Source: Pseudomonadota bacterium
GTDB taxonomy: Bacteria > Pseudomonadota > Alphaproteobacteria > Micropepsales > Micropepsaceae
Assembly: GCA_021804785.1 (NCBI GenBank)
Contig: JAJZGY010000001.1
Coordinates: 124,001-188,000 of the forward strand
DNA length: 64,000 nt
Direction of reading: 5' to 3'
Shown: positions 1 to 64,000 of the stretch, in pieces
How the letters are laid out: every line of letters starts with the position of its first letter
Numbering within the stretch: the stretch's first letter is position 1
The notes under the pieces: generated by a model
Database searches by the model: none
Told to the model about the DNA's origin: nothing
What the model saw: the letters and a program-made list of their open reading frames with translations, nothing else
Translations under genes and position numbers: made by a program

Positions 1-99
1 GCGCTTTCCAAATCGCACAGACAGATCGCCTCAGTGCTGGGGCATGCCCCTTTCACCGCGATTGACGCTACTTAACCTAACAAGCCAAACTTTTAAGCT

Positions 100-753
100 T
101 TATGGTTCCAGCGCACGCACAAGAAACCTTGCAAGATTATCAACGACCTCTGAGCGCGACCTACCTGCGCGCCACCCCTCGCTTGACGCCTGATGCACAG
201 CACCAAGAATGGCCTGCCCGACGATGTGGGAATTATACCCCTTGGCCATGCGCCCTTCACCAACATTTTCGCGCACAAATTCTGCCCAGTCGTTACCCCA
301 GCGTTGCAACAACGGTGTCGAAGGGTCCCCCTCAGCGTCGATGACTGCCTCGTCAGTCATCGCCGCATTAAGTACGCCTGGGTGACTCTCTGAATAATCG
401 TAGATCGCATTGAGCAGACTCTCGATTAGAGAACGCAACGAGGAGGTAGCCGGTGTGCGCTCACGTACGTAGCTATCAAGTTCCGTCCGCGCGTCCTCAA
501 CAAAGGCAAGGAAGCAGGCCCGCTTGTCCGGAAAGTGCAAATAAAATGTCCCGTGACCAACTCCAGCTTCGCGAGCAATATCTTGAGGCCGGGTGGCATG
601 ATAGCCACGCTCGACAAAGAGCTTACGCGCCGCAAGTCGCAATTTTGCGAGACTTTCAGGCTTGCGACGAGTTGCCCGCGGATTGTCAGCCTTCGCTGGC
701 TTCACGGCATCACGACTAGACATTGCCGCGGTCTTCTCCACTGCTCTGGCCAC
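100..753 (-). CDS. TetR/AcrR family transcriptional regulator
   Basis: A 217-residue one-domain repressor type. The N-terminal HTH lies at about residues 35-80, with the typical end of the TetR DNA-binding domain seen as AGVGHGTFYLHFPDKR. The rest is a helical ligand domain without recognisable specificity. It is the last gene of a minus-strand unit, 12 bases after the molybdenum hydroxylase gene, so it probably controls that unit and itself (inference). The GTG start at 753 gives the longest form; an ATG at 723 is an alternative and no strong ribosome site decides between them. The ligand is unknown. It may be an aromatic or carbonyl substrate of the neighbouring enzymes. Confidence 0.9.
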   Translation of the reverse strand: MARAVEKTAAMSSRDAVKPAKADNPRATRRKPESLAKLRLAARKLFVERGYHATRPQDIAREAGVGHGTFYLHFPDKRACFLAFVEDARTELDSYVRERTPATSSLRSLIESLLNAIYDYSESHPGVLNAAMTDEAVIDAEGDPSTPLLQRWGNDWAEFVRENVGEGRMAKGYNSHIVGQAILGAVHQASSEGWRAGRSRSEVVDNLARFLVRALEP

Positions 754-765
754 CTTTAAATAAAA

Positions 766-3078
766 TCACGCGAGAGCCGCAGTATTGAGCGCTCGCCATA
801 CCTTTTCCGGTGTAGCAGGCATATCGATATGGGACACTCCGCAGGCATCAGCTACAGCGCTGATCACCGCAGGCATAGCGCCTACCGTACCAGCCTCACC
901 ACAACCTTTAGCACCCAGTGGGTTAGTCTTGCAGGCGATCTCCTGGTACCCAAACACAATGTCCGGGACATCATCCGCGCGTGGCATAGCATAATCGCTG
1001 AAGCTTGCCGTCAACAACTGACCACTCTCCGGATCGTAGACACAGTTCTCAAGCAGAGCCTGACCGATTCCTTGCACTACGCCGCCTTGGACTTGTCCGC
1101 GGACAAGCATGGGATTGATCACGCGTCCAAAATCATCCAGGACGCTGTAACGGACAATTTCGACCTTCCCAGTTTCCCCATCAATTTCCACTTCGCAGAC
1201 ATGACAACCATTGGGAAAAGTGGATGCCTCGCCATTGAAAAGCCCATCGCTGTCCAACCCATCTTCAAAGCCCGGAAGGCGATCGCGCTTAAGGCCAATA
1301 GCCAACTCTGTCAGGCTCATGCTTTGCTCTGTACCACTGACAGAGAAACGCCCAAGCCCTTCGACGACGTCAAAGAAAACCTCACGGCTACCAGCCTGTA
1401 GCACCTGAGCCGCAGCTTGCTTGCCTTTGCGAATAACTTCATCAGACGTAACAAGGATCGCCCCTCCCGCCATGTTGAGCGAACGAGAGCCCCCTGTACC
1501 ACCGCCGTTGACCCAGTCTGTATCACCTTGTCGGATACTTACGCTCTCGAAGGGAACCCCCAGACGCTCCGCAACTACTTGAGCAAATGCGGTCTCGTGC
1601 CCCTGTCCATTTGACTGCGTACCAACGTAGACATCCACCCCACCATTATCAGTAAAACAGATCCGCGCTGGCTCCGAGCCGGCTGCGGCAGTGATCTCTA
1701 CGTAATACGCTATTCCAAGTCCGCGACGCTTACCGCGTGCCTCACTTTGTGCCTTGCGCGCTTCGTAGCCCTCAACGTCGGCCTGTTTGAGGCCCTCTTG
1801 CAGCATGTGAGGATAATCACCGGAATCAAAGGCTACGCCGTGCCAGTTTTTAAAGGGCAACTCTTGTGGCGTAGGTAGATTGCGTCGACGTAGCTCTACA
1901 CGATCGATGCCCGTAATCTCAGCGGCCGCATCCATCAGCCGCTCCATCAGATAGGCCGCCTCTGGACGACCTGCACCTCGATAGGCATCCACTGGTGCGG
2001 TGTTTGTAAAATAGCCTTTTACATTCGCATAAAGGGCTGGGATTTTATAAAGCCCACCGAAAATCCGCCCGCCCGCAAGGGTGGGAATAAATGGAGCAAA
2101 TTGTGAGAGGTAGCCACCCATGTTCGCTGCGCTGTCGATGCGCATTGCCAGAATGTGACCGTCCCGGTCCAACGCCAGCTCTGCATTCATGATCATGTCA
2201 CGCCCGTGGTCATCGCAAAGGAATGCTTCACTGCGGTCAGATGACCAGCGTATCGGACGTTGAAGTTGCTTAGCTGCAATCAATACTAGTGCCTGCTCGG
2301 GATAGACAAAATTCTTCATGCCGAAACCACCACCGACGTCCGGCGAAACGACGTGAAGCTTGGCACGATCTACACGAAGTATATCGGCAATACGATCGCG
2401 CATACCTCCGGCGCCTTGATTACCGCTGTAAAGGGTAAGCAGATTCCGCTCTGCATCATAGGTCCCGATAGCGTTGCGGGTTTCCATCGACGTTGGTGCG
2501 ATACGGTTTTGTACAGTAGCGACTTTTGCCACAAAAGCAGCCTTGGCAAAGCCATCAGTTACTTTCGTCGTATCACCAATATCCCAGTCAAAGCAGAGGT
2601 TCCCTGGTGCATGCTCCCATACCAGCGGACCTGTTGGTGCGGCCTCGAGGGTACCACACGCATCCCGCATGGTGTAATCGACAGCAACGAGTTCCGCAGC
2701 ATCACGGGCCTGGCAAAGCGTCTCTGCCACGACCATTGCCACAGCCTCTCCGGCAAAGGTCACTTTGCGATCTGCCAAAAGGGGTTTGTCCGTCACCTTG
2801 CTTGGCGTGCCATTCCTATTCTTGAGAGATGCAAGACACGGCATTGGTCCGGCACCGAACTTCTCCACGTCAGCCTGGGTAAGAACGGCGATTACCCCTG
2901 GAGCCGCCCGGGCCGCCGAGATGTCAATGCTATCGATCGTAGCCGCTGCATACGGCGAGCGAACAAACGCAACATTAGCTTCATTTGGAAAATGCAGGTC
3001 GTCCGTGTAGCGCCCCTGCCCTGTGACGAAACGTAAATCTTCCGTCCTACGGACGGATTGCCCCATGCCGAATTTCAT
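766..3078 (-). CDS. Xanthine dehydrogenase/CO dehydrogenase family molybdopterin-binding (large) subunit
   Basis: A 770-residue catalytic subunit of the molybdenum hydroxylase superfamily. The a/b hammerhead domain comes first (about 15-130), then the Mo-cofactor domains with GGGFGMK at 249-255. AYRGAGRPE at 365-373 is the form II (non-CO-oxidising) active-loop type. GCGEAG at 725-730 carries the catalytic glutamate (E728). Such enzymes hydroxylate aldehydes, purines or N-heteroaromatics using water oxygen. The FAD and 2Fe-2S subunits normally encoded alongside are absent here, so they must be elsewhere or the enzyme uses other partners. The gene starts 9 bases after a class II aldolase gene and is followed by a TetR gene, suggesting one inducible catabolic unit. 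The substrate is not predictable. Confidence 0.92.
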   Translation of the reverse strand: MKFGMGQSVRRTEDLRFVTGQGRYTDDLHFPNEANVAFVRSPYAAATIDSIDISAARAAPGVIAVLTQADVEKFGAGPMPCLASLKNRNGTPSKVTDKPLLADRKVTFAGEAVAMVVAETLCQARDAAELVAVDYTMRDACGTLEAAPTGPLVWEHAPGNLCFDWDIGDTTKVTDGFAKAAFVAKVATVQNRIAPTSMETRNAIGTYDAERNLLTLYSGNQGAGGMRDRIADILRVDRAKLHVVSPDVGGGFGMKNFVYPEQALVLIAAKQLQRPIRWSSDRSEAFLCDDHGRDMIMNAELALDRDGHILAMRIDSAANMGGYLSQFAPFIPTLAGGRIFGGLYKIPALYANVKGYFTNTAPVDAYRGAGRPEAAYLMERLMDAAAEITGIDRVELRRRNLPTPQELPFKNWHGVAFDSGDYPHMLQEGLKQADVEGYEARKAQSEARGKRRGLGIAYYVEITAAAGSEPARICFTDNGGVDVYVGTQSNGQGHETAFAQVVAERLGVPFESVSIRQGDTDWVNGGGTGGSRSLNMAGGAILVTSDEVIRKGKQAAAQVLQAGSREVFFDVVEGLGRFSVSGTEQSMSLTELAIGLKRDRLPGFEDGLDSDGLFNGEASTFPNGCHVCEVEIDGETGKVEIVRYSVLDDFGRVINPMLVRGQVQGGVVQGIGQALLENCVYDPESGQLLTASFSDYAMPRADDVPDIVFGYQEIACKTNPLGAKGCGEAGTVGAMPAVISAVADACGVSHIDMPATPEKVWRALNTAALA

Positions 3079-3087
3079 CGCAATACC

Positions 3088-3861
3088 TCAATGCTGATAG
3101 CTGGGGTCGATGCGATCGAGCTTACGACGCAGCGCAGGCCAAGCCAAGTTGCTGATTAGTCCCTCAAAAGCAGGCCCACCCTGGCCCGCCGTTTTCTCCG
3201 GAACTCCCTGATTAGGAATGTTCAGGCGGGTACCTCCCGCCATCGCCCGCACCTGCATTGAGCAGGCACGCTCCAAATAATAAATACGCAAAAATGCATC
3301 CGCGCAGGATCTACCTAATGCCAAAGTTCCGTGATTACGCAGAATCATCAGGTGATGCTCACTACCTAAGTCCTTGGCAAGGCGCTGGCGTTCATCAAGA
3401 TCGAGAGCAATGCCTTCATAATCATGGTAGCTGAGATCTGAGCAGATCAGCATCGCGTGTTGATCAAGAGGCAAAAGACCATCAGCCTGAGCGGAAACGG
3501 CGACCCCGTCCGTGGTATGAAGGTGGATAATGCAATGCGCATCCCCACGATGCATGTGAAGCGCGCTATGGATGGTAAATCCGGCCGGATTGACCTTGTA
3601 GGGCGAGTCCACCACTTTGTTTCCATCCAAATCGATTTTCACTAAGCTCGACGCGTTGATTTCATCGAACAGCAACCCATATGGATTAATCAGAAAATGA
3701 TGCTCCGGCCCCGGAATCCGCGCTGATATATGCGTGAAGATCATATCATCCCAGCCATACAAGGCGACGAGCCTATAGGTTGCGGCCAAGTCGACACGCA
3801 ATGCCCACTCCTCAGGGCTGACTTTGTCCTTGAGCGAGGCATGATTGAGCGGCGCGTTCAT
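3088..3861 (-). CDS. Class II aldolase/adducin family protein
   Basis: A 257-residue class II aldolase/adducin-head protein. The zinc-binding HLH is seen in CIIHLHTTDG, followed by LICSDLSYHDYEG and the typical LRNHGTLALG segment. Family members are metal-dependent aldolases, epimerases or decarboxylases (for example fuculose-phosphate aldolase). The ATG at 3861 is chosen because GGAG sits seven bases upstream; the frame is open to 3951 but the extra residues have no family likeness. It is the first gene of the unit with the molybdenum hydroxylase and TetR genes, and a likely promoter/operator palindrome lies about 50 bases upstream. The sugar or hydroxy-acid substrate is unknown. Confidence 0.88.
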   Translation of the reverse strand: MNAPLNHASLKDKVSPEEWALRVDLAATYRLVALYGWDDMIFTHISARIPGPEHHFLINPYGLLFDEINASSLVKIDLDGNKVVDSPYKVNPAGFTIHSALHMHRGDAHCIIHLHTTDGVAVSAQADGLLPLDQHAMLICSDLSYHDYEGIALDLDERQRLAKDLGSEHHLMILRNHGTLALGRSCADAFLRIYYLERACSMQVRAMAGGTRLNIPNQGVPEKTAGQGGPAFEGLISNLAWPALRRKLDRIDPSYQH

Positions 3862-3905
3862 GGTCATTCTCCGGCGGTTCGTAAGACTTTGTAGATTGGG
3901 CTTGC

Positions 3906-3921
3906 TTACACAGTGTGTCAA
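3906..3921 (-). promoter_or_regulatory. Candidate promoter -35 with overlapping palindromic operator
   Basis: On the minus strand a TTGACA hexamer (3921-3916) overlaps an 11-bp odd-centred palindrome (ACACAGTGTGT on the plus strand, 3908-3918). It lies about 45-60 bases upstream of the aldolase start. This is the position expected for the operator of the TetR protein that ends the same unit. The -10 element is not convincing, so both roles are inferences. Confidence 0.35.
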
Positions 3922-4022
3922 TTCTTGAGAGCTTACCTCGCAAAATAGCATAATGCAGCGTCAGTCAAGCACCTTGTTGCAGAGAACTAGTAAAAGCGAT
4001 CCCCATCGTCCGCGCTGCATTT

Positions 4023-5510
4023 TCAGCTGCGGACGCGTTTGACGGCGCCTTGCCAACCGCTATAGAGCGTATCGCGCACCCGTCCGGATAGCGCAGGTTC
4101 AAAGCGACGCTCCAGTGCCCAGGCACTTGCGATGTCAGAGAAGTTATGAAAAAGACCAGCCCCCAGACCGGCCAGATAGGCCGCGCCAAGCGCCGTGGTT
4201 TCAGTCATGACAGGCCGCTCCACTGGCAGACCGGTCAGGTCGGCGAGACGTTGGCAGAACCAATCATTTCGGACCATGCCGCCATCAACCTTTAGCGCCC
4301 TCGGCGCCCTAAGCCCTGCCATGGCCATGTCCTCCCGCATGGCCTCCAGCAGATCGCGGGTCTGATAACACACAGCATCCAGCGCCGCGCGACCGATCTC
4401 TGCCGCACCACAGTCGCGGGTCAATCCCACGATGGCGCCGCGCGCCGCAGGATCCCAGTACGGAGCGCCAAGACCGGTAAACGCAGGTACGAAGTATAGA
4501 CCGTCAGCTGGTTTGGCAGAGAGAGCCAGGGCTTCTATTTCAGATGCAGTACCAATCAGCCCCAAGGCATCACGGAGCCACTGTACTACGGCACCGGCGA
4601 TGAAGATGGAGCCTTCGATAGCGTAAGCCATTTGTCCAGCGACTCTATAAGCGGCTGTTGCTAGCAGACGATGCTGCGAATTGGGTAGTGCAGATCCGGT
4701 GTTTACCAGCGCAAAGCAACCCGTTCCATAGGTAGACTTGACGTCACCAGGGGCAAAACACGCCTGCCCAACCATAGCTGCCTGCTGATCTCCAGCCATA
4801 CCACAAATGTGCAGCTTCACTCCAAACAGTTCCGGATCGGTGTAACCGAAATCCCCAGCACTATCACAAATATTGGGCAGAACAGCATGTGGTATGCGAA
4901 GAATCTCCAGAAGGCGTTCGTCCCATTGTTGCCGAGCTAAATCCATCAGCATGGTGCGCGACGCATTGGTGACATCAGTGGCGTGAATACGTCCACCCGT
5001 CATCTTATACAATAACCAGCTGTCTATGGTGCCAAATGCGAGTTCGCCCCGATCTGCCAGCTCACGCGCACCCGGAACATGATCTAGCAGCCATTCCAAC
5101 TTGGTCGCCGAAAAATACGGGTCGATGAGAAGACCTGTACGGTTGGCAATCTCGCGGTCGAGACCTGCGACCGCGAGCTGTTGGCACCGTGATGCCGTCC
5201 GTCGATCCTGCCATACGATGGCGTTATGAATAGGCGCAGCGGTCGACCGATGCCATAGAAGACTGGTCTCACGCTGATTGGTAATACCGATGGCAATCTC
5301 ATCCGACCGGACGTCCTTGAGGACGGCTCGACAGCAGGCCACAGAGGCCCGCCAGATCTCCTCGCCGTCGTGCTCAACCCACCCGTTTGCGGGATAGACT
5401 TGTGCGAGTTCGATCGCGTGACTAGCGACCAGGCGGACATGCGCGTCGAACAGCATGGCCCGCGTCGATGTGGTTCCCTGATCAAGCGCAAGAAGAAAGC
5501 GGGCCGTCAT
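4023..5510 (-). CDS. glpK: Glycerol kinase
   Basis: A 495-residue FGGY-family kinase that phosphorylates glycerol to sn-glycerol 3-phosphate in the cytosol. The N-terminal phosphate loop DQGTTSTR is at 10-17. NQRET supplies the glycerol-binding Arg-Glu pair, AGDQQAAMVGQ holds the catalytic Asp, and STYGTGCF is typical of the family. Length matches the bacterial family (about 500). No glpF or glpD lies next to it, so it stands alone between a PAS_5 gene and the aldolase unit. FGGY kinases of other sugars are alternatives, but the motif set fits GlpK well. Confidence 0.93.
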   Translation of the reverse strand: MTARFLLALDQGTTSTRAMLFDAHVRLVASHAIELAQVYPANGWVEHDGEEIWRASVACCRAVLKDVRSDEIAIGITNQRETSLLWHRSTAAPIHNAIVWQDRRTASRCQQLAVAGLDREIANRTGLLIDPYFSATKLEWLLDHVPGARELADRGELAFGTIDSWLLYKMTGGRIHATDVTNASRTMLMDLARQQWDERLLEILRIPHAVLPNICDSAGDFGYTDPELFGVKLHICGMAGDQQAAMVGQACFAPGDVKSTYGTGCFALVNTGSALPNSQHRLLATAAYRVAGQMAYAIEGSIFIAGAVVQWLRDALGLIGTASEIEALALSAKPADGLYFVPAFTGLGAPYWDPAARGAIVGLTRDCGAAEIGRAALDAVCYQTRDLLEAMREDMAMAGLRAPRALKVDGGMVRNDWFCQRLADLTGLPVERPVMTETTALGAAYLAGLGAGLFHNFSDIASAWALERRFEPALSGRVRDTLYSGWQGAVKRVRS

Positions 5511-5553
5511 TTCATGACCTCAGTACCGTCTCTGCCAGTAGCTTAGCAGTACA

Positions 5554-6072
5554 TCAGTCCAGCGCGAACCACTCTTCATGTTCCTGGGCGTTGAGCAGCC
5601 TTGTATCAGGCCGCAGATCAACGATCTTGTATATCGTCGCCCCAAGCAGCCCATCGGCCACGCTTCGTCGATCGGATAGGGGCATGATGATGCGTTCCCC
5701 GCTGCCCAATTGTTGCAAATGCAGAAAAACGAAACCGGAACCATGGAAGAAAGCCGGTCCGGAAATCACACGTTTATGACGACGAAAAACGGTCTCGAAG
5801 CGGTCAGGCGGGAAGATGTCGCGCATGGGGGTGTTTCGGATGGTCCGCCCGAACACCGCCTCTATCGCATCGCCAGCAAGACGACCTGTAAAGCTGTCGG
5901 AGATAGGGTCGTAGCGCCAAGACCAGATTATCGAAAGATGCGCGGAGATCGCCGAGGGCCGCAGGTCAACCCAAGCCGGCATTACACCCTGCCCCCGGGA
6001 CTTTTGCCAATGCTCAGCGATCTGACGCAGGGCGGGAGACGAAATCCGGGCAAGAAACTCTTGGAATGCCAT
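5554..6072 (-). CDS. PAS_5 family protein (PAS domain-containing, DUF1457-like)
   Basis: A 172-residue single-domain protein of the alphaproteobacterial PAS_5 type. The PAS-like core is seen around WSWRYDPISDSFTGRLAGD and the FG[R/K]T segment, followed by the DIFPPD turn common in this family. Such proteins are small cytosolic sensors or adaptors of unknown ligand, often in several copies per genome. It is divergent from the DUF2336 gene at 6237 across a 164-base intergenic region, so the two may share control. No output domain is present. Confidence 0.8.
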   Translation of the reverse strand: MAFQEFLARISSPALRQIAEHWQKSRGQGVMPAWVDLRPSAISAHLSIIWSWRYDPISDSFTGRLAGDAIEAVFGRTIRNTPMRDIFPPDRFETVFRRHKRVISGPAFFHGSGFVFLHLQQLGSGERIIMPLSDRRSVADGLLGATIYKIVDLRPDTRLLNAQEHEEWFALD

Positions 6073-6173
6073 GTTCTTCGGGCCGCCGGTCCGGAGCTAT
6101 CTGGTTCTAAAAACCTATCAGCTCTAGGGGATTTTCCAGCCCCCAAATCGGATCTTGTAACGATTTCGCCATT

Positions 6174-6197
6174 GTTAACGTTTACACGGTGTTAACG
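6174..6197. promoter_or_regulatory. Direct GTTAACG repeats in a divergent promoter region
   Basis: The heptamer GTTAACG occurs twice, at 6174-6180 and 6191-6197, 17 bases apart start to start. They lie in the short region between the divergent PAS_5 and DUF2336 genes. GTTAAC is itself a 6-bp palindrome, so this may be a paired binding site. The regulator is unknown. Confidence 0.3.
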
Positions 6198-6236
6198 CAA
6201 TTGCCGCTATGGTTGGGGTGAGCGCGTGGGGAGTGT

Positions 6237-7337
6237 TTGGGGGCCGATGTGGGGCTAACTGCTCAGGATCTTGGCAGCATGGCAAGGCTGTCCCAACTGG
6301 CGGCTGATCCCCAGACTGCGCGCCGCGGGGATATCTATCTGGCCGTGGCCACGCTTTACCAGTCTCAGGCGATTCGGCTCTCAGAGCGCGAACGCCGGCT
6401 AATGCGAGAGATCCTGCTGCGCCTTAGCTCCGATGTGGAAATGGCGATACGTATCAGTCTCGCCGAGCGGCTGGCCGAGGATGATCAGGCACCTAGCGAG
6501 CTTATTCTGCTGTTGGCGGACGATCGTATAGAGGTGGCGCGGCCAATACTGCTGCGCAGCCGTATTCTGACCGATGAAGATTTGCTCACCCTCCTTGATC
6601 ACCTGGGGGAGGAGCACCTGGTGGCCTGTGCCGAACGATCTCATATCGGCGAGCGGGTCTGTGCCAGCCTTGCGCAAAACCAGTCACAAAGCGTGCTCGT
6701 GGCCCTCGTCCGCAATGCGACTGCGCAAATCAACCCGCAGACCTTTGAAACCCTGATCGAAAAATCGAAGGAAATAGCCGCCCTACAGGGCCCTCTCGCC
6801 CATCGTGCAGACCTTCCTGCAAGCCTGGCACTCAGAATGTGCGACTGGGTTTCCGACACCCTGCGAGCCCACATCCGCCTCAGCTACCCGCAGATCAGCG
6901 CCGCCGCCGAGCAGAAGCTCGACGCAGCAACACGGTTCGTTCAGTCCCCGGCTCCATCGGTCACCCCGGGAGGCTCCAAGCTGGTCGACAAGCTGGCGGG
7001 TGCCGGTCAGCTGAAGGCAGGTTTTCTTCTGCGTGTACTCCACCAAGGTCAGCTGGATCTCTTTGACATCGCCTTCGCCAGACTTTTGGGATTGGAGCCG
7101 GAACAGGTCAGCCAGATTCTGCATCGTTCTGGGGTCGTGCCTCTGGCTCTTGCCTGCCGTGGCGTGGGTATTGATCGTTGCGTCTTTTCCACCGTTTACA
7201 GCCTGTCGCGCCAGGCCATTGGCGCCGCCCCTATGCTGACAGTGGCGGAAATCACCCAGGCCGATACTGCATTTGAGAGCTTTACCAAGGCCGAAGCTCT
7301 GGGACGGGTCCGGGCCCTGGCTGGCACTTTAAGCTAG
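6237..7337 (+). CDS. DUF2336 domain-containing protein
   Basis: A protein of up to 366 residues from the alphaproteobacterial DUF2336 family, whose function is not established. The N-terminal half consists of repeated helical pairs rich in leucine and arginine, such as RREILLRLSSDVE-like and LAEDDQAPSELILLLADD, resembling HEAT-like packing. No catalytic motif is visible. The start is uncertain: TTG at 6237 gives the longest product, GTG at 6249 keeps the conserved LTAQDL beginning, and ATG at 6279 would remove it. It is followed after 54 bases by moaA. It is likely a scaffold or regulatory protein, but this is only inferred from fold type. Confidence 0.82.
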   Translation: MGADVGLTAQDLGSMARLSQLAADPQTARRGDIYLAVATLYQSQAIRLSERERRLMREILLRLSSDVEMAIRISLAERLAEDDQAPSELILLLADDRIEVARPILLRSRILTDEDLLTLLDHLGEEHLVACAERSHIGERVCASLAQNQSQSVLVALVRNATAQINPQTFETLIEKSKEIAALQGPLAHRADLPASLALRMCDWVSDTLRAHIRLSYPQISAAAEQKLDAATRFVQSPAPSVTPGGSKLVDKLAGAGQLKAGFLLRVLHQGQLDLFDIAFARLLGLEPEQVSQILHRSGVVPLALACRGVGIDRCVFSTVYSLSRQAIGAAPMLTVAEITQADTAFESFTKAEALGRVRALAGTLS

Positions 7338-7391
7338 TTTGGGCCAACTCTGGCGGTAGAGATGCCCGCCCAGGCTTGCTACACTTGCGTC

Positions 7392-8378
7392 ATGATTGAT
7401 CCCTTTGGCCGTGCCATTTCCTATCTGCGCGTGTCTGTCACCGACCGCTGCGACTTGCGTTGCGTCTACTGCATGTCGGAGCACATGACCTTCCTGCCAA
7501 AGTCGGACATGCTCACCATTGAAGAATTGGTACGTGTTTGCAGTGCCTTCATTTCTAAGGGGGTCAACCGCATCCGCATCACCGGCGGAGAGCCCCTTGT
7601 GCGGCGCAACGTACTGCATCTGTTTGAGGAGCTCGGGCGGAAGATCGGTGATGGCTTGTCAGAACTGACACTGACAACGAATGGTACCCAATTGGCCCGC
7701 TTTGCCCGACCCTTATGGGATGCCGGTGTTCGCCGCATAAACGTTTCACTGGATAGCCGGGACAGTGAGCTCTTTGCCCAAATCACCCGCTGGGGTGAAT
7801 TGAAGAAGGTTATGGCAGGCATCGATGCGGCGCAGAATGCCGGGCTAAAGGTAAAGATCAATATGGTGGCGTTAAAGGGGCTGAATGAGCATGAAATTGT
7901 CCCGATGATGCTATGGGCGCATAGAAGAAATATGGATCTGACCCTGATTGAAACCATGCCCCTGGGTGAGATCGAGGAAGACCGCAGCAGTCGCTTCTTG
8001 CCGCTATCTCAGGTCAAAGCCGATCTCTCGCGTCAATTTACGCTAGCATCGAGCGTCCATCGCACAGGCGGACCCGCCCGCTATTATGACGTTGGTGAAA
8101 CTGGTGGCAGACTTGGACTGATCACTCCGCTCAGCCATAATTTCTGTGAAACCTGTAATCGTGTGCGCCTGACCTGCACCGGCACACTTTACATGTGCCT
8201 TGGTCAAGACGATGCGGCGGATTTGCGCCAGCCCTTGCGGGCGAGTAACGAGGACGACCTACTCTTGGCCGCGATCGACGAGGCTATCGAGCGCAAACCC
8301 AAGGGACATGACTTTGTGATTGACCGCACTCGGCGCAGCCCGGCCGTCGCCCGACACATGTCGATGACGGGAGGCTAG
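7392..8378 (+). CDS. moaA: GTP 3',8-cyclase MoaA
   Basis: A 328-residue radical SAM enzyme that, with MoaC, turns GTP into cyclic pyranopterin monophosphate, the first step of molybdenum cofactor synthesis. The SAM-binding cluster cysteines are C20, C24 and C27 (CDLRCVYC). The second cluster is the C-x2-C-x13-C set in [11 protein letters not shown] and beyond. The essential C-terminal Gly-Gly (MSMTGG) ends the protein. The ATG at 7392 is chosen because it matches the family start (MIDPFGR). nadK follows after 5 bases. moaC and moeA are encoded separately at the end of the window, and two molybdenum hydroxylases in the window are likely users of the cofactor. Confidence 0.97.
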
Positions 8379-8383
8379 CGAAA

Positions 8384-9142
8384 ATGGTCAAGCTGCACTT
8401 TGTTGCCTCACCTGCTGAAGAGGCCCGAACGGCGCTCGGCCAATTGCGCGCGCGCTACAATGATGTTGGCGCCCGTGACGCTGAAATTATTATAGCCTTG
8501 GGCGGTGATGGCTTCATGCTACAGACCCTTCATACCTTTCTGGGACAAGGACGGGCGATCTACGGCATGAATTTGGGTACAGTCGGTTTCTTAATGAACA
8601 GCTTCGCGGTGGACGGGCTGGAACAGAGATTGGCCGTCGCTGAAGCTGCACAACTACACCCCTTGCGTATGCGGGCAGCGAGCGACCACAAGAATGAAGA
8701 AGCCCTCGCCTTTAACGAAGTTTCACTGCTGCGCCAGACGCGGCAGACCGCCAAAATCCGCATCCTAGTGGACGGAAAAATCCGCATTAACGAATTAGTT
8801 TGCGATGGCATATTGGTTTCCACACCAGCCGGCAGTACAGCTTATAACCTCTCCGCACACGGACCAATCCTTCCGATCGACGCAGACTTGCTGGCGCTAA
8901 CCCCAATCAGCGCATTTCGCCCTCGCAGGTGGCGCGGTGCGCTGTTACCACACCGCGCCCAAATCCGATTTGAGATCCTCGAGGCTGACAAACGGCCGGT
9001 CAGTGCGGTTGCTGACAACTTCGAGGTTCGGAACGTAACTGCGGTGAACGTCGCAGAGGATCGATCGATTTCGGTCACCATGCTGTTTGATGCTGGCCAC
9101 AGCCTCAGCGAACGCGTCGTACGTGAGCAGTTTCTGGACTAG
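8384..9142 (+). CDS. nadK: NAD kinase
   Basis: A 252-residue ATP-NAD kinase that makes NADP+ in the cytosol. The GGDG motif ([11 protein letters not shown]) carries the catalytic Asp. AFNEVSLLR is the NE motif, and [19 protein letters not shown] is the conserved glycine-rich part of the C-terminal domain. Length fits the short bacterial type. It starts 5 bases after moaA and so is probably co-transcribed with it; there is no direct pathway link between the two. Confidence 0.95.
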
Positions 9143-9217
9143 AGCGACGGTATTCACTTGCCGTTAAGATGTACCCGTTAGCCTTGTTCTGGTCAGTGGG
9201 GAAATGATGGATCAGAC

Positions 9218-9754
9218 ATGGGCGGCTATCGCTTCGACCGCTTGCGGCTGCTCGTCGTCGACGACAATGCCCATATGCGCAGACTCGTCGCTACAATCCT
9301 GTTGGCATTTGGTGTGGACAATGTCTACAAGGCCGATACGGCGGACGCAGCTTGGCAGGCTCTACGTGATATTAATCCGGACGTTGTCTTTCTCGATTGT
9401 ATGGCGGACGGGACTAGCGGCCTAGATTTGGTACGCTTAGTACGTACCTCTGCTGCAAGCCCAAACCCCTTTGTTCCCATTATCATGATGAGCGCGCAAA
9501 CACGCCCAGGACGTGTGCTTCAAGCGCGGGATGCGGGATGCACTGAATTTCTAGCCAAGCCGGTAACCGTCAATGGCATCATGACCAGGCTCATTTCGGT
9601 TATCGAGAACCCGCGGCCCTTTGTGCGCACGAATTCCTATTTTGGTCCCTGCCGCCGCAGGCGAGAACTGGCACACTTCGGCGTGCCCGAGCGTCGGAGC
9701 AATAAAGCCAATGACACCGGCGTTGACACAGATCCCATTGGTGCAGTGGCTTAA
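9218..9754 (+). CDS. CheY-like response regulator receiver protein
   Basis: A 178-residue protein with one receiver domain (about 8-130) and a basic, low-complexity tail of about 45 residues. The acidic pair D15-D16, phospho-acceptor D60 (VVFLDCM), S92 and K114 (FLAKP) are all present, so it should be phosphorylatable. No DNA-binding or enzymatic output domain follows, placing it with single-domain signalling proteins. The next gene, 47 bases on, encodes an Hpt-like protein without the phospho-histidine, and the two probably act together. The cognate histidine kinase is not in the window. Confidence 0.9.
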   Translation: MGGYRFDRLRLLVVDDNAHMRRLVATILLAFGVDNVYKADTADAAWQALRDINPDVVFLDCMADGTSGLDLVRLVRTSAASPNPFVPIIMMSAQTRPGRVLQARDAGCTEFLAKPVTVNGIMTRLISVIENPRPFVRTNSYFGPCRRRRELAHFGVPERRSNKANDTGVDTDPIGAVA

Positions 9755-9801
9755 GGCGAAAGGTCAAGACACTGAGCAAACACCCACCAATAGAAATTTT
9801 T

Positions 9802-10266
9802 ATGCCACCCAATATGCTCAAGGCGCGCGTAGGCGGACGCTTTGCTGGCATCGACATGGCCGCCATTAAGCGAGCGGAGACGGCGGTGGCAGAACTGGCT
9901 CCAGAGTTCTCTGATTGGATCAGTAAAGATACGCTCGCGCTCCGGAGCGCATATGTCGCCTATCGAAAGCGTCCCGACACACGCAGTCGCACTCACTTAA
10001 ACCAGACAGCAAACGCCTTGCGGATCACGGTTGAGAACTTTGGATTTCCGCTCATAACTCGTGTCACAGGCTCGCTCTGCCATCTGCTATCCTACCTCGA
10101 TCGACCAGCTCCACCAAACCTGGTTGAAGCGCATGTCGATGCGATCCAGGTGATCTCCAACCAGCGAAATATTTTGGATCTCTCCGACCCAACTGCCCAT
10201 CTCTTGGCGGAAGAACTCGAGAAACAAGTTGCAGAGTTTCTCTCCGCTTTCAATACCAAGCGCTAA
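9802..10266 (+). CDS. Hpt-like helical protein, phospho-histidine position not conserved
   Basis: A 154-residue all-helical protein that resembles the Hpt-type proteins paired with single receivers in Alphaproteobacteria: an acidic first helix with DWI, an arginine-rich second helix, then FGFPLITRVTGSLCHLL and a long C-terminal helix HLLAEELEKQVAEFL. Where relatives carry the phosphotransfer segment (AHDLKG-like), this protein has TANALRI, so the histidine appears to be lost. It may bind the receiver without transferring phosphate. The family assignment rests on pattern memory and not on alignment, so the loss needs checking. The upstream receiver gene is 47 bases away. Confidence 0.6.
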   Translation: MPPNMLKARVGGRFAGIDMAAIKRAETAVAELAPEFSDWISKDTLALRSAYVAYRKRPDTRSRTHLNQTANALRITVENFGFPLITRVTGSLCHLLSYLDRPAPPNLVEAHVDAIQVISNQRNILDLSDPTAHLLAEELEKQVAEFLSAFNTKR

Positions 10267-10325
10267 GATCTGAGATTGGTAAGGCTAGACGTTCTGGAGA
10301 CCGCGCCAACTCCGAACACAAAAGC

Positions 10326-11102
10326 TTAAAGTGATTCCTTGAGCAATGCCTGTGTCTGGTCGTATCCAGCATCGTCACGAATGCGTAACACACTGCCTTC
10401 TGGGGTATCCTCAACCCACGGAGTGACTGTCAAGGGACGACTTTCGCGAGCAACCCTCAATGCTGCCGCGACGTTTCCGGATTTCGCTAGCTTCATGAGA
10501 TTGAGCTTGGTCGGAAATATAACGTTCCAACGCTTACGGTCCGAAATTGCCTCATGGGGGGTAATCCATAGAGAGTCCACAGACTCGCGGCCATCATGCA
10601 TCCCAATCTGTCCAACAGGTGCTTCTGCAACAAAGAAATGCGTATCAAAGCGCTTGGGCATGTTTTCTGGCGTTATCCAATGCGCAAAATGCGCCAGTCG
10701 ATCGTAGGCCAATCTCAGTCCTTCCCGCTGCAACATTTCGAGCAGCGAAATCTCCTGTGTTTCTAGACGCTGACGATAACCCGCAAGTTCAGTGAGGCGC
10801 GCACCAGACACCAACTCAGCTTCGCCGTTTGGACGGGCAAACAGTATGCCGCTTTCTTCAAACGCCTCGCGAATGGCAGCTGCCATGAGACCATGGAGAC
10901 TGGTGTCTATGGCATCAATGCCGTCTGCGTACTGTCGCAATTCGTCATGGCCGTCAGCGACCGTAACCTTGCCGCCCGGAAAGACGAGCGCCCCAGCAAC
11001 AAAATCAATTTGATGATGGCGTTTGACCATAAAGACTTCGAGACCGCGCGTGCCGTCACGGACGATCAGTATAGTGGCAGCAGGTATGGTGGTATCCGGC
11101 AT
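10326..11102 (-). CDS. NUDIX hydrolase
   Basis: A 258-residue NUDIX hydrolase of the longer NUDT7/NUDT19-like type. The Nudix box is split by an insertion: FPGGKV at about 42-47, then REAFEESG at about 77-84, with the metal-binding REx2EE core intact. Such enzymes hydrolyse nucleoside diphosphates linked to other groups, including CoA derivatives. Substrate cannot be told. It is the last gene of a minus-strand group (thiO, HIT, transglycosylase, Nudix) with 50-70-base gaps. Confidence 0.88.
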   Translation of the reverse strand: MPDTTIPAATILIVRDGTRGLEVFMVKRHHQIDFVAGALVFPGGKVTVADGHDELRQYADGIDAIDTSLHGLMAAAIREAFEESGILFARPNGEAELVSGARLTELAGYRQRLETQEISLLEMLQREGLRLAYDRLAHFAHWITPENMPKRFDTHFFVAEAPVGQIGMHDGRESVDSLWITPHEAISDRKRWNVIFPTKLNLMKLAKSGNVAAALRVARESRPLTVTPWVEDTPEGSVLRIRDDAGYDQTQALLKESL

Positions 11103-11154
11103 GGTTCCTCACTTGTCGCCAAGTGTAGGCACAGATCCGCCGGCCGGCCAAGCT

Positions 11155-12087
11155 CTAGCTGGATTCGGTCTGCTTATTCCCAGAAAGGGCACTTCCCGGG
11201 TCGAGAGCCGCCAGGACGCTCATTATCTCCGGGCTTAACGCGAATGGAGCCTGCGGGAGGGGCGTGCTCTCCAGAGGAGCCGCTGGCGGAATGTCACGGA
11301 AGAGACCCAGGGTGGAGAGGTCACTCGGGGATTGGGCTGCGGCAAAAAAGCTTTGCATTAAAGAGTTAGGCTGCCCCGCAGCCGCAACCGTTGCAGGAAC
11401 CGTCGGGGATCCAACCGCGACAGCTGCTGGCCTAGGGGCGATCTCCCGCCGGGCCGCCAGATATTCTGTGCCAGGTTGCCGCAATGCCCACTGATAGACC
11501 TCCCCCACCGTCTTGGGAGTGCCATTACTTTTAAAAAAAACCGCGTGATTGGCAGCTGCGGCAGCCGGAAAGCACGCGACCGCACTGGCTGTTGGCTGAT
11601 GTGCGGCCATTTCAATTAATCTGCAAGCCGCAGGTGCACCAAGAAAATGAGCGGCATAAAGCTCCCCGCCGCACACGTTGCGACCAAGACGGGCCTGCAT
11701 CTGGGCGCGCGTTTGCTGGGCATATTCACCGGCCATCAATGCGGATATCCTGGGGTCATTGCGCAATGAAAGAATTGCTGCCCGATCTGCCTGATTTGCC
11801 ACTGAATACTGACCGTCCGGTTCGCGCTTAATTGCATTGGCATAGGAGTTCAGTCCGAACTTGGAACCGTATTGCTTGACCATCCCTAGCCAAGTCTGCT
11901 GTACGAATTGAAACAAGCCGGAGGCAGAGGAATCAGAGGCATGCGCGTCGGGACGAAGACTGCTTTCGCACATCGCCGTACCCAACAGATATCTGAAGTC
12001 CGAACCGGTCACAGCGCTTGCCTGCCGAAGGGCGTTAATCACCTCCGAACGTAATGATGTATCTGGTCCAGTAGACTGCGGAATCAT
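11155..12087 (-). CDS. Lytic transglycosylase SLT domain protein
   Basis: A 310-residue protein with an SLT-type lysozyme fold at about residues 15-165. The catalytic glutamate is E41 (AMCESSLRPDA), followed by SGLFQFVQQTWLGMV, the usual ES...GxxQF pattern. It cleaves the MurNAc-GlcNAc bond of peptidoglycan. The C-terminal 140 residues are Ala/Pro-rich and low complexity, perhaps a linker or partner-binding tail. No signal peptide is visible at the chosen start, which is odd for a periplasmic enzyme; it may leave by a specialised secretion route, or the true start may differ. Confidence 0.85.
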   Translation of the reverse strand: MIPQSTGPDTSLRSEVINALRQASAVTGSDFRYLLGTAMCESSLRPDAHASDSSASGLFQFVQQTWLGMVKQYGSKFGLNSYANAIKREPDGQYSVANQADRAAILSLRNDPRISALMAGEYAQQTRAQMQARLGRNVCGGELYAAHFLGAPAACRLIEMAAHQPTASAVACFPAAAAANHAVFFKSNGTPKTVGEVYQWALRQPGTEYLAARREIAPRPAAVAVGSPTVPATVAAAGQPNSLMQSFFAAAQSPSDLSTLGLFRDIPPAAPLESTPLPQAPFALSPEIMSVLAALDPGSALSGNKQTESS

Positions 12088-12155
12088 CGCCTGTGGTTAT
12101 CCTGCGGCGTCCATAAGCCAAACTTCATACTACTGCCGCAGTAGCACTAACGTGG

Positions 12156-12560
12156 TTAAAGACCGGTAACCAGAGTTTCGATCATCGTCTGACGAGCCTG
12201 CTCGCTATAGGGCTCTCGGCCAGCCTTGCCCCATACGGGCCCGGGCCAGACCACGTCGTCCTTCCTTCGTGCCACCACGTGGATGTGGAACTGCGCGACA
12301 ATATTGCCCAACGCGCCGATATTGATCTTGTCTGGCTCAAAGATGCGTTGGAACCCTTTGGAAACGCGCTGCAGCTCTTGAAGCAGCACCAGAGATTCCC
12401 CATGGCCGAGGTCGTGGAGCTCACGGACGTGCGGGCGACGAGGAATCAGGACTACCCATGGAAAGCGGGCATCGTTCATCAAGCGCACGGTGCAGAGTGC
12501 CCAATCCGTAACCCACTCGGTGTCAGCGGCAAGGCGAGGATCCAGGGCAAATCGTTCCAT
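12156..12560 (-). CDS. HIT domain protein
   Basis: A 134-residue histidine-triad nucleotide hydrolase/transferase. The active motif is seen as FHIHVVAR near residues 91-98, and VVLIPRRPHVREL forms the conserved N-terminal strand. Family members hydrolyse dinucleoside polyphosphates or nucleotide-linked esters. The last histidine of the triad is replaced in HIHVVA, as in some relatives, so activity is uncertain. It is 20 bases after thiO on the same strand and probably in the same unit. Confidence 0.88.
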   Translation of the reverse strand: MERFALDPRLAADTEWVTDWALCTVRLMNDARFPWVVLIPRRPHVRELHDLGHGESLVLLQELQRVSKGFQRIFEPDKINIGALGNIVAQFHIHVVARRKDDVVWPGPVWGKAGREPYSEQARQTMIETLVTGL

Positions 12561-12580
12561 AATGGAGGCTCCTATGCGCT

Positions 12581-13675
12581 CTACAGAGCCCGATCGAAGC
12601 GCACCGGGGAGAACGCTGCGATCTCCTCTGCCGGCTCCAGCTTCAAGATGAGCTGCGCTACGGCCTCGGCCAAGGCAGGGGCAAGCAAGATCCCGTTGCG
12701 GTACTGGCCGCTAGCGATGAAAAGTCCGGGGATGCCACTTTCTCCTATAATTGGCAGGCCATCAGGGCTCGCCGGCCGCAGTCCCGCCCAATGTTCACGA
12801 ACTGACCACTCCCGGAGACCGGGCACGAGAGCGTGTGCCCGCTCCAGAAGCCAGGACCGCGCATGGGCCGACGGCTTAGTGTCAAATCCGACTTCTTCAA
12901 CTGTCGCTCCGATGAAAATCCGATCCTTACGCGGAACCAGGTAGACACCATGGCCCCAAAGCAATGGCCCGGGCATTGCCTCACCCTCTGGGGCAGCAAG
13001 TGCTAGCATTTCCCCTTTAACCGGGCGAATAGGAAGATCCGCAGCTAGTCCGCCAATCTGACCCGACCACGCGCCGGCCGCGAGTACAACCACGTCAGCG
13101 CGATGAATTCGGAAAGCTGTAAGGACGACGAATTCGCCGCTGTCAGCCTGCTCAATGCGAACTGCCGCTTCATTGGCGGACAGTTTCGCACCTGCGCGGA
13201 TGGCCGCGTTTGTCAGGGCCTGTCCAAGAGCTCGGTTGTCCACTTGGCCATCACGCGGGGCCCACAGAGCGCCTGCAATATCTGGTGGTAACATGGGTGC
13301 ACGCATCCGGGCTTGCTCGGGACTGAGAAATTCCGCCTCCCCCCCCATAGCCTCCCGTTGCAGACGCTCTGCGTCTTCGGACCCAGCTGAAACAATCAAA
13401 GCTCCGTCCTGACGAAAGGTGATCTCCACACCCGAAGCGGACTCAAGTTCTTTGGCAAAATCAGGCCATAAATCGCGAGATCTGCGCCCAAATAGAACCC
13501 CGGGAGAACCCGCCACAGCAATTTCAGCAGTTGCCGCAATCATGCCTGCGGAGGCATAGGTCGCGCCACGCGCCGGTTGGGCACGATCCAGGACCAGCAC
13601 CTGCGCCCCGCTCTTGGCCATACGCCAGGCAATTGCCAGTCCGGCTACCCCCGCACCAATGATGATGACCTTCAT
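12581..13675 (-). CDS. thiO: Glycine oxidase ThiO (FAD-dependent)
   Basis: A 364-residue DAO-family flavoprotein. The FAD-binding GAGVAGLAIAW lies at about 7-17, followed by the acidic end of the second strand (VLVLDRA). PVKGEMLAL and GVYLVPRKDRIFIGATVEEVGFD are typical of ThiO, as is GQYRNGILLAPALAEAVA at the end. ThiO oxidises glycine to iminoglycine for thiazole (thiamine) synthesis. Other thiazole genes (thiS, thiG) are not next to it. D-amino acid dehydrogenases are an alternative, but the short length and end motif favour ThiO. Confidence 0.85.
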   Translation of the reverse strand: MKVIIIGAGVAGLAIAWRMAKSGAQVLVLDRAQPARGATYASAGMIAATAEIAVAGSPGVLFGRRSRDLWPDFAKELESASGVEITFRQDGALIVSAGSEDAERLQREAMGGEAEFLSPEQARMRAPMLPPDIAGALWAPRDGQVDNRALGQALTNAAIRAGAKLSANEAAVRIEQADSGEFVVLTAFRIHRADVVVLAAGAWSGQIGGLAADLPIRPVKGEMLALAAPEGEAMPGPLLWGHGVYLVPRKDRIFIGATVEEVGFDTKPSAHARSWLLERAHALVPGLREWSVREHWAGLRPASPDGLPIIGESGIPGLFIASGQYRNGILLAPALAEAVAQLILKLEPAEEIAAFSPVRFDRAL

Positions 13676-13817
13676 GTGCTTCCGTTCGCGCCCTCTATTC
13701 GTCTCGACGCCTAGGGCCTTGGCGCCCTGCCGTCAAACCACTTTAGCAGGTGACCCAACCTGAAGGGCTTCCTATAGTCCGTTCCGAGGCAGTTTCGCGA
13801 GTCAAACGAGGACAACG

Positions 13818-14312
13818 ATGGAAAAAGCGACCTTTGGGGCTGGTTGTTTCTGGGGGGTAGAAAGCTTCTTTCGGGAAGTGCCCGGGGTCCTCGATGCCAT
13901 AAGCGGCTATTGTGGCGGACATGTCGATCACCCTACCTATCAACAGGTCTGCTCGGACGGAACTGGGCATGCCGAAGTGGTCGAGGTGACGTTCGATCCA
14001 TTGCAGCGCACCTACGCGAGTCTGGTGGAGCTATTCTTCAAAATGCATGACCCTACCACCCTAAATCGGCAGGGCCCTGATGTTGGAACCCAGTATCGTT
14101 CGGTAATTTTCTACCATTCAGATGACCAGAAGCGCATTGCCGAAGAGGAACGAACACGGGCAAACCTGTCAGGGCGCTATCGAGCGCCCATCGTCACCAC
14201 GATTGAACCCGTAAAACCCTTCTGGCGTGCTGAAGACTATCATCAACGCTATTTTGAAAAGCACCACCTGCCCTCCTGCCACCTGAGCTTTGCGGAGCTC
14301 GATGTCTCCTAA
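13818..14312 (+). CDS. msrA: Peptide-methionine (S)-S-oxide reductase MsrA
   Basis: A 164-residue MsrA. The catalytic motif GCFWG is at about 9-13, with GAGCFWGVESFF and the family features GYCGGH and DPTTLNRQGPDVGTQYRS. It reduces the S-epimer of methionine sulfoxide in proteins with thioredoxin-type donors. It is a stand-alone protein without a fused MsrB, and is divergent from thiO across 140 bases. Confidence 0.96.
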   Translation: MEKATFGAGCFWGVESFFREVPGVLDAISGYCGGHVDHPTYQQVCSDGTGHAEVVEVTFDPLQRTYASLVELFFKMHDPTTLNRQGPDVGTQYRSVIFYHSDDQKRIAEEERTRANLSGRYRAPIVTTIEPVKPFWRAEDYHQRYFEKHHLPSCHLSFAELDVS

Positions 14313-14341
14313 ATATTACTCTTGTCCAGAAAGCATTTGCC

Positions 14342-16087
14342 ATGGTTATGGGTTTTGTGACGACCGCGGACGCGGAAATCTCCGGCATAAGTGGTGGCGA
14401 GCGCTATACGGGCGTGCCATGGGCCTCGCGCTCACCAGTATTGGGCCAAAATGGCATGGCTGTAAGTGAACAGCCGCTTGCCTCTTTGACTGCAATCGAG
14501 ATCCTCAAGAGGGGCGGTAGCGCAGTCGACGCGGCCATTGCTGCTAACGCGGTTCTTGGCCTTATGGAGCCAGTCGCCAATGGCATCGGCGGCGACTGCT
14601 TTGCGATCGTCTGGGATCCCGAGACCCGGAAGCTTTTCGGCTATAACGGTACCGGCCCTGCGCCCATGGGACGAACCCTTGCCAGGATGCAAGCCGATGT
14701 CAGCCATCTTTATGCGCGCATGGGACTTCCTTACAAAGATCACATTCCGCCACTTGGATCGCTATCTGTTACGGTTCCTGGCGCCGTTGATAGCTGGTCA
14801 GCTCTTCACCAACGTTTTGGCAAGTTGCCATTGGCTGAAATTCTGGCTCCAGCGATCGGCTATGCTGAAAACGGCTTTGCCGTGACCGAACTGGTTGCCG
14901 CCTATTGGAAAGGCAATATGGCGGTATTTCAGAAGAATCTGGCAATGCTTGAAGAGTTCGATAACGCTCGTCGAACCTATCTCATTGATGGCCATGTCCC
15001 CGGTCACGGCGAAATCTTCAAAAATCCCGATCTTGCCCGAACCCTGAAGCAGATCGCCGAGCATGGTCGTGATGCATTCTATAAGGGCAAAATCGCCCAT
15101 ACCATTGATGCGTACTTCAAACGCATCGGCGGGGATCTTCGCTACGAAGACTTGGCAAATTTTCATGGCGAATGGATTGAACCCCAATCGGTAAACTATC
15201 GCGGGTACGACGTTTTTGAATTGCCTCCCAACGGTCAGGGGTTCGCGGTTTTGGAGATGCTTCAGATCCTCAAAGCATACGATCTAAAAAAGATGGGGGC
15301 AGGTTCCGCTGACGCAATCACTGCCATGCTTGAAGCCAAGCGCCTAGCATATGAAGATTTGGCAAAGCATTACGCCGACCCTCGCTTTGCCAAGATCCCC
15401 ATGAAGGGTCTTATTTCGGACGAATACGCAAATCAACGACGCAAACTGATCAATATGGCGCGCGCCAATCCTGATATAGGTCCCGGTGATCCCTGGCTGT
15501 TTGAGGGAGATACGACCAACTTTGCTGTTGCTGATGCAGGCGGAATGATGGTGTCAATGATTCAGTCGAATTATCGTGGCATGGGATCAGGACTTGTCGC
15601 CGATCATCTGGGCTTCATGTTTCAGGATCGTGGAGAACTCTTTTCACTCAGCGAACACGACGCCAATGTTTATGCTCCAGGTAAACGCCCCTTCCACACC
15701 ATAATTCCAGGCTTTGTCACCAAGGACGGAAGGCCCTGGCTCGCCTTTAGTGTCATGGGCGGAGACATGCAGGCTCAAGGTCATGTCCAGGTACTCGTAA
15801 ACATGATCGATTTTGAAATGGATATACAGCAAGCCGGCGATGCCGCGCGGTGGCGCCATTATGGCAGCTCGGAACCAACTGGTGAGCCGGCTCAAGGCGT
15901 TGGTACAGTAGAAATGGAACCCGGATTTCTCCCGCAAGTTAAAGAAGAACTGAGGCGCCGCGGTTACCAGGTGGTTGCAGGCACCGGGGCATTCGGAGGG
16001 TATGAGGCTATACAGTTTGATGAGAGAAATCGCGTCTACCGGGGCGCCTCAGAAATGCGTAAAGATGGCGCAGCGATCGGTTACTAA
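14342..16087 (+). CDS. Gamma-glutamyltransferase family protein
   Basis: A 581-residue Ntn-hydrolase of the gamma-glutamyltransferase family, expected to self-cleave before a threonine. The nucleophile region is GDTTNFAVADAGG with T391, and the glycine-rich NGIGGDCFAIVW near residue 80 is conserved. It lacks a recognisable signal peptide, unlike the periplasmic E. coli enzyme, so it resembles the cytosolic subgroup. An alternative ATG at 14348 differs by two codons. Substrate could be glutathione or another gamma-glutamyl or acyl amide. It starts 29 bases after msrA and may be co-transcribed. Confidence 0.9.
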   Translation: MVMGFVTTADAEISGISGGERYTGVPWASRSPVLGQNGMAVSEQPLASLTAIEILKRGGSAVDAAIAANAVLGLMEPVANGIGGDCFAIVWDPETRKLFGYNGTGPAPMGRTLARMQADVSHLYARMGLPYKDHIPPLGSLSVTVPGAVDSWSALHQRFGKLPLAEILAPAIGYAENGFAVTELVAAYWKGNMAVFQKNLAMLEEFDNARRTYLIDGHVPGHGEIFKNPDLARTLKQIAEHGRDAFYKGKIAHTIDAYFKRIGGDLRYEDLANFHGEWIEPQSVNYRGYDVFELPPNGQGFAVLEMLQILKAYDLKKMGAGSADAITAMLEAKRLAYEDLAKHYADPRFAKIPMKGLISDEYANQRRKLINMARANPDIGPGDPWLFEGDTTNFAVADAGGMMVSMIQSNYRGMGSGLVADHLGFMFQDRGELFSLSEHDANVYAPGKRPFHTIIPGFVTKDGRPWLAFSVMGGDMQAQGHVQVLVNMIDFEMDIQQAGDAARWRHYGSSEPTGEPAQGVGTVEMEPGFLPQVKEELRRRGYQVVAGTGAFGGYEAIQFDERNRVYRGASEMRKDGAAIGY

Positions 16088-16089
16088 AC

Positions 16090-16530
16090 TTATTGGCCCA
16101 ATGCATTGCGAACGATAAAGCTCGTCGCGGTTTTTGTTCCGTCGGTAAAGTCCAGGGTAACGGCGACTCTGCTGCCCGGCTTCATCTTCAGGGGGTCAGG
16201 ATGCATGCACATCAAATGATCTCCACCTGGTCTGAAGACGACGTGATGGTGGGGCAGAATACGAATGGTCCGCACCATCATCATCCGGCTCATACCCCCC
16301 GTTTCAATGCTCCGATGTAACATAAGCTGGGCACAGGCCGGTGACGAAGCACTGCTCAAAGTTGCCGCGCGGGTGCCTGTATTGCCTAGCACAAAATATC
16401 CTCCCGCCGGCAAGCCTGCCGGTAGCGCCCGGAACCAAGCGTTTGTGATTACGACGTCTGCCGCGTGAGCAGCACCGCTACCCGCCAACGTAATCAAAAG
16501 AGCCGCACTAATTGAGCGTAGCAAGTGCAT
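16090..16530 (-). CDS. Periplasmic copper chaperone PCu(A)C
   Basis: A 146-residue exported protein with a signal peptide (about 1-24, ending AAHAA) and one PCuAC domain. The copper site H-x10-M-x21-H-x-M is present exactly, running from the histidine in LMLH to HLM. PCuAC delivers Cu(I) to the CuA site of cytochrome oxidase together with SCO proteins. The ATG at 16530 is chosen since it begins directly with the signal peptide; ATG 16545 is also in frame. It overlaps the end of the ctaG-like gene, and an SCO gene lies divergent just beyond, forming an oxidase copper-assembly cluster. Confidence 0.93.
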   Translation of the reverse strand: MHLLRSISAALLITLAGSGAAHAADVVITNAWFRALPAGLPAGGYFVLGNTGTRAATLSSASSPACAQLMLHRSIETGGMSRMMMVRTIRILPHHHVVFRPGGDHLMCMHPDPLKMKPGSRVAVTLDFTDGTKTATSFIVRNALGQ

Positions 16531-17452
16531 GTTCCTTCCGTTCATCGCTCTTACGCAGATTATTTAGGACCAGGATCAATCCCACAACGCTCATCATGGA
16601 GCTTGGAATCCAGAGTATGAGTCCGCCAAAATGCTGATCAGTGATTGGTGATATTGGCAATATTCGACCACATATTTCATATACCGGATAAAAGTCGTGA
16701 TTGGACAGTGCTAAGACGGCACCAACAGCAATCTGCGGAGGAACGACGACCATCGTAAGGATCGCCCGGACGCCAAAACCTATTCGAGCAGGAGGCTTCG
16801 GGTTGGGATCGAGTATGAGAAACCAAAAGAACAATCCATCTATCGCCATTGTCCAGTTCATAAAGTAGTACAGTTTGTCATTCAGCATGACAAAGGTGTG
16901 AACGCTGGGAATGAGCCACATGTAGATCAGCCCCACGAACAAACAGGGAGCTACCACCGGGTGTTGAACCAAATCCACCATCCAGCGGACGGGAGCGCTA
17001 CCGGTGATAGGCCGCAAGAAATTCGGTATACCAGCCTGTAATGCCATTCCCGGCCATGCCAGCGCGACGAGAAAAGGTCCAAGATGGTGCAACGCCAGGT
17101 GCTGAAAGCGATGAAAGAAGAACATGTGCTCGGAGAGATAATCGTAATGGGTTTGCACCACCGCGTACATCAGCATCACGCCCAATACGAAGGAGGTGCT
17201 ACGCCAGATATTTGGGCGTTCCGCGCCAGACAGGCGCAGACAGCCCCGCACGTACCATGTAAGAGCCAAGCTGACTGTCAGGTAGATCTTCCAGGAAAAT
17301 TCCCATGGCATCCAGAACGGAAGATCTGCCGGATACCAGCCGCAGAGGACGTAGAAGACCAGACCAACTCCCAACACTCCGCCATAGGCCAGCCAATTGG
17401 ACATAGCCCGCGCAGTCAAGGTCTTAGGTGATTGGTTAAGAGCAGCCGGCAC
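16508..17452 (-). CDS. Cytochrome c oxidase assembly factor CtaG (caa3-type family)
   Basis: A 314-residue integral membrane protein with about seven hydrophobic segments. It carries the histidine-rich loop FFFHRFQHLALHHLGPFLVA, typical of the caa3_CtaG family, which helps assemble haem-copper oxidases, probably by handling copper. The gene overlaps the PCuAC gene by about 20-38 bases, so the two are translationally coupled. No oxidase subunit genes are in the window. It is not related to the Cox11-type CtaG. Confidence 0.9.
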   Translation of the reverse strand: MPAALNQSPKTLTARAMSNWLAYGGVLGVGLVFYVLCGWYPADLPFWMPWEFSWKIYLTVSLALTWYVRGCLRLSGAERPNIWRSTSFVLGVMLMYAVVQTHYDYLSEHMFFFHRFQHLALHHLGPFLVALAWPGMALQAGIPNFLRPITGSAPVRWMVDLVQHPVVAPCLFVGLIYMWLIPSVHTFVMLNDKLYYFMNWTMAIDGLFFWFLILDPNPKPPARIGFGVRAILTMVVVPPQIAVGAVLALSNHDFYPVYEICGRILPISPITDQHFGGLILWIPSSMMSVVGLILVLNNLRKSDERKEHALATLN

Positions 17453-17569
17453 GCCCTGTTCGCCTCAATCAGTGGACCTAGTTTATAAGACAGGAATGGC
17501 GTTATCAGGCGAGGCGATTGGTCACAGGGAACATCACTTCCCCCACCCGGTTGCGTGGTAAGAATTAGC

Positions 17570-18175
17570 ATGCTTAGACGACTTCTTACCTCCTTTGTGC
17601 CTCTTCTGCTTCTAGCCTTGGGCCTGACCGCGTGCGGCCTGAGCAACCGTGGATGGTATAGCAAAAATATCACTGGCACTTTGCCATCTCTAAAGTTTTC
17701 GATGTTGCGCGTAAATGACGGCCGCAAAGTCACGGCCGCCAACTATCGCGGTGACGTCGTACTGCTTTATTTTGGCTATACAAATTGCCCGGACATTTGC
17801 CCGACAACTTTGGCCAATCTTTCAGAAATGTTGCGTAGACTTGGACCCGCCGCAACCTATGTGCGTGTACTTTTCGTCAGTGTGGACCCCGCCCGCGACC
17901 GGCCAGAAGTTCTGAAAGCTTATGTCCACGCCTTTTCGCCTTACATGGACGGATTGCTGGGAACCCCCAATTCCATTGCAATTCTTGCCCGCCGCTTCCG
18001 TGTGGCCTACAGCGTACACAAGGCCACCCCCCACCACCCCTACGAGGTCGATCATTCAGCCGCAGTGTTCATCTTTGACCGTTTCGGCCAGGCGCGATTG
18101 GTTACCCTCTCGACCAGCAACGTAAACGGACTGGCTGGTGACGTACGCAGGCTTCTGCACCAGCGCCCACACTGA
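17570..18175 (+). CDS. SCO1/SenC family copper chaperone lipoprotein
   Basis: A 201-residue thioredoxin-fold protein. The copper-binding CxxxC is seen in YTNCPDICPTTL, and the distal histidine is in the DHSAAVFIFD segment. The N-terminus has a hydrophobic stretch ending in a lipobox LTAC, so it is likely a membrane-anchored lipoprotein facing the periplasm. SCO proteins metallate CuA of cytochrome oxidase with PCuAC. The ATG at 17570 is preferred, as it begins the signal sequence; GTG 17555 is also in frame. It is divergent from the ctaG/PCuAC genes. Confidence 0.94.
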   Translation: MLRRLLTSFVPLLLLALGLTACGLSNRGWYSKNITGTLPSLKFSMLRVNDGRKVTAANYRGDVVLLYFGYTNCPDICPTTLANLSEMLRRLGPAATYVRVLFVSVDPARDRPEVLKAYVHAFSPYMDGLLGTPNSIAILARRFRVAYSVHKATPHHPYEVDHSAAVFIFDRFGQARLVTLSTSNVNGLAGDVRRLLHQRPH

Positions 18176-18183
18176 GAACGGGA

Positions 18184-18221
18184 CTAGAGCTGAACTGCCA
18201 AATGGAGCCTTCGCGCTCTAG
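18184..18221. other. Inverted repeat between convergent genes
   Basis: CTAGAGC (18184-18190) and GCTCTAG (18215-18221) form a 7-bp stem with a 24-base loop between the ends of the SCO and lpdA genes. There is no T-run, so it is only a possible terminator. Confidence 0.3.
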
Positions 18222-18258
18222 CCGCCTCCACAGAAAAGGCTTGTGCGCCGAGCAGATC

Positions 18259-19659
18259 CTAGATGTGCAAAGCTTCCTTATCAGAATCTAGCACTGCTTC
18301 GTGCAACATCTCGGACAGAGTCGGGTGGGGAAAGATCACCGTCTTCAAATCACTATCTGTGGCCTCAAGAGTACGAGCTATGGCATAACCTTGAATAAGT
18401 TCGGTGACCTCTGCGCCAATCATGTGTGCGCCTAACAGTTCGCCAGAGTTGGCATCAAACACCGTCTTGATAAGTCCGTCCGGTTCACCCATGGCAATCG
18501 CCTTGCCATTGCCGACAAATGGGAAGCGTCCGACTTTGACATCGTATCCCGAAATTTTCGCATTAGCTTCGGTCATGCCAACGCTGGCGATCTGCGGATA
18601 ACAATAAGTGCAGCCCGGCACTCTACTTGTGTCCAGAGGATGAGTGTCAGACATTCCCGCGATGCGTTCAGCCACAATGACGCCCTCGTGCATGCCCTTG
18701 TGGGCCAACCAAGGCGGGCCGACAATATCTCCAATCGCCCATATTCCGGGCACATGTGTCGCGCCCCAGCGATCAGTAACAATATGGGTACGCTCAACCT
18801 TTACGCCGACATTTTCAAGACCTAGATTTTCCACATTCCCAACGATTCCGACCGCAAGTATGACGCGGTCAACTGTCAATGTTTGCGTCTTGCCATCCTT
18901 GTCTTTCAGCGTCGCAGTAACATCGTCGCTGCCTTTGATAAGTTCATCGACAGTCGTATTCGTAGCAATAACCATGCCTTGTTTTTTAAAGGATTTTTCG
19001 GCGAGCGCTGAAATTTCCGCATCTTCCACAGGGAGAATGCGGTCCAAAACCTCAACTACGGTGACTTCACTACCCAGCGTTCTATAAAAGCTCGCGAACT
19101 CTATGCCGATCGCACCAGATCCAACGACTAGGAGACGACGCGGAAGCGACTCGGGTACCATGGCCTCGCGATAGGTCCATACCAGTTTTCTGTCTGGTTC
19201 CAATCCCTTCATCGTTCTGGCACGAGCCCCACTAGCAATCACAATATTTTTTGCTGTCAGATGGTTGACGGACGTGCCATTTCTGACTTCCACCTTTCCT
19301 GCAGCCTCAATTCGTCCTTCCCCGGAAATCACTTTTATCTTGTGCTTTTTCATCAAAAAGGAGACGCCGCTGGACAATCTCTGCGCAACTGCCCTTGAAC
19401 GGGCAACGATTTTTCCAAGATCAAATTTTACTCCTGACGCTGAAACGCCAAACTCCTCCATTCGTTGCATCAGATGGAAAATCTCGCTTGATCGCAGCAA
19501 AGCTTTGGTAGGGATGCAGCCCCAATTGAGACAAATGCCGCCAAGCTCATCACGCTCAATGATCGTCGTTTTGAAGCCAAGCTGTGCGCAACGAATTGCA
19601 CAGACATATCCGGCCGGACCGCTTCCTATAACAACAACATCAAAACTGTCAGACATCAA
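18259..19659 (-). CDS. lpdA: Dihydrolipoyl dehydrogenase (E3)
   Basis: A 466-residue FAD disulfide oxidoreductase that reoxidises dihydrolipoyl groups of the pyruvate dehydrogenase complex with NAD+. The FAD motif GSGPAGYVCA begins near residue 12. The redox disulfide is C43/C48 (GGICLNWGC), and the active-site base is H445 (HPTLSE) with E450. It is the last gene of the eno-ftsB-pdh series, 12 bases after the DUF3667 gene. It could also serve 2-oxoglutarate dehydrogenase. Confidence 0.96.
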   Translation of the reverse strand: MMSDSFDVVVIGSGPAGYVCAIRCAQLGFKTTIIERDELGGICLNWGCIPTKALLRSSEIFHLMQRMEEFGVSASGVKFDLGKIVARSRAVAQRLSSGVSFLMKKHKIKVISGEGRIEAAGKVEVRNGTSVNHLTAKNIVIASGARARTMKGLEPDRKLVWTYREAMVPESLPRRLLVVGSGAIGIEFASFYRTLGSEVTVVEVLDRILPVEDAEISALAEKSFKKQGMVIATNTTVDELIKGSDDVTATLKDKDGKTQTLTVDRVILAVGIVGNVENLGLENVGVKVERTHIVTDRWGATHVPGIWAIGDIVGPPWLAHKGMHEGVIVAERIAGMSDTHPLDTSRVPGCTYCYPQIASVGMTEANAKISGYDVKVGRFPFVGNGKAIAMGEPDGLIKTVFDANSGELLGAHMIGAEVTELIQGYAIARTLEATDSDLKTVIFPHPTLSEMLHEAVLDSDKEALHI

Positions 19660-19671
19660 AGGCTCCGATGA

Positions 19672-20856
19672 TCACGATTCCAAAGCGCTCACTGTTGCTA
19701 CTATGAAGAGTGCCGGAACGAAAATGATAAAAAAGTAGATGACCGAAACGCTAAAAAATTTCAGAGACGTTTTGATCCAACTCTGCCCATAAAAGCGCTT
19801 CATCGCGAGCAGCATGTAAATCCCAACGGCAGCAAACGCAAACCACCCGAGTTCAAGCTGAACCCCAACGCTCGTTAATACTGCGACTAGCGTGAGGACG
19901 ATAAATACAAAGCTATGTAGATTTAGTGAGAAGACAAGATGATCTACAAAGTAAAAGTCTCGACGGATACCTAGGTAAAATAGGGCAAGCAATGCCGCAA
20001 AGATTGGCAGGAGCAAAAATAGCGCACGCGGTATCCAGGTCATCAAGGGGCCATTTACTGCGTCTGGATCACGCTCAAGGACCAAGGTGGCTCGCTGCGC
20101 ATGACCCAAAATCCAGTCACCAATGCCCCATTCAGATTTCTGCGTTGCCAAAGAGGTCTGTTCCCGCTTGAGACGGAGTCTAGCCTGGGCAAGAAATTTC
20201 TTGGTTTCTGCTGACAGCTTTGGAGCTGGCGTGTCTTTGCGCACAAAGAAATCCGCTTGTAAGCTTGGAATCATGGCCTGGCCCTTGGTGCCGACAATGT
20301 AGATGTTGTCATGGCCAGTGCCCCTGCTTGGTAGCTGCAATGGCAGCTTATCTTTACGGGCCGCGCTTCGTACTTTAGCAAACGCCGAATGTGTCTTGTT
20401 TTCTATGCTGACCAGTCGGGATGCGATTTGAGCGCGCAGTGCCGGCGTCATAGGACGTCCAATGATCTCAAGTCGCATCAAAGCAACACCTGTAGCGCCG
20501 AGCGTCAGGAAAAACAGTAGTGTCGCGAAGAAGTATAGACGTATCGGTGGAACATAGCGACGTAGACGCCCTTCGCGAAAGGCACAGGACAGTTCCCCGG
20601 GACGAAAGATCAAAGCGTTCGCGGTACGTAGGATACGACTGTCGAAGCTGAGTACGTCTTCGATCAGATCATGCAGGAGTCGTGCGAGCGAGCGACGGTG
20701 TGTATCACGCTCCTCACCACAGTCAGAGCAGAAGTGACTCGAAAATTTGGTGCCGCAATTGCCACAGAATTCTCGATGCGACGGTCCGGAAAAATTGGAC
20801 GCTTCAATCGCATCTTCCTTTGCTACACCCTCCAAGCCGTCAGCGTCGCTGCCCAT
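19672..20856 (-). CDS. DUF3667 family membrane protein with zinc ribbon
   Basis: A 394-residue protein of unknown function. An N-terminal zinc ribbon has C31, C34, C43 and C46 (CGNCG...CSDCG). It is followed by the family segment around DVLSFDSRILRTANAL and PGELSCAFREG, then YVPPIRLYFFATLLFFL as the first membrane span. A long soluble stretch (about 130-265) separates it from three to four C-terminal membrane spans. It lies between pdhC and lpdA with 12-24-base gaps, so it is transcribed with the pyruvate dehydrogenase genes. No role in that complex is known. It may be a membrane-remodelling or anchoring protein, but this is a guess. Confidence 0.82.
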   Translation of the reverse strand: MGSDADGLEGVAKEDAIEASNFSGPSHREFCGNCGTKFSSHFCSDCGEERDTHRRSLARLLHDLIEDVLSFDSRILRTANALIFRPGELSCAFREGRLRRYVPPIRLYFFATLLFFLTLGATGVALMRLEIIGRPMTPALRAQIASRLVSIENKTHSAFAKVRSAARKDKLPLQLPSRGTGHDNIYIVGTKGQAMIPSLQADFFVRKDTPAPKLSAETKKFLAQARLRLKREQTSLATQKSEWGIGDWILGHAQRATLVLERDPDAVNGPLMTWIPRALFLLLPIFAALLALFYLGIRRDFYFVDHLVFSLNLHSFVFIVLTLVAVLTSVGVQLELGWFAFAAVGIYMLLAMKRFYGQSWIKTSLKFFSVSVIYFFIIFVPALFIVATVSALES

Positions 20857-20880
20857 GCTGCCCTCCGTGACGGCACACCC

Positions 20881-22272
20881 TTACAGCAACATCGCGGCCG
20901 GATCTTCGAGAAACATCTTGAGAACCGAAAGAAACCGCGCGCCCGTAGCACCGTCGACAACCCTATGATCACAGGATAGCGTCAAAGTCATTATAGTGGC
21001 AGTTTCTATCTTACCATCACGCACGATCGGTCGAGCTTCTCCTGCACCTACAGCCAGAATGGCTGCATGTGGGGGGTTAATTACAGCGGTGAACTGTTTG
21101 ATGCCAAACATTCCTAGATTGGAGATGGCGAAAGTGCCGCCTTCAAATTCCTGAGGTTTGAGCTGCTTTGTCCGTGCACGCTCGGCCAGTTCTTTTATCG
21201 AATTCGAGATAGTTAGGAGACCTAGGTCTTCAGCATTTGAAACGATCGGCGTGATCAGTCCGAAGTCGAGCGCCACCGCAACACCGATATTGGCATGACG
21301 GTGTCGTAGGACCGCTTCCTCAGTCCAGCTGGCATTGACTTCAGGCACCCGCTTGAGTGCCAGCGCCGACGCTTTGACAATGAAATCGTTTACGGAAAGT
21401 TTGTAAGCACTTGGTCCCTTCGGCGATTGCGCATTGAGATTGGCGCGAATCTTCAGTAAAGCGCCAATATCGCAGTCGATCGTCAGGTAAAAATGAGGAA
21501 TCAACGAGGCTGCAGAAGACAGACGCCGGGCGATCGACTTGCGCATGGCATCATGAGGTACAAGCTCATAATCCTCGGCCTTGAAGAACAGCTTCGCGTC
21601 GGGAAGCGGCGCCACACCAGACATGCCAATGCTCTTGGCAGCAGCTGCAGTTGGGCTGCCCGCTGCCTGCACGGTGACCGGCGTGGGCCCGGCAGCTCGC
21701 GCAGCTTCGACATCCGACTTGACTATGCGGCCACGCGGACCAGTTCCTGCCACTGTACTCAGGTCAATCCCAATTTGCGCCGCAATACGACGCGCCAGAG
21801 GCGACGCCATAATTCGTGCCTTGGTGTCTGCCTCCTCCTTCACGATTGTGGCCTTTTGTGGCGTCGCAGCAGAAGGTGCGAGTTGCACAGGCTGCCCGGA
21901 GTGGTCAAGCGTACGAGGTACCGCGCCATGCTTGGCACTAGCAGGTGGCTTATTTGCCTCCGTTGCGACGGCGACCTTGATCGAAGCCATTGCAGAGGAA
22001 ATGGAGTTTGTACCCTTAACCCCAGCCTCTTCCTCATTGTCGAGCAGCGCGATGGGCTGATTGACCTTAACCCCCTCGCTGCCCTCTGGTACCAGGATTT
22101 TTGCTATTCGACCCTCGTCAACCGCCTCAAACTCCATGGTCGCCTTGTCGGTTTCAATTTCGGCAATGACGTCACCAGCGTGAACTTCATCACCCTCCTT
22201 GACGAGCCATTTGGCGAGCTTGCCCTCTTCCATGGTGGGAGACAGGGCTGGCATTAGGATATTCGTGGACAC
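20881..22272 (-). CDS. pdhC: Pyruvate dehydrogenase complex E2 (dihydrolipoamide acetyltransferase)
   Basis: A 463-residue E2. One lipoyl domain lies at about 1-78 with lipoylation lysine in ETDKATM. Then comes an Ala/Pro linker, a peripheral subunit-binding domain ([16 protein letters not shown]) and the catalytic CoA-acetyltransferase domain ending with the DHRVVDG motif. It transfers acetyl groups to CoA and forms the core of the complex. The GTG at 22272 is chosen because GGAG sits seven bases upstream and the product then begins directly with the lipoyl domain; it lies one base after the stop of the GFA gene. The lipoyl domain is nearly identical to that fused to E1 beta. Confidence 0.96.
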
Positions 22273-22273
22273 G

Positions 22274-22666
22274 CTAGCTCTCCAGCGGCTTAAGCTTCGC
22301 CGCGCTTTTACCCCAATGGCGGCCATCAAAGGGTGTGGTTATGACCGAGGTAAAATCAAACCCCTCCAAACAGCGATAATTCACTGAAAAACCGTCTGGA
22401 TGGGAACGTGGCACATAGAAGGATTTAATTCCACAGCACGAACAAAACAGGTGTTTGGCACTATGTGTGGCGAACGTATAGGTGGTTAGGATGCCCTCGC
22501 CACGCACAAGACGAAATTGAGATTTAGGCACAATGAGATGCAAAAAACCGGTCATACAACAGATCGAGCAATTACACTCCAGAAGTTCGATCTCTTCCGC
22601 GGTTTGAACCTCAAAGGCTACCGCACCACAATGACAGCCTCCCTTCTTCCAAGATATCTCCGCCAC
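22274..22666 (-). CDS. GFA/CENP-V family zinc protein
   Basis: A 130-residue single-domain protein with the zinc-binding cysteine sets of the GFA family: [19 protein letters not shown] and [10 protein letters not shown]. The founding member (Gfa) binds glutathione and was linked to formaldehyde handling; most relatives have no proven function. It is embedded between pdhB (3 bases) and pdhC (1 base), so it is translated within the pyruvate dehydrogenase operon. This is an unusual place, and a role in handling a thiol adduct or aldehyde by-product is only speculation. Confidence 0.92.
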
Positions 22667-22669
22667 GAT

Positions 22670-24064
22670 TCACCTTCGATAGCAAACCGCCTTAACCGCA
22701 TCGATCACGTCTTCCACGGTTGGCAGCGCGAGTTTCTCAAGACTGGCCGCATATGGCATGGGAACGTCCTTGCCGGTTACCTTCATCGGTGGCGCATCAA
22801 GCCAATCGAAGGCTTCCTGGGACACGGTTGCGGCGATCTCTGAGCCGATTGAGCAAATGGGCCAACCCTGCTCCACCGTAACAATGCGATTGGTCTTTCT
22901 CACGCTTGCAAGTACGGTGGACGTATCGAGCGGACGCAAACTGCGTAGATCAATCAATTCTGCATCTATCCCATCTTGAGCAAGCTTTTCCGCTGCTTCC
23001 AGTATCAGTCCCACACTGATCGAGTGGGCCACAAGCGTGACATCGTGGCCAGTCTTAATTACACGGGCCTTACCGATGGGAATCACGTAGTCTTCAAGAA
23101 CAGGAACCGGAAAGCTGCGACCGTACACGATTTCATTCTCAAGTACGATGACCGGGTTAGGATCACGAATTGCTGCCTTGAGAAGTCCCTTTGCGTCTGC
23201 GGCAAAATAGGGCGCAACCACTTTTATGCCCGGTATGTGAGCGTACCAACTCGAGTAATCCTGGCTGTGCTGGGCCGCCACTCGTGAAGCGGGGCCGTTT
23301 GGGCCACGAAATACAATCGGGCAGTGCATTTGACCACCTGACATATATCGAGTCTTGGCGGCTGAATTGATGATCTGGTCGACCGCCTGCATAGCAAAGT
23401 TCCAGGTCATAAATTCAACTATGGGCCGCAATCCCGCAAACGCTGCGCCAACCCCTAACCCGGTAAATCCATGTTCGGTGATTGGCGTATCGATCACGCG
23501 TTCAGCCCCAAATTCCTCCAATAATCCCTGACTTATCTTGTACGCCCCCTGATACTGGGCGACCTCTTCACCCATTAGAAATACGCTGTCATCACGGCGC
23601 ATCTCTTCGGCCATAGCGTCACGCAGTGCTTCGCGCACCGTCATCGTGACAAATTCCGTACCCGCTGGAACCTCAGGTTCCGCAAGCGCCGCAACCGGCG
23701 CAATTGGCACAGGTTTCGCCATCGTGGGTGCGGGAGGTGCACTGATTTGCTTCGAACCGGCTGCTGACTTGCCTTCTCCGTTGGGGGTGCCTGGCACAGC
23801 GGTGCCGGGATTGAGCGCTTCTTCGCTTCCGAGCAAGGTTGCGATAGGTTGATTGACCTTCACCCCTTCACTACCTTCCGGAACCAGGATTTCGGTGATA
23901 CGCCCCTCATCAACGGCTTCGAATTCCATCGTCGCCTTGTCGGTTTCAATCTCCGCTAGAATGTCACCTGGATGGACTTCGTCCCCTTCCTTGACGAGCC
24001 ACTTGGCGAGTTTGCCCTCTTCCATCGTTGGCGAGAGAGCTGGCATAAGAATTTGGCTAGCCAT
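22670..24064 (-). CDS. pdhB: Pyruvate dehydrogenase E1 component beta subunit with N-terminal lipoyl domain
   Basis: A 464-residue E1 beta. A lipoyl domain (about 1-78, lysine in ETDKATM) precedes a Pro/Ala linker and the transketolase-type pyrimidine and C-terminal domains (about 140-464; [31 protein letters not shown]). With E1 alpha it decarboxylates pyruvate and acetylates lipoyl groups. A lipoyl-bearing E1 beta is known from Alphaproteobacteria. Its ATG shares one base with the stop of pdhA, which implies translational coupling and equal subunit output. Confidence 0.96.
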
Positions 24065-25068
24065 CAGGCATAAACGTCCGTGTAAAGTTCGTCAGGATCG
24101 GGTTCAGGGCTTTCTGCAGCGAACTCCGCTGCAGTATTGACAATCAGTCGGATTTGTCGATCCACCGCCTTCAGACCATCCGCATCAAGCTGGCCGCGCT
24201 GAATCAATTTCTGTCCAAAATGCTCGATTGGATCGCGCTTTTCGCGCACCTCATTTACCTCTTCGCGCGAACGGTACTTCGCCGGATCCGACATGGAATG
24301 GCCACGATAGCGATAGGTTTGCATTTCAAGGATGATGGGACCATTGCCTTCGCGACACCAGGTAATTGCGTGCTTGGCAGCCGCATGCACCGCTTCCACA
24401 TCCATGCCATCGACCTGCTCACCGGGAATGCCGAATGACGCCCCCCGATTATAAAAGTGTTTGTCAGCACTGGCGCGATTGACACTTGTTCCCATCGCGT
24501 ACTGGTTATTTTCGACGATGTAAACGATGGGCAACTTCCAGAGCTCTGCCATGTTGAAACTTTCGTAGACCTGGCCCTGGTTAGCCGCACCATCACCGAA
24601 ATAGGTCAGGCACACCCCAGTGGATTTGCGATAGCGATTGGCAAAAGCAAGCCCGGTCCCCAGCGGCACCTGTGCTCCGACAATGCCGTGGCCGCCGTAG
24701 AAGCGTTTCTCCGTGCTGAACATGTGCATCGAGCCACCCTTGCCCTTTGAGTAGCCAGTGATGCGCCCCGCCAATTCGGCCATCACGCCTTTCGGATCCA
24801 TCCCGGCAGCCAGCATATGTCCGTGGTCACGATAGGCAGTGATTATCTGGTCGCTTTCTCCGACACAGGCCTGCATGCCAACTACAACCGCTTCTTGCCC
24901 GATATAAAGATGGCAGAAGCCACCAATCAGGCCCATTCCGTAGAGCTGGCCAGCCTTTTCCTCGAAACGACGGATGAGCAACATGTCACGGTAAAGCCGC
25001 GCTGCAGTGTCCGCATCCAGCGCCGGCGGCGTCGGAGGGGGGGCAGTGGTCGGCGTGGCATCAGCCAT
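24064..25068 (-). CDS. pdhA: Pyruvate dehydrogenase E1 component alpha subunit
   Basis: A 334-residue E1 alpha. The thiamine diphosphate motif starts with GDGAANQG and ends at about ENNQYAMG. The conserved loop [13 protein letters not shown] carries the region phosphorylated in mitochondria. The ATG at 25068 is chosen because AGGAG lies upstream and the product starts with a Pro/Thr-rich lead typical of the family; the frame stays open to 25134. It is the first pdh gene, preceded by ftsB on the same strand with a 113-base gap that could hold a promoter. Confidence 0.96.
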
Positions 25069-25181
25069 GGCAGGACAACTCCTGAATATGACAAAGTGAT
25101 GCGGGGCGGACCGCCGCGCCTTGTGACAAGCCAAACATCATTTGGCAAGCCATGACGTTTTGTCACTCTGTCACATGCCTC

Positions 25182-25502
25182 TCAATGTATGGCACTTCGA
25201 GGGACCGCAACCTGCCCCGGTATACCTTCCATCAACTGGTTGCGCGCCACCTCCTCAAGCATATCTGGATCCACTGAACCAGGTTCCAGCAAATGAATGC
25301 GCTGCTGCAGGCGCTTCCGATGGGCAACTAAGGATGCCAGCTGGGCATGTCTGATATGCAGACGGGCACGAACTGCGCCAAGTTCCTCAAGTCCTCGAGG
25401 GCCATTAAGCGTAGACCAAATAAAATAGGCGCTGAAGGCAATACAAATTGCCGGCACGATCATCGCCGCAATCAAGCTCGAAACACTGTGTCGAATCTGC
25501 AT
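25182..25502 (-). CDS. ftsB: FtsB/DivIC-type septum formation initiator
   Basis: A 106-residue bitopic protein: a short cytoplasmic lead, a membrane span at about 9-29, then a coiled coil (about 38-72) and a tail with EEVARNQLMEG. This matches the divisome protein FtsB, which joins FtsL and FtsQ to activate septal wall synthesis. Its place between enolase and pdhA is the usual one in Alphaproteobacteria, which strengthens the call for such a short, divergent sequence. Confidence 0.85.
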   Translation of the reverse strand: MQIRHSVSSLIAAMIVPAICIAFSAYFIWSTLNGPRGLEELGAVRARLHIRHAQLASLVAHRKRLQQRIHLLEPGSVDPDMLEEVARNQLMEGIPGQVAVPRSAIH

Positions 25503-25557
25503 AACATCAAGGAATCACTTGTGATTCCAACCGTCAAGCAAAAATAGGTTAACGCCA

Positions 25558-25779
25558 TCAACCCGCATTTTCAGCAACAAGGCGCGCGATTGTGTCCACG
25601 CCATCCGGCGAATGGATCCAGTCCTCAGCGGCCTTCAGAGATGGAAAATTCTGGGCCGCCCTAAGCGGACGGACACGTCCCTCAACCGGGACCAGAACTT
25701 CGAAGGTTCCCGCGAAGCGCTGGTCCTTAGTTGCTGCGGCAAAGGGTTGCGGCATTTCTTTTTTCTTTTTCATAGCCAT
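25558..25779 (-). CDS. Small conserved-looking hypothetical protein
   Basis: A 73-residue soluble protein with a lysine-rich N-terminus and a compact remainder (FEVLVPVEGRVRPLRAAQ, then AEDWIHSPDGVDTIARL). I do not recognise the family. The ATG at 25779 has GAGG about ten bases upstream; a second ATG follows two codons later. It sits 39 bases after enolase and 55 before ftsB on the same strand, so it is probably expressed with them. The pattern of strands and a final helix suggests a small domain, perhaps nucleic-acid or protein binding. Confidence 0.6.
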   Translation of the reverse strand: MAMKKKKEMPQPFAAATKDQRFAGTFEVLVPVEGRVRPLRAAQNFPSLKAAEDWIHSPDGVDTIARLVAENAG

Positions 25780-25818
25780 AACCGATTTTCCTCAGAAAAC
25801 ACTTTCAATTGACATAGG

Positions 25819-27123
<1,305 letters not shown>

Positions 27124-27238
27124 CTAGGCGATCGCCGCCAGGGCTTCAAGCACCAGTAAACAAGGCTAGTCGCGCAACAAGGCGCCGCCGCCCCGCCCGA
27201 CTCACTGTAAGCTCCCGCAGATACCTGGGAGGAGTGCC

Positions 27239-27652
27239 ATGAGCGACTTCGCAACGCCTGACATGCTTTACACAGCCCTCGTCACCATGCTGACTGTGGT
27301 GCTGTTCTTCTATACCGGGGTTCTGGTCGGCCGCATGCGCGGCAAGCATGCTATCAAGGCACCGGCGATGACTGGTCATCCCGAGTTTGAACGGGCGGTT
27401 CGCGTCCAGATGAATACGCTGGAAAATGCTGTTGCGTTCATACCAGCACTGTGGGTGTCCGCGATCTGGTTCGGAGGATATATCCCCGCTGTTGCTGGTG
27501 GTGTCTGGCTGCTCGGGCGCATCCTTTACATGTTTGGCTATATGTCTGCGCCAGAAAAGCGCAGCACCGGATTTCTCATTCAATCTCTTGGGCTGGTTGT
27601 CTTAATCGTTCTGGGTTTCTGGGGCGTCATCCATACCTTTCTGATGATCTGA
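27239..27652 (+). CDS. MAPEG family membrane protein
   Basis: A 137-residue protein with about four hydrophobic helices and the MAPEG (eicosanoid/glutathione transferase) pattern FERAVRVQMNTLENAVAFIPALW, which includes the conserved R-x-Q-x-N-x-E motif. Bacterial members are inner-membrane proteins, some with glutathione transferase or peroxidase activity; the substrate here is unknown. It stands alone on the plus strand between enolase and kdsA. Confidence 0.9.
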   Translation: MSDFATPDMLYTALVTMLTVVLFFYTGVLVGRMRGKHAIKAPAMTGHPEFERAVRVQMNTLENAVAFIPALWVSAIWFGGYIPAVAGGVWLLGRILYMFGYMSAPEKRSTGFLIQSLGLVVLIVLGFWGVIHTFLMI

Positions 27653-27673
27653 ATTCAGCCGTCGGCCCAGAAG

Positions 27674-28534
27674 TTATGCTGCGCCAGCGTGCGCCTTGAC
27701 GATCCGATCGATCGCTGTCAGTTCGGCAAGAAGTTTGGGAACGTCCTTTAAGTGAAGCATATTTGGTCCATCGGATGGGGCATGGTCGGGATCTTGATGG
27801 ACCTCCATGAAAACTCCAGCGACTCCAGCTGCCACCGCGGCACGGGCAATGTAAGGCGCCATTTCGCGGTTTCCCCCCGATGAACTGCCCTGTCCGCCAG
27901 GCTTTTGTACGGCGTGGGTTGCATCGATGATTACCGGGGCACCATAAGAAGCCATCACCGGCAATCCCGTCATGTCGACAATTAGTGTATTGTAACCAAA
28001 GCTCGTTCCGCGCTCTGTCAACATTACGTTTGAATTGCCCGCATTCGTGATTTTACTAATCACATTCTTCATATCCCACGGTGCAAGAAATTGGCCTTTC
28101 TTTACGTTAACCGCCTTTCCTGTTTGTGCGGCGGCGACCAAAAGGTCCGTTTGACGGCACAGAAATGCCGGGATCTGCAGTATATCCACGACCTCGGCAA
28201 CTGATGAACACTGCGCACGCTCATGCACATCCGTCAGGACTGCAAGCCCTAAACTTTCACGTATTTCAGCAAAGATCGGCAGTGACGATTTTAGGCCCAG
28301 CCCCCTCTGGGCATCGCTGGCCGTGCGGTTCGCTTTATCGAAACTTGTTTTGTAAACAAGTCCTACGCCCGCCTGAGCCGCCATTTCCTTCAGGGCACTA
28401 GCAATCTCAAGAGCATGCGCCCTGCTTTCAAGCTGACAGGGGCCGGCAATCAGCGCGATGGGGCCCTTGTTGTCAAAGCGGGCGCTGGCAACTGACACTT
28501 GCGAATTTGGCAATTGGGGTTTGGTAGGGGTCAT
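27674..28534 (-). CDS. kdsA: 3-deoxy-8-phosphooctulonate synthase (KDO-8-P synthase)
   Basis: A 286-residue class I/II DAHP-family aldolase that condenses phosphoenolpyruvate with arabinose 5-phosphate, giving the KDO precursor for lipopolysaccharide. Typical stretches are IAGPCQLESRAHALE, YKTSFDKANR, DVHERAQ, QIPAFLCRQTDL, NVKKGQFLAPWDM and FMEVHQDPDHAPSDGPN. The Asn in KKGQF-type context (NVKKG) fits the metal-independent class. It shows that the organism has a KDO-containing outer membrane. Enolase lies upstream beyond the MAPEG gene. Confidence 0.97.
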   Translation of the reverse strand: MTPTKPQLPNSQVSVASARFDNKGPIALIAGPCQLESRAHALEIASALKEMAAQAGVGLVYKTSFDKANRTASDAQRGLGLKSSLPIFAEIRESLGLAVLTDVHERAQCSSVAEVVDILQIPAFLCRQTDLLVAAAQTGKAVNVKKGQFLAPWDMKNVISKITNAGNSNVMLTERGTSFGYNTLIVDMTGLPVMASYGAPVIIDATHAVQKPGGQGSSSGGNREMAPYIARAAVAAGVAGVFMEVHQDPDHAPSDGPNMLHLKDVPKLLAELTAIDRIVKAHAGAA

Positions 28535-28645
28535 GCCGCTTTATAGCATGCCAACTGGGCAGGGGCAGGAGAAGATGGTTCACCCTCCGTTCATTTCCAC
28601 CCATGCAGCATGGTCACGACGTCACAGCTCAGGTTGTGCCCTAAA

Positions 28646-28658
28646 GGAGAATTTCTCC
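28646..28658 (+). promoter_or_regulatory. Palindrome covering the ribosome binding site of the RcnB-like gene
   Basis: GGAGAA (28646-28651) and TTCTCC (28653-28658) are perfect inverted arms around one base, directly before ATG 28660. The Shine-Dalgarno GGAG would be paired in a small hairpin (GGAG/CTCC, five-base loop), which could damp translation. It could also be chance, as the stem is only four pairs. Confidence 0.35.
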
Positions 28659-28659
28659 G

Positions 28660-29613
28660 ATGACACTAAAGATCTTCGCAGCTCTGGTTGCCAGCGCCGC
28701 TCTCTTGGGCGTCCCAGCCCTGTCGGCACCGCGCCATGACAACGCGCCACCTCCCTCCAACACTGTGCAGCAGAGGCCTCCTCCTCCCGCCAGCCCACCG
28801 CCGCACCCCTTTGGTGCCGCAGCAGCCCGGAGGGCACAGGTTCTTGGGCAGCAGGACTTCGCTCGCCCGCCTGGTCCCTATCACCCTCCCGCGCCCACGC
28901 CAGCACAAATGGGCTACCGCCGAGGCCTTGGAGATGTGCCCGCGGCGAGCAGACGGCTTGGCCCTTTACCTCAGAGCCCTGCACGCTTGAGATCGCCCGG
29001 GCATTCCCCCTACTGGGTTCATGCTGGCTCCACCGGTCCTACCTCGGGTGGGCGTGCTGCCCAAGGCGGGCCACGGAATTCTGGCGCCCGCCGCCCTGCT
29101 CCGGTCACCCTGAGCCCGAGTCGCGGGCAAGCAGTTGGAAGTCACTCTCGGCAAGCGCCAGGTCAAGATGCAAATCAGTGGAGACAGCAGCACCACTTTG
29201 TTGAGCACAACCCTCCTGGAGGAACCGCACTATCGCAATCGGGGTATGGGCGACCTGGTCAGAATCCAGGTTATGATCATGGACGTACTCAACGTTACCC
29301 AGAAAGGCCTTTCAATCACCGGGATGCGCATCATTTCTGGGAGCGTGCCTGGGAACATGATTACCACGCAAACAGGCGTTATCGCTGGCAACCATATATC
29401 CGGCCTCATGGCTGGTATGCACAGCAGTGGCGCTTCGGCATGTACCTCCCCTACCAGTTCTGGACGCACAATTACTGGATCAGCAATTATTGGAGCTTCG
29501 GATTGCCTCAACCACCTTACGGCTACATCTGGGTGCGTGAAGGAAATAGCGCCCTGCTGATAAACGAGCAGGACGGCTATATTTTGCAGGTGATCTACAA
29601 CATCTTCTATTGA
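28660..29613 (+). CDS. RcnB-like exported protein with long Pro/Gly/His-rich region
   Basis: A 317-residue protein with a signal peptide (about 1-23), a low-complexity middle rich in Pro, Gly, His and Gln, and a C-terminal RcnB-type domain (about 245-317) that ends with VREGNSALLINEQDGYIL and VIYNIFY. RcnB was described in E. coli as a periplasmic protein affecting nickel/cobalt export; alphaproteobacterial relatives mostly lack study. The His-rich middle (DAHHFWERAWEHDYHANRR) could bind metal. It is about 130 bases from the divergent kdsA. The start has GGAG upstream within a palindrome. Confidence 0.85.
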   Translation: MTLKIFAALVASAALLGVPALSAPRHDNAPPPSNTVQQRPPPPASPPPHPFGAAAARRAQVLGQQDFARPPGPYHPPAPTPAQMGYRRGLGDVPAASRRLGPLPQSPARLRSPGHSPYWVHAGSTGPTSGGRAAQGGPRNSGARRPAPVTLSPSRGQAVGSHSRQAPGQDANQWRQQHHFVEHNPPGGTALSQSGYGRPGQNPGYDHGRTQRYPERPFNHRDAHHFWERAWEHDYHANRRYRWQPYIRPHGWYAQQWRFGMYLPYQFWTHNYWISNYWSFGLPQPPYGYIWVREGNSALLINEQDGYILQVIYNIFY

Positions 29614-29630
29614 TCGCCAGAGGGACTGCG

Positions 29631-29661
29631 GGCCCGGACTCACATCATGTGGTGCCGGGCC
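29631..29661. terminator. GC-rich stem-loop between convergent genes
   Basis: GGCCCGG (29631-29637) pairs with CCGGGCC (29655-29661), with an inner CAC/GTG pair. It lies between the end of the RcnB-like gene and the end of the ELM1 gene, where a shared terminator is expected. No T-run follows on either strand, so termination would be Rho-assisted or the hairpin only protects the RNA ends. Confidence 0.4.
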
Positions 29662-29666
29662 TACGC

Positions 29667-30638
29667 CTAAAGCGAGACGCCGCGAACGCTGTGATAGACT
29701 TCTCTTACTCGTTGGACTGCTCGCTGCATGTCAGCCTCAATGCCTGGTACTGGCGCAGGCAATGGACCTGGAAACACAGACGTCACCCCCCTGGCTCGAA
29801 GGGTCCCGTGAAATAAGGCGAACTTTGCGGAGCCTCCCGGCAATAGGAAAACCTGTACGGGTTTGCCGCTTGCCACTGCCTCCGAAACCATATTCACGCT
29901 GTCGGAGCTGACCACGATCCAGTCCGCTACAGCCAACATGCCGAAATAGGGGTTGTCACCGCTCCCATCCCAGATGAATGCTGGAAGGCCTGCAAGGCTA
30001 CGTTTTAAGATTGCTAGCTGGGCCTCTCCAGTCCGCCGCGATGGCGTCACAAGAACACTACCGTGGGTTTCACGCAGTACGCTGACGAGACCTTTTGCCA
30101 GATCCCACATTTCACGCTCGGAAAAGCGGAACGCACTGTTGGCCCCTCCAAGCAGAACGCTAATGTAAGGCCGCGGCAGGGGCCCAATCCGGCGAAGAAA
30201 TTCCGGCACGGCCTGCTTCAGCTTCTGTGGTGTGACACGATGCAATGCTCCCAGTGTTGTCAAAACATTTCTACCCTGCAATCGATCATGAGCAGGAGTG
30301 ATCACCAAATCGAAATGGTCCGGGGAAATCACCGGGTTTTGGATTTGCACAGTGACAGTCGGTTGCCCACTGCGCCTGCTCTGCCGTCGAACAAAGAGTG
30401 AAGCCTGAACTGATTTACGTCCAGTCGCAATCAGAAGATCCGGCCAAGGCGATTGAAGAGAAGCAGAATGGCCGTAACTGAAATTTGGAGGCACGCGTAT
30501 ATAGGGCGAGACCATCATCCATGGCCAACGTAGTGCCACGCGCTTTATAATGGGTGTAACTCCCAATGCCTCAGCAAGTCCCAGACACTGGCTTTCCATC
30601 CCGGGCTTGCCATCAGTGACAATCCAGCAGTCTACCAT
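29667..30638 (-). CDS. ELM1/GT-B-like family protein
   Basis: A 323-residue cytosolic protein of the ELM1 family, named for a plant mitochondrial fission protein; bacterial members have a GT-B-like nucleotide-sugar fold but unknown activity. Typical segments are WIVTDGKPGMESQCLGLAEALG at the start (Gly-Lys-Pro-Gly), VTPAHDRL, LLGGANSAFRF and VVSSDSVNMVSEAVASGKPV near the end, the last like a glycosyltransferase donor site. Its ATG shares one base with the stop of the 634-aa gene, so it is translationally coupled. A role in envelope glycan or lipid assembly is inferred from context. Confidence 0.85.
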   Translation of the reverse strand: MVDCWIVTDGKPGMESQCLGLAEALGVTPIIKRVALRWPWMMVSPYIRVPPNFSYGHSASLQSPWPDLLIATGRKSVQASLFVRRQSRRSGQPTVTVQIQNPVISPDHFDLVITPAHDRLQGRNVLTTLGALHRVTPQKLKQAVPEFLRRIGPLPRPYISVLLGGANSAFRFSEREMWDLAKGLVSVLRETHGSVLVTPSRRTGEAQLAILKRSLAGLPAFIWDGSGDNPYFGMLAVADWIVVSSDSVNMVSEAVASGKPVQVFLLPGGSAKFALFHGTLRARGVTSVFPGPLPAPVPGIEADMQRAVQRVREVYHSVRGVSL

Positions 30639-32542
30639 CAGAAACCGAACATATGATCAAAGCCAAAGCTGCCATCGGGCGAAAATGCCCCCTGGTAGCC
30701 AAACAGCCGGCACGTTTCATCGCGAATGATCACATACGAATTAGCGCCCGCAGAGACCAAGTTCTCAGACGAAAACTGCTCTTCAACACTCCACCACAAT
30801 GAACCCGACGCCGGAATGGTAATTGTGGCACGGCCAACCTCCCGGCCGGCTCCACTCACCAATATAAGGTCAGTTGTGGACTTTTCCCGCCACTGCTTCG
30901 AAATCGGATAGATAAGATGGCACCAGGTTTTCAGCGGCGCAGGTGCTATACGAAGAAATAGCCTAGTACTAAGCCCAGGCGGTGGGCCAGAATAGGACTG
31001 TGGCTCCGATTTAAACGTCAATGCCGAATTGAAGATGTGAGCACCAAAGCTGGTCTCAGCAGCGTAACCGCTGCGCCTATTTCGATATCTAAAGAGCGCG
31101 TGTAGCCAACCATCAACTTCTCTGCCGACGCTAAAATCGTAGACCAATTCCACATGACCGGCGCTCTCGCCAAGATCCAAGGCAAGTTCGGACAAATCCA
31201 CAGCCACGGATTGCGACCGCCTCAAATTGCCGAAATTATGTCTCGCAACGAGACGCCCATCCGCCGCGAAAAGCAGCGCTTTAACAGGTAAATGTTTCTG
31301 ACTGGTGGCCATCGGTGTTGGCAAAGCCACGGAGGAATAATCTGCAACCGGAAGAATCGGCGCAGGCAAAAGAAAGCCTTTTCCAAAATTCTCGCCCAAT
31401 CGGCATATTTCTGGATCCGGCGCAAGATCACTGCGTTCAACGTTGGGATGAGAAATGCGCCAGTGACCGCTTGTCGAGAGAATTTCATACCGCGGACGTA
31501 CCAGATGCTTGCCCGCAAAAATCTCGATCTGTTGCGGCCAAACTGCTTCCGGCAGCAGTTTGGAAACGCTAAGTCGATAAGTTGCATATGGTGCTATGGC
31601 ATCCATAAGCGGAACCCTTTCCCCACCACCCATCAAGCCAATGGATATTTCACCTGGAGGAATTGGGATTGGATGACAATTCTGCACCCAAAATATCACA
31701 TCTTCATGGTCGTTGGGAGCTGGCAAGCCCGCATAGAAATCAGCTGGCCACGAATTTGCATCGTGAGTCTGAGAAACTAGAGCAAAGCCGTCAGTATAGG
31801 TGTCCAGGGCATATTTAACGACATCATGTCCTGCTGCACCAATAACATGAATGAACAACTGACCACAAAAATCGGACAAGCCAAATCGTGCACGTACCTC
31901 GGCACTATCTATAATCACTGCCCCCTCTGGCTCCGCGCAGGACATCATCCACGTCGCCAGAATTGAGCCGTCATCAGCGAAAAGCCGGCACCAAATGCTT
32001 ACATTTGATGCACCATAGCGTGTCCAGTAATTGGCTGTTACCAGTCGAGTATGATGACCGTCTTCATCACGGAAAAATACAAAATTGGTGGCAAAGTTGA
32101 GTGTCGTAAGATAGCGATTTCGGTCACTGAGAATTTCCTCTGGAAGACGCAACGCAGCAAAGCTGATTACCTGCATTCCATCTGGCATCAGATGAGCTAC
32201 CTGTCGCTTGGTTCGAAATTCATCGAAGCTCGCGATGAACAATGTCCGGGCATTTGTATCAGGCAGCTGAGTTACCGGCTGAGCTGACATGCCACCAAGG
32301 CTACCTGTCAAATGCTCGATATTCTGAACATAATAGCCCGAAACCTCGCATCCATTTAGCGGGTAGAATTCCGAGAAAGCGGAGGCAACTCCATCCGGAT
32401 CATAAATCGCCACGGGGCCGGCATGGGTTAGGTGATCTAAGAGCACTTTTGCTTTTTCGCCAGCGAGAGGATGACTTAGCGCCTTATATAGTGACGAGCC
32501 TCCTCTCCCATTCATGAATGTCTCTATTTGCAACGGCATCAC
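30638..32542 (-). CDS. Unrecognised 634-residue protein
   Basis: I do not recognise this family. The protein is soluble, with no signal peptide or membrane span. The N-terminal 180 residues look like a Rossmann-type unit: VAIYDPDGVASAF, then FIASFDEFRTKRQVAHLMPDG, suggesting a nucleotide or sugar-nucleotide binding fold. The rest, about 190-634, is mainly beta, with repeated Phe/Arg/Trp-rich strands, resembling tandem jelly-roll domains. It overlaps the upstream 2OG-Fe(II) oxygenase gene by four bases (ATGA) and shares one base with the downstream ELM1 gene. Tight coupling implies joint function. It may be a modification-scaffold or a carbohydrate-binding protein; this is only inference. Confidence 0.75.
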   Translation of the reverse strand: MMPLQIETFMNGRGGSSLYKALSHPLAGEKAKVLLDHLTHAGPVAIYDPDGVASAFSEFYPLNGCEVSGYYVQNIEHLTGSLGGMSAQPVTQLPDTNARTLFIASFDEFRTKRQVAHLMPDGMQVISFAALRLPEEILSDRNRYLTTLNFATNFVFFRDEDGHHTRLVTANYWTRYGASNVSIWCRLFADDGSILATWMMSCAEPEGAVIIDSAEVRARFGLSDFCGQLFIHVIGAAGHDVVKYALDTYTDGFALVSQTHDANSWPADFYAGLPAPNDHEDVIFWVQNCHPIPIPPGEISIGLMGGGERVPLMDAIAPYATYRLSVSKLLPEAVWPQQIEIFAGKHLVRPRYEILSTSGHWRISHPNVERSDLAPDPEICRLGENFGKGFLLPAPILPVADYSSVALPTPMATSQKHLPVKALLFAADGRLVARHNFGNLRRSQSVAVDLSELALDLGESAGHVELVYDFSVGREVDGWLHALFRYRNRRSGYAAETSFGAHIFNSALTFKSEPQSYSGPPPGLSTRLFLRIAPAPLKTWCHLIYPISKQWREKSTTDLILVSGAGREVGRATITIPASGSLWWSVEEQFSSENLVSAGANSYVIIRDETCRLFGYQGAFSPDGSFGFDHMFGF

Positions 32543-33183
32543 AGAGCCTCCGATGCAAAGAGGCGTTTCATAAATGCACTAAAGCGGTGGCGTGCGCGTT
32601 CGCGTCGAACCACAGCTTCGCTCCTCACCCAATTGACCTGAATGACGCGTCGTGGACCTTCAAATGGCTCGAACCCATGCCATGCCCTAGGCCCATTCTT
32701 GAATGCCAACAAGGTGCCGCGATCCGGCGGTACTTCGGATGCATAGTCGTCCAGGCTAGTAGGACTGCGTAGGAGCCGAAGACGCCCGTGACCGCTTTCC
32801 CAACTTTGGTTCATATAAAGCAGAAGCGTGACCAGCTTGAATTTGCTGTCAGTATGAATCTCGCCGTCCGCCGAACGGCTGACGCCACGGACGGTGACCG
32901 TGACTGGTCTATTCGTGAGATCAATATCCAACTTCTCGCAAACCAGACTCCGCATCTTGGAACCGGTCAAGGCGTCAATCAGCGCGGCAAAGCGTGGCCC
33001 GTACGACAGAGACGGCAATGGAAAACTTCCCGGATGTGAAATCCGTGGATAATCGGCCTCTATACCTTCCTGTGCGCCCTCGACTATGAAGCCTGGTACG
33101 ATCAGGTGACGAAATGGGGCGTCGCTTGGCACGGTACGTGCTAGCGCTACAAAATCAACGGGATCAAGGGTGGTGGGAACCAT
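32539..33183 (-). CDS. 2OG-Fe(II) oxygenase family protein
   Basis: A 214-residue protein with the double-stranded beta-helix pattern of 2-oxoglutarate/Fe(II) dioxygenases. The iron triad is H110-x-D112 (EIHTDSKFKLVTLLLYMN) and H169 (AWHGF), with an arginine for 2-oxoglutarate shortly after (GPRRVIQVNWV). It is a clear paralogue of the enzyme at 50390: both share SYG-type PNLNYGP-like, GRLR-LLRS and the tail RxRxRHxxSAF. The ATG at 33183 is chosen; a GTG at 33243 is in frame but has no ribosome site. The substrate may be a surface glycan, lipid or peptide of the neighbouring genes. Confidence 0.85.
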   Translation of the reverse strand: MVPTTLDPVDFVALARTVPSDAPFRHLIVPGFIVEGAQEGIEADYPRISHPGSFPLPSLSYGPRFAALIDALTGSKMRSLVCEKLDIDLTNRPVTVTVRGVSRSADGEIHTDSKFKLVTLLLYMNQSWESGHGRLRLLRSPTSLDDYASEVPPDRGTLLAFKNGPRAWHGFEPFEGPRRVIQVNWVRSEAVVRRERARHRFSAFMKRLFASEAL

Positions 33184-33338
33184 TGGACTCACTTGAATAT
33201 CATTATCTTTGGCACGGGCTGGCTGGGGCCGCGCTGGCTCCACAAACCCGCACCCCGGCTATATCCGCAGGCAGGCCTATCCGGCAACTGCGGCGGCTTT
33301 GGGGCCTTCGAGCCACCCCTTGACCAGGGGAGATACCG

Positions 33339-35567
33339 TCAGCGCACTAAAGTCGAACCTCCAGGCACCCTAAAAGGCCCAGCAGACAGCGGCAAGGAGC
33401 GGAAGCGCTGACCGGTTGCAGCAAATACCGCATTTGTAAGCGCCGGCGCGAGTGGCGGCACCCCGGGCTCCCCTCCGCCTCCATATGCCGCGTCACTGTC
33501 CAGCAGTACAACGTCAATACGTGGGCACTCCTTAAGGCGAACCATTTTATAGTCTGGAAAATTAGATTGCACGACACTGCCACGCTCGATTGTGATCATG
33601 CCGTACAACGCCGCGCTAAGGCCAAATACGATGGCTCCCTCTAACTGGGCTCTAAGACCATTTGGATTGACGGTCGTGCCAGCGTCGGCAACTGCAGTGA
33701 TACGATGAACCTGCAGCGAGCCGTGCGAGTCGACTGATATGTCAGCGACCTCGCCAACGATCGTACCGAAGCTCTCAAACAGAGCTACACCAAGATGATG
33801 ACCTGCTAGTGGAGTTCTCCACCCCGCCTCCAGGGCAAGCCGTTTAAGTACGGCTGTGTGTCGTGGCTTATGTTCCAGAAGAGATAGACGAAACTGTAGC
33901 GGATCAACTTTAGACTGAAACGCGAGTTCATCAACGAAACTCTCTATAAAAAAGCCATGCCATGAAGACTCCACGCTACGCCACGCACCAACGGGTACGG
34001 GCGTATTCACCTTTACGGACTTATAAAGCTGATTGGGAACAGCATAAGGGATATGGGCTTCCGGATTCGAACCATCCTCGGTCGTATATTGATTAATCCA
34101 CGCCACTGGGCGATTTGCATCATCAAACGCCGCTTGAAACCGCGAGAGCACATTCGGCCGATAATAATCATGGCGCATGTCCTGCTCGCGGGTGAAGATC
34201 AATTTGATCGGTATACCTGGAATAGCCATTGCGGTCTTAACCGCATAGTCAAGATAATTGAAAGCACCAGGTAGGCGGCGGCCAAACCCTCCACCCAACT
34301 TCGTGACGTGAAACTGTACTTGATCCAGTGATAGCTTGGCGATCTTGGCGCAAAACGCCCGTGCGCCTAGGCCATCCTGCACTCCTGACCACACCTCGAG
34401 TTTATCGTCGTGATAAACTGCTGTGGCATTCATAGGCTCCATAGTAGCGTGGGCCAGGTAGGGTACCTCATAGACTGCTTCAAAGATACGCCCCTCCAGC
34501 GCACGCTCACCCCGGCCCTTCGAAAGATCTTCGACAAGTGGACCGAGATCAAGAGCCGATCTGCGCTTTTCATAGATCGCTGCCGTGTTGATGCTGGCAT
34601 TCCCATTGTCCTGCCATACCGGTGCAAGTTCTGCGAGTGCATTGGTCGCCCGCCAAAACTTATCAGCCACCACAACGACTGCATCCTCAAGCGTAATGAC
34701 CTTACGAACGCCCCTGCGGCCGCTTATCACGCCCGTATCAACGGATTTAAGCTTACCACCAAATACGGGACAAATTGCGATAGATGCGTAGCACATATTG
34801 GGTACGACGACATCGATTCCGTATACAGCGGTACCGTTTGTCTTATCTGGGATATCGGCGCGCGGCAAAGATTTTCCTATCAGCGTATAGGAACGTCGGG
34901 ATTTGAGAGGAGGATCCAGGGGTGGATCAAAGCGCGCCGCCTCCCCCACTAACTCGCCATAACTAAAGCTGCGCCGCGTGGCATCGTGATACACACGGCT
35001 CATCCGCGTCGAGCATGAATCGGGTTCTACGTCCCAGCGCTCGGCGGCCGCGCGAACAAGCATAGTGCGAGCCGCGGCCCCTGCCACACGCATACCATAA
35101 ACACCGGTAAAGCGGACAGCCGAAGATCCACCGGTGACCTGCAAATTCATGTGCTCGGCTATTAATCCAAATCCGCGTAGTGCCAACTCTCGCAAAAATG
35201 GCGGCATCGACTGTGGGTCGATTCCCTCGCGTGATAGACCAAATCCCTCAGCTAGGGCAGCATTGGCAAACTCAGGGTCAGCAGGTGCCTGTTCGCTCCG
35301 CACCTTGTTCCAGTCCGCATCCAATTCCTCCGCCGCCATTTGCGGCAATGCCGTGAAGATTCCTGTACCCATATCTTGGTGCGGGACAACAACGGTGATC
35401 GTGTCATCCTGCGCTATTTTGATCCAATTGCTTAAAAAGCGCTCCTGCGGCCCGGCCGCGAGGTGATCAAATCGGGCCAAACGGTCACTGGGCCAAAGTG
35501 CGTAGCCCACTATAAGAGCGCCGCTCGTTGCCAATCCGCCAAAAAGCACAAATCTCCGCGTTCTCAT
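33339..35567 (-). CDS. Molybdenum hydroxylase large subunit, isoquinoline 1-oxidoreductase beta type (Tat-exported)
   Basis: A 742-residue molybdopterin-binding subunit of the IorB/aldehyde oxidase type. The N-terminus has twin arginines in TRRFVLFGG followed by a hydrophobic stretch, a Tat signal that may stay as an anchor. QDMGTGIFTALPQMAAEELD is the typical first domain. KLGGGFGRR lies in the cofactor domain and GGGGEPGVPPLAPA near the end carries the catalytic glutamate. It forms a complex with the 2Fe-2S subunit encoded 11 bases upstream, which would ride along through the Tat system. Electrons probably go to a membrane cytochrome. Substrate is likely an aldehyde or N-heteroaromatic. Confidence 0.93.
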   Translation of the reverse strand: MRTRRFVLFGGLATSGALIVGYALWPSDRLARFDHLAAGPQERFLSNWIKIAQDDTITVVVPHQDMGTGIFTALPQMAAEELDADWNKVRSEQAPADPEFANAALAEGFGLSREGIDPQSMPPFLRELALRGFGLIAEHMNLQVTGGSSAVRFTGVYGMRVAGAAARTMLVRAAAERWDVEPDSCSTRMSRVYHDATRRSFSYGELVGEAARFDPPLDPPLKSRRSYTLIGKSLPRADIPDKTNGTAVYGIDVVVPNMCYASIAICPVFGGKLKSVDTGVISGRRGVRKVITLEDAVVVVADKFWRATNALAELAPVWQDNGNASINTAAIYEKRRSALDLGPLVEDLSKGRGERALEGRIFEAVYEVPYLAHATMEPMNATAVYHDDKLEVWSGVQDGLGARAFCAKIAKLSLDQVQFHVTKLGGGFGRRLPGAFNYLDYAVKTAMAIPGIPIKLIFTREQDMRHDYYRPNVLSRFQAAFDDANRPVAWINQYTTEDGSNPEAHIPYAVPNQLYKSVKVNTPVPVGAWRSVESSWHGFFIESFVDELAFQSKVDPLQFRLSLLEHKPRHTAVLKRLALEAGWRTPLAGHHLGVALFESFGTIVGEVADISVDSHGSLQVHRITAVADAGTTVNPNGLRAQLEGAIVFGLSAALYGMITIERGSVVQSNFPDYKMVRLKECPRIDVVLLDSDAAYGGGGEPGVPPLAPALTNAVFAATGQRFRSLPLSAGPFRVPGGSTLVR

Positions 35568-35578
35568 GATCGCGCACC

Positions 35579-36034
35579 TTAGCCTTCCGCCGACGCAACA
35601 AGTTCAGCTACCGCAGCTCGAATACGCTCATATGTGCCACAGCGGCAAATATTGCTAACTGTCGCATCGAGCTCATCCTGGCTCGGCTTCGGGTTTACCT
35701 TGAGAAGCGCGCTGACAGCCATAATCATGCCCGATTGGCAATAGCCGCATTGTGGGACTTGATTCGCCACCCAAGCCTTTTGGATTGCTGTGGGCCCACC
35801 ATCTGTCAATCCTTCAATGGTGGTAATTTCCTTACCTGCCACAGCGGACAACGGGGTCACGCATGACCGGATAGCCACCCCATCCACATGCACTGTACAG
35901 GCACCGCAAGATGCAATCCCACATCCAAATTTCGTACCCTTCAGTCCAATCTCATCACGAATAACCCACAAAAGCGGCGCCTCAGGCTCCAAATCAAGTT
36001 GATGCACCAAGCCATTTATCTTTAACTCAACCAC
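35579..36034 (-). CDS. (2Fe-2S)-binding small subunit, isoquinoline 1-oxidoreductase alpha type
   Basis: A 151-residue two-cluster ferredoxin-like subunit. The plant-type cluster cysteines are in CGIASCGACTVHVDG and SCVTPL; the second cluster is in QCGYCQSGMIM and NICRCGTYERI. The GTG at 36034 is chosen because GGAGG lies five bases upstream and the length then equals the usual 150 or so; the frame stays open to 36070 without family likeness. It moves electrons from the molybdenum site of the partner subunit encoded next. It has no signal of its own. Confidence 0.95.
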   Translation of the reverse strand: MVELKINGLVHQLDLEPEAPLLWVIRDEIGLKGTKFGCGIASCGACTVHVDGVAIRSCVTPLSAVAGKEITTIEGLTDGGPTAIQKAWVANQVPQCGYCQSGMIMAVSALLKVNPKPSQDELDATVSNICRCGTYERIRAAVAELVASAEG

Positions 36035-36126
36035 GGTTCCCTCCCCGGGCCAACAGTAAGAAGCTAGCACGTTCCGCCAGACATCGCGATGCCAGAAGCC
36101 GAGTAAGCATCACAGCCGCAGTGGGG

Positions 36127-37164
36127 CTACGAGGGCCTCTGTAGAGGGAGAAAGATTGCTCTTTGCGAGGTATCCGAGTGCGACGCCGGGGCCCGCCGTC
36201 GAGACTTTAAGACACGTCTACCCTCATTAATCTGCCACAACCCCAGCCCCGGAAAACCCAGCACAAACTCCCGGGCTCGCCTTACCAGGGAAAGAGCCAC
36301 TGCCACTGCTGGATCAATACCAAATACCCCGCAAACTAGAACGTACCCACCCTCCTGAACACCGATAGCCGCCGGGACCGCAAATCCGAACGTGCGTAGT
36401 GCCGCCACCAAGCTGTCAATAACAATCGCTTCCGGAACGCTGACCCGCACCCCCATCAGGCGTAATACTATCCACGTCTCAAAAGCGCCCAATATCCAGG
36501 CGCTTAGGTGCATACAGGCTGCTGTGACTATACGACAATCCCGGGAAAATATCTGGTCAAACGCAAGCCGACTCTTTGATCCACTTGCCAAACCCAATGT
36601 CGGCCAGACTTGAGCCAATCGCACGGCGAGCTCTTCAAGCCAGCCTTTAATTCGTCGATGAACCAACCCCAGAAGAACAACAATCATGCCGACGATCAAC
36701 GCTCCCAAAGCGGCAGGTCGCAAAGCACTGGATCGCGGCACCGTAAAAAAGAGAAGCATGACGCCTAATACACTATAAGGCAGCTTGGCCGACAGTTCGA
36801 TCACAAGATCGGCAAGCATTGAGACAGCGACGGGTACCATCCGCATACCGGAAAGCGCCAGCGCTCGCGCCCCAATAACTATTCCGCCGACCTGACTAAA
36901 TGGCAGAACTTCCGCAGCGGACTCTCTGACGTACCGTGCCCAAACAAATTTCCATATACGAGCCCCAGGAATGTCACGCCCAACGCTCCACCACGCTGAG
37001 CCCAGCAGCGCTAGTACCGGCACGTGGACAAGACAAACAATAGAAAAGCCCAACCACCCCAACGCGCGAAGTGCCTGGCCGATTCCACTTGTACCCGTAT
37101 AGTAAATAACTCCGCCGAGTGTCATCAAGCTGACAACAAAAAAGATCGCGGAGAGATGTTTCAT
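36127..37164 (-). CDS. HpnL-like / lysylphosphatidylglycerol synthase-type membrane protein
   Basis: A 345-residue protein with about eight membrane spans of the flippase-like LPG_synthase_TM family. SAAEVLPFSQVGGIVIGARALALSGM and the later AVPAAIGVQEGGYVLVCGVFGIDPAVAVALSLVRR match the HpnL type found in hopanoid gene clusters. The role may be lipid translocation. It overlaps the upstream sulfotransferase gene by four bases (ATGA), so the two are coupled. No hpn synthesis genes are in the window, so a hopanoid link is tentative. Confidence 0.78.
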   Translation of the reverse strand: MKHLSAIFFVVSLMTLGGVIYYTGTSGIGQALRALGWLGFSIVCLVHVPVLALLGSAWWSVGRDIPGARIWKFVWARYVRESAAEVLPFSQVGGIVIGARALALSGMRMVPVAVSMLADLVIELSAKLPYSVLGVMLLFFTVPRSSALRPAALGALIVGMIVVLLGLVHRRIKGWLEELAVRLAQVWPTLGLASGSKSRLAFDQIFSRDCRIVTAACMHLSAWILGAFETWIVLRLMGVRVSVPEAIVIDSLVAALRTFGFAVPAAIGVQEGGYVLVCGVFGIDPAVAVALSLVRRAREFVLGFPGLGLWQINEGRRVLKSRRRAPASHSDTSQRAIFLPLQRPS

Positions 37165-38399
37165 GCAGCGGCTTTGGCTCTAGCGGTCATCACGCCATCT
37201 CCTAGTAGCAGTCGAAGTTCATCCAGATAACGCCCAAAGCGAATACGAAGTAGCGTCGCGTTCAAGCCAAATTCCTTCAAGGAATAATTATGCTCCGCAT
37301 AGCCGCCACGCGGATTCATATCGACGTAAGCACGAATTCCGCGACGAAATTCATCTGTCAAATTAAAGTCGCAGTGATCATACACCAGTTGAATAATTTT
37401 GAGAGGACTTGAGATCAAATGAGAGTAACATAAATGCAGAATTTTCTGATCTTGGTGTTTTATGAGATCTACCATCTGACTCGCGCCTTCTGCCCACCGG
37501 TCGCTCACTTGCCTACCAATTTCAGAGAGATCTACGTGGCGCGTAAAGGGTCTTCTGAGGAAATCGGTAAGCTTTGCTACCGAGGCGAGAACGCTTATTG
37601 GATCAAGATGTAAGACAATAATGTAGGCATCTGGATATACCTCTCGGATTGCATTGAGCGTAAATACGTGATCAGGGCACTTGAGTATCCAGCGACGCCC
37701 TGGGGACTGATAATCCAGATGCTGCAGAAACCGACGATGGAAGCGGAATTCATCAAGATGTCCGAAGCTATCTATCCACCGTGAATAGCTTGGAATATAG
37801 TGAGTAGTGTCGAAGCGAAGTGATTGAAATACCTGGGCTGTAATATCGGTGCACTCCTGTGGTGCATCCGCCGAAAGAGGGTGCATACCGTCCAGTTCCG
37901 GAGATAGCTGCCGAAATAGCCACAATTGACGCTCAACCCGCTGACGACAGTTTCTAGGGTCACCTTCCGCATAGGGATAAATTAGTTGCCAAGCACATGG
38001 CACAATATTTAGTGGATCAATTGATAATAGCGTATGTAGAAATGTGGTACCGCTACGCGGCAAGCCGGTGATGAAGACTGGCTGTGAGATCAATCGAAGA
38101 CTAATCTGAGGTCTCAGGCTCTCTTCGTAGTCAAATCTAAGCTGATTGCGCAACGACCGTAAAATGTCGAACCGTGCGGCGAAACGACCAAAGACGCTGA
38201 GATTAGCCTCTTCCTCATAAGACCAAACGAGGTGCCGAAGTGGCTCAAAAAATTGCGCTGTCGTAAACTCGGATCGTCCGGATTCGTCGAGCGCCTCACT
38301 CAAAATTTCATCAACCTGAAGCCTCGGGCGAATTCCGATCAACTCAGCTGTTCGGTCAAACGTGCGAAATATGCTTTCCTGTACCAGGGGCATGGCCAT
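37161..38399 (-). CDS. Sulfotransferase family protein
   Basis: A 412-residue PAPS-dependent sulfotransferase-type protein. The 5'-phosphosulfate loop is seen at 107-120 (ITGLPRSGTTF), and the 3'-phosphate region around HYIPSYSRWIDSFGHLDEFRFH and LKCPDHVFTLNAI follows. These enzymes put sulfate on hydroxyl groups of glycans, lipids or small molecules. It is the first gene of a run of seven minus-strand genes with HpnL-like, molybdenum hydroxylase, oxygenase and ELM1 genes. The acceptor is unknown; a membrane lipid or surface glycan fits the context. Confidence 0.88.
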   Translation of the reverse strand: MAMPLVQESIFRTFDRTAELIGIRPRLQVDEILSEALDESGRSEFTTAQFFEPLRHLVWSYEEEANLSVFGRFAARFDILRSLRNQLRFDYEESLRPQISLRLISQPVFITGLPRSGTTFLHTLLSIDPLNIVPCAWQLIYPYAEGDPRNCRQRVERQLWLFRQLSPELDGMHPLSADAPQECTDITAQVFQSLRFDTTHYIPSYSRWIDSFGHLDEFRFHRRFLQHLDYQSPGRRWILKCPDHVFTLNAIREVYPDAYIIVLHLDPISVLASVAKLTDFLRRPFTRHVDLSEIGRQVSDRWAEGASQMVDLIKHQDQKILHLCYSHLISSPLKIIQLVYDHCDFNLTDEFRRGIRAYVDMNPRGGYAEHNYSLKEFGLNATLLRIRFGRYLDELRLLLGDGVMTARAKAAA

Positions 38400-39476
38400 A
38401 CCAACCCGTCGCCCACCACCCCTTCATTGGTGCGCGGCAAAATAAAATCGGCATGACGTTATTCGAAATAACACCATGCTCGGGTGCCAATCCAGGGCCG
38501 CGTCGGGCCGACTATCCGGCGCGTACCCTCACTTTAAGTATGAAGTTCGGAATGGTTTCCTCGATGGCCATTAATTTTTACATACATCCCGCTCATCGCC
38601 GATAAATTGACATCAACAAATATAGAAATCAAAACGTTGGCGATCGCTAAGTACATCAGTGCAAATGCTTCTAGGACATATTTCAGCTGTAGGTGGACGG
38701 ATCGGAAACTTCTCAGACCACCAGTCTCGCCTCCCATGCTTAGGACCTAGGCTTTGTCGTATCGCGAACACTAACAATGCGACATATTTTTATGGCATAT
38801 GAACCACGCGTTACGGCGGCCCTGTGACGAATTTGGCGCATGCATCAATAAGATGTCACGTGGACTAAGTACTTTATTTTAGCGATCGGCTACTCAACAA
38901 AATCTCTTTGAAGCACGACCATCCACATCGCTTCTGCTTTGAGTCTCAGGGCGCGCGACGCCCTATCCAACATGCCCATAAAAGCAACGAAGCTGGCGCG
39001 CTACTCTACACAGTTACATATGCTAAAAATGTTCTTTCAAGTTAATGCCCTAGCCATCCTGCTACTCTTAGTGTCAGCTCAATCCCCCAAATTGGATGTC
39101 CGATCAAAGCCACTGAAAAATTGCGCCTTGACGCCAATTCTAAACGGCGGATAGAGCGATAATTCCTGCATTCCTCGGAGCGTGCGGCTCCATGGCTTAT
39201 TCTGGACCACTCCAAGGTCGCGTCCAGCACACCGGAAGCAGCATTACCTCTTAGGATTTAGGGCATTTTCACATCAACATTCTGTTATGAAATGTCCTGT
39301 GGCAGTTTACCCAGGATAACCAATTGACGTTAAGGACAAAGTTGCACTGCAAGTAATCACTTCATGGCGTATACCGCCAAGTTTAGCGCTAAGCGCCTCA
39401 TATCAATTTAGAGATTTTTCGCCTTCGGAGGCCAAGGGAAATAGCTGGCTACGTGCTTTTCCATTATTCTGGAGGA
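38400..39476. other. Gene-poor interval
   Basis: About 1.1 kb between the sulfotransferase and the old yellow enzyme gene. It is visibly richer in A and T than the genes around it. Only short frames are open on either strand, none with a recognisable domain or good ribosome site. The right part of the interval should hold the promoter of the sulfotransferase run at its left edge. I see no RNA gene or repeat. Confidence 0.6.
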
Positions 39477-40553
39477 TCAACTTGTAGTGGAGGAACCGGG
39501 ATACAGCGCTGGATAGTCTAGGTAACCATGGACACCACCACCATAGAAAGTCTTCAGGTCCCACGCATTGACCGGACCATCGTGTGCAAATCGCTCTGGC
39601 AAGTCAGGATTGGAAATATAAAGTTTCCCGAACGCCACAGCATCCCCGAAACCATCGCTTAGCGCCTTCTGGGCGCTTTCAAACTCAAAGCCTTCATTAA
39701 CAATATATGGACCGCAAAATGCGTCTTTTATAACTGGTCCAATACTGTCCGCTTGCCTTGACTCGCGAGCGCATAGAAAGGCGATCTTTCGCTTCCCGAG
39801 TTCACGTCCGACATAAGTGAATGTGGCGAAGCGGTTACTGTCTCCCATGTCATGAGCGTCTGCACGTGGCGCCAAATGCATACCAACGCGGCCAGGCTCC
39901 CAAACTTCCAAAATTGCATCAACCACCTCAAGCATAAGCCGTGCCCGATTTTCCAGACTGCCACCATATTTGTCGCGTCTTTGATTTGTGCGGTCCTGCA
40001 AAAATTGATCGAGTAGATAACCATTGGCGCCATGCACTTCAACACCATCAAAGCCCGCCAGCTTGGCATTTGCTGCACCCTTGCGATAGGCTGCAACCAC
40101 GAGGGGTATTTCCTCGCTTCTGAGAGCGCGAGGAGTTTCATAGTCCTTCTGTGGCCGGAGGAGACTTACGTGCCCTGCGGGCCGTATTGGGCTCGGTGCA
40201 ACCGGCAAGTCGCCACTCAGATACACAGGATCTGAAATACGCCCTACGTGCCAGAGCTGCAGGAATATTCGTCCACCAGCTTCATGCACAGTGCGCGTTA
40301 CTGCAGCCCAACCTTCAGTTTGCTCTTCGGACCAAATCCCCGGTGTCGACGGATAGCCTACCCCCATCGGATCAACTGAGGTAGCCTCCGAAAGTATAAG
40401 ACCGGCAGACGCACGCTGCCGGTAATAATCGGCCATTATCGGAGTCGGAACGCGGGTGTCTGGCGTCGCACGACACCTAGTAAGGGGTGCCATGATGATA
40501 CGATTTGGTAATTCAAGCGCCCCTAGGCGCAATGGATCAAACAATGTGGGCAC
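39477..40553 (-). CDS. Alkene reductase, old yellow enzyme family (NemA-like)
   Basis: A 358-residue FMN-binding TIM barrel. Typical segments are NRIIMAPLTRCRA, LILSEATSVDPMGVGYPSTPG, FLQLWHVGR, then FDGVEVHGANGYLLDQFL with the substrate-binding His-x2-Asn and the YGGSLENRARLML motif. Members reduce activated C=C bonds or nitro groups with NAD(P)H. It begins with GTG and has only a weak ribosome site. The gene stands alone, 108 bases before the end of valS on the same strand. Confidence 0.94.
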   Translation of the reverse strand: MPTLFDPLRLGALELPNRIIMAPLTRCRATPDTRVPTPIMADYYRQRASAGLILSEATSVDPMGVGYPSTPGIWSEEQTEGWAAVTRTVHEAGGRIFLQLWHVGRISDPVYLSGDLPVAPSPIRPAGHVSLLRPQKDYETPRALRSEEIPLVVAAYRKGAANAKLAGFDGVEVHGANGYLLDQFLQDRTNQRRDKYGGSLENRARLMLEVVDAILEVWEPGRVGMHLAPRADAHDMGDSNRFATFTYVGRELGKRKIAFLCARESRQADSIGPVIKDAFCGPYIVNEGFEFESAQKALSDGFGDAVAFGKLYISNPDLPERFAHDGPVNAWDLKTFYGGGVHGYLDYPALYPGSSTTS

Positions 40554-40661
40554 GGAAAATTCACCAAATTGCGTTTCTCTATCAAAAACAGTCAGCGCAG
40601 TCGCTCTCCTAAGGGCGAGGCAACAGTCCTTTTTTCTAACCCCTTTTTCTACATGAGCCGT

Positions 40662-43322
40662 TTAGCTTAAGCGACGAACAGCTTCGCTCAGACGATCAGC
40701 CAAGCGCGCAGCGTCATCACGTCGCTCGCGTTGCTCCGCAAGCACGTCTTCGGGGGCGCGGTTAACAAATTGGGTATTGCCCAATTTATCATCCAGTCTT
40801 GCAATCTCGTCTAGCGTCTTCCTGAGTTCACGTTCCAACCGCGCCCGTTCCTTGCCTATGTCAATGACATCGCCAAGTGGCAATCCGGCCAACGTCTCTC
40901 CAATCACAAATTGTGCGGACGCAGACGGAATCTCAGCACACGTACCTATCGTTGAGAGCCTCGCCAAGCTGATGATGGTATCCTTGTGTCTATCCAGACG
41001 TTCGAGCGTCTTATCTTGTGCCCCCTTGAGCAGAAGTGACACCCGCGACGCAGCTGGCACATTCATCTCCGCGCGCACAGATCTCACTCCAGAAACGATA
41101 TCAATGACCCACTGCATTTCCTCCCTTGCGCCATCAGAGGCAGGGAACTGTGAAATTTCTGGCCAAGCACTCTCAATGAGAAGGCTTTCGCGCGGCTTAC
41201 TGTGCTCAGACGTACGCGCCCAAAGTTCTTCGGTAATGAACGGCATAAACGGGTGCAGCAACTTAAAAATCTGATCCCTCACAAAAGCTGCAGTCGCCCG
41301 TGTCTCCTCGCGCGCATTGCTACTATCAACAATGGATTTGTCATCAATTACAGACAATATCGGCTTAGCGAATTCCAGATACCAATCGCAGAAAAGATCC
41401 CAAACAAAGTGATATGCCGCCTGTGCCGCATCATTAAAGCGCAACGCGCAAAGGCCATTTGTTATGGACTCCGTAGCATTACGCGTCTCAGCTAGTATCC
41501 ATTTATTCAGCACTAGCTTAACTTTAGTCGGATCAAAGTTAGACTGCGTGACGCACTCATTCATTTCGCAAAAACGAGCTGCATTCCAGAGTTTAGTCGC
41601 GAAATTCCTATTTACTTCAACCCGACTCGCTCCAATGCGCATATCGCGTCCCTGCCCTGCGGCTAGGGCCAAGGTGAAGCGCAACGCATCGGCTCCAAAT
41701 TGTTCTATCAGTTCCAACGGGTCTACGACATTTCCCTTTGTTTTGGACATTTTCACGCCCTTTTCATCGAGGACGCGGGTATGGATAAAGACAGTTCGGA
41801 ACGGCACTTCATCCATGAAGTGCAGCCCCATCATCATCATGCGTGCGACCCAGAAAAATATAATATCAAAGCCAGTAACGAGAACGCTGGTAGGATAATA
41901 TTTCTTCAATTCATGCGTCTGATCTGGCCAACCCAACGTGGAGAATGGCCACAGTGCAGATGAGAACCAGGTATCGAGAACGTCCGGGTCACGTGTCAAA
42001 AGTTTTCCGGACGCTAATCGACGCGCAGATTCCTCGCTTTCGGCAACATAAATCTGCCCATTTTCGTCGTACCACGCGGGAATTTGGTGTCCCCACCACA
42101 GTTGCCGAGAAATGCACCAGGGCTGGATGTTTTTGAGCCAATGAAAGTAAACACTTGCCCAGTTTTCTGGAACAAATCGCGTGCGCCCATCTTCAACCGC
42201 TTTTATTGCCTTTTCGGCCAACGGCGTAACGTTGAGATACCACTGCTCGGTTAGTAGCGGTTCGAGCACAACCGTCTTTGTCTTTTCATCATGCGGCACG
42301 GCATGTGTAATCGGTTCAACGCGATCGACTAAATCCAACGCTTCCAAATCAGCAAGCAATCTCTTCCGAGCTTCGAATCGGTCCAGTCCACGGTAGTACT
42401 CAGGTACAGTGTCATTCAGCGTGGCATCCTTGTTAAATATGTTCACAATCGGCAAATTGTTGCGCTTGCCAACCTCAAAATCGTTGAAGTCGTGTCCGGG
42501 CGTAATCTTAACGGCGCCACTTCCCTTTTCCGGGTTAGAGTGTGAATCGGCAATGATCGGAATAAGCCGATGCGTAAGCGGCAGGCGCACCATCTTTCCA
42601 ACGAGGTCCCGATAGCGGTCGTCTTCCGGATGAACCGCAACTGCCGTATCACCTAACATGGTTTCGGGACGCGTTGTCGCGACGACAATGAATCTGCCTG
42701 GCTCATCAGCTATTGGATACCTCAGATACCAGAGGTGACCTTTCATTTCGATGTTTTCGACTTCTAGATCGCTAACTGCCGTCTGAAGCCTGGGATCCCA
42801 GTTGACCAAGCGTTTATCTTTGTAGATTAGCCCCTGACGATGCAACTCCACAAATACCTTGATCACCGCTCGGGAGAGGCCCTCGTCCATGGTGAAGCGC
42901 TCGCGGCTCCAATCTGCCGAGGCTCCAAGTTTGCGCAGCTGAGTTCCAATTGCGCCACCACTCTCTGCTTTCCACGACCAGACGCGCTGAATAAATGCCT
43001 CACGTCCCATTGCGGTACGGCTTTGCTGCTGCGCCGCAAGTTGGCGTTCCACCACAAGCTGCGTTGCTATGCCCGCATGATCCATTCCCGGTTGCCACAA
43101 AACATCTTTGCCGCGCATGCGCTCAAACCGGGCGAGCGCGTCTTGCAATGTATTATTGAGCGCGTGACCAATATGGAGCCGTCCCGTGACATTGGGTGGC
43201 GGAATTACGATGCAAAATGGTTCAGCATCGGGCCTGCGACCGCATTGAAAGGCGCCGGACGCCTCCCAAGCAGCGTAGATTCGATCCTCGACCTCTTGCG
43301 GGCGAAATGTCTTGTCGAGCAT
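40662..43322 (-). CDS. valS: Valine-tRNA ligase
   Basis: An 886-residue class I aminoacyl-tRNA synthetase that charges tRNA-Val. HIGH is in GRLHIGHALNN near residue 50 and KMSKS is KMSKTKGNVVDP. The editing domain lies between them, and the C-terminal coiled coil (RERRDDAARLADRLSEAVRRL) binds tRNA. The ATG at 43322 is chosen because GAGG lies five bases upstream and the product starts with the family MLDKTF; the frame is open to 43364. An intrinsic terminator for popZ lies just upstream, so valS has its own promoter. Confidence 0.96.
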   Translation of the reverse strand: MLDKTFRPQEVEDRIYAAWEASGAFQCGRRPDAEPFCIVIPPPNVTGRLHIGHALNNTLQDALARFERMRGKDVLWQPGMDHAGIATQLVVERQLAAQQQSRTAMGREAFIQRVWSWKAESGGAIGTQLRKLGASADWSRERFTMDEGLSRAVIKVFVELHRQGLIYKDKRLVNWDPRLQTAVSDLEVENIEMKGHLWYLRYPIADEPGRFIVVATTRPETMLGDTAVAVHPEDDRYRDLVGKMVRLPLTHRLIPIIADSHSNPEKGSGAVKITPGHDFNDFEVGKRNNLPIVNIFNKDATLNDTVPEYYRGLDRFEARKRLLADLEALDLVDRVEPITHAVPHDEKTKTVVLEPLLTEQWYLNVTPLAEKAIKAVEDGRTRFVPENWASVYFHWLKNIQPWCISRQLWWGHQIPAWYDENGQIYVAESEESARRLASGKLLTRDPDVLDTWFSSALWPFSTLGWPDQTHELKKYYPTSVLVTGFDIIFFWVARMMMMGLHFMDEVPFRTVFIHTRVLDEKGVKMSKTKGNVVDPLELIEQFGADALRFTLALAAGQGRDMRIGASRVEVNRNFATKLWNAARFCEMNECVTQSNFDPTKVKLVLNKWILAETRNATESITNGLCALRFNDAAQAAYHFVWDLFCDWYLEFAKPILSVIDDKSIVDSSNAREETRATAAFVRDQIFKLLHPFMPFITEELWARTSEHSKPRESLLIESAWPEISQFPASDGAREEMQWVIDIVSGVRSVRAEMNVPAASRVSLLLKGAQDKTLERLDRHKDTIISLARLSTIGTCAEIPSASAQFVIGETLAGLPLGDVIDIGKERARLERELRKTLDEIARLDDKLGNTQFVNRAPEDVLAEQRERRDDAARLADRLSEAVRRLS

Positions 43323-43387
43323 GAGATCCTCATTCGGCATATCAGATTGAAGTGACGTCCCCAACTGCCCACGTCAAGAGCCGCAAC

Positions 43388-43418
43388 AAAAAAGGGATGG
43401 AACCTAATGCTCCACCCC
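43388..43418 (-). terminator. Intrinsic terminator after popZ
   Basis: On the minus strand GGGGTGGA and TCCATCCC (43418-43411 and 43401-43394) form an 8-bp stem with one G-T pair and a nine-base loop, followed by six T (43393-43388). It lies 27 bases after the popZ stop. Confidence 0.85.
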
Positions 43419-43444
43419 TGCGCGATCATAAACTTAAGGTCGGA

Positions 43445-44149
43445 TCAGCGGCCGGTGCGGGCCTTGGCGCGGGCAATCTCCTCGCGTACTGCGCTTGCCA
43501 AGAGATCAGGCAGGTGCTTGTCGAGGAGTTCCGCAAGTGCCGGCTGGATGCGGGTGATCAGATCGGGCGTATTCTGGTTCAGCCAGTCCCGCAGAACTGG
43601 ATCGAATGCATCCCGAACTGCCCGGTCAAAGGCGGCGGCTAGAGTTGGACCCTCAAATGCTTGTGATGAGCGAGGTATGGCCGCGACCTCCGGCGCCGAC
43701 GTGGCAGCTTCGATACTGCTTATGGCTTCATCAAAAGCGGACTGGGCGTTGGCACCGAACAAGCGTCGCCCCACAGCGCTCACAGGCTTCTCGGCTTGGG
43801 GCTTTGTACCAGAAGCAACGGGCGCTACCGCCTCCTCATCCTGGAAGACGACGTCATCCTGGTCCTGAGCCGGAGCTTCTACGACCCTGCCAGGGACTGG
43901 CGTGATCATAACCGGCGCTGGCTCCTCTTCGACTTCGTCGATCAGATCCAAGACCTCTTCCTCAGCTACCTGAGTTGGCGCTGCGGTAGGCTTCGCGTCC
44001 TGTCGTGGATCCTGCCGCGCAATAGCGACCGGCTCGGCTGCTGCGACGGGAGGCGTAGCTGGTTCCGCATCACTAGCGTCCTCCGAGATGATCTTGCGGA
44101 TAGAGGCAAGAATCTCCTCCATCGTAGGCTCATGCTGGGGATTAGACAT
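43445..44149 (-). CDS. popZ: DUF2497/PopZ-like polar organising protein
   Basis: A 234-residue protein with the PopZ layout: an N-terminal helix MEEILASIRKIISED, a long acidic Pro/Glu/Ala-rich linker (about 30-130), and a C-terminal helical assembly domain (LRDWLNQNTPDLITRIQPALAELL and on). In Caulobacter PopZ makes a condensate at the cell poles that anchors the chromosome origin and cell cycle regulators. The ATG at 44149 has GGAG six bases upstream; the frame continues to 44179. This family is restricted to Alphaproteobacteria. A terminator follows the gene. Confidence 0.88.
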   Translation of the reverse strand: MSNPQHEPTMEEILASIRKIISEDASDAEPATPPVAAAEPVAIARQDPRQDAKPTAAPTQVAEEEVLDLIDEVEEEPAPVMITPVPGRVVEAPAQDQDDVVFQDEEAVAPVASGTKPQAEKPVSAVGRRLFGANAQSAFDEAISSIEAATSAPEVAAIPRSSQAFEGPTLAAAFDRAVRDAFDPVLRDWLNQNTPDLITRIQPALAELLDKHLPDLLASAVREEIARAKARTGR

Positions 44150-44305
44150 TCCGTGCTCCGCCGCGGTCACTGCACTCACCTGGAGAGCCTAAGACAGTTG
44201 CACAAATAAGGAAAGACTTGGTTAACTTATAAGGGTGATTCGTTTGGTACGCGCCATCGGGGTAGCGCGCCCCAAGGTGGCTTTTGTGCCTATAGTTAGG
44301 ATCAG

Positions 44306-44962
44306 TCAGAAGACAAAGGCTTTGGCTTTGCGGAAGCCGGGGAGTATCGGTGCCACGGCATCGAAATCCTGCCTTTCGCCGATATTACGTCCCTTGCGAA
44401 CATAAATATGCGCCTGGCCTAGAGTGCTACCGTTCATCACGACAGCAACAAGGCGCCCCCCATCAGCAAGCTGATCCAAGAGCGTCCCAGGAACTTCTTC
44501 TACCCCCGTGTCGATCACTATGACGTCATAGGGCGCAGATGACTTAAAGCCGTCGCTCAGCGCGCCCTGAACTACCTTGACGTTGTTTGCGTTCAGCGAT
44601 CGCAACAGCTCACTCGCCGCGCGCACGAGATCAACGTCGCTTTCGAGTGCAGTCACGCTAGCCACCAGTTTTCCCAGAAGGGCGGCGGAATATCCAGTGC
44701 CAGCGCCTACCACAAGAGCAGACTCGCCCAACTTCAGATCCGCCAATAGAAGAAGTTTTGCTAGAGTGCGCGGCTCTATAAGAAACCGCCCGGGTACTAT
44801 CTCCACCGCAGTCTCCGCATAAGCGAGGGCTCGTTGAAGCACAGGTATGAACCGTTCCCGCGGCACCTCAAGCATAGCCGCCTGAATGCGCCCGTCGGGC
44901 ACATCTGAAGTGCGAACCTGCGATTCGACCATATTGAAGCGCTGAGCAGCGTAGTCTGGCAT
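44306..44962 (-). CDS. pcm: Protein-L-isoaspartate O-methyltransferase
   Basis: A 218-residue SAM-dependent methyltransferase. The SAM motif is VVGAGTGYSAALLGKL, with the Pcm-type lead MVESQVRTSDVPDGRI and post-motif GSLSDGFKSSAPYDVIVIDTG-like segment. It repairs isoaspartyl residues in aged proteins. Many alphaproteobacterial copies of this short type lie near tolC and may have a modified role. It is about 160 bases before popZ on the same strand. Confidence 0.9.
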   Translation of the reverse strand: MPDYAAQRFNMVESQVRTSDVPDGRIQAAMLEVPRERFIPVLQRALAYAETAVEIVPGRFLIEPRTLAKLLLLADLKLGESALVVGAGTGYSAALLGKLVASVTALESDVDLVRAASELLRSLNANNVKVVQGALSDGFKSSAPYDVIVIDTGVEEVPGTLLDQLADGGRLVAVVMNGSTLGQAHIYVRKGRNIGERQDFDAVAPILPGFRKAKAFVF

Positions 44963-45096
44963 AGCTTGGATCCGGATTTAGTAATTGCAGCGCTTATAGG
45001 GTTCGCCGCAATCAATGACAACGCCGTGACCGCACCCCAGTCACCAATAGAGATTGTCGGCACCACAGCTACTCTGCTATAGGCTCGCCCCCTTGG

Positions 45097-45170
45097 GGCC
45101 ACGTGGCGGAGTGGTGACGCAGCGGACTGCAAATCCGCGTACCCCGGTTCAATTCCGGGCGTGGCCTCCA
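45097..45170 (+). tRNA. tRNA-Cys (anticodon GCA)
   Basis: A 74-base cloverleaf including an encoded CCA. The acceptor stem GGCCACG pairs with CGTGGCC, the anticodon arm is GCGGA/TCCGC around loop CTGCAAA with GCA at 45129-45131, and the T arm carries GGTTCAATTCC. The discriminator base is T, as usual for Cys. Confidence 0.95.
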
Positions 45171-45490
45171 TAAGTAATATCAATGACTTATGACTAACTC
45201 TGGGTACAGGTGGGACTTTGGGTCCCTAGCGATGGATATCGCAACCTGAACCTGCCCGATGGCACCTTCCGCCCCAACGTGTTTCGAAATTTCCGGAAAA
45301 GTTGTCGCTGAATAACGGGGAAACCTCCGCAGGCATATCCTGAACAACTGGCGAGGATCGCACATAAAACAGCAAGCTTTCAGGGCTTTGAGGCAAATCA
45401 ACCGTGATGTAAGCCAAAGTTGCCGTGTTGTAGTGAAGCCAGAAAGTTTTGGCGACAAAACGTATCCAATTTTATTATCATTTTCTAATG
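45171..45490. other. Interval after tRNA-Cys with a possible broken gene fragment
   Basis: No intact gene. On the minus strand, one frame from about 45465 to 45270 reads like protein (for example FWLHYNTATLAYITVDLPQ) but is preceded by three stop codons in a row, and its sense appears to continue in another frame (QVQVAISIARDPKSHLYPE) towards 45180. This may be a decayed, frameshifted gene. I do not recognise its family. Confidence 0.25.
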
Positions 45491-45509
45491 TTGACCCAGC
45501 ATGGGTCAA
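45491..45509. promoter_or_regulatory. Perfect inverted repeat upstream of the CtrA box
   Basis: TTGACCCA and TGGGTCAA are perfect 8-bp arms around a three-base centre. It lies 12 bases before the CtrA-type box and could be the operator of a second regulator of the small RNA downstream. Confidence 0.45.
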
Positions 45510-45521
45510 TCATGGGTGCCG

Positions 45522-45537
45522 TTAAGACTTAATTAAC
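45522..45537 (+). promoter_or_regulatory. CtrA-type box TTAA-N7-TTAAC
   Basis: The sequence is TTAA, seven bases, TTAAC, a perfect match to the consensus of the alphaproteobacterial cell cycle regulator CtrA. A CtrA box normally overlaps the -35 region of its promoter, which predicts a transcript starting near 45557. A hairpin and a terminator follow, and no gene does. Confidence 0.6.
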
Positions 45538-45556
45538 CGCATCGTGGCACATTCCC

Positions 45557-45632
45557 GACCGTCTTCTCTTGAAGACACCCCACCATTACCCAATGCCTTG
45601 GGGCCGGGTTCATTCCCGGCCCTTTCTTTTTT
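45557..45632 (+). ncRNA. Candidate small RNA under CtrA control
   Basis: About 76 bases with a 5' hairpin GTCTTC-TCTT-GAAGAC (45561-45576), a C-rich single-stranded middle (ACCCCACCATTACCC) and a strong intrinsic terminator. The start is inferred from the CtrA box position, not seen. A C-rich loop before the terminator is typical of small RNAs that pair with ribosome binding sites. No reading frame with a ribosome site ends at the terminator. No known RNA family is recognised. Confidence 0.45.
45601..45632 (+). terminator. Intrinsic terminator
   Basis: GGGCCGGG (45601-45608) pairs with CCCGGCCC (45615-45622), a perfect 8-bp GC stem with a six-base loop, followed by TTTCTTTTTT (45623-45632). 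It is a classical Rho-independent terminator for a plus-strand transcript that starts after tRNA-Cys. Confidence 0.9.
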
Positions 45633-45795
45633 GAATATTTCCTTCTGTAGAGTGATTGGCAAGCTTGAATTGCCAAGTGGGAGAACTAGCTCCGCTAAGG
45701 CCCGCTGGGCCTCAATTTCAGGTCAAAGTTCTGGAAAACGCAATTTTGATGTAGTCTTGTGGCCGCGAACGCGCTACAGACGCGGCCCTGGCTGT

Positions 45796-45870
45796 TCCCC
45801 GGTAGCTCAGCGGTAGAGCAACCGGCTGTTAACCGGTTGGTCGCTGGTTCGAATCCGGCCCGGGGAGCCA
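45796..45870 (+). tRNA. tRNA-Asn (anticodon GTT)
   Basis: A 75-base cloverleaf with encoded CCA. The acceptor stem TCCCCGG pairs with CCGGGGA, the anticodon arm ACCGG/CCGGT surrounds CTGTTAA with GTT, and the T arm carries GGTTCGAATCC. The discriminator base is G, as expected for Asn. Confidence 0.95.
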
Positions 45871-46725
45871 TTATTTTCAAAGGCTTAGCTGCGCCTCCAG
45901 CAATCACAGTGCATAAGGCGATACTGCCGAGCGTCCTCACTCATCGCTGAACGGCGCGACGCCGGCGGAGCTCTATGCGGCAAACCGGCCTGTAGATATG
46001 ATGGACAAGCTGGCGCCTTGCCCACATCCTCACTGGCCCAGCATCAGCAAAAGGCTTTCCCAATGGATCGGATTTTGGCAGCGTGATCAGCAACTGGAAT
46101 ACACCTTAACCCGGCTGCCAGACTGTCCAACCATCCAGGACCAGCTCACCGGTGACATCACAGAGCACAACCCCGCCTGATTGTAACCAGTAGAACGACG
46201 TCAGTGCTGGGTGCTCGGAGCCACTCGGGGAGCAATCAAACCATCGGCCTACGAAGAAGCGGAGTTGCGTGACCTAAAGTAATCCGTCAAGCGCGATAAA
46301 GCTTCTGCTTCTGCTTCTGCTTCTGCTTCTGCTTCTGCTTTTGCTTTTGCTACCGCCACAAGCTCCTGGCTGGACAAGGCTTCGTTCCCTTTAGCGGTAT
46401 CGGTGCAAACAATCTGAACGCAATCACCGCGCCACGTATCAATCGGTAAAACGCCCCTTTTTTATTTATAGCCGTTCGGTCACTGAAAGCGATCCGCCAG
46501 AGCAGCCAATTTCGAACAGATTGAGGCCACCGACGCTCGATACACGGATTTACTTCACGTCAAAACTGTGTCGCATGCGTACCTCCCATGTGTAATCGCA
46601 AGCTGGTAGTCGTCTCATCCGCAGCCCCTACCCTATTCCTCGACTCATCATCTAAAAGCCACCATGGCCAATAGCGATGCCGATACTTTATATTGTGCGG
46701 CTGAGCTTTTTCCTCATTGCGGCTA
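45871..46725. other. Gene-poor interval
   Basis: About 850 bases between tRNA-Asn and the oxidoreductase gene. Short frames are open but none is convincing. It holds the GCTTCT hexamer repeat at 46301-46348. A stretch just before the repeat reads like the end of an IS3 OrfA-type coil (YEEAELRDLK, then a stop) in one frame; this is too short to call. Confidence 0.55.
46301..46348. repeat. Hexanucleotide tandem repeat (GCTTCT)6(GCTTTT)2
   Basis: Eight head-to-tail hexamers, six identical GCTTCT units followed by two GCTTTT units. No gene is translated across it: the Ala-Ser frame is closed by a stop about 30 bases upstream. Such tracts change length by slipped-strand pairing. Its distance from any promoter is not clear. 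Confidence 0.9.
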
Positions 46726-47850
46726 TCAACCAAGACCGGGATTTATCAGATATTTCTCTCCTGTAGCCCGGCGATTATAGGTTGCTATGGCCGCAGGCGT
46801 TAACGCCTCAGCGAGCGAAATCACTCGGGAATAATGACTGGCAAAAGTTGTCTTTATTTCTTTAGCCACCCGCTGGCGCAGTCGTAGGGTTTCGGCAGGC
46901 CCGATTTTCTCAAGCAGCGGCGTTAGCAACCAGCCCCCAACACCCCAGAGCATGCCGTAGCTGCGGGTGAGTTCTGTAGGCGCAGAGTTCAGGCCGCCAT
47001 AGATGTAAACCTGTTTGTGAATTGATGAGCCGTAACGGGTGTATTCCTTGGCTGAACGACTTGCTACAGCTTCCATTGCAGACAAAATTTGACTTGCAAG
47101 TTTCCCGCCACCGATCGCATCAAAAGCGAGCGTGGCGCCAGTCTCTGCTAGCATATTGATGAGCTCATCCATGAACCCAGGCTTGCTTGAATCACAGACA
47201 CGTTGCGCTCCTATGCCCCGCAGTATCTCAAGTTGCGCTTGGCTACGCACGATGTTAACCAGAGGAATGTTGTCAGAAAGGCACGCTTTGCAGAGCATCT
47301 GTCCCAAATTGGAAGCGGCAGCGGTGTGAACAAGTGCTGAATGCCCTTCGCGACGCATAGTCTCTATCATGCCAAGCGCGCTAAGAGGGTTAACAAAACA
47401 AGACGCCCCTTCCGCTGCCGTTGTTCCTGATGGCAATTCGACGCAATCGGCAGCGGACAGCGTGCGATACTGGGCATACATTGCTCCGCCAAACATTGCG
47501 ACGGTCTTTCCCAGCAGATGGCTTACGTTCGCTCCAGCCTTGATTACCTTACCCGCTCCCTCGTTTCCCACTGGCAATGACCGACCTTGTCGAGAAGCCA
47601 TGGCGCGGCGATAAACCTCGGGTATGGGGGCTGTAACCACAGGGCTTTCCGTCGATCCAGAAAACCTGGCGGCGTTCATGTCTGCAACTCCGAATAGCAA
47701 TCCAATATCAGACGGATTGATTGGCGTTGCATCAATACGCACGAGAACTTCATCCTCCCGCGGATCCTGGATCGGAACTTGAACGATCGACAATTCAAGT
47801 TCACCCTTTTCTGTAACTAATGACCGCAATTGACGCCCACTCGTGCCCAT
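46726..47850 (-). CDS. Zinc-binding dehydrogenase-type / quinone oxidoreductase (MDR superfamily)
   Basis: A 374-residue medium-chain dehydrogenase/reductase. The N-terminal GroES-like domain has DATPINPSDIGLLFG, typical of the zinc-free quinone reductase and trans-enoyl reductase branch. The Rossmann part has LVHTAAASNLGQMLCK and the later TLAFDAIGGGKLA. The catalytic zinc ligands of alcohol dehydrogenases are absent. The ATG at 47850 is chosen because GGGAGA lies six bases upstream. It stands alone between two gene-poor intervals. The substrate is unknown. Confidence 0.88.
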   Translation of the reverse strand: MGTSGRQLRSLVTEKGELELSIVQVPIQDPREDEVLVRIDATPINPSDIGLLFGVADMNAARFSGSTESPVVTAPIPEVYRRAMASRQGRSLPVGNEGAGKVIKAGANVSHLLGKTVAMFGGAMYAQYRTLSAADCVELPSGTTAAEGASCFVNPLSALGMIETMRREGHSALVHTAAASNLGQMLCKACLSDNIPLVNIVRSQAQLEILRGIGAQRVCDSSKPGFMDELINMLAETGATLAFDAIGGGKLASQILSAMEAVASRSAKEYTRYGSSIHKQVYIYGGLNSAPTELTRSYGMLWGVGGWLLTPLLEKIGPAETLRLRQRVAKEIKTTFASHYSRVISLAEALTPAAIATYNRRATGEKYLINPGLG

Positions 47851-49124
47851 TGAATTTCTCCCAATGCTTTGCCGTGCCGGAATCAAAATACTTGTCTCTA
47901 CTCAGATGTTCAAATCATATAAAAATTTCCGGGGCTTTAAATTATAGGCTCCGTCCCTGCACACTTTGCACCATAGTAATAAATTTCAATCCATCAATTC
48001 GTCCCGCGACCCTCTACTTGTAGGCACGCACTTTCTCCAATGACATCTTTAAATGAGCCAATCTACGGCTACTCTATCGCTTCATTGCAGATTACGTCGA
48101 CGAGGATCGAATACATTCAGTCAATGAGAAGTGAGATAAGGTGCGCTGTCTTGATGCTCACCCTAGGAATTGGACAGGAATGTCAACGACACGTTCAAGG
48201 CGACCTAACGTACTTAGACTATCGTTCGAATATTATCATCGCGGCGCTCAATCCGGCGTCTCCGCCTGGGTGGGTGTCGGAGCTCTAATACGTCGCCGTT
48301 AATTCAGTGTACCAGGTCATCGGATTTGCCACATTGCTCCAGGGATTACTCCACACTGAGAGGTCCCATCCCTCGGCATCACTCGCGCTGCACCTTGGAC
48401 ACAGACGCCTCCCTACTTCCCAACCTGGCTTAATCAGGCAGTCGCCCATATACCGCTGCCCATCGGAAATCGGCGACCTGCAATATAAAATTACCCAGCC
48501 AAAACGCACCTTTCGCCCCGATCGCGCCCTTTTGGGTTCAGAAGCCAGTGCCGCCGGCGCGTCACCCGATCAATCTCAGGCAAGCCTAAGAGCCAACCGT
48601 TCTACTCAACGCCCATCCAGGCATGTTGCGGAATGATTAGGTCGCTCAAGCCCCCCTGAAAGCGCGCGCCACAGATGTTTATGCCGTCACCGACCGAGCC
48701 AGCCTGCCGCGACCAAATCACCGTTCACTCCTTCCAAAACCTGCCTCGTGCCACGAGACGTGAGTGACTTACCCAAACACTCTCGATCGGCCCCAGTTCC
48801 CTAAAAGCTCAGCCATAACGCTGTGGCCTACCGGTTCGATATCGCCTGCACAGCCGAATCAGGTCACGACGAGCGATAAGTACTTTGTTGCTGCCGTGGT
48901 GGAACATTGACCGATATGACTTCGGGGATTGAAGGTGCGGCAAAAACTAAATGAACTCCAAGATATCTCTGCAACTCATCGTAATCCTAGGCAAATCAAT
49001 ACCATGTTGCCATCTTCTCAGTCCTCGTTTGAGCCGCATCACTCCATCAGTGATCAGCTGAAGACGGGCATAAATGTCTCAATTAAACAAGTTTCTTGGG
49101 CCGAGGACCTGTAACCGGAAAACA
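47851..49124. other. Gene-poor interval upstream of the ubiTUV operon
   Basis: About 1.3 kb without a convincing gene. The longest minus-strand frame (48285-48509) and a short plus-strand frame (48929-49114) have no recognisable domain and weak ribosome sites. The left end should hold the promoter of the oxidoreductase gene and the right end the FNR-boxed promoter. No repeats or RNA genes were recognised. Confidence 0.55.
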
Positions 49125-49138
49125 TTGATTTAGCTCAA
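49125..49138 (+). promoter_or_regulatory. FNR/FixK-type box upstream of the chorismatase-ubiTUV operon
   Basis: TTGAT-TTAG-CTCAA matches the FNR/FixK/Anr consensus TTGAT-N4-ATCAA in nine of ten defined positions. It is centred about 66 bases before the first start codon, in the place of a class II activator site if transcription begins roughly 40 bases downstream. These Crp-family regulators switch on genes at low oxygen, which fits the O2-independent ubiquinone genes in the operon. Confidence 0.6.
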
Positions 49139-49197
49139 CGACATACCGTCAAAAAAGAACTGGTTATGGCGCAAACGATGCCAAGGCCGGCAAAATT

Positions 49198-50376
49198 GTG
49201 ACACATAAACATAGCCCAAAAACTTCCCCCAACAGCACAGTTAAGAGCTTCTGGGGATCGCTCGGAGGTACCGAGCACTATATAACCCTAACGGCGAATG
49301 GAGAGCGCGATCTCGCGGGCCAGATCGCGGAAATCGAGCAACGATATTCCGCCACTCTCCGTGACCTTAATTTGTCTCCTGACACCGCTGTTTTCCGACG
49401 GATCTTCGTCAGCGACACCATGAATCAGGCCGCCTTGGTAGCCTCCAGTGAACTGGCCCAATCAAGGGCGGACAACCCAGTTGCTGTGTCGCTCATCCAG
49501 CAACCGCCCCTGCCTGGAGCTAAACTCGCGCTCCTTGCCTATCACATTTCCGGCGCCTCCAACGTCCGCAAGCAGGCGCTCTCAAACCATGATCTTTTAG
49601 TTGTCAAAAATGGACAGCGACATCTATGGACCACCGGCCTGTGCGCGGGACACACCTCATCAAACACCTCATCAGCCGCCCAGACCCGTCACGTTTTCAC
49701 GGATCTAATCACCAGCCTCAAAGCGCAGGACTGTTCGTTATCTGAGCACTGCGTACGCACCTGGTTTTATTTAAAGGATGTAGACGTATTTTATCAGGGA
49801 ATGGTCGACGCACGAGGAGAAGTCTTCGCCAAATACGGTCTGACTGCCGACACGCATTACATTGCTAGCACTGGAATCGAAGGGGCCTGCGCCCATCGCT
49901 ACGATGTGGTTGCCTTAGACGCGTATTCCAACCTGGATCTCATCCCCGAACAGGTATCCTTCCTCAATGATTTTTCTCGCCTCTGCGCAACAAAGGATTA
50001 CGATGTTCATTTTGAACGCGGTACGCGCATAGCATACGCCGATCGCGCCCATCACTTCATCTCCGGAACAGCAAGCATTGATACACTGGGTAAAGTTGTT
50101 CACGTTGGAGATGTAACACGTCAGGCCGAGTATGCCCTAGGACATGTCGAAGCGTTGTTGCACTCCGGTGGTGCTACGCTCCGGGATTTAGGGCACCTCA
50201 TCGTCTATCTTCGTGATCCCACAGATTACGCGTGCGTCCGGGATGTTTTACACAATGCATTACCAGAGGTACCGGCCGTACTGGTGCAAGGTGCGGTTTG
50301 CAGACCACAATGGCTGGTCGAATTGGAAGGCATTGCTATTGCATCTCATGAAGCGAAATCTCTGCCATCGTTTTAG
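49198..50376 (+). CDS. Chorismatase-like protein (FkbO/Hyg5/XanB2 family, RidA-type fold)
   Basis: A 392-residue protein with two RidA/YjgF-like halves, as in chorismatases. Seen are SLIQQPPLPG (98-107), RTWFYL (187-192), ASTGIEG (223-229), SGTASI (289-294), HVGDVTRQ (302-309) and CRPQWLVELEG (368-378) with the C-terminal glutamates near the active site. FkbO and Hyg5 hydrolyse chorismate to dihydroxy- or 3-hydroxybenzoate, and XanB2 makes 3- and 4-hydroxybenzoate, the latter for ubiquinone. Being first in an operon with ubiTUV, it probably supplies the quinone ring precursor (inference). The GTG start overlaps the stop of an 11-codon frame (49166-49201) that may couple translation. Confidence 0.8.
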   Translation: MTHKHSPKTSPNSTVKSFWGSLGGTEHYITLTANGERDLAGQIAEIEQRYSATLRDLNLSPDTAVFRRIFVSDTMNQAALVASSELAQSRADNPVAVSLIQQPPLPGAKLALLAYHISGASNVRKQALSNHDLLVVKNGQRHLWTTGLCAGHTSSNTSSAAQTRHVFTDLITSLKAQDCSLSEHCVRTWFYLKDVDVFYQGMVDARGEVFAKYGLTADTHYIASTGIEGACAHRYDVVALDAYSNLDLIPEQVSFLNDFSRLCATKDYDVHFERGTRIAYADRAHHFISGTASIDTLGKVVHVGDVTRQAEYALGHVEALLHSGGATLRDLGHLIVYLRDPTDYACVRDVLHNALPEVPAVLVQGAVCRPQWLVELEGIAIASHEAKSLPSF

Positions 50377-50389
50377 AAAGGAGTAGGAT

Positions 50390-51061
50390 ATGAATGCCGA
50401 AGAGCCGAACTTTGCCATGCTCAATGAAGAAGAGATTTCTATCTCCAAACTGCACACTGATCCCTATGAATATGCGTACGTCGAACAGGCCATCCGTCCG
50501 GAATATCGCACTGCAGTGTTAGCGGACTTACCAGTGATACCGGATCGAGGCAGCTATGGATTACCTAACTTAAATTACGGTCCAGCATTCGGTACGGTTA
50601 TCAAAGATCTCACAAGCCAGCGCTTCAAACGCCTTGTGGAACAGAAGTTCGACATGGATCTCAGCAAAAATCCCTCTGTTATACTGATGATGGGGAACAC
50701 AACTGGCCACTACAATGAAGGCTTCGCTCATCCAGACTCCAGGCACAAAATTGTAACTGTGATTGTAGGCTTTAGTCACGAATGGCCCTACGAAAAAGGG
50801 CGTTTGCGAGTTCTGAGAAGCTCTGACCGCAACGATTATGCATTCGAGTTTCCACCGGAATTTGGACACATGTTGATGTTCAAAGTGAGCGAAAAGTCAT
50901 GGCACGGCTTTTTACCCCAGAAAGGTCCTAGGATGAGTTTGCAACTCTGCTATGTCGACTCTGAGGCATACGTACGGAGTGAATATGCCCGCCATGGAGT
51001 CAGTGCTTTCGCCAAATCTGTCCCAATGCTCCGCAAAATCATTGAATGGGCACCACGCTGA
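50390..51061 (+). CDS. 2OG-Fe(II) oxygenase family protein, paralogue of the 32.5-kb gene
   Basis: A 223-residue cytosolic protein with the iron triad H114-x-D116 (FAHPDSRHKIVTVIVG) and H172 (SWHGF) and the 2-oxoglutarate arginine near R181. The YGLPNLNYGPAFG segment, GRLRVLRSSDRNDYAFEFPPE and the tail RSEYARHGVSAFAK are shared with the enzyme at 32539-33183, so they form one subfamily. The ribosome site AAAGGAG lies seven bases upstream of the ATG. It is the second gene of the operon, 13 bases after the chorismatase gene. The expected reaction is an O2-dependent hydroxylation, substrate unknown. Confidence 0.85.
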   Translation: MNAEEPNFAMLNEEEISISKLHTDPYEYAYVEQAIRPEYRTAVLADLPVIPDRGSYGLPNLNYGPAFGTVIKDLTSQRFKRLVEQKFDMDLSKNPSVILMMGNTTGHYNEGFAHPDSRHKIVTVIVGFSHEWPYEKGRLRVLRSSDRNDYAFEFPPEFGHMLMFKVSEKSWHGFLPQKGPRMSLQLCYVDSEAYVRSEYARHGVSAFAKSVPMLRKIIEWAPR

Positions 51062-51084
51062 CTCGTGGAAAAGAGGCTACGTTA

Positions 51085-51765
51085 ATGAGTTTTCCTCCTC
51101 TACCCAGAGTGACAGATTTGGCGCACCATTTCGAGCGGGCGCTGCGTGAGTCCAATATCTCCGAAGCGCCATATCGTCGATGGAATCTGACAAACGTCTT
51201 TCCTGAGAGCATGTGTGTAGGAATACTAACCCTACCGATTGCACCGCCACTTATTGGCGATTGCTACGGCGTACGTGATCGACATAACGAAAAGCGCACT
51301 TTCTTCACTCCGGAATTGCGGAAGGATTTTCCAACTTGTGCGGTGTTCGCAGAAGCGATGCAGCACCCAGGGGTCGCCCGTGCGTTTGGCGAAGTATGCA
51401 ACGTACCAGTCGAAGGTTCTTATCTGCGCATTGAATATATTCAGGATCTCGACGGTGCCTGGCTCGAACCTCATCGCGATATCAAGGAAAAATTATTTTC
51501 CATGGTTGTCTATTTATGCACCGGACCACACGCAAAGGAATGGGGAACAGATATTTATGACGAACACAAGAAGTGGATTGGCCGTTCCTCAGCGGAATTT
51601 AACTCTGCGGTGATCTTCATCGCTGGACCTAATACTTGGCACGGATTTGACAAGCGTCCAATTATCGGCGTGCGGCGCCTAATGGAAATCAATTACGTAC
51701 ACCCTAGCTGGCGTGACCGGGAACAACTCTCGTTTCCTGAACGGCCGATTACGGTCGCCTCGTGA
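51085..51765 (+). CDS. Second 2OG-Fe(II) oxygenase-like protein
   Basis: A 226-residue protein with the same fold but a different subfamily from its neighbour. H130-R-D132 (LEPHRDIKEKLFSMVVYLC) and H186 (NTWHGFD) form the iron triad, with an arginine pair RR about 11 residues on (GVRRLMEINYV). The DI.KLFSMVVYL pattern resembles prolyl-hydroxylase-type oxygenases. The start ATG is taken at 51085 as the reading frame to 51046 would overlap the upstream gene without its own ribosome site. Its stop TGA overlaps the GTG start of ubiT by four bases, so it is coupled to ubiquinone genes. Confidence 0.8.
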   Translation: MSFPPLPRVTDLAHHFERALRESNISEAPYRRWNLTNVFPESMCVGILTLPIAPPLIGDCYGVRDRHNEKRTFFTPELRKDFPTCAVFAEAMQHPGVARAFGEVCNVPVEGSYLRIEYIQDLDGAWLEPHRDIKEKLFSMVVYLCTGPHAKEWGTDIYDEHKKWIGRSSAEFNSAVIFIAGPNTWHGFDKRPIIGVRRLMEINYVHPSWRDREQLSFPERPITVAS

Positions 51766-52457
51766 GCTCTTCACATCACTCCCAGCCCTCAAATACGCCA
51801 ATATCAACGGTACTCTTCCTAGGTCTGATATTGGACAAACTCCCCGTACGTTTGGTGCAACCAGTATTAGACGGGCTTCTACGTATTGTGTTGAGTCGTC
51901 ACCCGGGTTGCCTGGACCGAATGGCGGACTGGAGCCGGGCACGGGTGCTCATTGACCCTGTAGATCTACCATTTGCGATCCTATTACGCCCTAACTCGGC
52001 TCACCCTAGTCTACAGGCCTATAACAAGGAGGAAGTAGTCGACGCCGATGCAATAATCCGAGGCCCCCTTGCTACCTTGATCGAGCTTGTCGAAGGTCGG
52101 GTCGATGGAGACACCCTGTTCTTTTCGCGTGAGTTGATTGTTCAAGGGGATACAGAAGTTGTTCTAGCGCTTCGAAATACCGTCGATGACGCCGGGATTA
52201 ATATATTGGAAGATATCGCCGTGGCGCTTGGTCCCCTGGGTCATCCATTCCGGGCCGCAGCCAGTGTCGGGAGCAAAATTGCCAGTCGGCTGCAACGCGA
52301 TCTAACAACACTTGGCGTCGCTGTAATCGCTCCTGCCGTCCGCCAAAGCGATGCACAAAGCATTCGAATTACACAACTGGAAGAAGAAATAAAAGTGTTG
52401 CGTCGACAGAGACCACGATCAGCCCGTCAGGTCGAGACATCAAATGAAACGCCCTGA
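51762..52457 (+). CDS. ubiT: UbiT-like SCP2 domain protein
   Basis: A 231-residue protein with an SCP2 lipid-binding domain (about 25-165). The segment LFFSRELIVQGDTEVVLALRNTVD is the typical UbiT stretch. The C-terminal 60 residues hold a short coiled coil (ITQLEEEIKVLRRQ) that is longer than in E. coli UbiT (174 residues). UbiT is an accessory lipid-carrying factor in O2-independent ubiquinone biosynthesis with UbiU and UbiV. The GTG start overlaps the previous stop (GTGA), and its end overlaps ubiU by 14 bases. Confidence 0.85.
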   Translation: MSSSHHSQPSNTPISTVLFLGLILDKLPVRLVQPVLDGLLRIVLSRHPGCLDRMADWSRARVLIDPVDLPFAILLRPNSAHPSLQAYNKEEVVDADAIIRGPLATLIELVEGRVDGDTLFFSRELIVQGDTEVVLALRNTVDDAGINILEDIAVALGPLGHPFRAAASVGSKIASRLQRDLTTLGVAVIAPAVRQSDAQSIRITQLEEEIKVLRRQRPRSARQVETSNETP

Positions 52458-53433
52458 ATTAATATGCCCGGCAGGTACTCCGGCGGCTCTTAGAAGTACC
52501 GTCGAGGCTGGAGCAGATGCGGTATATCTCGGCTTTCGCGATGAAACCAATGCTCGCAACTTTCCAGGACTAAATTTTAGCCGTAAGGAACTAGAACAGG
52601 GTATTGCATTTGCTCACGATAACGGAGCGAAGGTCCTCGTCGCTATAAACACTTTTCCAAGGTCCGGCTCACCCGGTATTTGGCATAACGCGGTAGACGA
52701 CGCAGCTCGACTAGGTGCGGACGCCGTAATTCTGGCTGACATAGGGCTTCTTGACTATGCACAACGGCGCCATCCAAATCTTCGTTTACACCTCTCAGTG
52801 CAGGCAGCTGCGTCCAATCCCATTGCTATCAGCTATTACGCCGAGCAATTTGGTATCAAGCGCGTCGTGCTACCACGGGTTCTTACCGTGCCTGAGATCG
52901 CGGAATTAAATTCCTCAATTTCCTCGGTGGAAACGGAGGTTTTTGTATTTGGTGGTCTCTGCGTCATGACCGAAGGGCGTTGCATGCTGTCATCTTACGT
53001 TACGGGCCGGTCTCCAAACATGAATGGCGTTTGTTCACCTGCATCTCACGTACGCTACGTCGAGACTGCACGCGGTGTGGCCAGTAACCTGGGCGAATAT
53101 ACAATTAACGAGTTCGGAAGAAATGAACCCGCTGGCTATCCTACGCTCTGCAAGGGTCGCTTTGTTACTCAGGGAAATGCCAGCTATCTTTTTGAGGAAC
53201 CCACCTCACTAAATACACTTTCCATTCTTCCTGATCTCATTAAAGCAGGCGTATCTGCGTTTAAAATTGAAGGCCGGCAGAGGGGGCGTGCATACGTTGC
53301 GGCTGTTGTGGATGCCTTTCGGCAAGGGATAGACGCCGTCATGGCGGGAAAGCCTGTGCCAGACATCAACTTAGTTCACATCACCGAGGGCGGCCGCCAA
53401 ACAACAGGCGCCTATGAGAAAAAATGGCGATAA
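52444..53433 (+). CDS. ubiU: UbiU, U32 peptidase-family hydroxylation protein for O2-independent ubiquinone synthesis
   Basis: A 329-residue U32-family protein. The four cluster cysteines are C173, C180, C197 and C236, with spacings of 7, 17 and 39 residues. These are the same as in the four [4Fe-4S] ligands described for E. coli UbiU. The neighbour UbiV forms the heterodimer. UbiU and UbiV hydroxylate the ubiquinone ring without oxygen; prephenate has been reported as the oxygen donor. It begins with ATG 52444 inside the end of ubiT and overlaps ubiV by 10 bases, so the three are translated together. Confidence 0.93.
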   Translation: MKRPELICPAGTPAALRSTVEAGADAVYLGFRDETNARNFPGLNFSRKELEQGIAFAHDNGAKVLVAINTFPRSGSPGIWHNAVDDAARLGADAVILADIGLLDYAQRRHPNLRLHLSVQAAASNPIAISYYAEQFGIKRVVLPRVLTVPEIAELNSSISSVETEVFVFGGLCVMTEGRCMLSSYVTGRSPNMNGVCSPASHVRYVETARGVASNLGEYTINEFGRNEPAGYPTLCKGRFVTQGNASYLFEEPTSLNTLSILPDLIKAGVSAFKIEGRQRGRAYVAAVVDAFRQGIDAVMAGKPVPDINLVHITEGGRQTTGAYEKKWR

Positions 53434-54335
53434 ACGTAACATCATCAAAGCTCACTCTGGGGCCGATTCTCTTTCATTGGCACCCTAACGCATGGCGTGA
53501 CTTCTATTTTCGCATTGCCGACGAATCTGACATAGATACTGTTCATGTTGGAGAAGTAGTGTGCTCAAAGCGTACTCCATTTTACGACAAGCTGATTCCA
53601 GATGTGATAGATCGTCTTGCGGCTTCTGGAAAGGAAGTAGTTTTATCATCACAGGCACTTATTATGAGTGCGAGCGAACAGAAAGTAGCCCGTGATCTAA
53701 CGACAATGGAACAGTTCTTTGTCGAAGCCAATGACATGACATTGTTTCCCCTGCTTGCCGGAAGACAGTTTGCCGTTGGCCCTTTCGTAAATGTATATAA
53801 TGAGGGTACATTGGCTGTTCTGGAGAGCATGGGAGCTGTGCGCATATGTCTGCCAGCCGAATTGCCGAAGGAGCGTCTCTGCGAACTTGCATCCCGGGCG
53901 AAGGCAGATCTGGAAGTGCAGGTATTTGGTCGTCTGCCGTTGGCTATCTCAGCGAGATGCTACGCAGCCAGAGCGCATAATCTTTCTAAAGATGGGTGTC
54001 TGTACGTTTGTGGTCGAAACTCCGACGGATTGGTAGTCCGCACGTTAAATGAAAAGTCTCTTCTCGCCGTTAATGGTACACAGACGCTGTCCTATCGTAT
54101 GGTCAATCTTTTGGCGGAGTTACCGTATCTGCAGAAAATAGGCATCAAACGCTTTCGCATCTCGCCACATACGGTTGACATGGTTTCCGTGGCGCAAGTT
54201 TTTCGCGAAGCCATGTCAGGAGCTATAGCCCCCGACACAGCGAATGCCAGGCTCCAGGCAATTTGCCCAGACACGGACTTTTCCAATGGTTACTTTCATG
54301 GAGAGCCAGGTTACGCCTTTGTCGAAGCCGATTGA
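53424..54335 (+). CDS. ubiV: UbiV, U32 peptidase-family partner of UbiU
   Basis: A 303-residue U32-family protein and partner of UbiU. The cluster ligands are C47, C179, C192 and C196. The 13- and 4-residue spacings of the last three match those of E. coli UbiV (C180, C193, C197); the first ligand is shifted by a longer lead. It ends with the FRISPHTVDM region of the family. It is the last gene of the operon; a gene-poor interval follows. O2-independent ubiquinone formation implies that the organism respires anaerobically or at very low oxygen. Confidence 0.93.
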   Translation: MAINVTSSKLTLGPILFHWHPNAWRDFYFRIADESDIDTVHVGEVVCSKRTPFYDKLIPDVIDRLAASGKEVVLSSQALIMSASEQKVARDLTTMEQFFVEANDMTLFPLLAGRQFAVGPFVNVYNEGTLAVLESMGAVRICLPAELPKERLCELASRAKADLEVQVFGRLPLAISARCYAARAHNLSKDGCLYVCGRNSDGLVVRTLNEKSLLAVNGTQTLSYRMVNLLAELPYLQKIGIKRFRISPHTVDMVSVAQVFREAMSGAIAPDTANARLQAICPDTDFSNGYFHGEPGYAFVEAD

Positions 54336-54768
54336 TGCCTGAGTGGACATCTCATTGCTTCAGTTCGACCATTTTCCCTTAATCTGCGCAATGCACTCAG
54401 TGTCATAAGCTCTGACTGCAGATAACAATTTCGCTGCATTCATCATCAAGGCCTGCGCCCGGAGCATCTGCATTAGCTTTTGCTTTGCCCGCCCATTTTC
54501 CGGACGCGGTTACCCGTAGTTGCGTTGCGAATCTGCGGGACTCACGTCAACGAGACAACACTAAGATAAGCCTGAAAGCGATTTGTCCATTTAGTGACCC
54601 CAAGCCCCATCCAGATCAGTGTGCCTGGTGGAGCCACAACAAATTTACCCTCAATAAGGCATTCGCGAAATTTGCACGCTAACAAATGAGATCACCGACA
54701 TCTCTTCCTAAGCACATACAGATGTGACGAAAGAGCTGCCGGTGATCGAGCAAAGTCAGGGCATCACA
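54336..54768. other. Intergenic interval between convergent units
   Basis: About 430 bases between the ends of ubiV and the large BNR protein gene. No reading frame, hairpin with T-run or RNA gene was recognised. Confidence 0.6.
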
Positions 54769-57700
54769 TTACGGACTCAATTTTTTGCCGGGCACCACAC
54801 CGGTCAACTGGTGACTTAACATCACTTGATTGAATTTCTGCACTTCCGTGTCAAGAAAATGATCATAATTTGCGATCGCAAAACGATACTCACGGTCGTA
54901 GATGGCTTTTACCTCAAGTTTAGGCGCGGCTGGTACCGCATCGGACCCTTCCAGCAAATACGTCAGCATCTCAAGATGCTCTCGAATTTTATCGGGAACC
55001 CGCAGAGTAGACTCCTCTGCTCCGGCATTGCTGGTGATCTCCAACTTCACGGCTTTAGCAGCTGCCTCAAGAAATTTAACTTCTTGAACTACCACTGGCT
55101 CTTCCGCGGTCGCCCTCGCAGCGACACATAGAGCCTTTGCCTGCACATCGATTGCATGCAGACGATTAAGGGCTACATCTAGTTGCGAGAACTCATGCAA
55201 CACTTGCTCAGATAAGTTGTACCGTTGCTGCATCGCAGCAAGCGTGCCATCAGAAGCCGGGTCATTGACGACGGTGAAAGTTTGCGACGCCGTGTGATCA
55301 CCAATCTTTAGTGTCGCCATGTAGGTACCGGGTGGAAGCATTGCGCCAGCCCTTGGCCCTTTCTGAAACTTCAGCGGCGTTTGCCAACGAACTGGTCCCT
55401 GCGAGCGCAGATCCCAGTGAACACGATGCAGACCAGCTTGCGTTGGCACCCACGGCACCAACTTTTTATTTGAAGGCGCCAGCACATCGTCTTTAACGCG
55501 GAGACTTTCCGAGCTTCTTGCGTTCCCCTCATTTTTCGAACCGAACATAGCGGGCGTCATTGCTTCCGGCTTACCCTTGTGAAAGCCTTTAAGCGTACGC
55601 ACAACTTGGCCGGAAGCATTGGTAATTGTCAGCTCACCCGAAGTCTTAGAACTCTTGGATAGATAGTAGTTAAATGCTGCACCATAGGTAGGGTTCTGTC
55701 CGTAAAAGGTTCCGTCGCCAAGATCTTCCACATAAGACCACGGCCAATAGCGAAGGGCAGCTTCGGGATGAAATAGCGTCAATGGTGTCCGCGCGATCTG
55801 CGGATTGAAATTCTGCAATGGCGTCAGGTCATCTAATATCCAAAGGGACCGACCATGCGTCGCCACAACGAGATCGTTATCACGGGTATCAAGCGCAATG
55901 TCATAGACCGACGCATCGGGAAGTCCCAGTCCGAATAAATACCAATGGTGGCCACGATCCCACGAAACGTAAAGGCCGTTTTCTAATCCTGCATAATAGA
56001 GATTGGGGTTATGAAGATCCCGACGAATAACGTGGGCATAAACGTCTTTAGGCAGGTTTCCGCTCACGGACGTCCAACTGGCGCCATAGTCATGACTGCG
56101 GAATAAATAGGGTTTAAAGTCACCGCTGAAATGACGGTCGATAGCAATCAGGGCTTCCCCGGGATTGTTAGGCGATACGTCAATTGACTCGATGCGTCCC
56201 CACGGGCCTACCCCAGACAGATTTGAGCTGACGTTTGTCCACGTCTTGCCACCATTTCGGGTTAACTGCACCTCACCATCGTCAGTCCCAACCCAGATCA
56301 CATTGGGATCCGAAGGCGCAACGGAAATCGTCAAAATTGTGTCGTAAGCTTCCGCACCGGAGTTATCCTTAATGACCGGCCCACCAGAGGATCCCTGCTT
56401 AGCCTTGTCGTTGCGCGTAAGGTCAGGACTAATAACCTTCCACGTACGACCACGATCGACACTTTTGAAGACAACATTTCCACCCGCATAGATCACCTTC
56501 GGATTGTCTGGAGAAACTGCTAGCGCAGCTTCCCACGCAAAGCGATAAGGAAGTGAAGCGACACCCTTGCCAGTGAAATCACGCGGATAAGGTTCTATAT
56601 CCCGCGACTGCTCCGTAGTGCGATCAAAAATTTGATAATCACCATTTTGCGTACTGTTGTATATCAGGTTGGGATTGTCAGCTGCCGGTATTGCATACAC
56701 TCCATCCCCACCGTTGAGCGAATACCACATACGATTGAGGATACCGCTTGGATCCTTACTCCAGCTCGGACCACACCATGAACTGTTGTCTTGCAGTCCA
56801 CCGCAAACCTGGTATCGAATGCCACGACCAACGGCGACGTGATAAAACTGTCCAATCGGAAAGTTATCAATAAATCTCCAGAGCTTCCCGTTGTCCCGGG
56901 AAATGGCTATTCCTCCGTCATTTCCATCGATAATTCGCCCACTACCATTGGGGTCGATCCACATAGCATGGTAGTCTACGTGAATTTTTTTCGCGATCTT
57001 ATGAAAGGCCCGCCCTCCGTCGCTGGAGACAAGCAGATCGTTGGAAATCGCAAACACATGATTTGGACGTTTCGGATCTACCTCGATGTGCGAAAAGTAG
57101 AACGGCCGCGCGTCGACCTCTTGGTTTTTGCTTACGAGTGTCCAATTCTCACCGTAATTGCTTGATCGCCAAAGTACGCCTTCGTTAGAGCCCATGACGG
57201 CATAGACGACGTTAGGTGAGCTTGCGGCAATTGCTAGTCCAATCCGCGTCACCGGTTTCGTCGGTAAACCATGCCCTTTTAGACGTTTCCAAGTCACGCC
57301 ACCGTCAAGTGATTTGTAAATCGCGTCTTTGGGACCACCCTCAGAATAGGTCCAAGGCTTACGGCGGTACTGGTAGGTTGCAGCAAAAATAATCTGTGGG
57401 TTGGTGGAATCGATTGCCATATCTGAAATGCCAACGTCAGGCCCTCGGTAAAGAACCTTTGTCCAGCTCTTTCCGCCATTTGTGGTACGGTAGACCCCAC
57501 GCTCAGGATTGTTAGCCCAGGGGCTGCCCATTGCAGCGGCAAGCACGATGTTTGGATTAAGGGGATTTATGACGATCCGGGAAATTTGAAAAGTGTGAGC
57601 AAGGCCAACTTGTTTCCAATGCCGGCCGCTATCAGTTGATTTATAAATGCCATCGCCAAACGAAACGTCATTGCGAACGTTTGCCTCACCAGTGCCTGCC

Positions 57701-58059
57701 CAGATGACTGACGGATTGCGCGGATCAATCGCAAGAGCACCGATAGAAGCAACCCTCTGATGTTGAAATAGTGCTCTCCACGTGATGCCACCGTTTGTGG
57801 TGCGGAATACACCGCCATCAGCGGTACCGACATAATATAGGTTGGCATTGCCCTCCACACCAACCACCGAAGTCACCCGCCCTCCCGTAACAGCTGGCCC
57901 GATCTGACGAAAATGAATGCTACTACCTACCTGCAACGGGAGCGTCGTAAGGCCTTGATGGTTTTCTGTTTGTGGACCGGCCTTCGCGGACCAAGCTGGA
58001 GGGATAAAAAGTACGCACGAAAGAGCCGCTATGGCTGAGAACAGGCGGTGTGATGACAT
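54769..58059 (-). CDS. Exported sortilin/Vps10-like BNR-repeat protein
   Basis: A 1096-residue protein. A signal peptide (about 1-25) precedes many BNR/Asp-box-like repeats, such as GRHWKQVG, GKSWTKVLY, GENWTLVSK, GKLWRFIDNF, GRTWKVISPD, GKTWTNVSSN and GASWTSVSGN. These make one or two beta-propellers at about 40-740. The last 350 residues have beta-sandwich and helical parts. Proteins of this type (VPS10 / WD40-YVTN-BNR) are common in Acidobacteria and some Alphaproteobacteria; function is unknown, perhaps glycan or peptide handling outside the cell. It stands alone next to gene-poor DNA. Confidence 0.87.
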   Translation of the reverse strand: MSSHRLFSAIAALSCVLFIPPAWSAKAGPQTENHQGLTTLPLQVGSSIHFRQIGPAVTGGRVTSVVGVEGNANLYYVGTADGGVFRTTNGGITWRALFQHQRVASIGALAIDPRNPSVIWAGTGEANVRNDVSFGDGIYKSTDSGRHWKQVGLAHTFQISRIVINPLNPNIVLAAAMGSPWANNPERGVYRTTNGGKSWTKVLYRGPDVGISDMAIDSTNPQIIFAATYQYRRKPWTYSEGGPKDAIYKSLDGGVTWKRLKGHGLPTKPVTRIGLAIAASSPNVVYAVMGSNEGVLWRSSNYGENWTLVSKNQEVDARPFYFSHIEVDPKRPNHVFAISNDLLVSSDGGRAFHKIAKKIHVDYHAMWIDPNGSGRIIDGNDGGIAISRDNGKLWRFIDNFPIGQFYHVAVGRGIRYQVCGGLQDNSSWCGPSWSKDPSGILNRMWYSLNGGDGVYAIPAADNPNLIYNSTQNGDYQIFDRTTEQSRDIEPYPRDFTGKGVASLPYRFAWEAALAVSPDNPKVIYAGGNVVFKSVDRGRTWKVISPDLTRNDKAKQGSSGGPVIKDNSGAEAYDTILTISVAPSDPNVIWVGTDDGEVQLTRNGGKTWTNVSSNLSGVGPWGRIESIDVSPNNPGEALIAIDRHFSGDFKPYLFRSHDYGASWTSVSGNLPKDVYAHVIRRDLHNPNLYYAGLENGLYVSWDRGHHWYLFGLGLPDASVYDIALDTRDNDLVVATHGRSLWILDDLTPLQNFNPQIARTPLTLFHPEAALRYWPWSYVEDLGDGTFYGQNPTYGAAFNYYLSKSSKTSGELTITNASGQVVRTLKGFHKGKPEAMTPAMFGSKNEGNARSSESLRVKDDVLAPSNKKLVPWVPTQAGLHRVHWDLRSQGPVRWQTPLKFQKGPRAGAMLPPGTYMATLKIGDHTASQTFTVVNDPASDGTLAAMQQRYNLSEQVLHEFSQLDVALNRLHAIDVQAKALCVAARATAEEPVVVQEVKFLEAAAKAVKLEITSNAGAEESTLRVPDKIREHLEMLTYLLEGSDAVPAAPKLEVKAIYDREYRFAIANYDHFLDTEVQKFNQVMLSHQLTGVVPGKKLSP

Positions 58060-58859
58060 GATTGGCCTTCTGATGATTTACGCCCTAGAACCAACCATGT
58101 TGGCCTCAGGCTTTGCTACGACCATTACCCGGATGGCAGGTTGCTGACCAGTCTTGAGGGCGGACAGAGCACATCGTCAACTGCCTTCTCTTCATGGGCG
58201 AGAATTCCTGCGCGCATTGACCAAATATTGCCTTTGGTTAGCAGAAAGGCATTCCTGACTCCGTGACCACAGGAACAACCGTCGGAAGTGACTTAGCACC
58301 AGATGGAAATCTATTTGCTGTGACACAGCACATTTTTACAAATAATATCATATAGATAGACGATATTTATACACAGCAGTTATGCAATGCAGCATTTCAT
58401 CTCGGTGGCGCGAAAGTGAAGGAGGATGCCGCTAGCAACTGCTGCAAACACAGTCTGGACGGGCGAGCATTGAAGCTGCGTACCACCGAGCCCTACTCGC
58501 CACAGCGGGAAACTGCGTTACTCACTTCACGAAACGTTGAAAGAAGTGACACCGCTGTGATCCCTCCCTGTCGGAAGTCCAAGCCGCCCCTGTTTGTTCG
58601 CCAACATCACCACAGCAAGGGCCATGCGCAGGACATCGTCAGACAGCCTCCAATCTCGGTCTTGTTAAACAGACGGATCAAGGTCTTTGATAAGACCGAT
58701 TAATCCAAGCACCAGAGCGCATTTCGCCAAAGAAGTAGCTACCCGCAGCCTTAAGACGGAAACCACCCATAGTGCGTCGTCCAATCTCCACGCACTCAGG
58801 TAAGCTCCCTCTAGCCGATGTAGAGGACCTGGCGCCACAAACGATTACAAGCGAGCCAC
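58060..58859. other. Gene-poor interval left of the IS630 element
   Basis: About 800 bases without a convincing gene; the reading frame at 58416-58703 has no known domain. It contains the left copy of a 23-bp direct repeat (58337-58360) and should hold the promoter of the BNR gene at its left edge. Confidence 0.5.
58337..58360 (+). repeat. Left copy of a 23-bp direct repeat flanking the IS region
   Basis: TACAAATAATATCATATAG and the next bases match 60510-60533 with two mismatches in 23 bases and the same orientation. Both copies are very AT-rich. The other copy lies right in front of trpG, so this may be a copied promoter piece. Confidence 0.65.
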
Positions 58860-58886
58860 TATCAAACCGTCCGCAAGTATATGCAC
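58860..58886 (+). repeat. Left terminal inverted repeat of IS630
   Basis: Begins TATCAAACCGTCCGC and ends ATATGCAC; pairs with the reverse complement of 59884-59910. CCGTCC and ATGCAC are the matching cores. Confidence 0.8.
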
Positions 58887-58928
58887 TACCTTGTTGACGA
58901 GAGAATCCTGAAGTGATTCGCTTTTGGC

Positions 58929-59881
58929 ATGAGAAAGGATGATGCCCGCAAACTGGATCATGCCACGCTGGAAGCGATGCGCATCCGAGCCGTGCGCAGC
59001 GTGCAGACTGGGGGGAATCCTGATGTTGTGGCGCGATCTTTGCGGATCAACCGGCGCACGATGTACGGATGGCTGGCGCAGTATCGGCAAGACGGATGGG
59101 GAGCGTTGAGGGCGAAGCCACTTTTTGGCAGGACGCGCAAACTGGATGGGCGCGCGAGATGGTGGCGAAGCTGATCGCAGACAAGTTCGGCGTCATGTTG
59201 AGTGCCAATTCAGTTGGCCGGCTGCTGGCGCAACTCAGCATCACCTGCGAGAAGCCTTTGCACCGTGCACAGGAGCGAGACGCGGCTCTGGTCGAGCAAT
59301 GGCTCAAGAAGGAGCATCCAAAGATCAAAGCCCTGGCGCAGGTTGAAAAGGCTGAGATTTTCTTCGGCGACGCCGCCCATATGCGTTCCCACCATCACGC
59401 AGGGCGTACTTGGGGCAAGAAGGGGGAAACGCCCGCCGTCGAAACCACGGGTGCACGCCATTCCCTGAGCCTGATCTCGGCAATCAGCGCGCGCGGCCAG
59501 ATGCGGTTCATGATCATGCAAGCAGGCGGGGTCATTGCTGCGGTCTTCAGCGAATTTCTGAAGCGCCCGCTCATCGGCGCCAAACGGGCTATTTTCTTGG
59601 TCATCGATCGCGGACCTACCCACATTGCCAGGAAGACCAGAGCTTTTGTCGACAGCCTGAACGGCAGACTGCGGCTGTTTTATCTTCCGCCCTATTCGCC
59701 CGACCGCAATCCTGATGAACTGGTCTTGAAGCACCTCAAAGCCGACACTGTCGGCCGCATGGCGACCACCAGCAAAGCTGATTTCAACGCCAAGGTCCGC
59801 GCCTCAACGCGCCAGTTGCAGAATGATCCAGATAAAATCCGCTCCTTCTACCCAAAGCCATCCCTCAGATATGCCGCGTGA
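58929..59881 (+). pseudogene. IS630 transposase, broken by deletion and frameshift
   Basis: The N-terminal HTH part (58929 to about 59145: NPDVVARSLRINRRTMYGWL, ending GRTRKLDG) and the catalytic part (about 59145-59881) are in different frames. After KLDG, relatives have about 25-30 residues before the (R)EMVAKLIADKFG segment; these are missing and the frame changes at this point. The catalytic part keeps the DDE residues in FFGDAAH, FLVIDRGPTH and the NPDELV segment. An internal deletion is inferred. The product should be inactive unless frameshifted. Confidence 0.85.
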
Positions 59882-59883
59882 AT

Positions 59884-59910
59884 GTGCATCTATTTATGGA
59901 CGGACTAATA
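59884..59910 (-). repeat. Right terminal inverted repeat of IS630
   Basis: Reverse complement begins TATTAGTCCGTCC and continues ATAAATAGATGCAC. It starts three bases after the transposase stop. Confidence 0.8.
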
Positions 59911-60539
59911 TGTCATAGATACCATCGGATCGCGCGCCGCCCCAAAGGTTAGGCCATAGAGAATAGAGATCGTGTTTCACACGCAGGCCATCGCGGTTCC
60001 GCAGCAGTGATCACCAGCGCGGCGAACCAGAAGCGATGGCCGGCCTCTAGTTCATTGTCAGCCAGCGCCGCCGTGTGGATTTGCACTGGCCAGGCCCGTC
60101 ACGGGACTTCCCTTCCCGCCTGTGTTGCGAACAAAGCCTCAGCAAGGAAGCGCATTCGAGGCGTTGGCTGAACCAAGGAAGAGAGGCTTCGTAGGCTGCG
60201 GCAATCGTGGAGACGGCTGCAATCTAGGCGAATGCGTTTTCGCGCGCCTGCTCAAAGAAAGGTCCTTGCCTGCCTCTCCATTCTCCGTCAGCGGTCCTCT
60301 TTAGCTCCGCCGGCCTCACCTCTGGCCTTTTCTGTCAAATTGCGGCCAAAGGCTGCCTCCGCACCCGCACTCCGAAAGCAGCTTTTTTTCTGGTAAGGCT
60401 TCCGCGAAGATGCCGTCCGGTGCGCGTTCGGAATTGGCGTCTTGACTGCGGAATTCGCGCGCCGAATCCGGAAAAGTTGGAGACCCCACTTGCCGGGGTA
60501 ATGAATTTATACAAATAATTTCAAATAGATAGGTTCGAA
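59911..60539. other. Gene-poor interval between IS630 and trpG
   Basis: About 630 bases without a recognisable gene; no trpE fragment could be seen. The right end holds the second direct repeat (60510-60533) directly before the trpG start and should contain the trp promoter. Confidence 0.55.
60510..60533 (+). repeat. Right copy of the 23-bp direct repeat, in front of trpG
   Basis: TACAAATAATTTCAAATAG and the next bases match 58337-58360 with two mismatches in 23 bases. It ends six bases before the trpG start and contains an AT-rich run that may include the -10 region or the leader of the trp operon. Confidence 0.65.
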
Positions 60540-61130
60540 GTGCTGCTTCTTATCGATAATTACGACAGCTTTACGTACAACCTTTTCCACTTTTTGGGGG
60601 AACTGGGTGCGAAGGTAGAGGTACGCCGTAACGACGCACTCTCCGTCCAGGAAGCCCTCGGCCTCCATGCGGACGCCATCGTACTTTCTCCAGGGCCATG
60701 CACGCCGGACGAAGCGGGAATTTGTCTTGACCTCATCCAGGAGGCAGCAGGGACCGTTCCTATACTGGGCGTTTGCCTAGGTCATCAGGCCATCGGGCAG
60801 GCCTATGGAGGGCGCGTCGTGCGCGCTCGCGAACCGATCCATGGCAAACTCTCCCGCATTCACCATTCCGGCCAAAGCGTTTTTCGTGGGCTCAATAACA
60901 ACTTTCAAGCCACGCGCTATCACTCCTTGGTTATTGCAGAGAACAGCATTCCAAGTTGTCTCGAGGTGACGGCGCGTAGCGAAGACGAAAGCATTATGGG
61001 AGTGATGCATAAACGCCATCCGGTGCATGGTGTTCAGTTTCATCCCGAGAGCATCGCATCCGAACAGGGCCTCGCACTTCTGGATAATTTTTTGAAGATC
61101 GCACGTGACTTTACCCGGGAGGGTGCATGA
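60540..61130 (+). CDS. trpG: Anthranilate synthase component II (glutamine amidotransferase)
   Basis: A 196-residue class I glutamine amidotransferase that hands ammonia to TrpE for anthranilate (tryptophan) or to PabB for aminodeoxychorismate. The catalytic cysteine is C79 (GVCLGHQAIG), with H168 and E170 in VQFHPES. The product starts with LLLIDNYDSFTYN, so the GTG at 60540 is the start. trpD overlaps by four bases. trpE is not seen upstream, where an IS630 remnant lies. Confidence 0.95.
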   Translation: MLLLIDNYDSFTYNLFHFLGELGAKVEVRRNDALSVQEALGLHADAIVLSPGPCTPDEAGICLDLIQEAAGTVPILGVCLGHQAIGQAYGGRVVRAREPIHGKLSRIHHSGQSVFRGLNNNFQATRYHSLVIAENSIPSCLEVTARSEDESIMGVMHKRHPVHGVQFHPESIASEQGLALLDNFLKIARDFTREGA

Positions 61131-62152
61131 GCGATCTCGCCGAGGCACTGCGGCTCCTAGTGGCGGGGGATACCCTGTCAGCCGTGCAATCTGCAAACGC
61201 GGTTACCGAAATCATGAAGGGAGAGCAACCGCCAGGACTTATAGGGGCATTTTTAACCGCTATGGCGATCCGCCCTCCCTCAGTAGAAGAGATTGTCGGA
61301 GCAGCAATGGCGATGCGTGCAACCATGACCCGCATTGAGGCTCCTCCAAATGCAATAGACCTATGCGGTACAGGAGGCGATGGCAAAGGGACCTACAATG
61401 TTTCAACTGCGGCAGCCATAATAGTGGCTGCCTGCGGCATCCCTGTGGCCAAACACGGAAATCGCAGCGCATCTTCGCGGGCAGGCACAGCTGATGTCTT
61501 GGAAGCACTCTCGCTGCCGATCGATCTGCCTCCGGCAGAGGCTCAGTCTGCTTTGCAGAACGACGGATTCGCATTCCTCTTTGCACCTTTATACCATGGT
61601 GCGATGCGTCACGTCGGCTCCATTCGGAAGGAGCTGGGCTTTCGTACGATTTTCAACCTACTCGGCCCCCTTTGCAATCCGGCACAGGTTAGATTTCAGC
61701 TCCTTGGGGTATTTTCTGACGAGTGGGTGGAAAAATTAGCCTATGTACTTCGGGAATTAGGAAGTACACGTGCACTCGTGGTTCACGGCCATGACGGCCT
61801 GGATGAATTGACAACTACAACCAGCACGCTCGCAGCGGAGCTGAGGAATGGGCAAATCACACTGCGCCAAATTGAACCCGAGGAAGCAGGTCTTTCCCGC
61901 ACTGTAATTTCGCAACTAATTGGCGCCGACACGAAACACAATGCGGCAGCACTCCGAGATCTTCTAGGAGGAAAGAAAAACCCATTTCGTGATATTGCCT
62001 TACTTAACAGCGCAGCAGCCCTGCAGGTCGCAGGTCACTCCGAGACACTGGTAGCGGGGGTCCGTCAAGCTGCGATGGCTATTGACGATGGCCGGGCCGA
62101 ACGGTTGTTGCTCCGACTGATACGCACGAATCGCAACCAGGACAAATGCTAA
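61127..62152 (+). CDS. trpD: Anthranilate phosphoribosyltransferase
   Basis: A 341-residue enzyme that joins anthranilate and PRPP, second step of tryptophan synthesis. The PRPP/Mg site [18 protein letters not shown] and [21 protein letters not shown] are typical. The gene overlaps trpG (ATGA) and trpC (one base), so the set is a coupled operon. Length fits the family. Confidence 0.97.
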
Positions 62153-62940
62153 TGAGTATTCTGGCTCGTATTGCCGCCTACAAGCGAGAGGAAATATTAG
62201 CAGCCAAAGCCCTCGAGCCACTCAACGAACTGACTGCAAGACTGCAAGATGCAGATCCACCTCGAGGTTTCAGAGATGCCTTACTGAAGGCCCAGGCGGA
62301 AGGACGCTATGGCCTAATTGCAGAAATAAAAAAGGCGAGCCCATCAAAAGGACTCATCCGGCCTGACTTTGATCCATTCGAGCTTGCGCGAGCCTATGAA
62401 TCCGGCGGAGCTAGCTGCCTCTCGGTATTAACCGATTTCCCTTCATTTCAGGGGAGCCCACTCTATCTGACTCAGGCAAGGTCCGCGACAGCACTTCCCG
62501 CTTTGCGTAAGGACTTTCTCCTGGAGCCATACCAAGTCGTACAATCACGCGTGCTTGGAGCTGACTGTATCCTTGCAATCATGGCTTTGGTTGACGATGA
62601 AGAGGCCTACGCAATCAGCTCCGAAGCAGCGCGCTGGGGAATGGATGTGCTTGTAGAAGTTCACAATGAAATCGAGTTAGAACGAGCATTAACCCTTAAG
62701 CCAGCGATGATAGGTATCAACAATCGTGACCTTAACAGCTTCGTGACTGATTTAGGCGTTACCCTACGTCTTGCCAAAAATGTTCCTAAGGACATATTGA
62801 TCGTAGCAGAAAGTGGATTATCCACGCCAACCGATCTACGGCGTTTAGCATCAGCTGGTGTGAGTTCATTTCTAATCGGCGAAAGCCTCATGCGCCAAAA
62901 AGATGTGTTTAAGGCTACCCGTGAGCTACTCGCACCATGA
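62152..62940 (+). CDS. trpC: Indole-3-glycerol phosphate synthase
   Basis: A 262-residue TIM-barrel enzyme, fourth step of tryptophan synthesis. [56 protein letters not shown] and [15 protein letters not shown] are all typical. The ATG at 62152 overlaps the trpD stop by one base; another ATG two codons upstream is in frame. It is followed by moaC with a four-base overlap. Confidence 0.97.
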
Positions 62941-63725
62941 CCAAACTCAGCCATCTTGACGAACAAGGGGCCGCACACATGGTGGATGTGTCTGCTAAAG
63001 ACATAACAACCCGCCAAGCCTGCGCGGAAGCCATTATCCAAATGTCCGAGCAGGCGTTTAGTGCGGCAATCACCGGTACCGGACCAAAGGGTGAGGTACT
63101 GGCCACTGCCCGCATCGCTGGGATCATGGCCATAAAGCGCACAAGTGAACTGATTCCTCTCTGTCACCCACTTTCCATTAGTAATGCAGCAATAGACTTT
63201 GAGCCGTTACCAAAGCAAAGCGCATTGCGCATTTTGGCAACTGTAAAGACGGACGGGAAGACCGGTGTTGAAATGGAAGCCTTGACAGGCGCCAGCATTG
63301 CCGCCCTGACGGTCTACGACATGATCAAAGCGATAGATAAAGCCAGTCAAATCGGCTCAATTCGTCTGCTAGCGAAATCAGGTGGCAAAAGCGGAGCCTA
63401 CTCAATTCCGCAGTCACACACGCACCACGTATCAAGCGGGTTTCGTGACGCCCCGGCGCGAGGATTGGGCAAAACCATGACGCCAACGCAGCGCTCCGTT
63501 ACTCCAGCACAAACTCTAGGAGGCGGGCCCCGTCAAGCTTTGCGCACATTCATGATCGAGCATCATCTGCGTGCTAGTCAGTGGGCAAAGGCGGCAAATG
63601 TTCCGGTTGCACAGATCTATGGCTTTTTGACTGGAAAGACCCACACCATAGCTCCTGAAACTCTCTCAAAACTCGCGTCCGTTGTAGGCGTTCGTCCCCA
63701 GGATCTGCTCGGGAGCCACGAATGA
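62937..63725 (+). CDS. moaC: MoaC fused to a C-terminal XRE-type HTH domain
   Basis: A 262-residue protein. Residues 1-160 are complete MoaC, the cyclic pyranopterin monophosphate synthase of molybdenum cofactor synthesis: [62 protein letters not shown] and KSGGKSG. After a Pro/Ser/His-rich linker (about 160-198), residues about 203-260 form an HTH of the type [19 protein letters not shown], then [14 protein letters not shown] and [13 protein letters not shown]. The whole is one uninterrupted frame. Normal MoaC ends near 160, so this is a fusion. It overlaps trpC and moeA by four bases each. Confidence 0.93.
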
Positions 63726-64000
63726 TTTCGGTAAACGAAGCCGTGGAGCGAATTGTATCGGCATTCAACCCTCTGCCGTCGGAAATTGTGCCTATTGCGG
63801 ACGGCTATCGCCGGGTAATCGCAGAGGATGCAATTGCAAAGGTCAATCAGCCACCTTTCCCCGTGTCAGCAATGGACGGCTATGCGGTGCGCTACGTCGA
63901 TTGTACTACAGCGGGCTCCATTCTTAGTGTCGTCGGGACCGCCCCGGCTGGCAAGCCATTTTCCGGACGCCTTGAGAGTGGACACTGTGTACGCATCTTC
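63722..64000 (+). CDS. moeA: Molybdopterin molybdotransferase MoeA (5' part, cut by the window end)
   Basis: The first 93 codons of MoeA, which inserts molybdate into adenylylated molybdopterin. Seen are the first helix VNEAVERIVSAF, the active region PPFPVSAMDGYAVR and the start of the central domain (GRLESGHCVRIF). It overlaps moaC (ATGA). The remainder lies beyond the window. Confidence 0.93.
   Translation, partial: MISVNEAVERIVSAFNPLPSEIVPIADGYRRVIAEDAIAKVNQPPFPVSAMDGYAVRYVDCTTAGSILSVVGTAPAGKPFSGRLESGHCVRIF

Follow-up and report, generated by a model that had tools for sequence, protein, structure and literature searches.

A chorismatase-like gene and two dioxygenase genes extend an oxygen-independent ubiquinone locus in Micropepsaceae and recur as a putative low-oxygen module

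Why two enzymes that need O2 should be encoded alongside the oxygen-independent ubiquinone pathway is the question raised by a gene row in a Micropepsaceae contig (JAJZGY010000001.1), of which a stretch of 64,000 nucleotides (the window) was analyzed. Six plus-strand genes were found in the order chor-oxA-oxB-ubiT-ubiU-ubiV, with a TTGAT-N4-CTCAA box ahead of them. The oxygenases are puzzling because O2-needing enzymes are unexpected in a set switched on as oxygen runs out, and we agree with the original prediction, made from the DNA sequence alone, that they do not fit an anaerobic scheme. The first gene, chor (49198..50376, +), has a GTG start and encodes a chorismatase-like protein of 392 amino acids. 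It is followed by the Fe(II)/2-oxoglutarate (2OG) dioxygenase genes oxA (50390..51061, +; 223 amino acids) and oxB (51085..51765, +; 226 amino acids), then by ubiT (51762..52457, +), for an SCP2-domain accessory factor of oxygen-independent ubiquinone synthesis, ubiU (52444..53433, +), for a U32-family component of the oxygen-independent hydroxylase, and ubiV (53424..54335, +), for the partner of UbiU. The start of oxB was placed at the ATG at 51085, in agreement with its relatives; the listed open reading frame opens at 51046. From chor to ubiV the successive genes are spaced by +13, +23, -4, -14, and -10 bases, negative values being overlaps. These coordinates bear out the six-gene operon first proposed, and the FNR-type box said to open it, TTGATTTAGCTCAA (49125..49138, +), also stands. 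It has one mismatch to TTGATN4ATCAA and precedes chor, the first of the contiguous genes, lying 73 bases 5' of the GTG codon. When the upstream region was shuffled 200 times, 2% of the shuffles contained a box as good as this one (P = 0.02), and the same letters occur unchanged in two same-genus relatives (L031 and L032), though their chor genes are just 73 to 75% identical.

UbiT, UbiU, and UbiV make up the oxygen-independent ubiquinone pathway (PMC6747719; Pseudomonadota survey, PMC11707229). In the window, all three proteins scored over their NCBIfam cut-offs: UbiT with 72.5 bits against 46.9 (NF047962), UbiU with 513.6 against 440 (NF047963), and UbiV with 360.7 against 275 (NF047965). As in the known pathway, these equivalogs are contiguous with an FNR-type box in front, and such a box has been predicted for 1,362 of 1,566 ubiTUV triplets (PMC11707229). 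Unlike in the known pathway, three extra genes, chor-oxA-oxB, precede ubiTUV here; term searches of the main texts of PMC6747719 and PMC11707229 returned no mention of genes of these types. We read the operon as a ubiTUV locus for making ubiquinone without oxygen, to which a low-oxygen module of three genes has been added.

Chor belongs to a subfamily of its own and, as judged from its sequence, is probably a chorismate-cutting enzyme. Like the FkbO/Hyg5/XanB2 chorismatases, it has a RidA-like C-terminal domain (PF01042) and a Hyg5-type catalytic Glu, Gly, and Cys. Glu375 aligns with residue 334 of chain 5ag3, which we take to be Hyg5, at the catalytic Glu position. Glu334 is the catalytic Glu of Hyg5, and Gly164, Gly231, and Cys318 of Nat-hyg5 are typical residues of type II chorismatases, which form 3-hydroxybenzoate (PMC7170507). 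Two members of this triad are present in Chor (Gly290 and Cys368), the third place being taken, in the inferred register, by Ile222, so the product may not be 4-hydroxybenzoate. In contrast to FkbO, Hyg5, and XanB2, Chor scores 49.5 bits against the cut-off of 325 for TIGR04444 (FkbO/Hyg5 chorismatase), has Ile at that third type II position, carries a TGI(E)GA motif that is one residue longer, and has no adjoining genes recognized as belonging to pigment or polyketide synthesis.

The HxD...H triad and the Arg that bind the metal and 2OG, respectively, in Fe(II)/2OG dioxygenases were identified as H114-D116-H172-R181 in OxA and H130-D132-H186-R197 in OxB. They are invariant in 24 OxA and 27 OxB aligned members, counts that leave out oxB of L057, and G051. 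Against PF13640 (gathering score, 27 bits), OxA scored 32.7 and OxB 18.9 bits. Predicted models of both resemble solved Fe(II)/2OG dioxygenase folds, that of OxA containing a low-confidence stretch at residues 105 to 113, beside H114. The closest folds for both models are those of the small-molecule enzymes PasI (Z score, 15.9 for OxA and 19.0 for OxB) and PolD (16.6 and 18.9), which are also the top sequence-profile matches of OxA; a PDB profile search with a three-row OxB alignment gave nothing useful. Identity to PasI and PolD is 12 to 20%, and the substrate of OxA and OxB is probably different. The PasI structure was solved with an octosyl-acid phosphate. The most likely substrate at trace oxygen is a small molecule derived from chorismate and probably related to ubiquinone, which OxA and OxB would oxidize.

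The possibility that the module is unique to this genome was rejected, since 27 further loci were found. All three genes are kept in 24 of the 29 genomes with module genes, 12 having the order chor-oxA-oxB and 12 the order oxA-oxB-chor, and at least one oxygenase gene is absent in five. UbiU was found in 27 of the 29 (25 over the cut-off) versus 40 of the 383 genomes of the class that lack a true oxB (Fisher P = 9e-22, uncorrected for kinship). In the genus of the Micropepsaceae bacterium, few genomes (4 of 60) carry the module's oxA; UbiU is present in all 4 of these versus 18 of the 56 others (P = 0.015). The ubiTUV genes lie no more than about 10 kb from the module in 12 of the 29 genomes, about 0.25 being expected within 15 kb, and are arranged with it in one operon, divergently, convergently, or spaced; they were not seen near the module in the other 17. 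The co-occurrence of chorismatase, oxygenases, and ubiTUV, which the original prediction proposed to look for across genomes, thus extends past this one. Its remark that such a set was not known to be described also agrees with our searches of open-licence PMC articles, with preprints outside their scope, in which no description of a chor-oxA-oxB module was found. Trees were made for chor and oxA; dS was saturated or not computable, so dN/dS ratios are not reported.

In the class sample, 40 of 42 UbiU-bearing genomes lack a true oxB and two have it, so ubiTUV usually occurs apart from the module. Besides ubiTUV, the neighbors of the module include nrdD, pdxS, a radical-SAM gene (TIGR01212), a lipoate-ligase-like gene, and FnrL-like regulators; because nrdD and pdxS adjoin it, the link may be with life at low oxygen in general. 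Clustering of neighboring open reading frames also took in antisense frames, which were ignored. In 11 of the 29 loci the module opens behind an FNR-like box (P < 0.05), among them L035, L036, L041, and L050, where the site is perfect and ubiTUV is on another contig; the other 18 had no such box at this threshold. In most of its hosts the module is kept together as a unit, its catalytic residues are unvarying, and it is nearly always found in UbiU-bearing genomes, often next to ubiTUV or to other genes of oxygen-independent biosynthesis; we are confident that it is a low-oxygen module tied to oxygen-independent biosynthesis.

A tie of the wider oxB family as such to ubiquinone was also considered. 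An oxB-profile match was found in 41 class genomes, true oxB being confined to G000 and G129 (520 and 339 bits; next, 239). Twenty stretches around such matches were fetched, of which 18 were compared (the true locus L090 and the short L109 were left out), together with L150 to L152 from module genomes. None of the 18 stretches contained chor. An oxA-like gene was found nearby in L095, L105, and L107, and an ELM1-like neighbor occurred in 6 of the 21 compared stretches. One relative adjoins ubiTUV (L093), and another adjoins a flavin Ubi hydroxylase gene (L150).

The module is also found on plasmids. Acidiphilium cryptum JF-5 pACRY03 carries ubiT-U-V-chor-pdxST-nrdDG, plus oxA-oxB, and A. multivorum pACMV3 carries ubiT-U-V-chor-pdxST, plus oxA-oxB, with a perfect FNR box ahead of both operons on each; the chor product is labeled a Rid family hydrolase. 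The pdxST genes of these plasmids have been described as a likely recent acquisition (PMC9997740); the neighboring ubiTUV, nrdDG, chor, and oxA-oxB go unmentioned in the passages of that paper cited here. The Acidiphilium plasmids thereby carry what is apparently a kit of oxygen-independent replacements.

UbiC was not found in the Micropepsaceae genome, so Chor could supply 4-hydroxybenzoate there. As a plain UbiC substitute its case is weakened: the module is not restricted to genomes lacking UbiC, which is present in 8 of the 29, and most UbiU-bearing alphaproteobacteria have neither UbiC nor chor. UbiC was found in 4 of 385 sampled class genomes and in 1 of the 42 bearing UbiU. Given the UbiC-containing hosts, the prevalence of ubiTUV without the module, and the partly 3-hydroxybenzoate-type residues of Chor, the earlier idea of a self-contained module making its own ring precursor finds no support in the form proposed. 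That OxA and OxB are a general stand-in for missing ring hydroxylases was likewise rejected. Flavin Ubi hydroxylases exceed the cut-off in 25 of the 29 module genomes and COQ7 is present in 21, the Micropepsaceae genome having both, so the dioxygenases fill no evident gap in most hosts. A flavin hydroxylase had no match in G124 and none over the cut-off in G106, G112, and G121, and COQ7 is missing in eight genomes.

We propose that falling oxygen would lead FNR to turn the module on and that Chor would split chorismate into pyruvate and a hydroxybenzoate (or a dihydroxy-cyclohexadiene acid) with no oxygen used. OxA and OxB, sequentially or paired, might use traces of oxygen to oxidize Chor's acid or an intermediate further along the ring pathway, and the oxidized product might join the ubiquinone ring pathway via the host's remaining Ubi enzymes, these being the two weak steps. 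In such a division of labor, UbiUV would serve at zero oxygen and OxA/OxB at traces. That the product feeds ubiquinone in particular is a serious possibility, falling a little short of probable. The fullest version, for now speculative and rather unlikely, is that chor-oxA-oxB is a hitherto unrecognized, horizontally moving quinone-biosynthesis branch for the trace-oxygen zone, in which Fe(II)/2OG enzymes of unusually high O2 affinity would oxidize a chorismate-derived ring between the flavin-hydroxylase route at full oxygen and the UbiUV route at none, possibly yielding a ring-modified quinone.

It is quite conceivable, if tentative, that the module's product is instead a different small molecule, made from chorismate for use at low oxygen (an iron ligand, redox mediator, or signal) and no ubiquinone intermediate, and that the module's link to ubiTUV reflects a common anaerobiosis gene set. 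The neighbors from nrdD and pdxS to the TIGR01212, lipoate-ligase-like, and FnrL-like genes are consistent with this, as are UbiC in some hosts, aerobic hydroxylases in most, and the two 3-hydroxybenzoate-type residues. So too are chor homologues, 35 to 41% identical, carried by plasmids from Bacteroidota and from a deltaproteobacterium, groups not known to make ubiquinone; one of the Bacteroidota homologues adjoins imelysin, di-heme oxidoreductase, and hemerythrin genes. The B. xylanisolvens plasmid examined has few annotated genes. A separate product is harder to reconcile with three plasmid records in which the intact chor sits within the ubiTUV operon and the copy next to oxA-oxB is frame-broken. 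Nor was a transporter or CoA-ligase gene recognized as recurrent among the annotated module neighbors, one five-locus cluster lying outside annotation.

Oxygen sensing is an improbable role. OxA and OxB would hydroxylate a protein, as do PHD2 and Pseudomonas P4H, and so tune the anaerobic pathway, with Chor making their ligand or inhibitor. PHD2 and P4H do appear among the fold matches, and distant oxA/oxB relatives adjoin FnrL-like genes in L049, L053, and L056 and hemN plus a CRP-type gene in L105, but PHD2 and P4H (Z score, about 11 for OxA and 13 to 14 for OxB) are outscored by PasI and PolD for both proteins, and the usual partner of OxA and OxB is a metabolic enzyme. Very improbable is an ordinary RidA-type imine deaminase unrelated to chorismate: PF01042 is the sole Pfam family matched by Chor, the TIGR04444 cut-off is missed, and the best PDB profile match is the RidA-type chain 2dyy, but full-length members have 380 to 401 amino acids, the FkbO alignment spans 194 profile positions with the RTW and TGI motifs, the Hyg5 alignment covers the catalytic Glu, and Glu375, Cys368, and Gly290 do not vary among 25 members (the incomplete chor of L049 and L052 left out).

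The module bears on two matters. We know of no account of the way in which quinone is made under trace oxygen. The origin of 4-hydroxybenzoate is a standing question in alphaproteobacteria without UbiC, its source having been called unexplained in Hyphomicrobium denitrificans (PMC12423496). Three genes are defined, and one of their hosts, an Fe(III) reducer in culture, has a complete plasmid. The module also suggests that plasmids can carry, as a set, oxygen-independent substitutes for biosyntheses that depend on oxygen.

The operon chor-oxA-oxB-ubiT-ubiU-ubiV joins a module of three genes, for a chorismatase-like protein (Chor) and two Fe(II)/2OG dioxygenases (OxA and OxB), to the genes for oxygen-independent ubiquinone synthesis (ubiTUV). 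Its six genes and FNR-like box lie where the original prediction had placed them, in a genome of 3.29 Mb and 171 contigs, and UbiT, UbiU, and UbiV each exceed the NCBIfam cut-offs. A search of GTDB genomes with an oxB profile recovered 27 loci besides that of the window, so that the co-occurrence extends beyond this genome and the module is kept in others. Together with the window and a genome found via oxA (G051), these loci give 29 module genomes. chor is present in 28 (none in L057; only partial copies in L049 and L052), oxA in 25, oxB in 28, and all three in 24, in the order chor-oxA-oxB (12), oxA-oxB-chor (12), oxB-chor (3), chor with oxA (1), or oxB alone (1). Whole-genome searches recovered no close oxA from G105, G117, G121, and G126 (loci L036, L048, L052, and L057) and no close oxB from G051; a module can thus lack one oxygenase, barring assembly gaps. 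Hosts named to a rank lower than class belong to the Caulobacteraceae, Acetobacteraceae, Rhodospirillales, and Hyphomicrobiales; L031 (genome G029), of the same genus as the window, is an alphaproteobacterium by name. In a phylum sample of 398 genomes, only G000 and G129 scored above 600 bits with the chor profile, both with a true oxB, and the next best score was 134.8. Amino-acid-changing substitution between the window and its same-genus relatives L031 and L032 is low (dN, 0.05 to 0.06 for oxA, 0.08 to 0.10 for oxB, 0.16 to 0.20 for chor, and 0.24 to 0.30 for ubiT); synonymous divergence was saturated or could not be computed.

The association of chor-oxA-oxB with ubiTUV is real and unusual. 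UbiU was found in 27 of the 29 module genomes (25 above cut-off; misses, G115 and G118) and in 42 of 385 class-sample genomes (39 above cut-off). Removal of the two genomes with a true oxB, G000 and G129, from the 42 leaves 40/383 for comparison (Fisher P = 9e-22, a value that ignores kinship, and the 29 are perhaps not all of one class). Within the window's own genus, oxA at ≥64% identity occurs in 4/60 genomes, all four with UbiU, versus 18 of the 56 others (P = 0.015). In 12 loci (window, L031, L032, L033, L034, L038, L039, L040, L045, L051, L052, and G051), the module has ubiTUV genes no more than about 10 kb away; none were seen near it in the other 17, many of which are on short contigs. 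The arrangement is a single operon, divergent, convergent, or on the same strand with intervening genes, and the link was therefore probably preserved or formed on more than one occasion.

In 11/29 loci, an FNR-like box is found ahead of the first module gene at P < 0.05, with 1 to 2 expected. Perfect TTGATN4ATCAA sites occur in L035, L036, L041, and L050, where UbiU is on different contigs. The threshold was missed by 18 module loci, among them L045, L053, and L056, in which the variant GTGATCCAGATCAC recurs at 92 to 107 bases. Genes near the module include nrdD, for anaerobic ribonucleotide reductase (L034, L037, L038, L040, and L051), and pdxS with a radical-SAM gene (TIGR01212; L037, L038, L040, and L051). 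Seven loci (L034, L038, L040, L043, L044, L046, and L051), all of the UbiC-bearing group, have a lipoate-ligase-like gene close to the module or ubiUV; that of L040 scores 111.5 bits to TIGR00545 (cut-off, 280). FnrL-like regulators occur near the module in L049, L053, L056, and G051; the two that were scored (L049 and G051) fall short of the FnrL cut-off. In the Hyphomicrobiales loci L045 and L056, ketoacyl-ACP synthase genes (PRK06519 and PRK06501, respectively) lie left of chor and are of a kind known from very-long-chain lipid A synthesis. In the window, a DDE_3/HTH_33 transposase-type gene (59069-59881, plus strand), about 5 kb 3' of the operon and past a large Sortilin-Vps10 gene, is a possible trace of mobility.

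On plasmids, oxB was found in 3 of 72,556 records, which are close kin and all carry ubiTUV; UbiU itself occurs on 171. The conjugative-typed pACRY03 of Acidiphilium cryptum JF-5 has a contiguous ubiT-ubiU-ubiV-chor-pdxS-pdxT-nrdD-nrdG, with oxA-oxB elsewhere, and pACMV3 of A. multivorum has ubiT-ubiU-ubiV-chor-pdxS-pdxT plus oxA-oxB; on both, a perfect FNR box stands at each ubiTUV-chor and oxA-oxB operon. A second, frame-broken chor lies directly 5' of oxA-oxB on all three plasmid records (L145 1674-2733, L146 15157-16166, and L160 5119-6181), the intact copy being in the ubiTUV operon, and thus the intact chor of that lineage sits with ubiTUV. L160 (CP084173.1), recorded as Acidithiobacillus ferrooxidans, shares 16 kb of identical sequence with pACRY03, through either recent transfer or mixed culture. 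Full-length chor homologues (35 to 41%) occur on plasmids of Parabacteroides (L147 6950-8104) and a deltaproteobacterium (L149 6959-8074), the former within a row of genes that includes those for imelysin, di-heme oxidoreductase, and hemerythrin.

Alignment of Chor to PDB chains 5ag3, which we take to be Hyg5 (entry title, putative pteridine-dependent dioxygenase), and 4bps (FkbO) equates Glu375 with catalytic Glu334, Cys368 with Cys327, and Gly290 with Gly240. PMC7170507 gives the role of the catalytic Glu in chorismatase and lists Gly164, Gly231, and Cys318 of Nat-hyg5 as residues characteristic of type II; Chor differs in having Ile222 at the one remaining position of this trio, when the register is deduced from the offset of the catalytic Glu together with the alignment to FkbO. 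Across 25 Chor members, Glu375, Cys368, and Gly290 do not vary and Ile222 hardly varies, and the motifs are also kept in the Parabacteroides and Smac51 homologues. From these residue comparisons, we would at most infer that Chor acts like a chorismatase; the residue and alignment tests did not assign it to a typed class, and 4-hydroxybenzoate (4-HBA) is not assured as its product.

The iron triad and 2OG arginine are kept in every aligned OxA (24) and OxB (27). The best fold matches of both predicted models (pLDDT, 79.3 for oxA and 89.7 for oxB) are PasI and PolD, followed by Tpa1 and OGFOD1 and then P4H and PHD2. The oxB model aligns with PasI at Z 19.0 (rmsd, 2.6; 190 aligned) and PolD at Z 18.9 (2.5; 192), and the oxA model aligns with PolD at Z 16.6 (3.0; 183) and PasI at Z 15.9 (4.4; 184). 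The PasI structure, 9ei7, contains a small phosphorylated acid. Such likeness between a predicted model and PasI or PolD by itself shows no function for OxA or OxB. Outside the module, a second 2OG dioxygenase of the window (32539-33243, minus strand), 41% identical to oxA over the aligned part and with relatives in most genus members, has a different gene context, adjoining a 634-amino-acid protein without a Pfam match and an ELM1-like gene. Elsewhere, oxA-like and oxB-like genes lie directly 5' of hemN (oxygen-independent coproporphyrinogen oxidase, above cut-off) and a CRP-type regulator gene (L105 8719-12117), an oxB-like gene (39%) directly adjoins a flavin Ubi hydroxylase gene in module genome G105 (L150 1066-2967), and another is directly 5' of ubiTUV beside a PhyH-type dioxygenase gene, without chor (L093 6471-10835).

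The pathway originally proposed held up only in part, and its idea of a self-contained module making its own ring precursor was not supported as stated. The 4-HBA-forming enzyme UbiC (PF04345) was not found in the window's own genome, but it occurs in 8/29 module genomes, every one with the oxA-oxB-chor order, and 4-HBA from Chor is not assured. UbiC was found in only 4 of 385 class-sample genomes and, among the 42 UbiU-bearing ones, in G249 only; its absence is therefore normal in this class, and chor is no general compensation for it. Flavin Ubi hydroxylases (TIGR01988) exceed the cut-off in 25/29 module genomes and COQ7 occurs in 21/29, the window's own genome having one of each, so in most hosts the oxygenases supplement an apparently complete aerobic route.

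No description of the chor/oxA/oxB/ubiTUV set was found in the open-licence PMC literature searched, nor in the available portions of PMC6747719, PMC11707229, PMC12423496, PMC7677001, PMC8790237, and PMC9997740; the last, in that portion, remarks only on pdxST for Acidiphilium plasmids. According to a review (PMC8790237), JF-5 reduces Fe(III) even anaerobically, yet Acidiphilium growth requires small amounts of oxygen, which would fit enzymes active at trace oxygen. The two oxygenases belong to a gene set that shows signs of low-oxygen control and accompany oxygen-independent enzymes; for this set, a possible role in feeding ubiquinone synthesis stands slightly ahead of the production of a separate low-oxygen metabolite.
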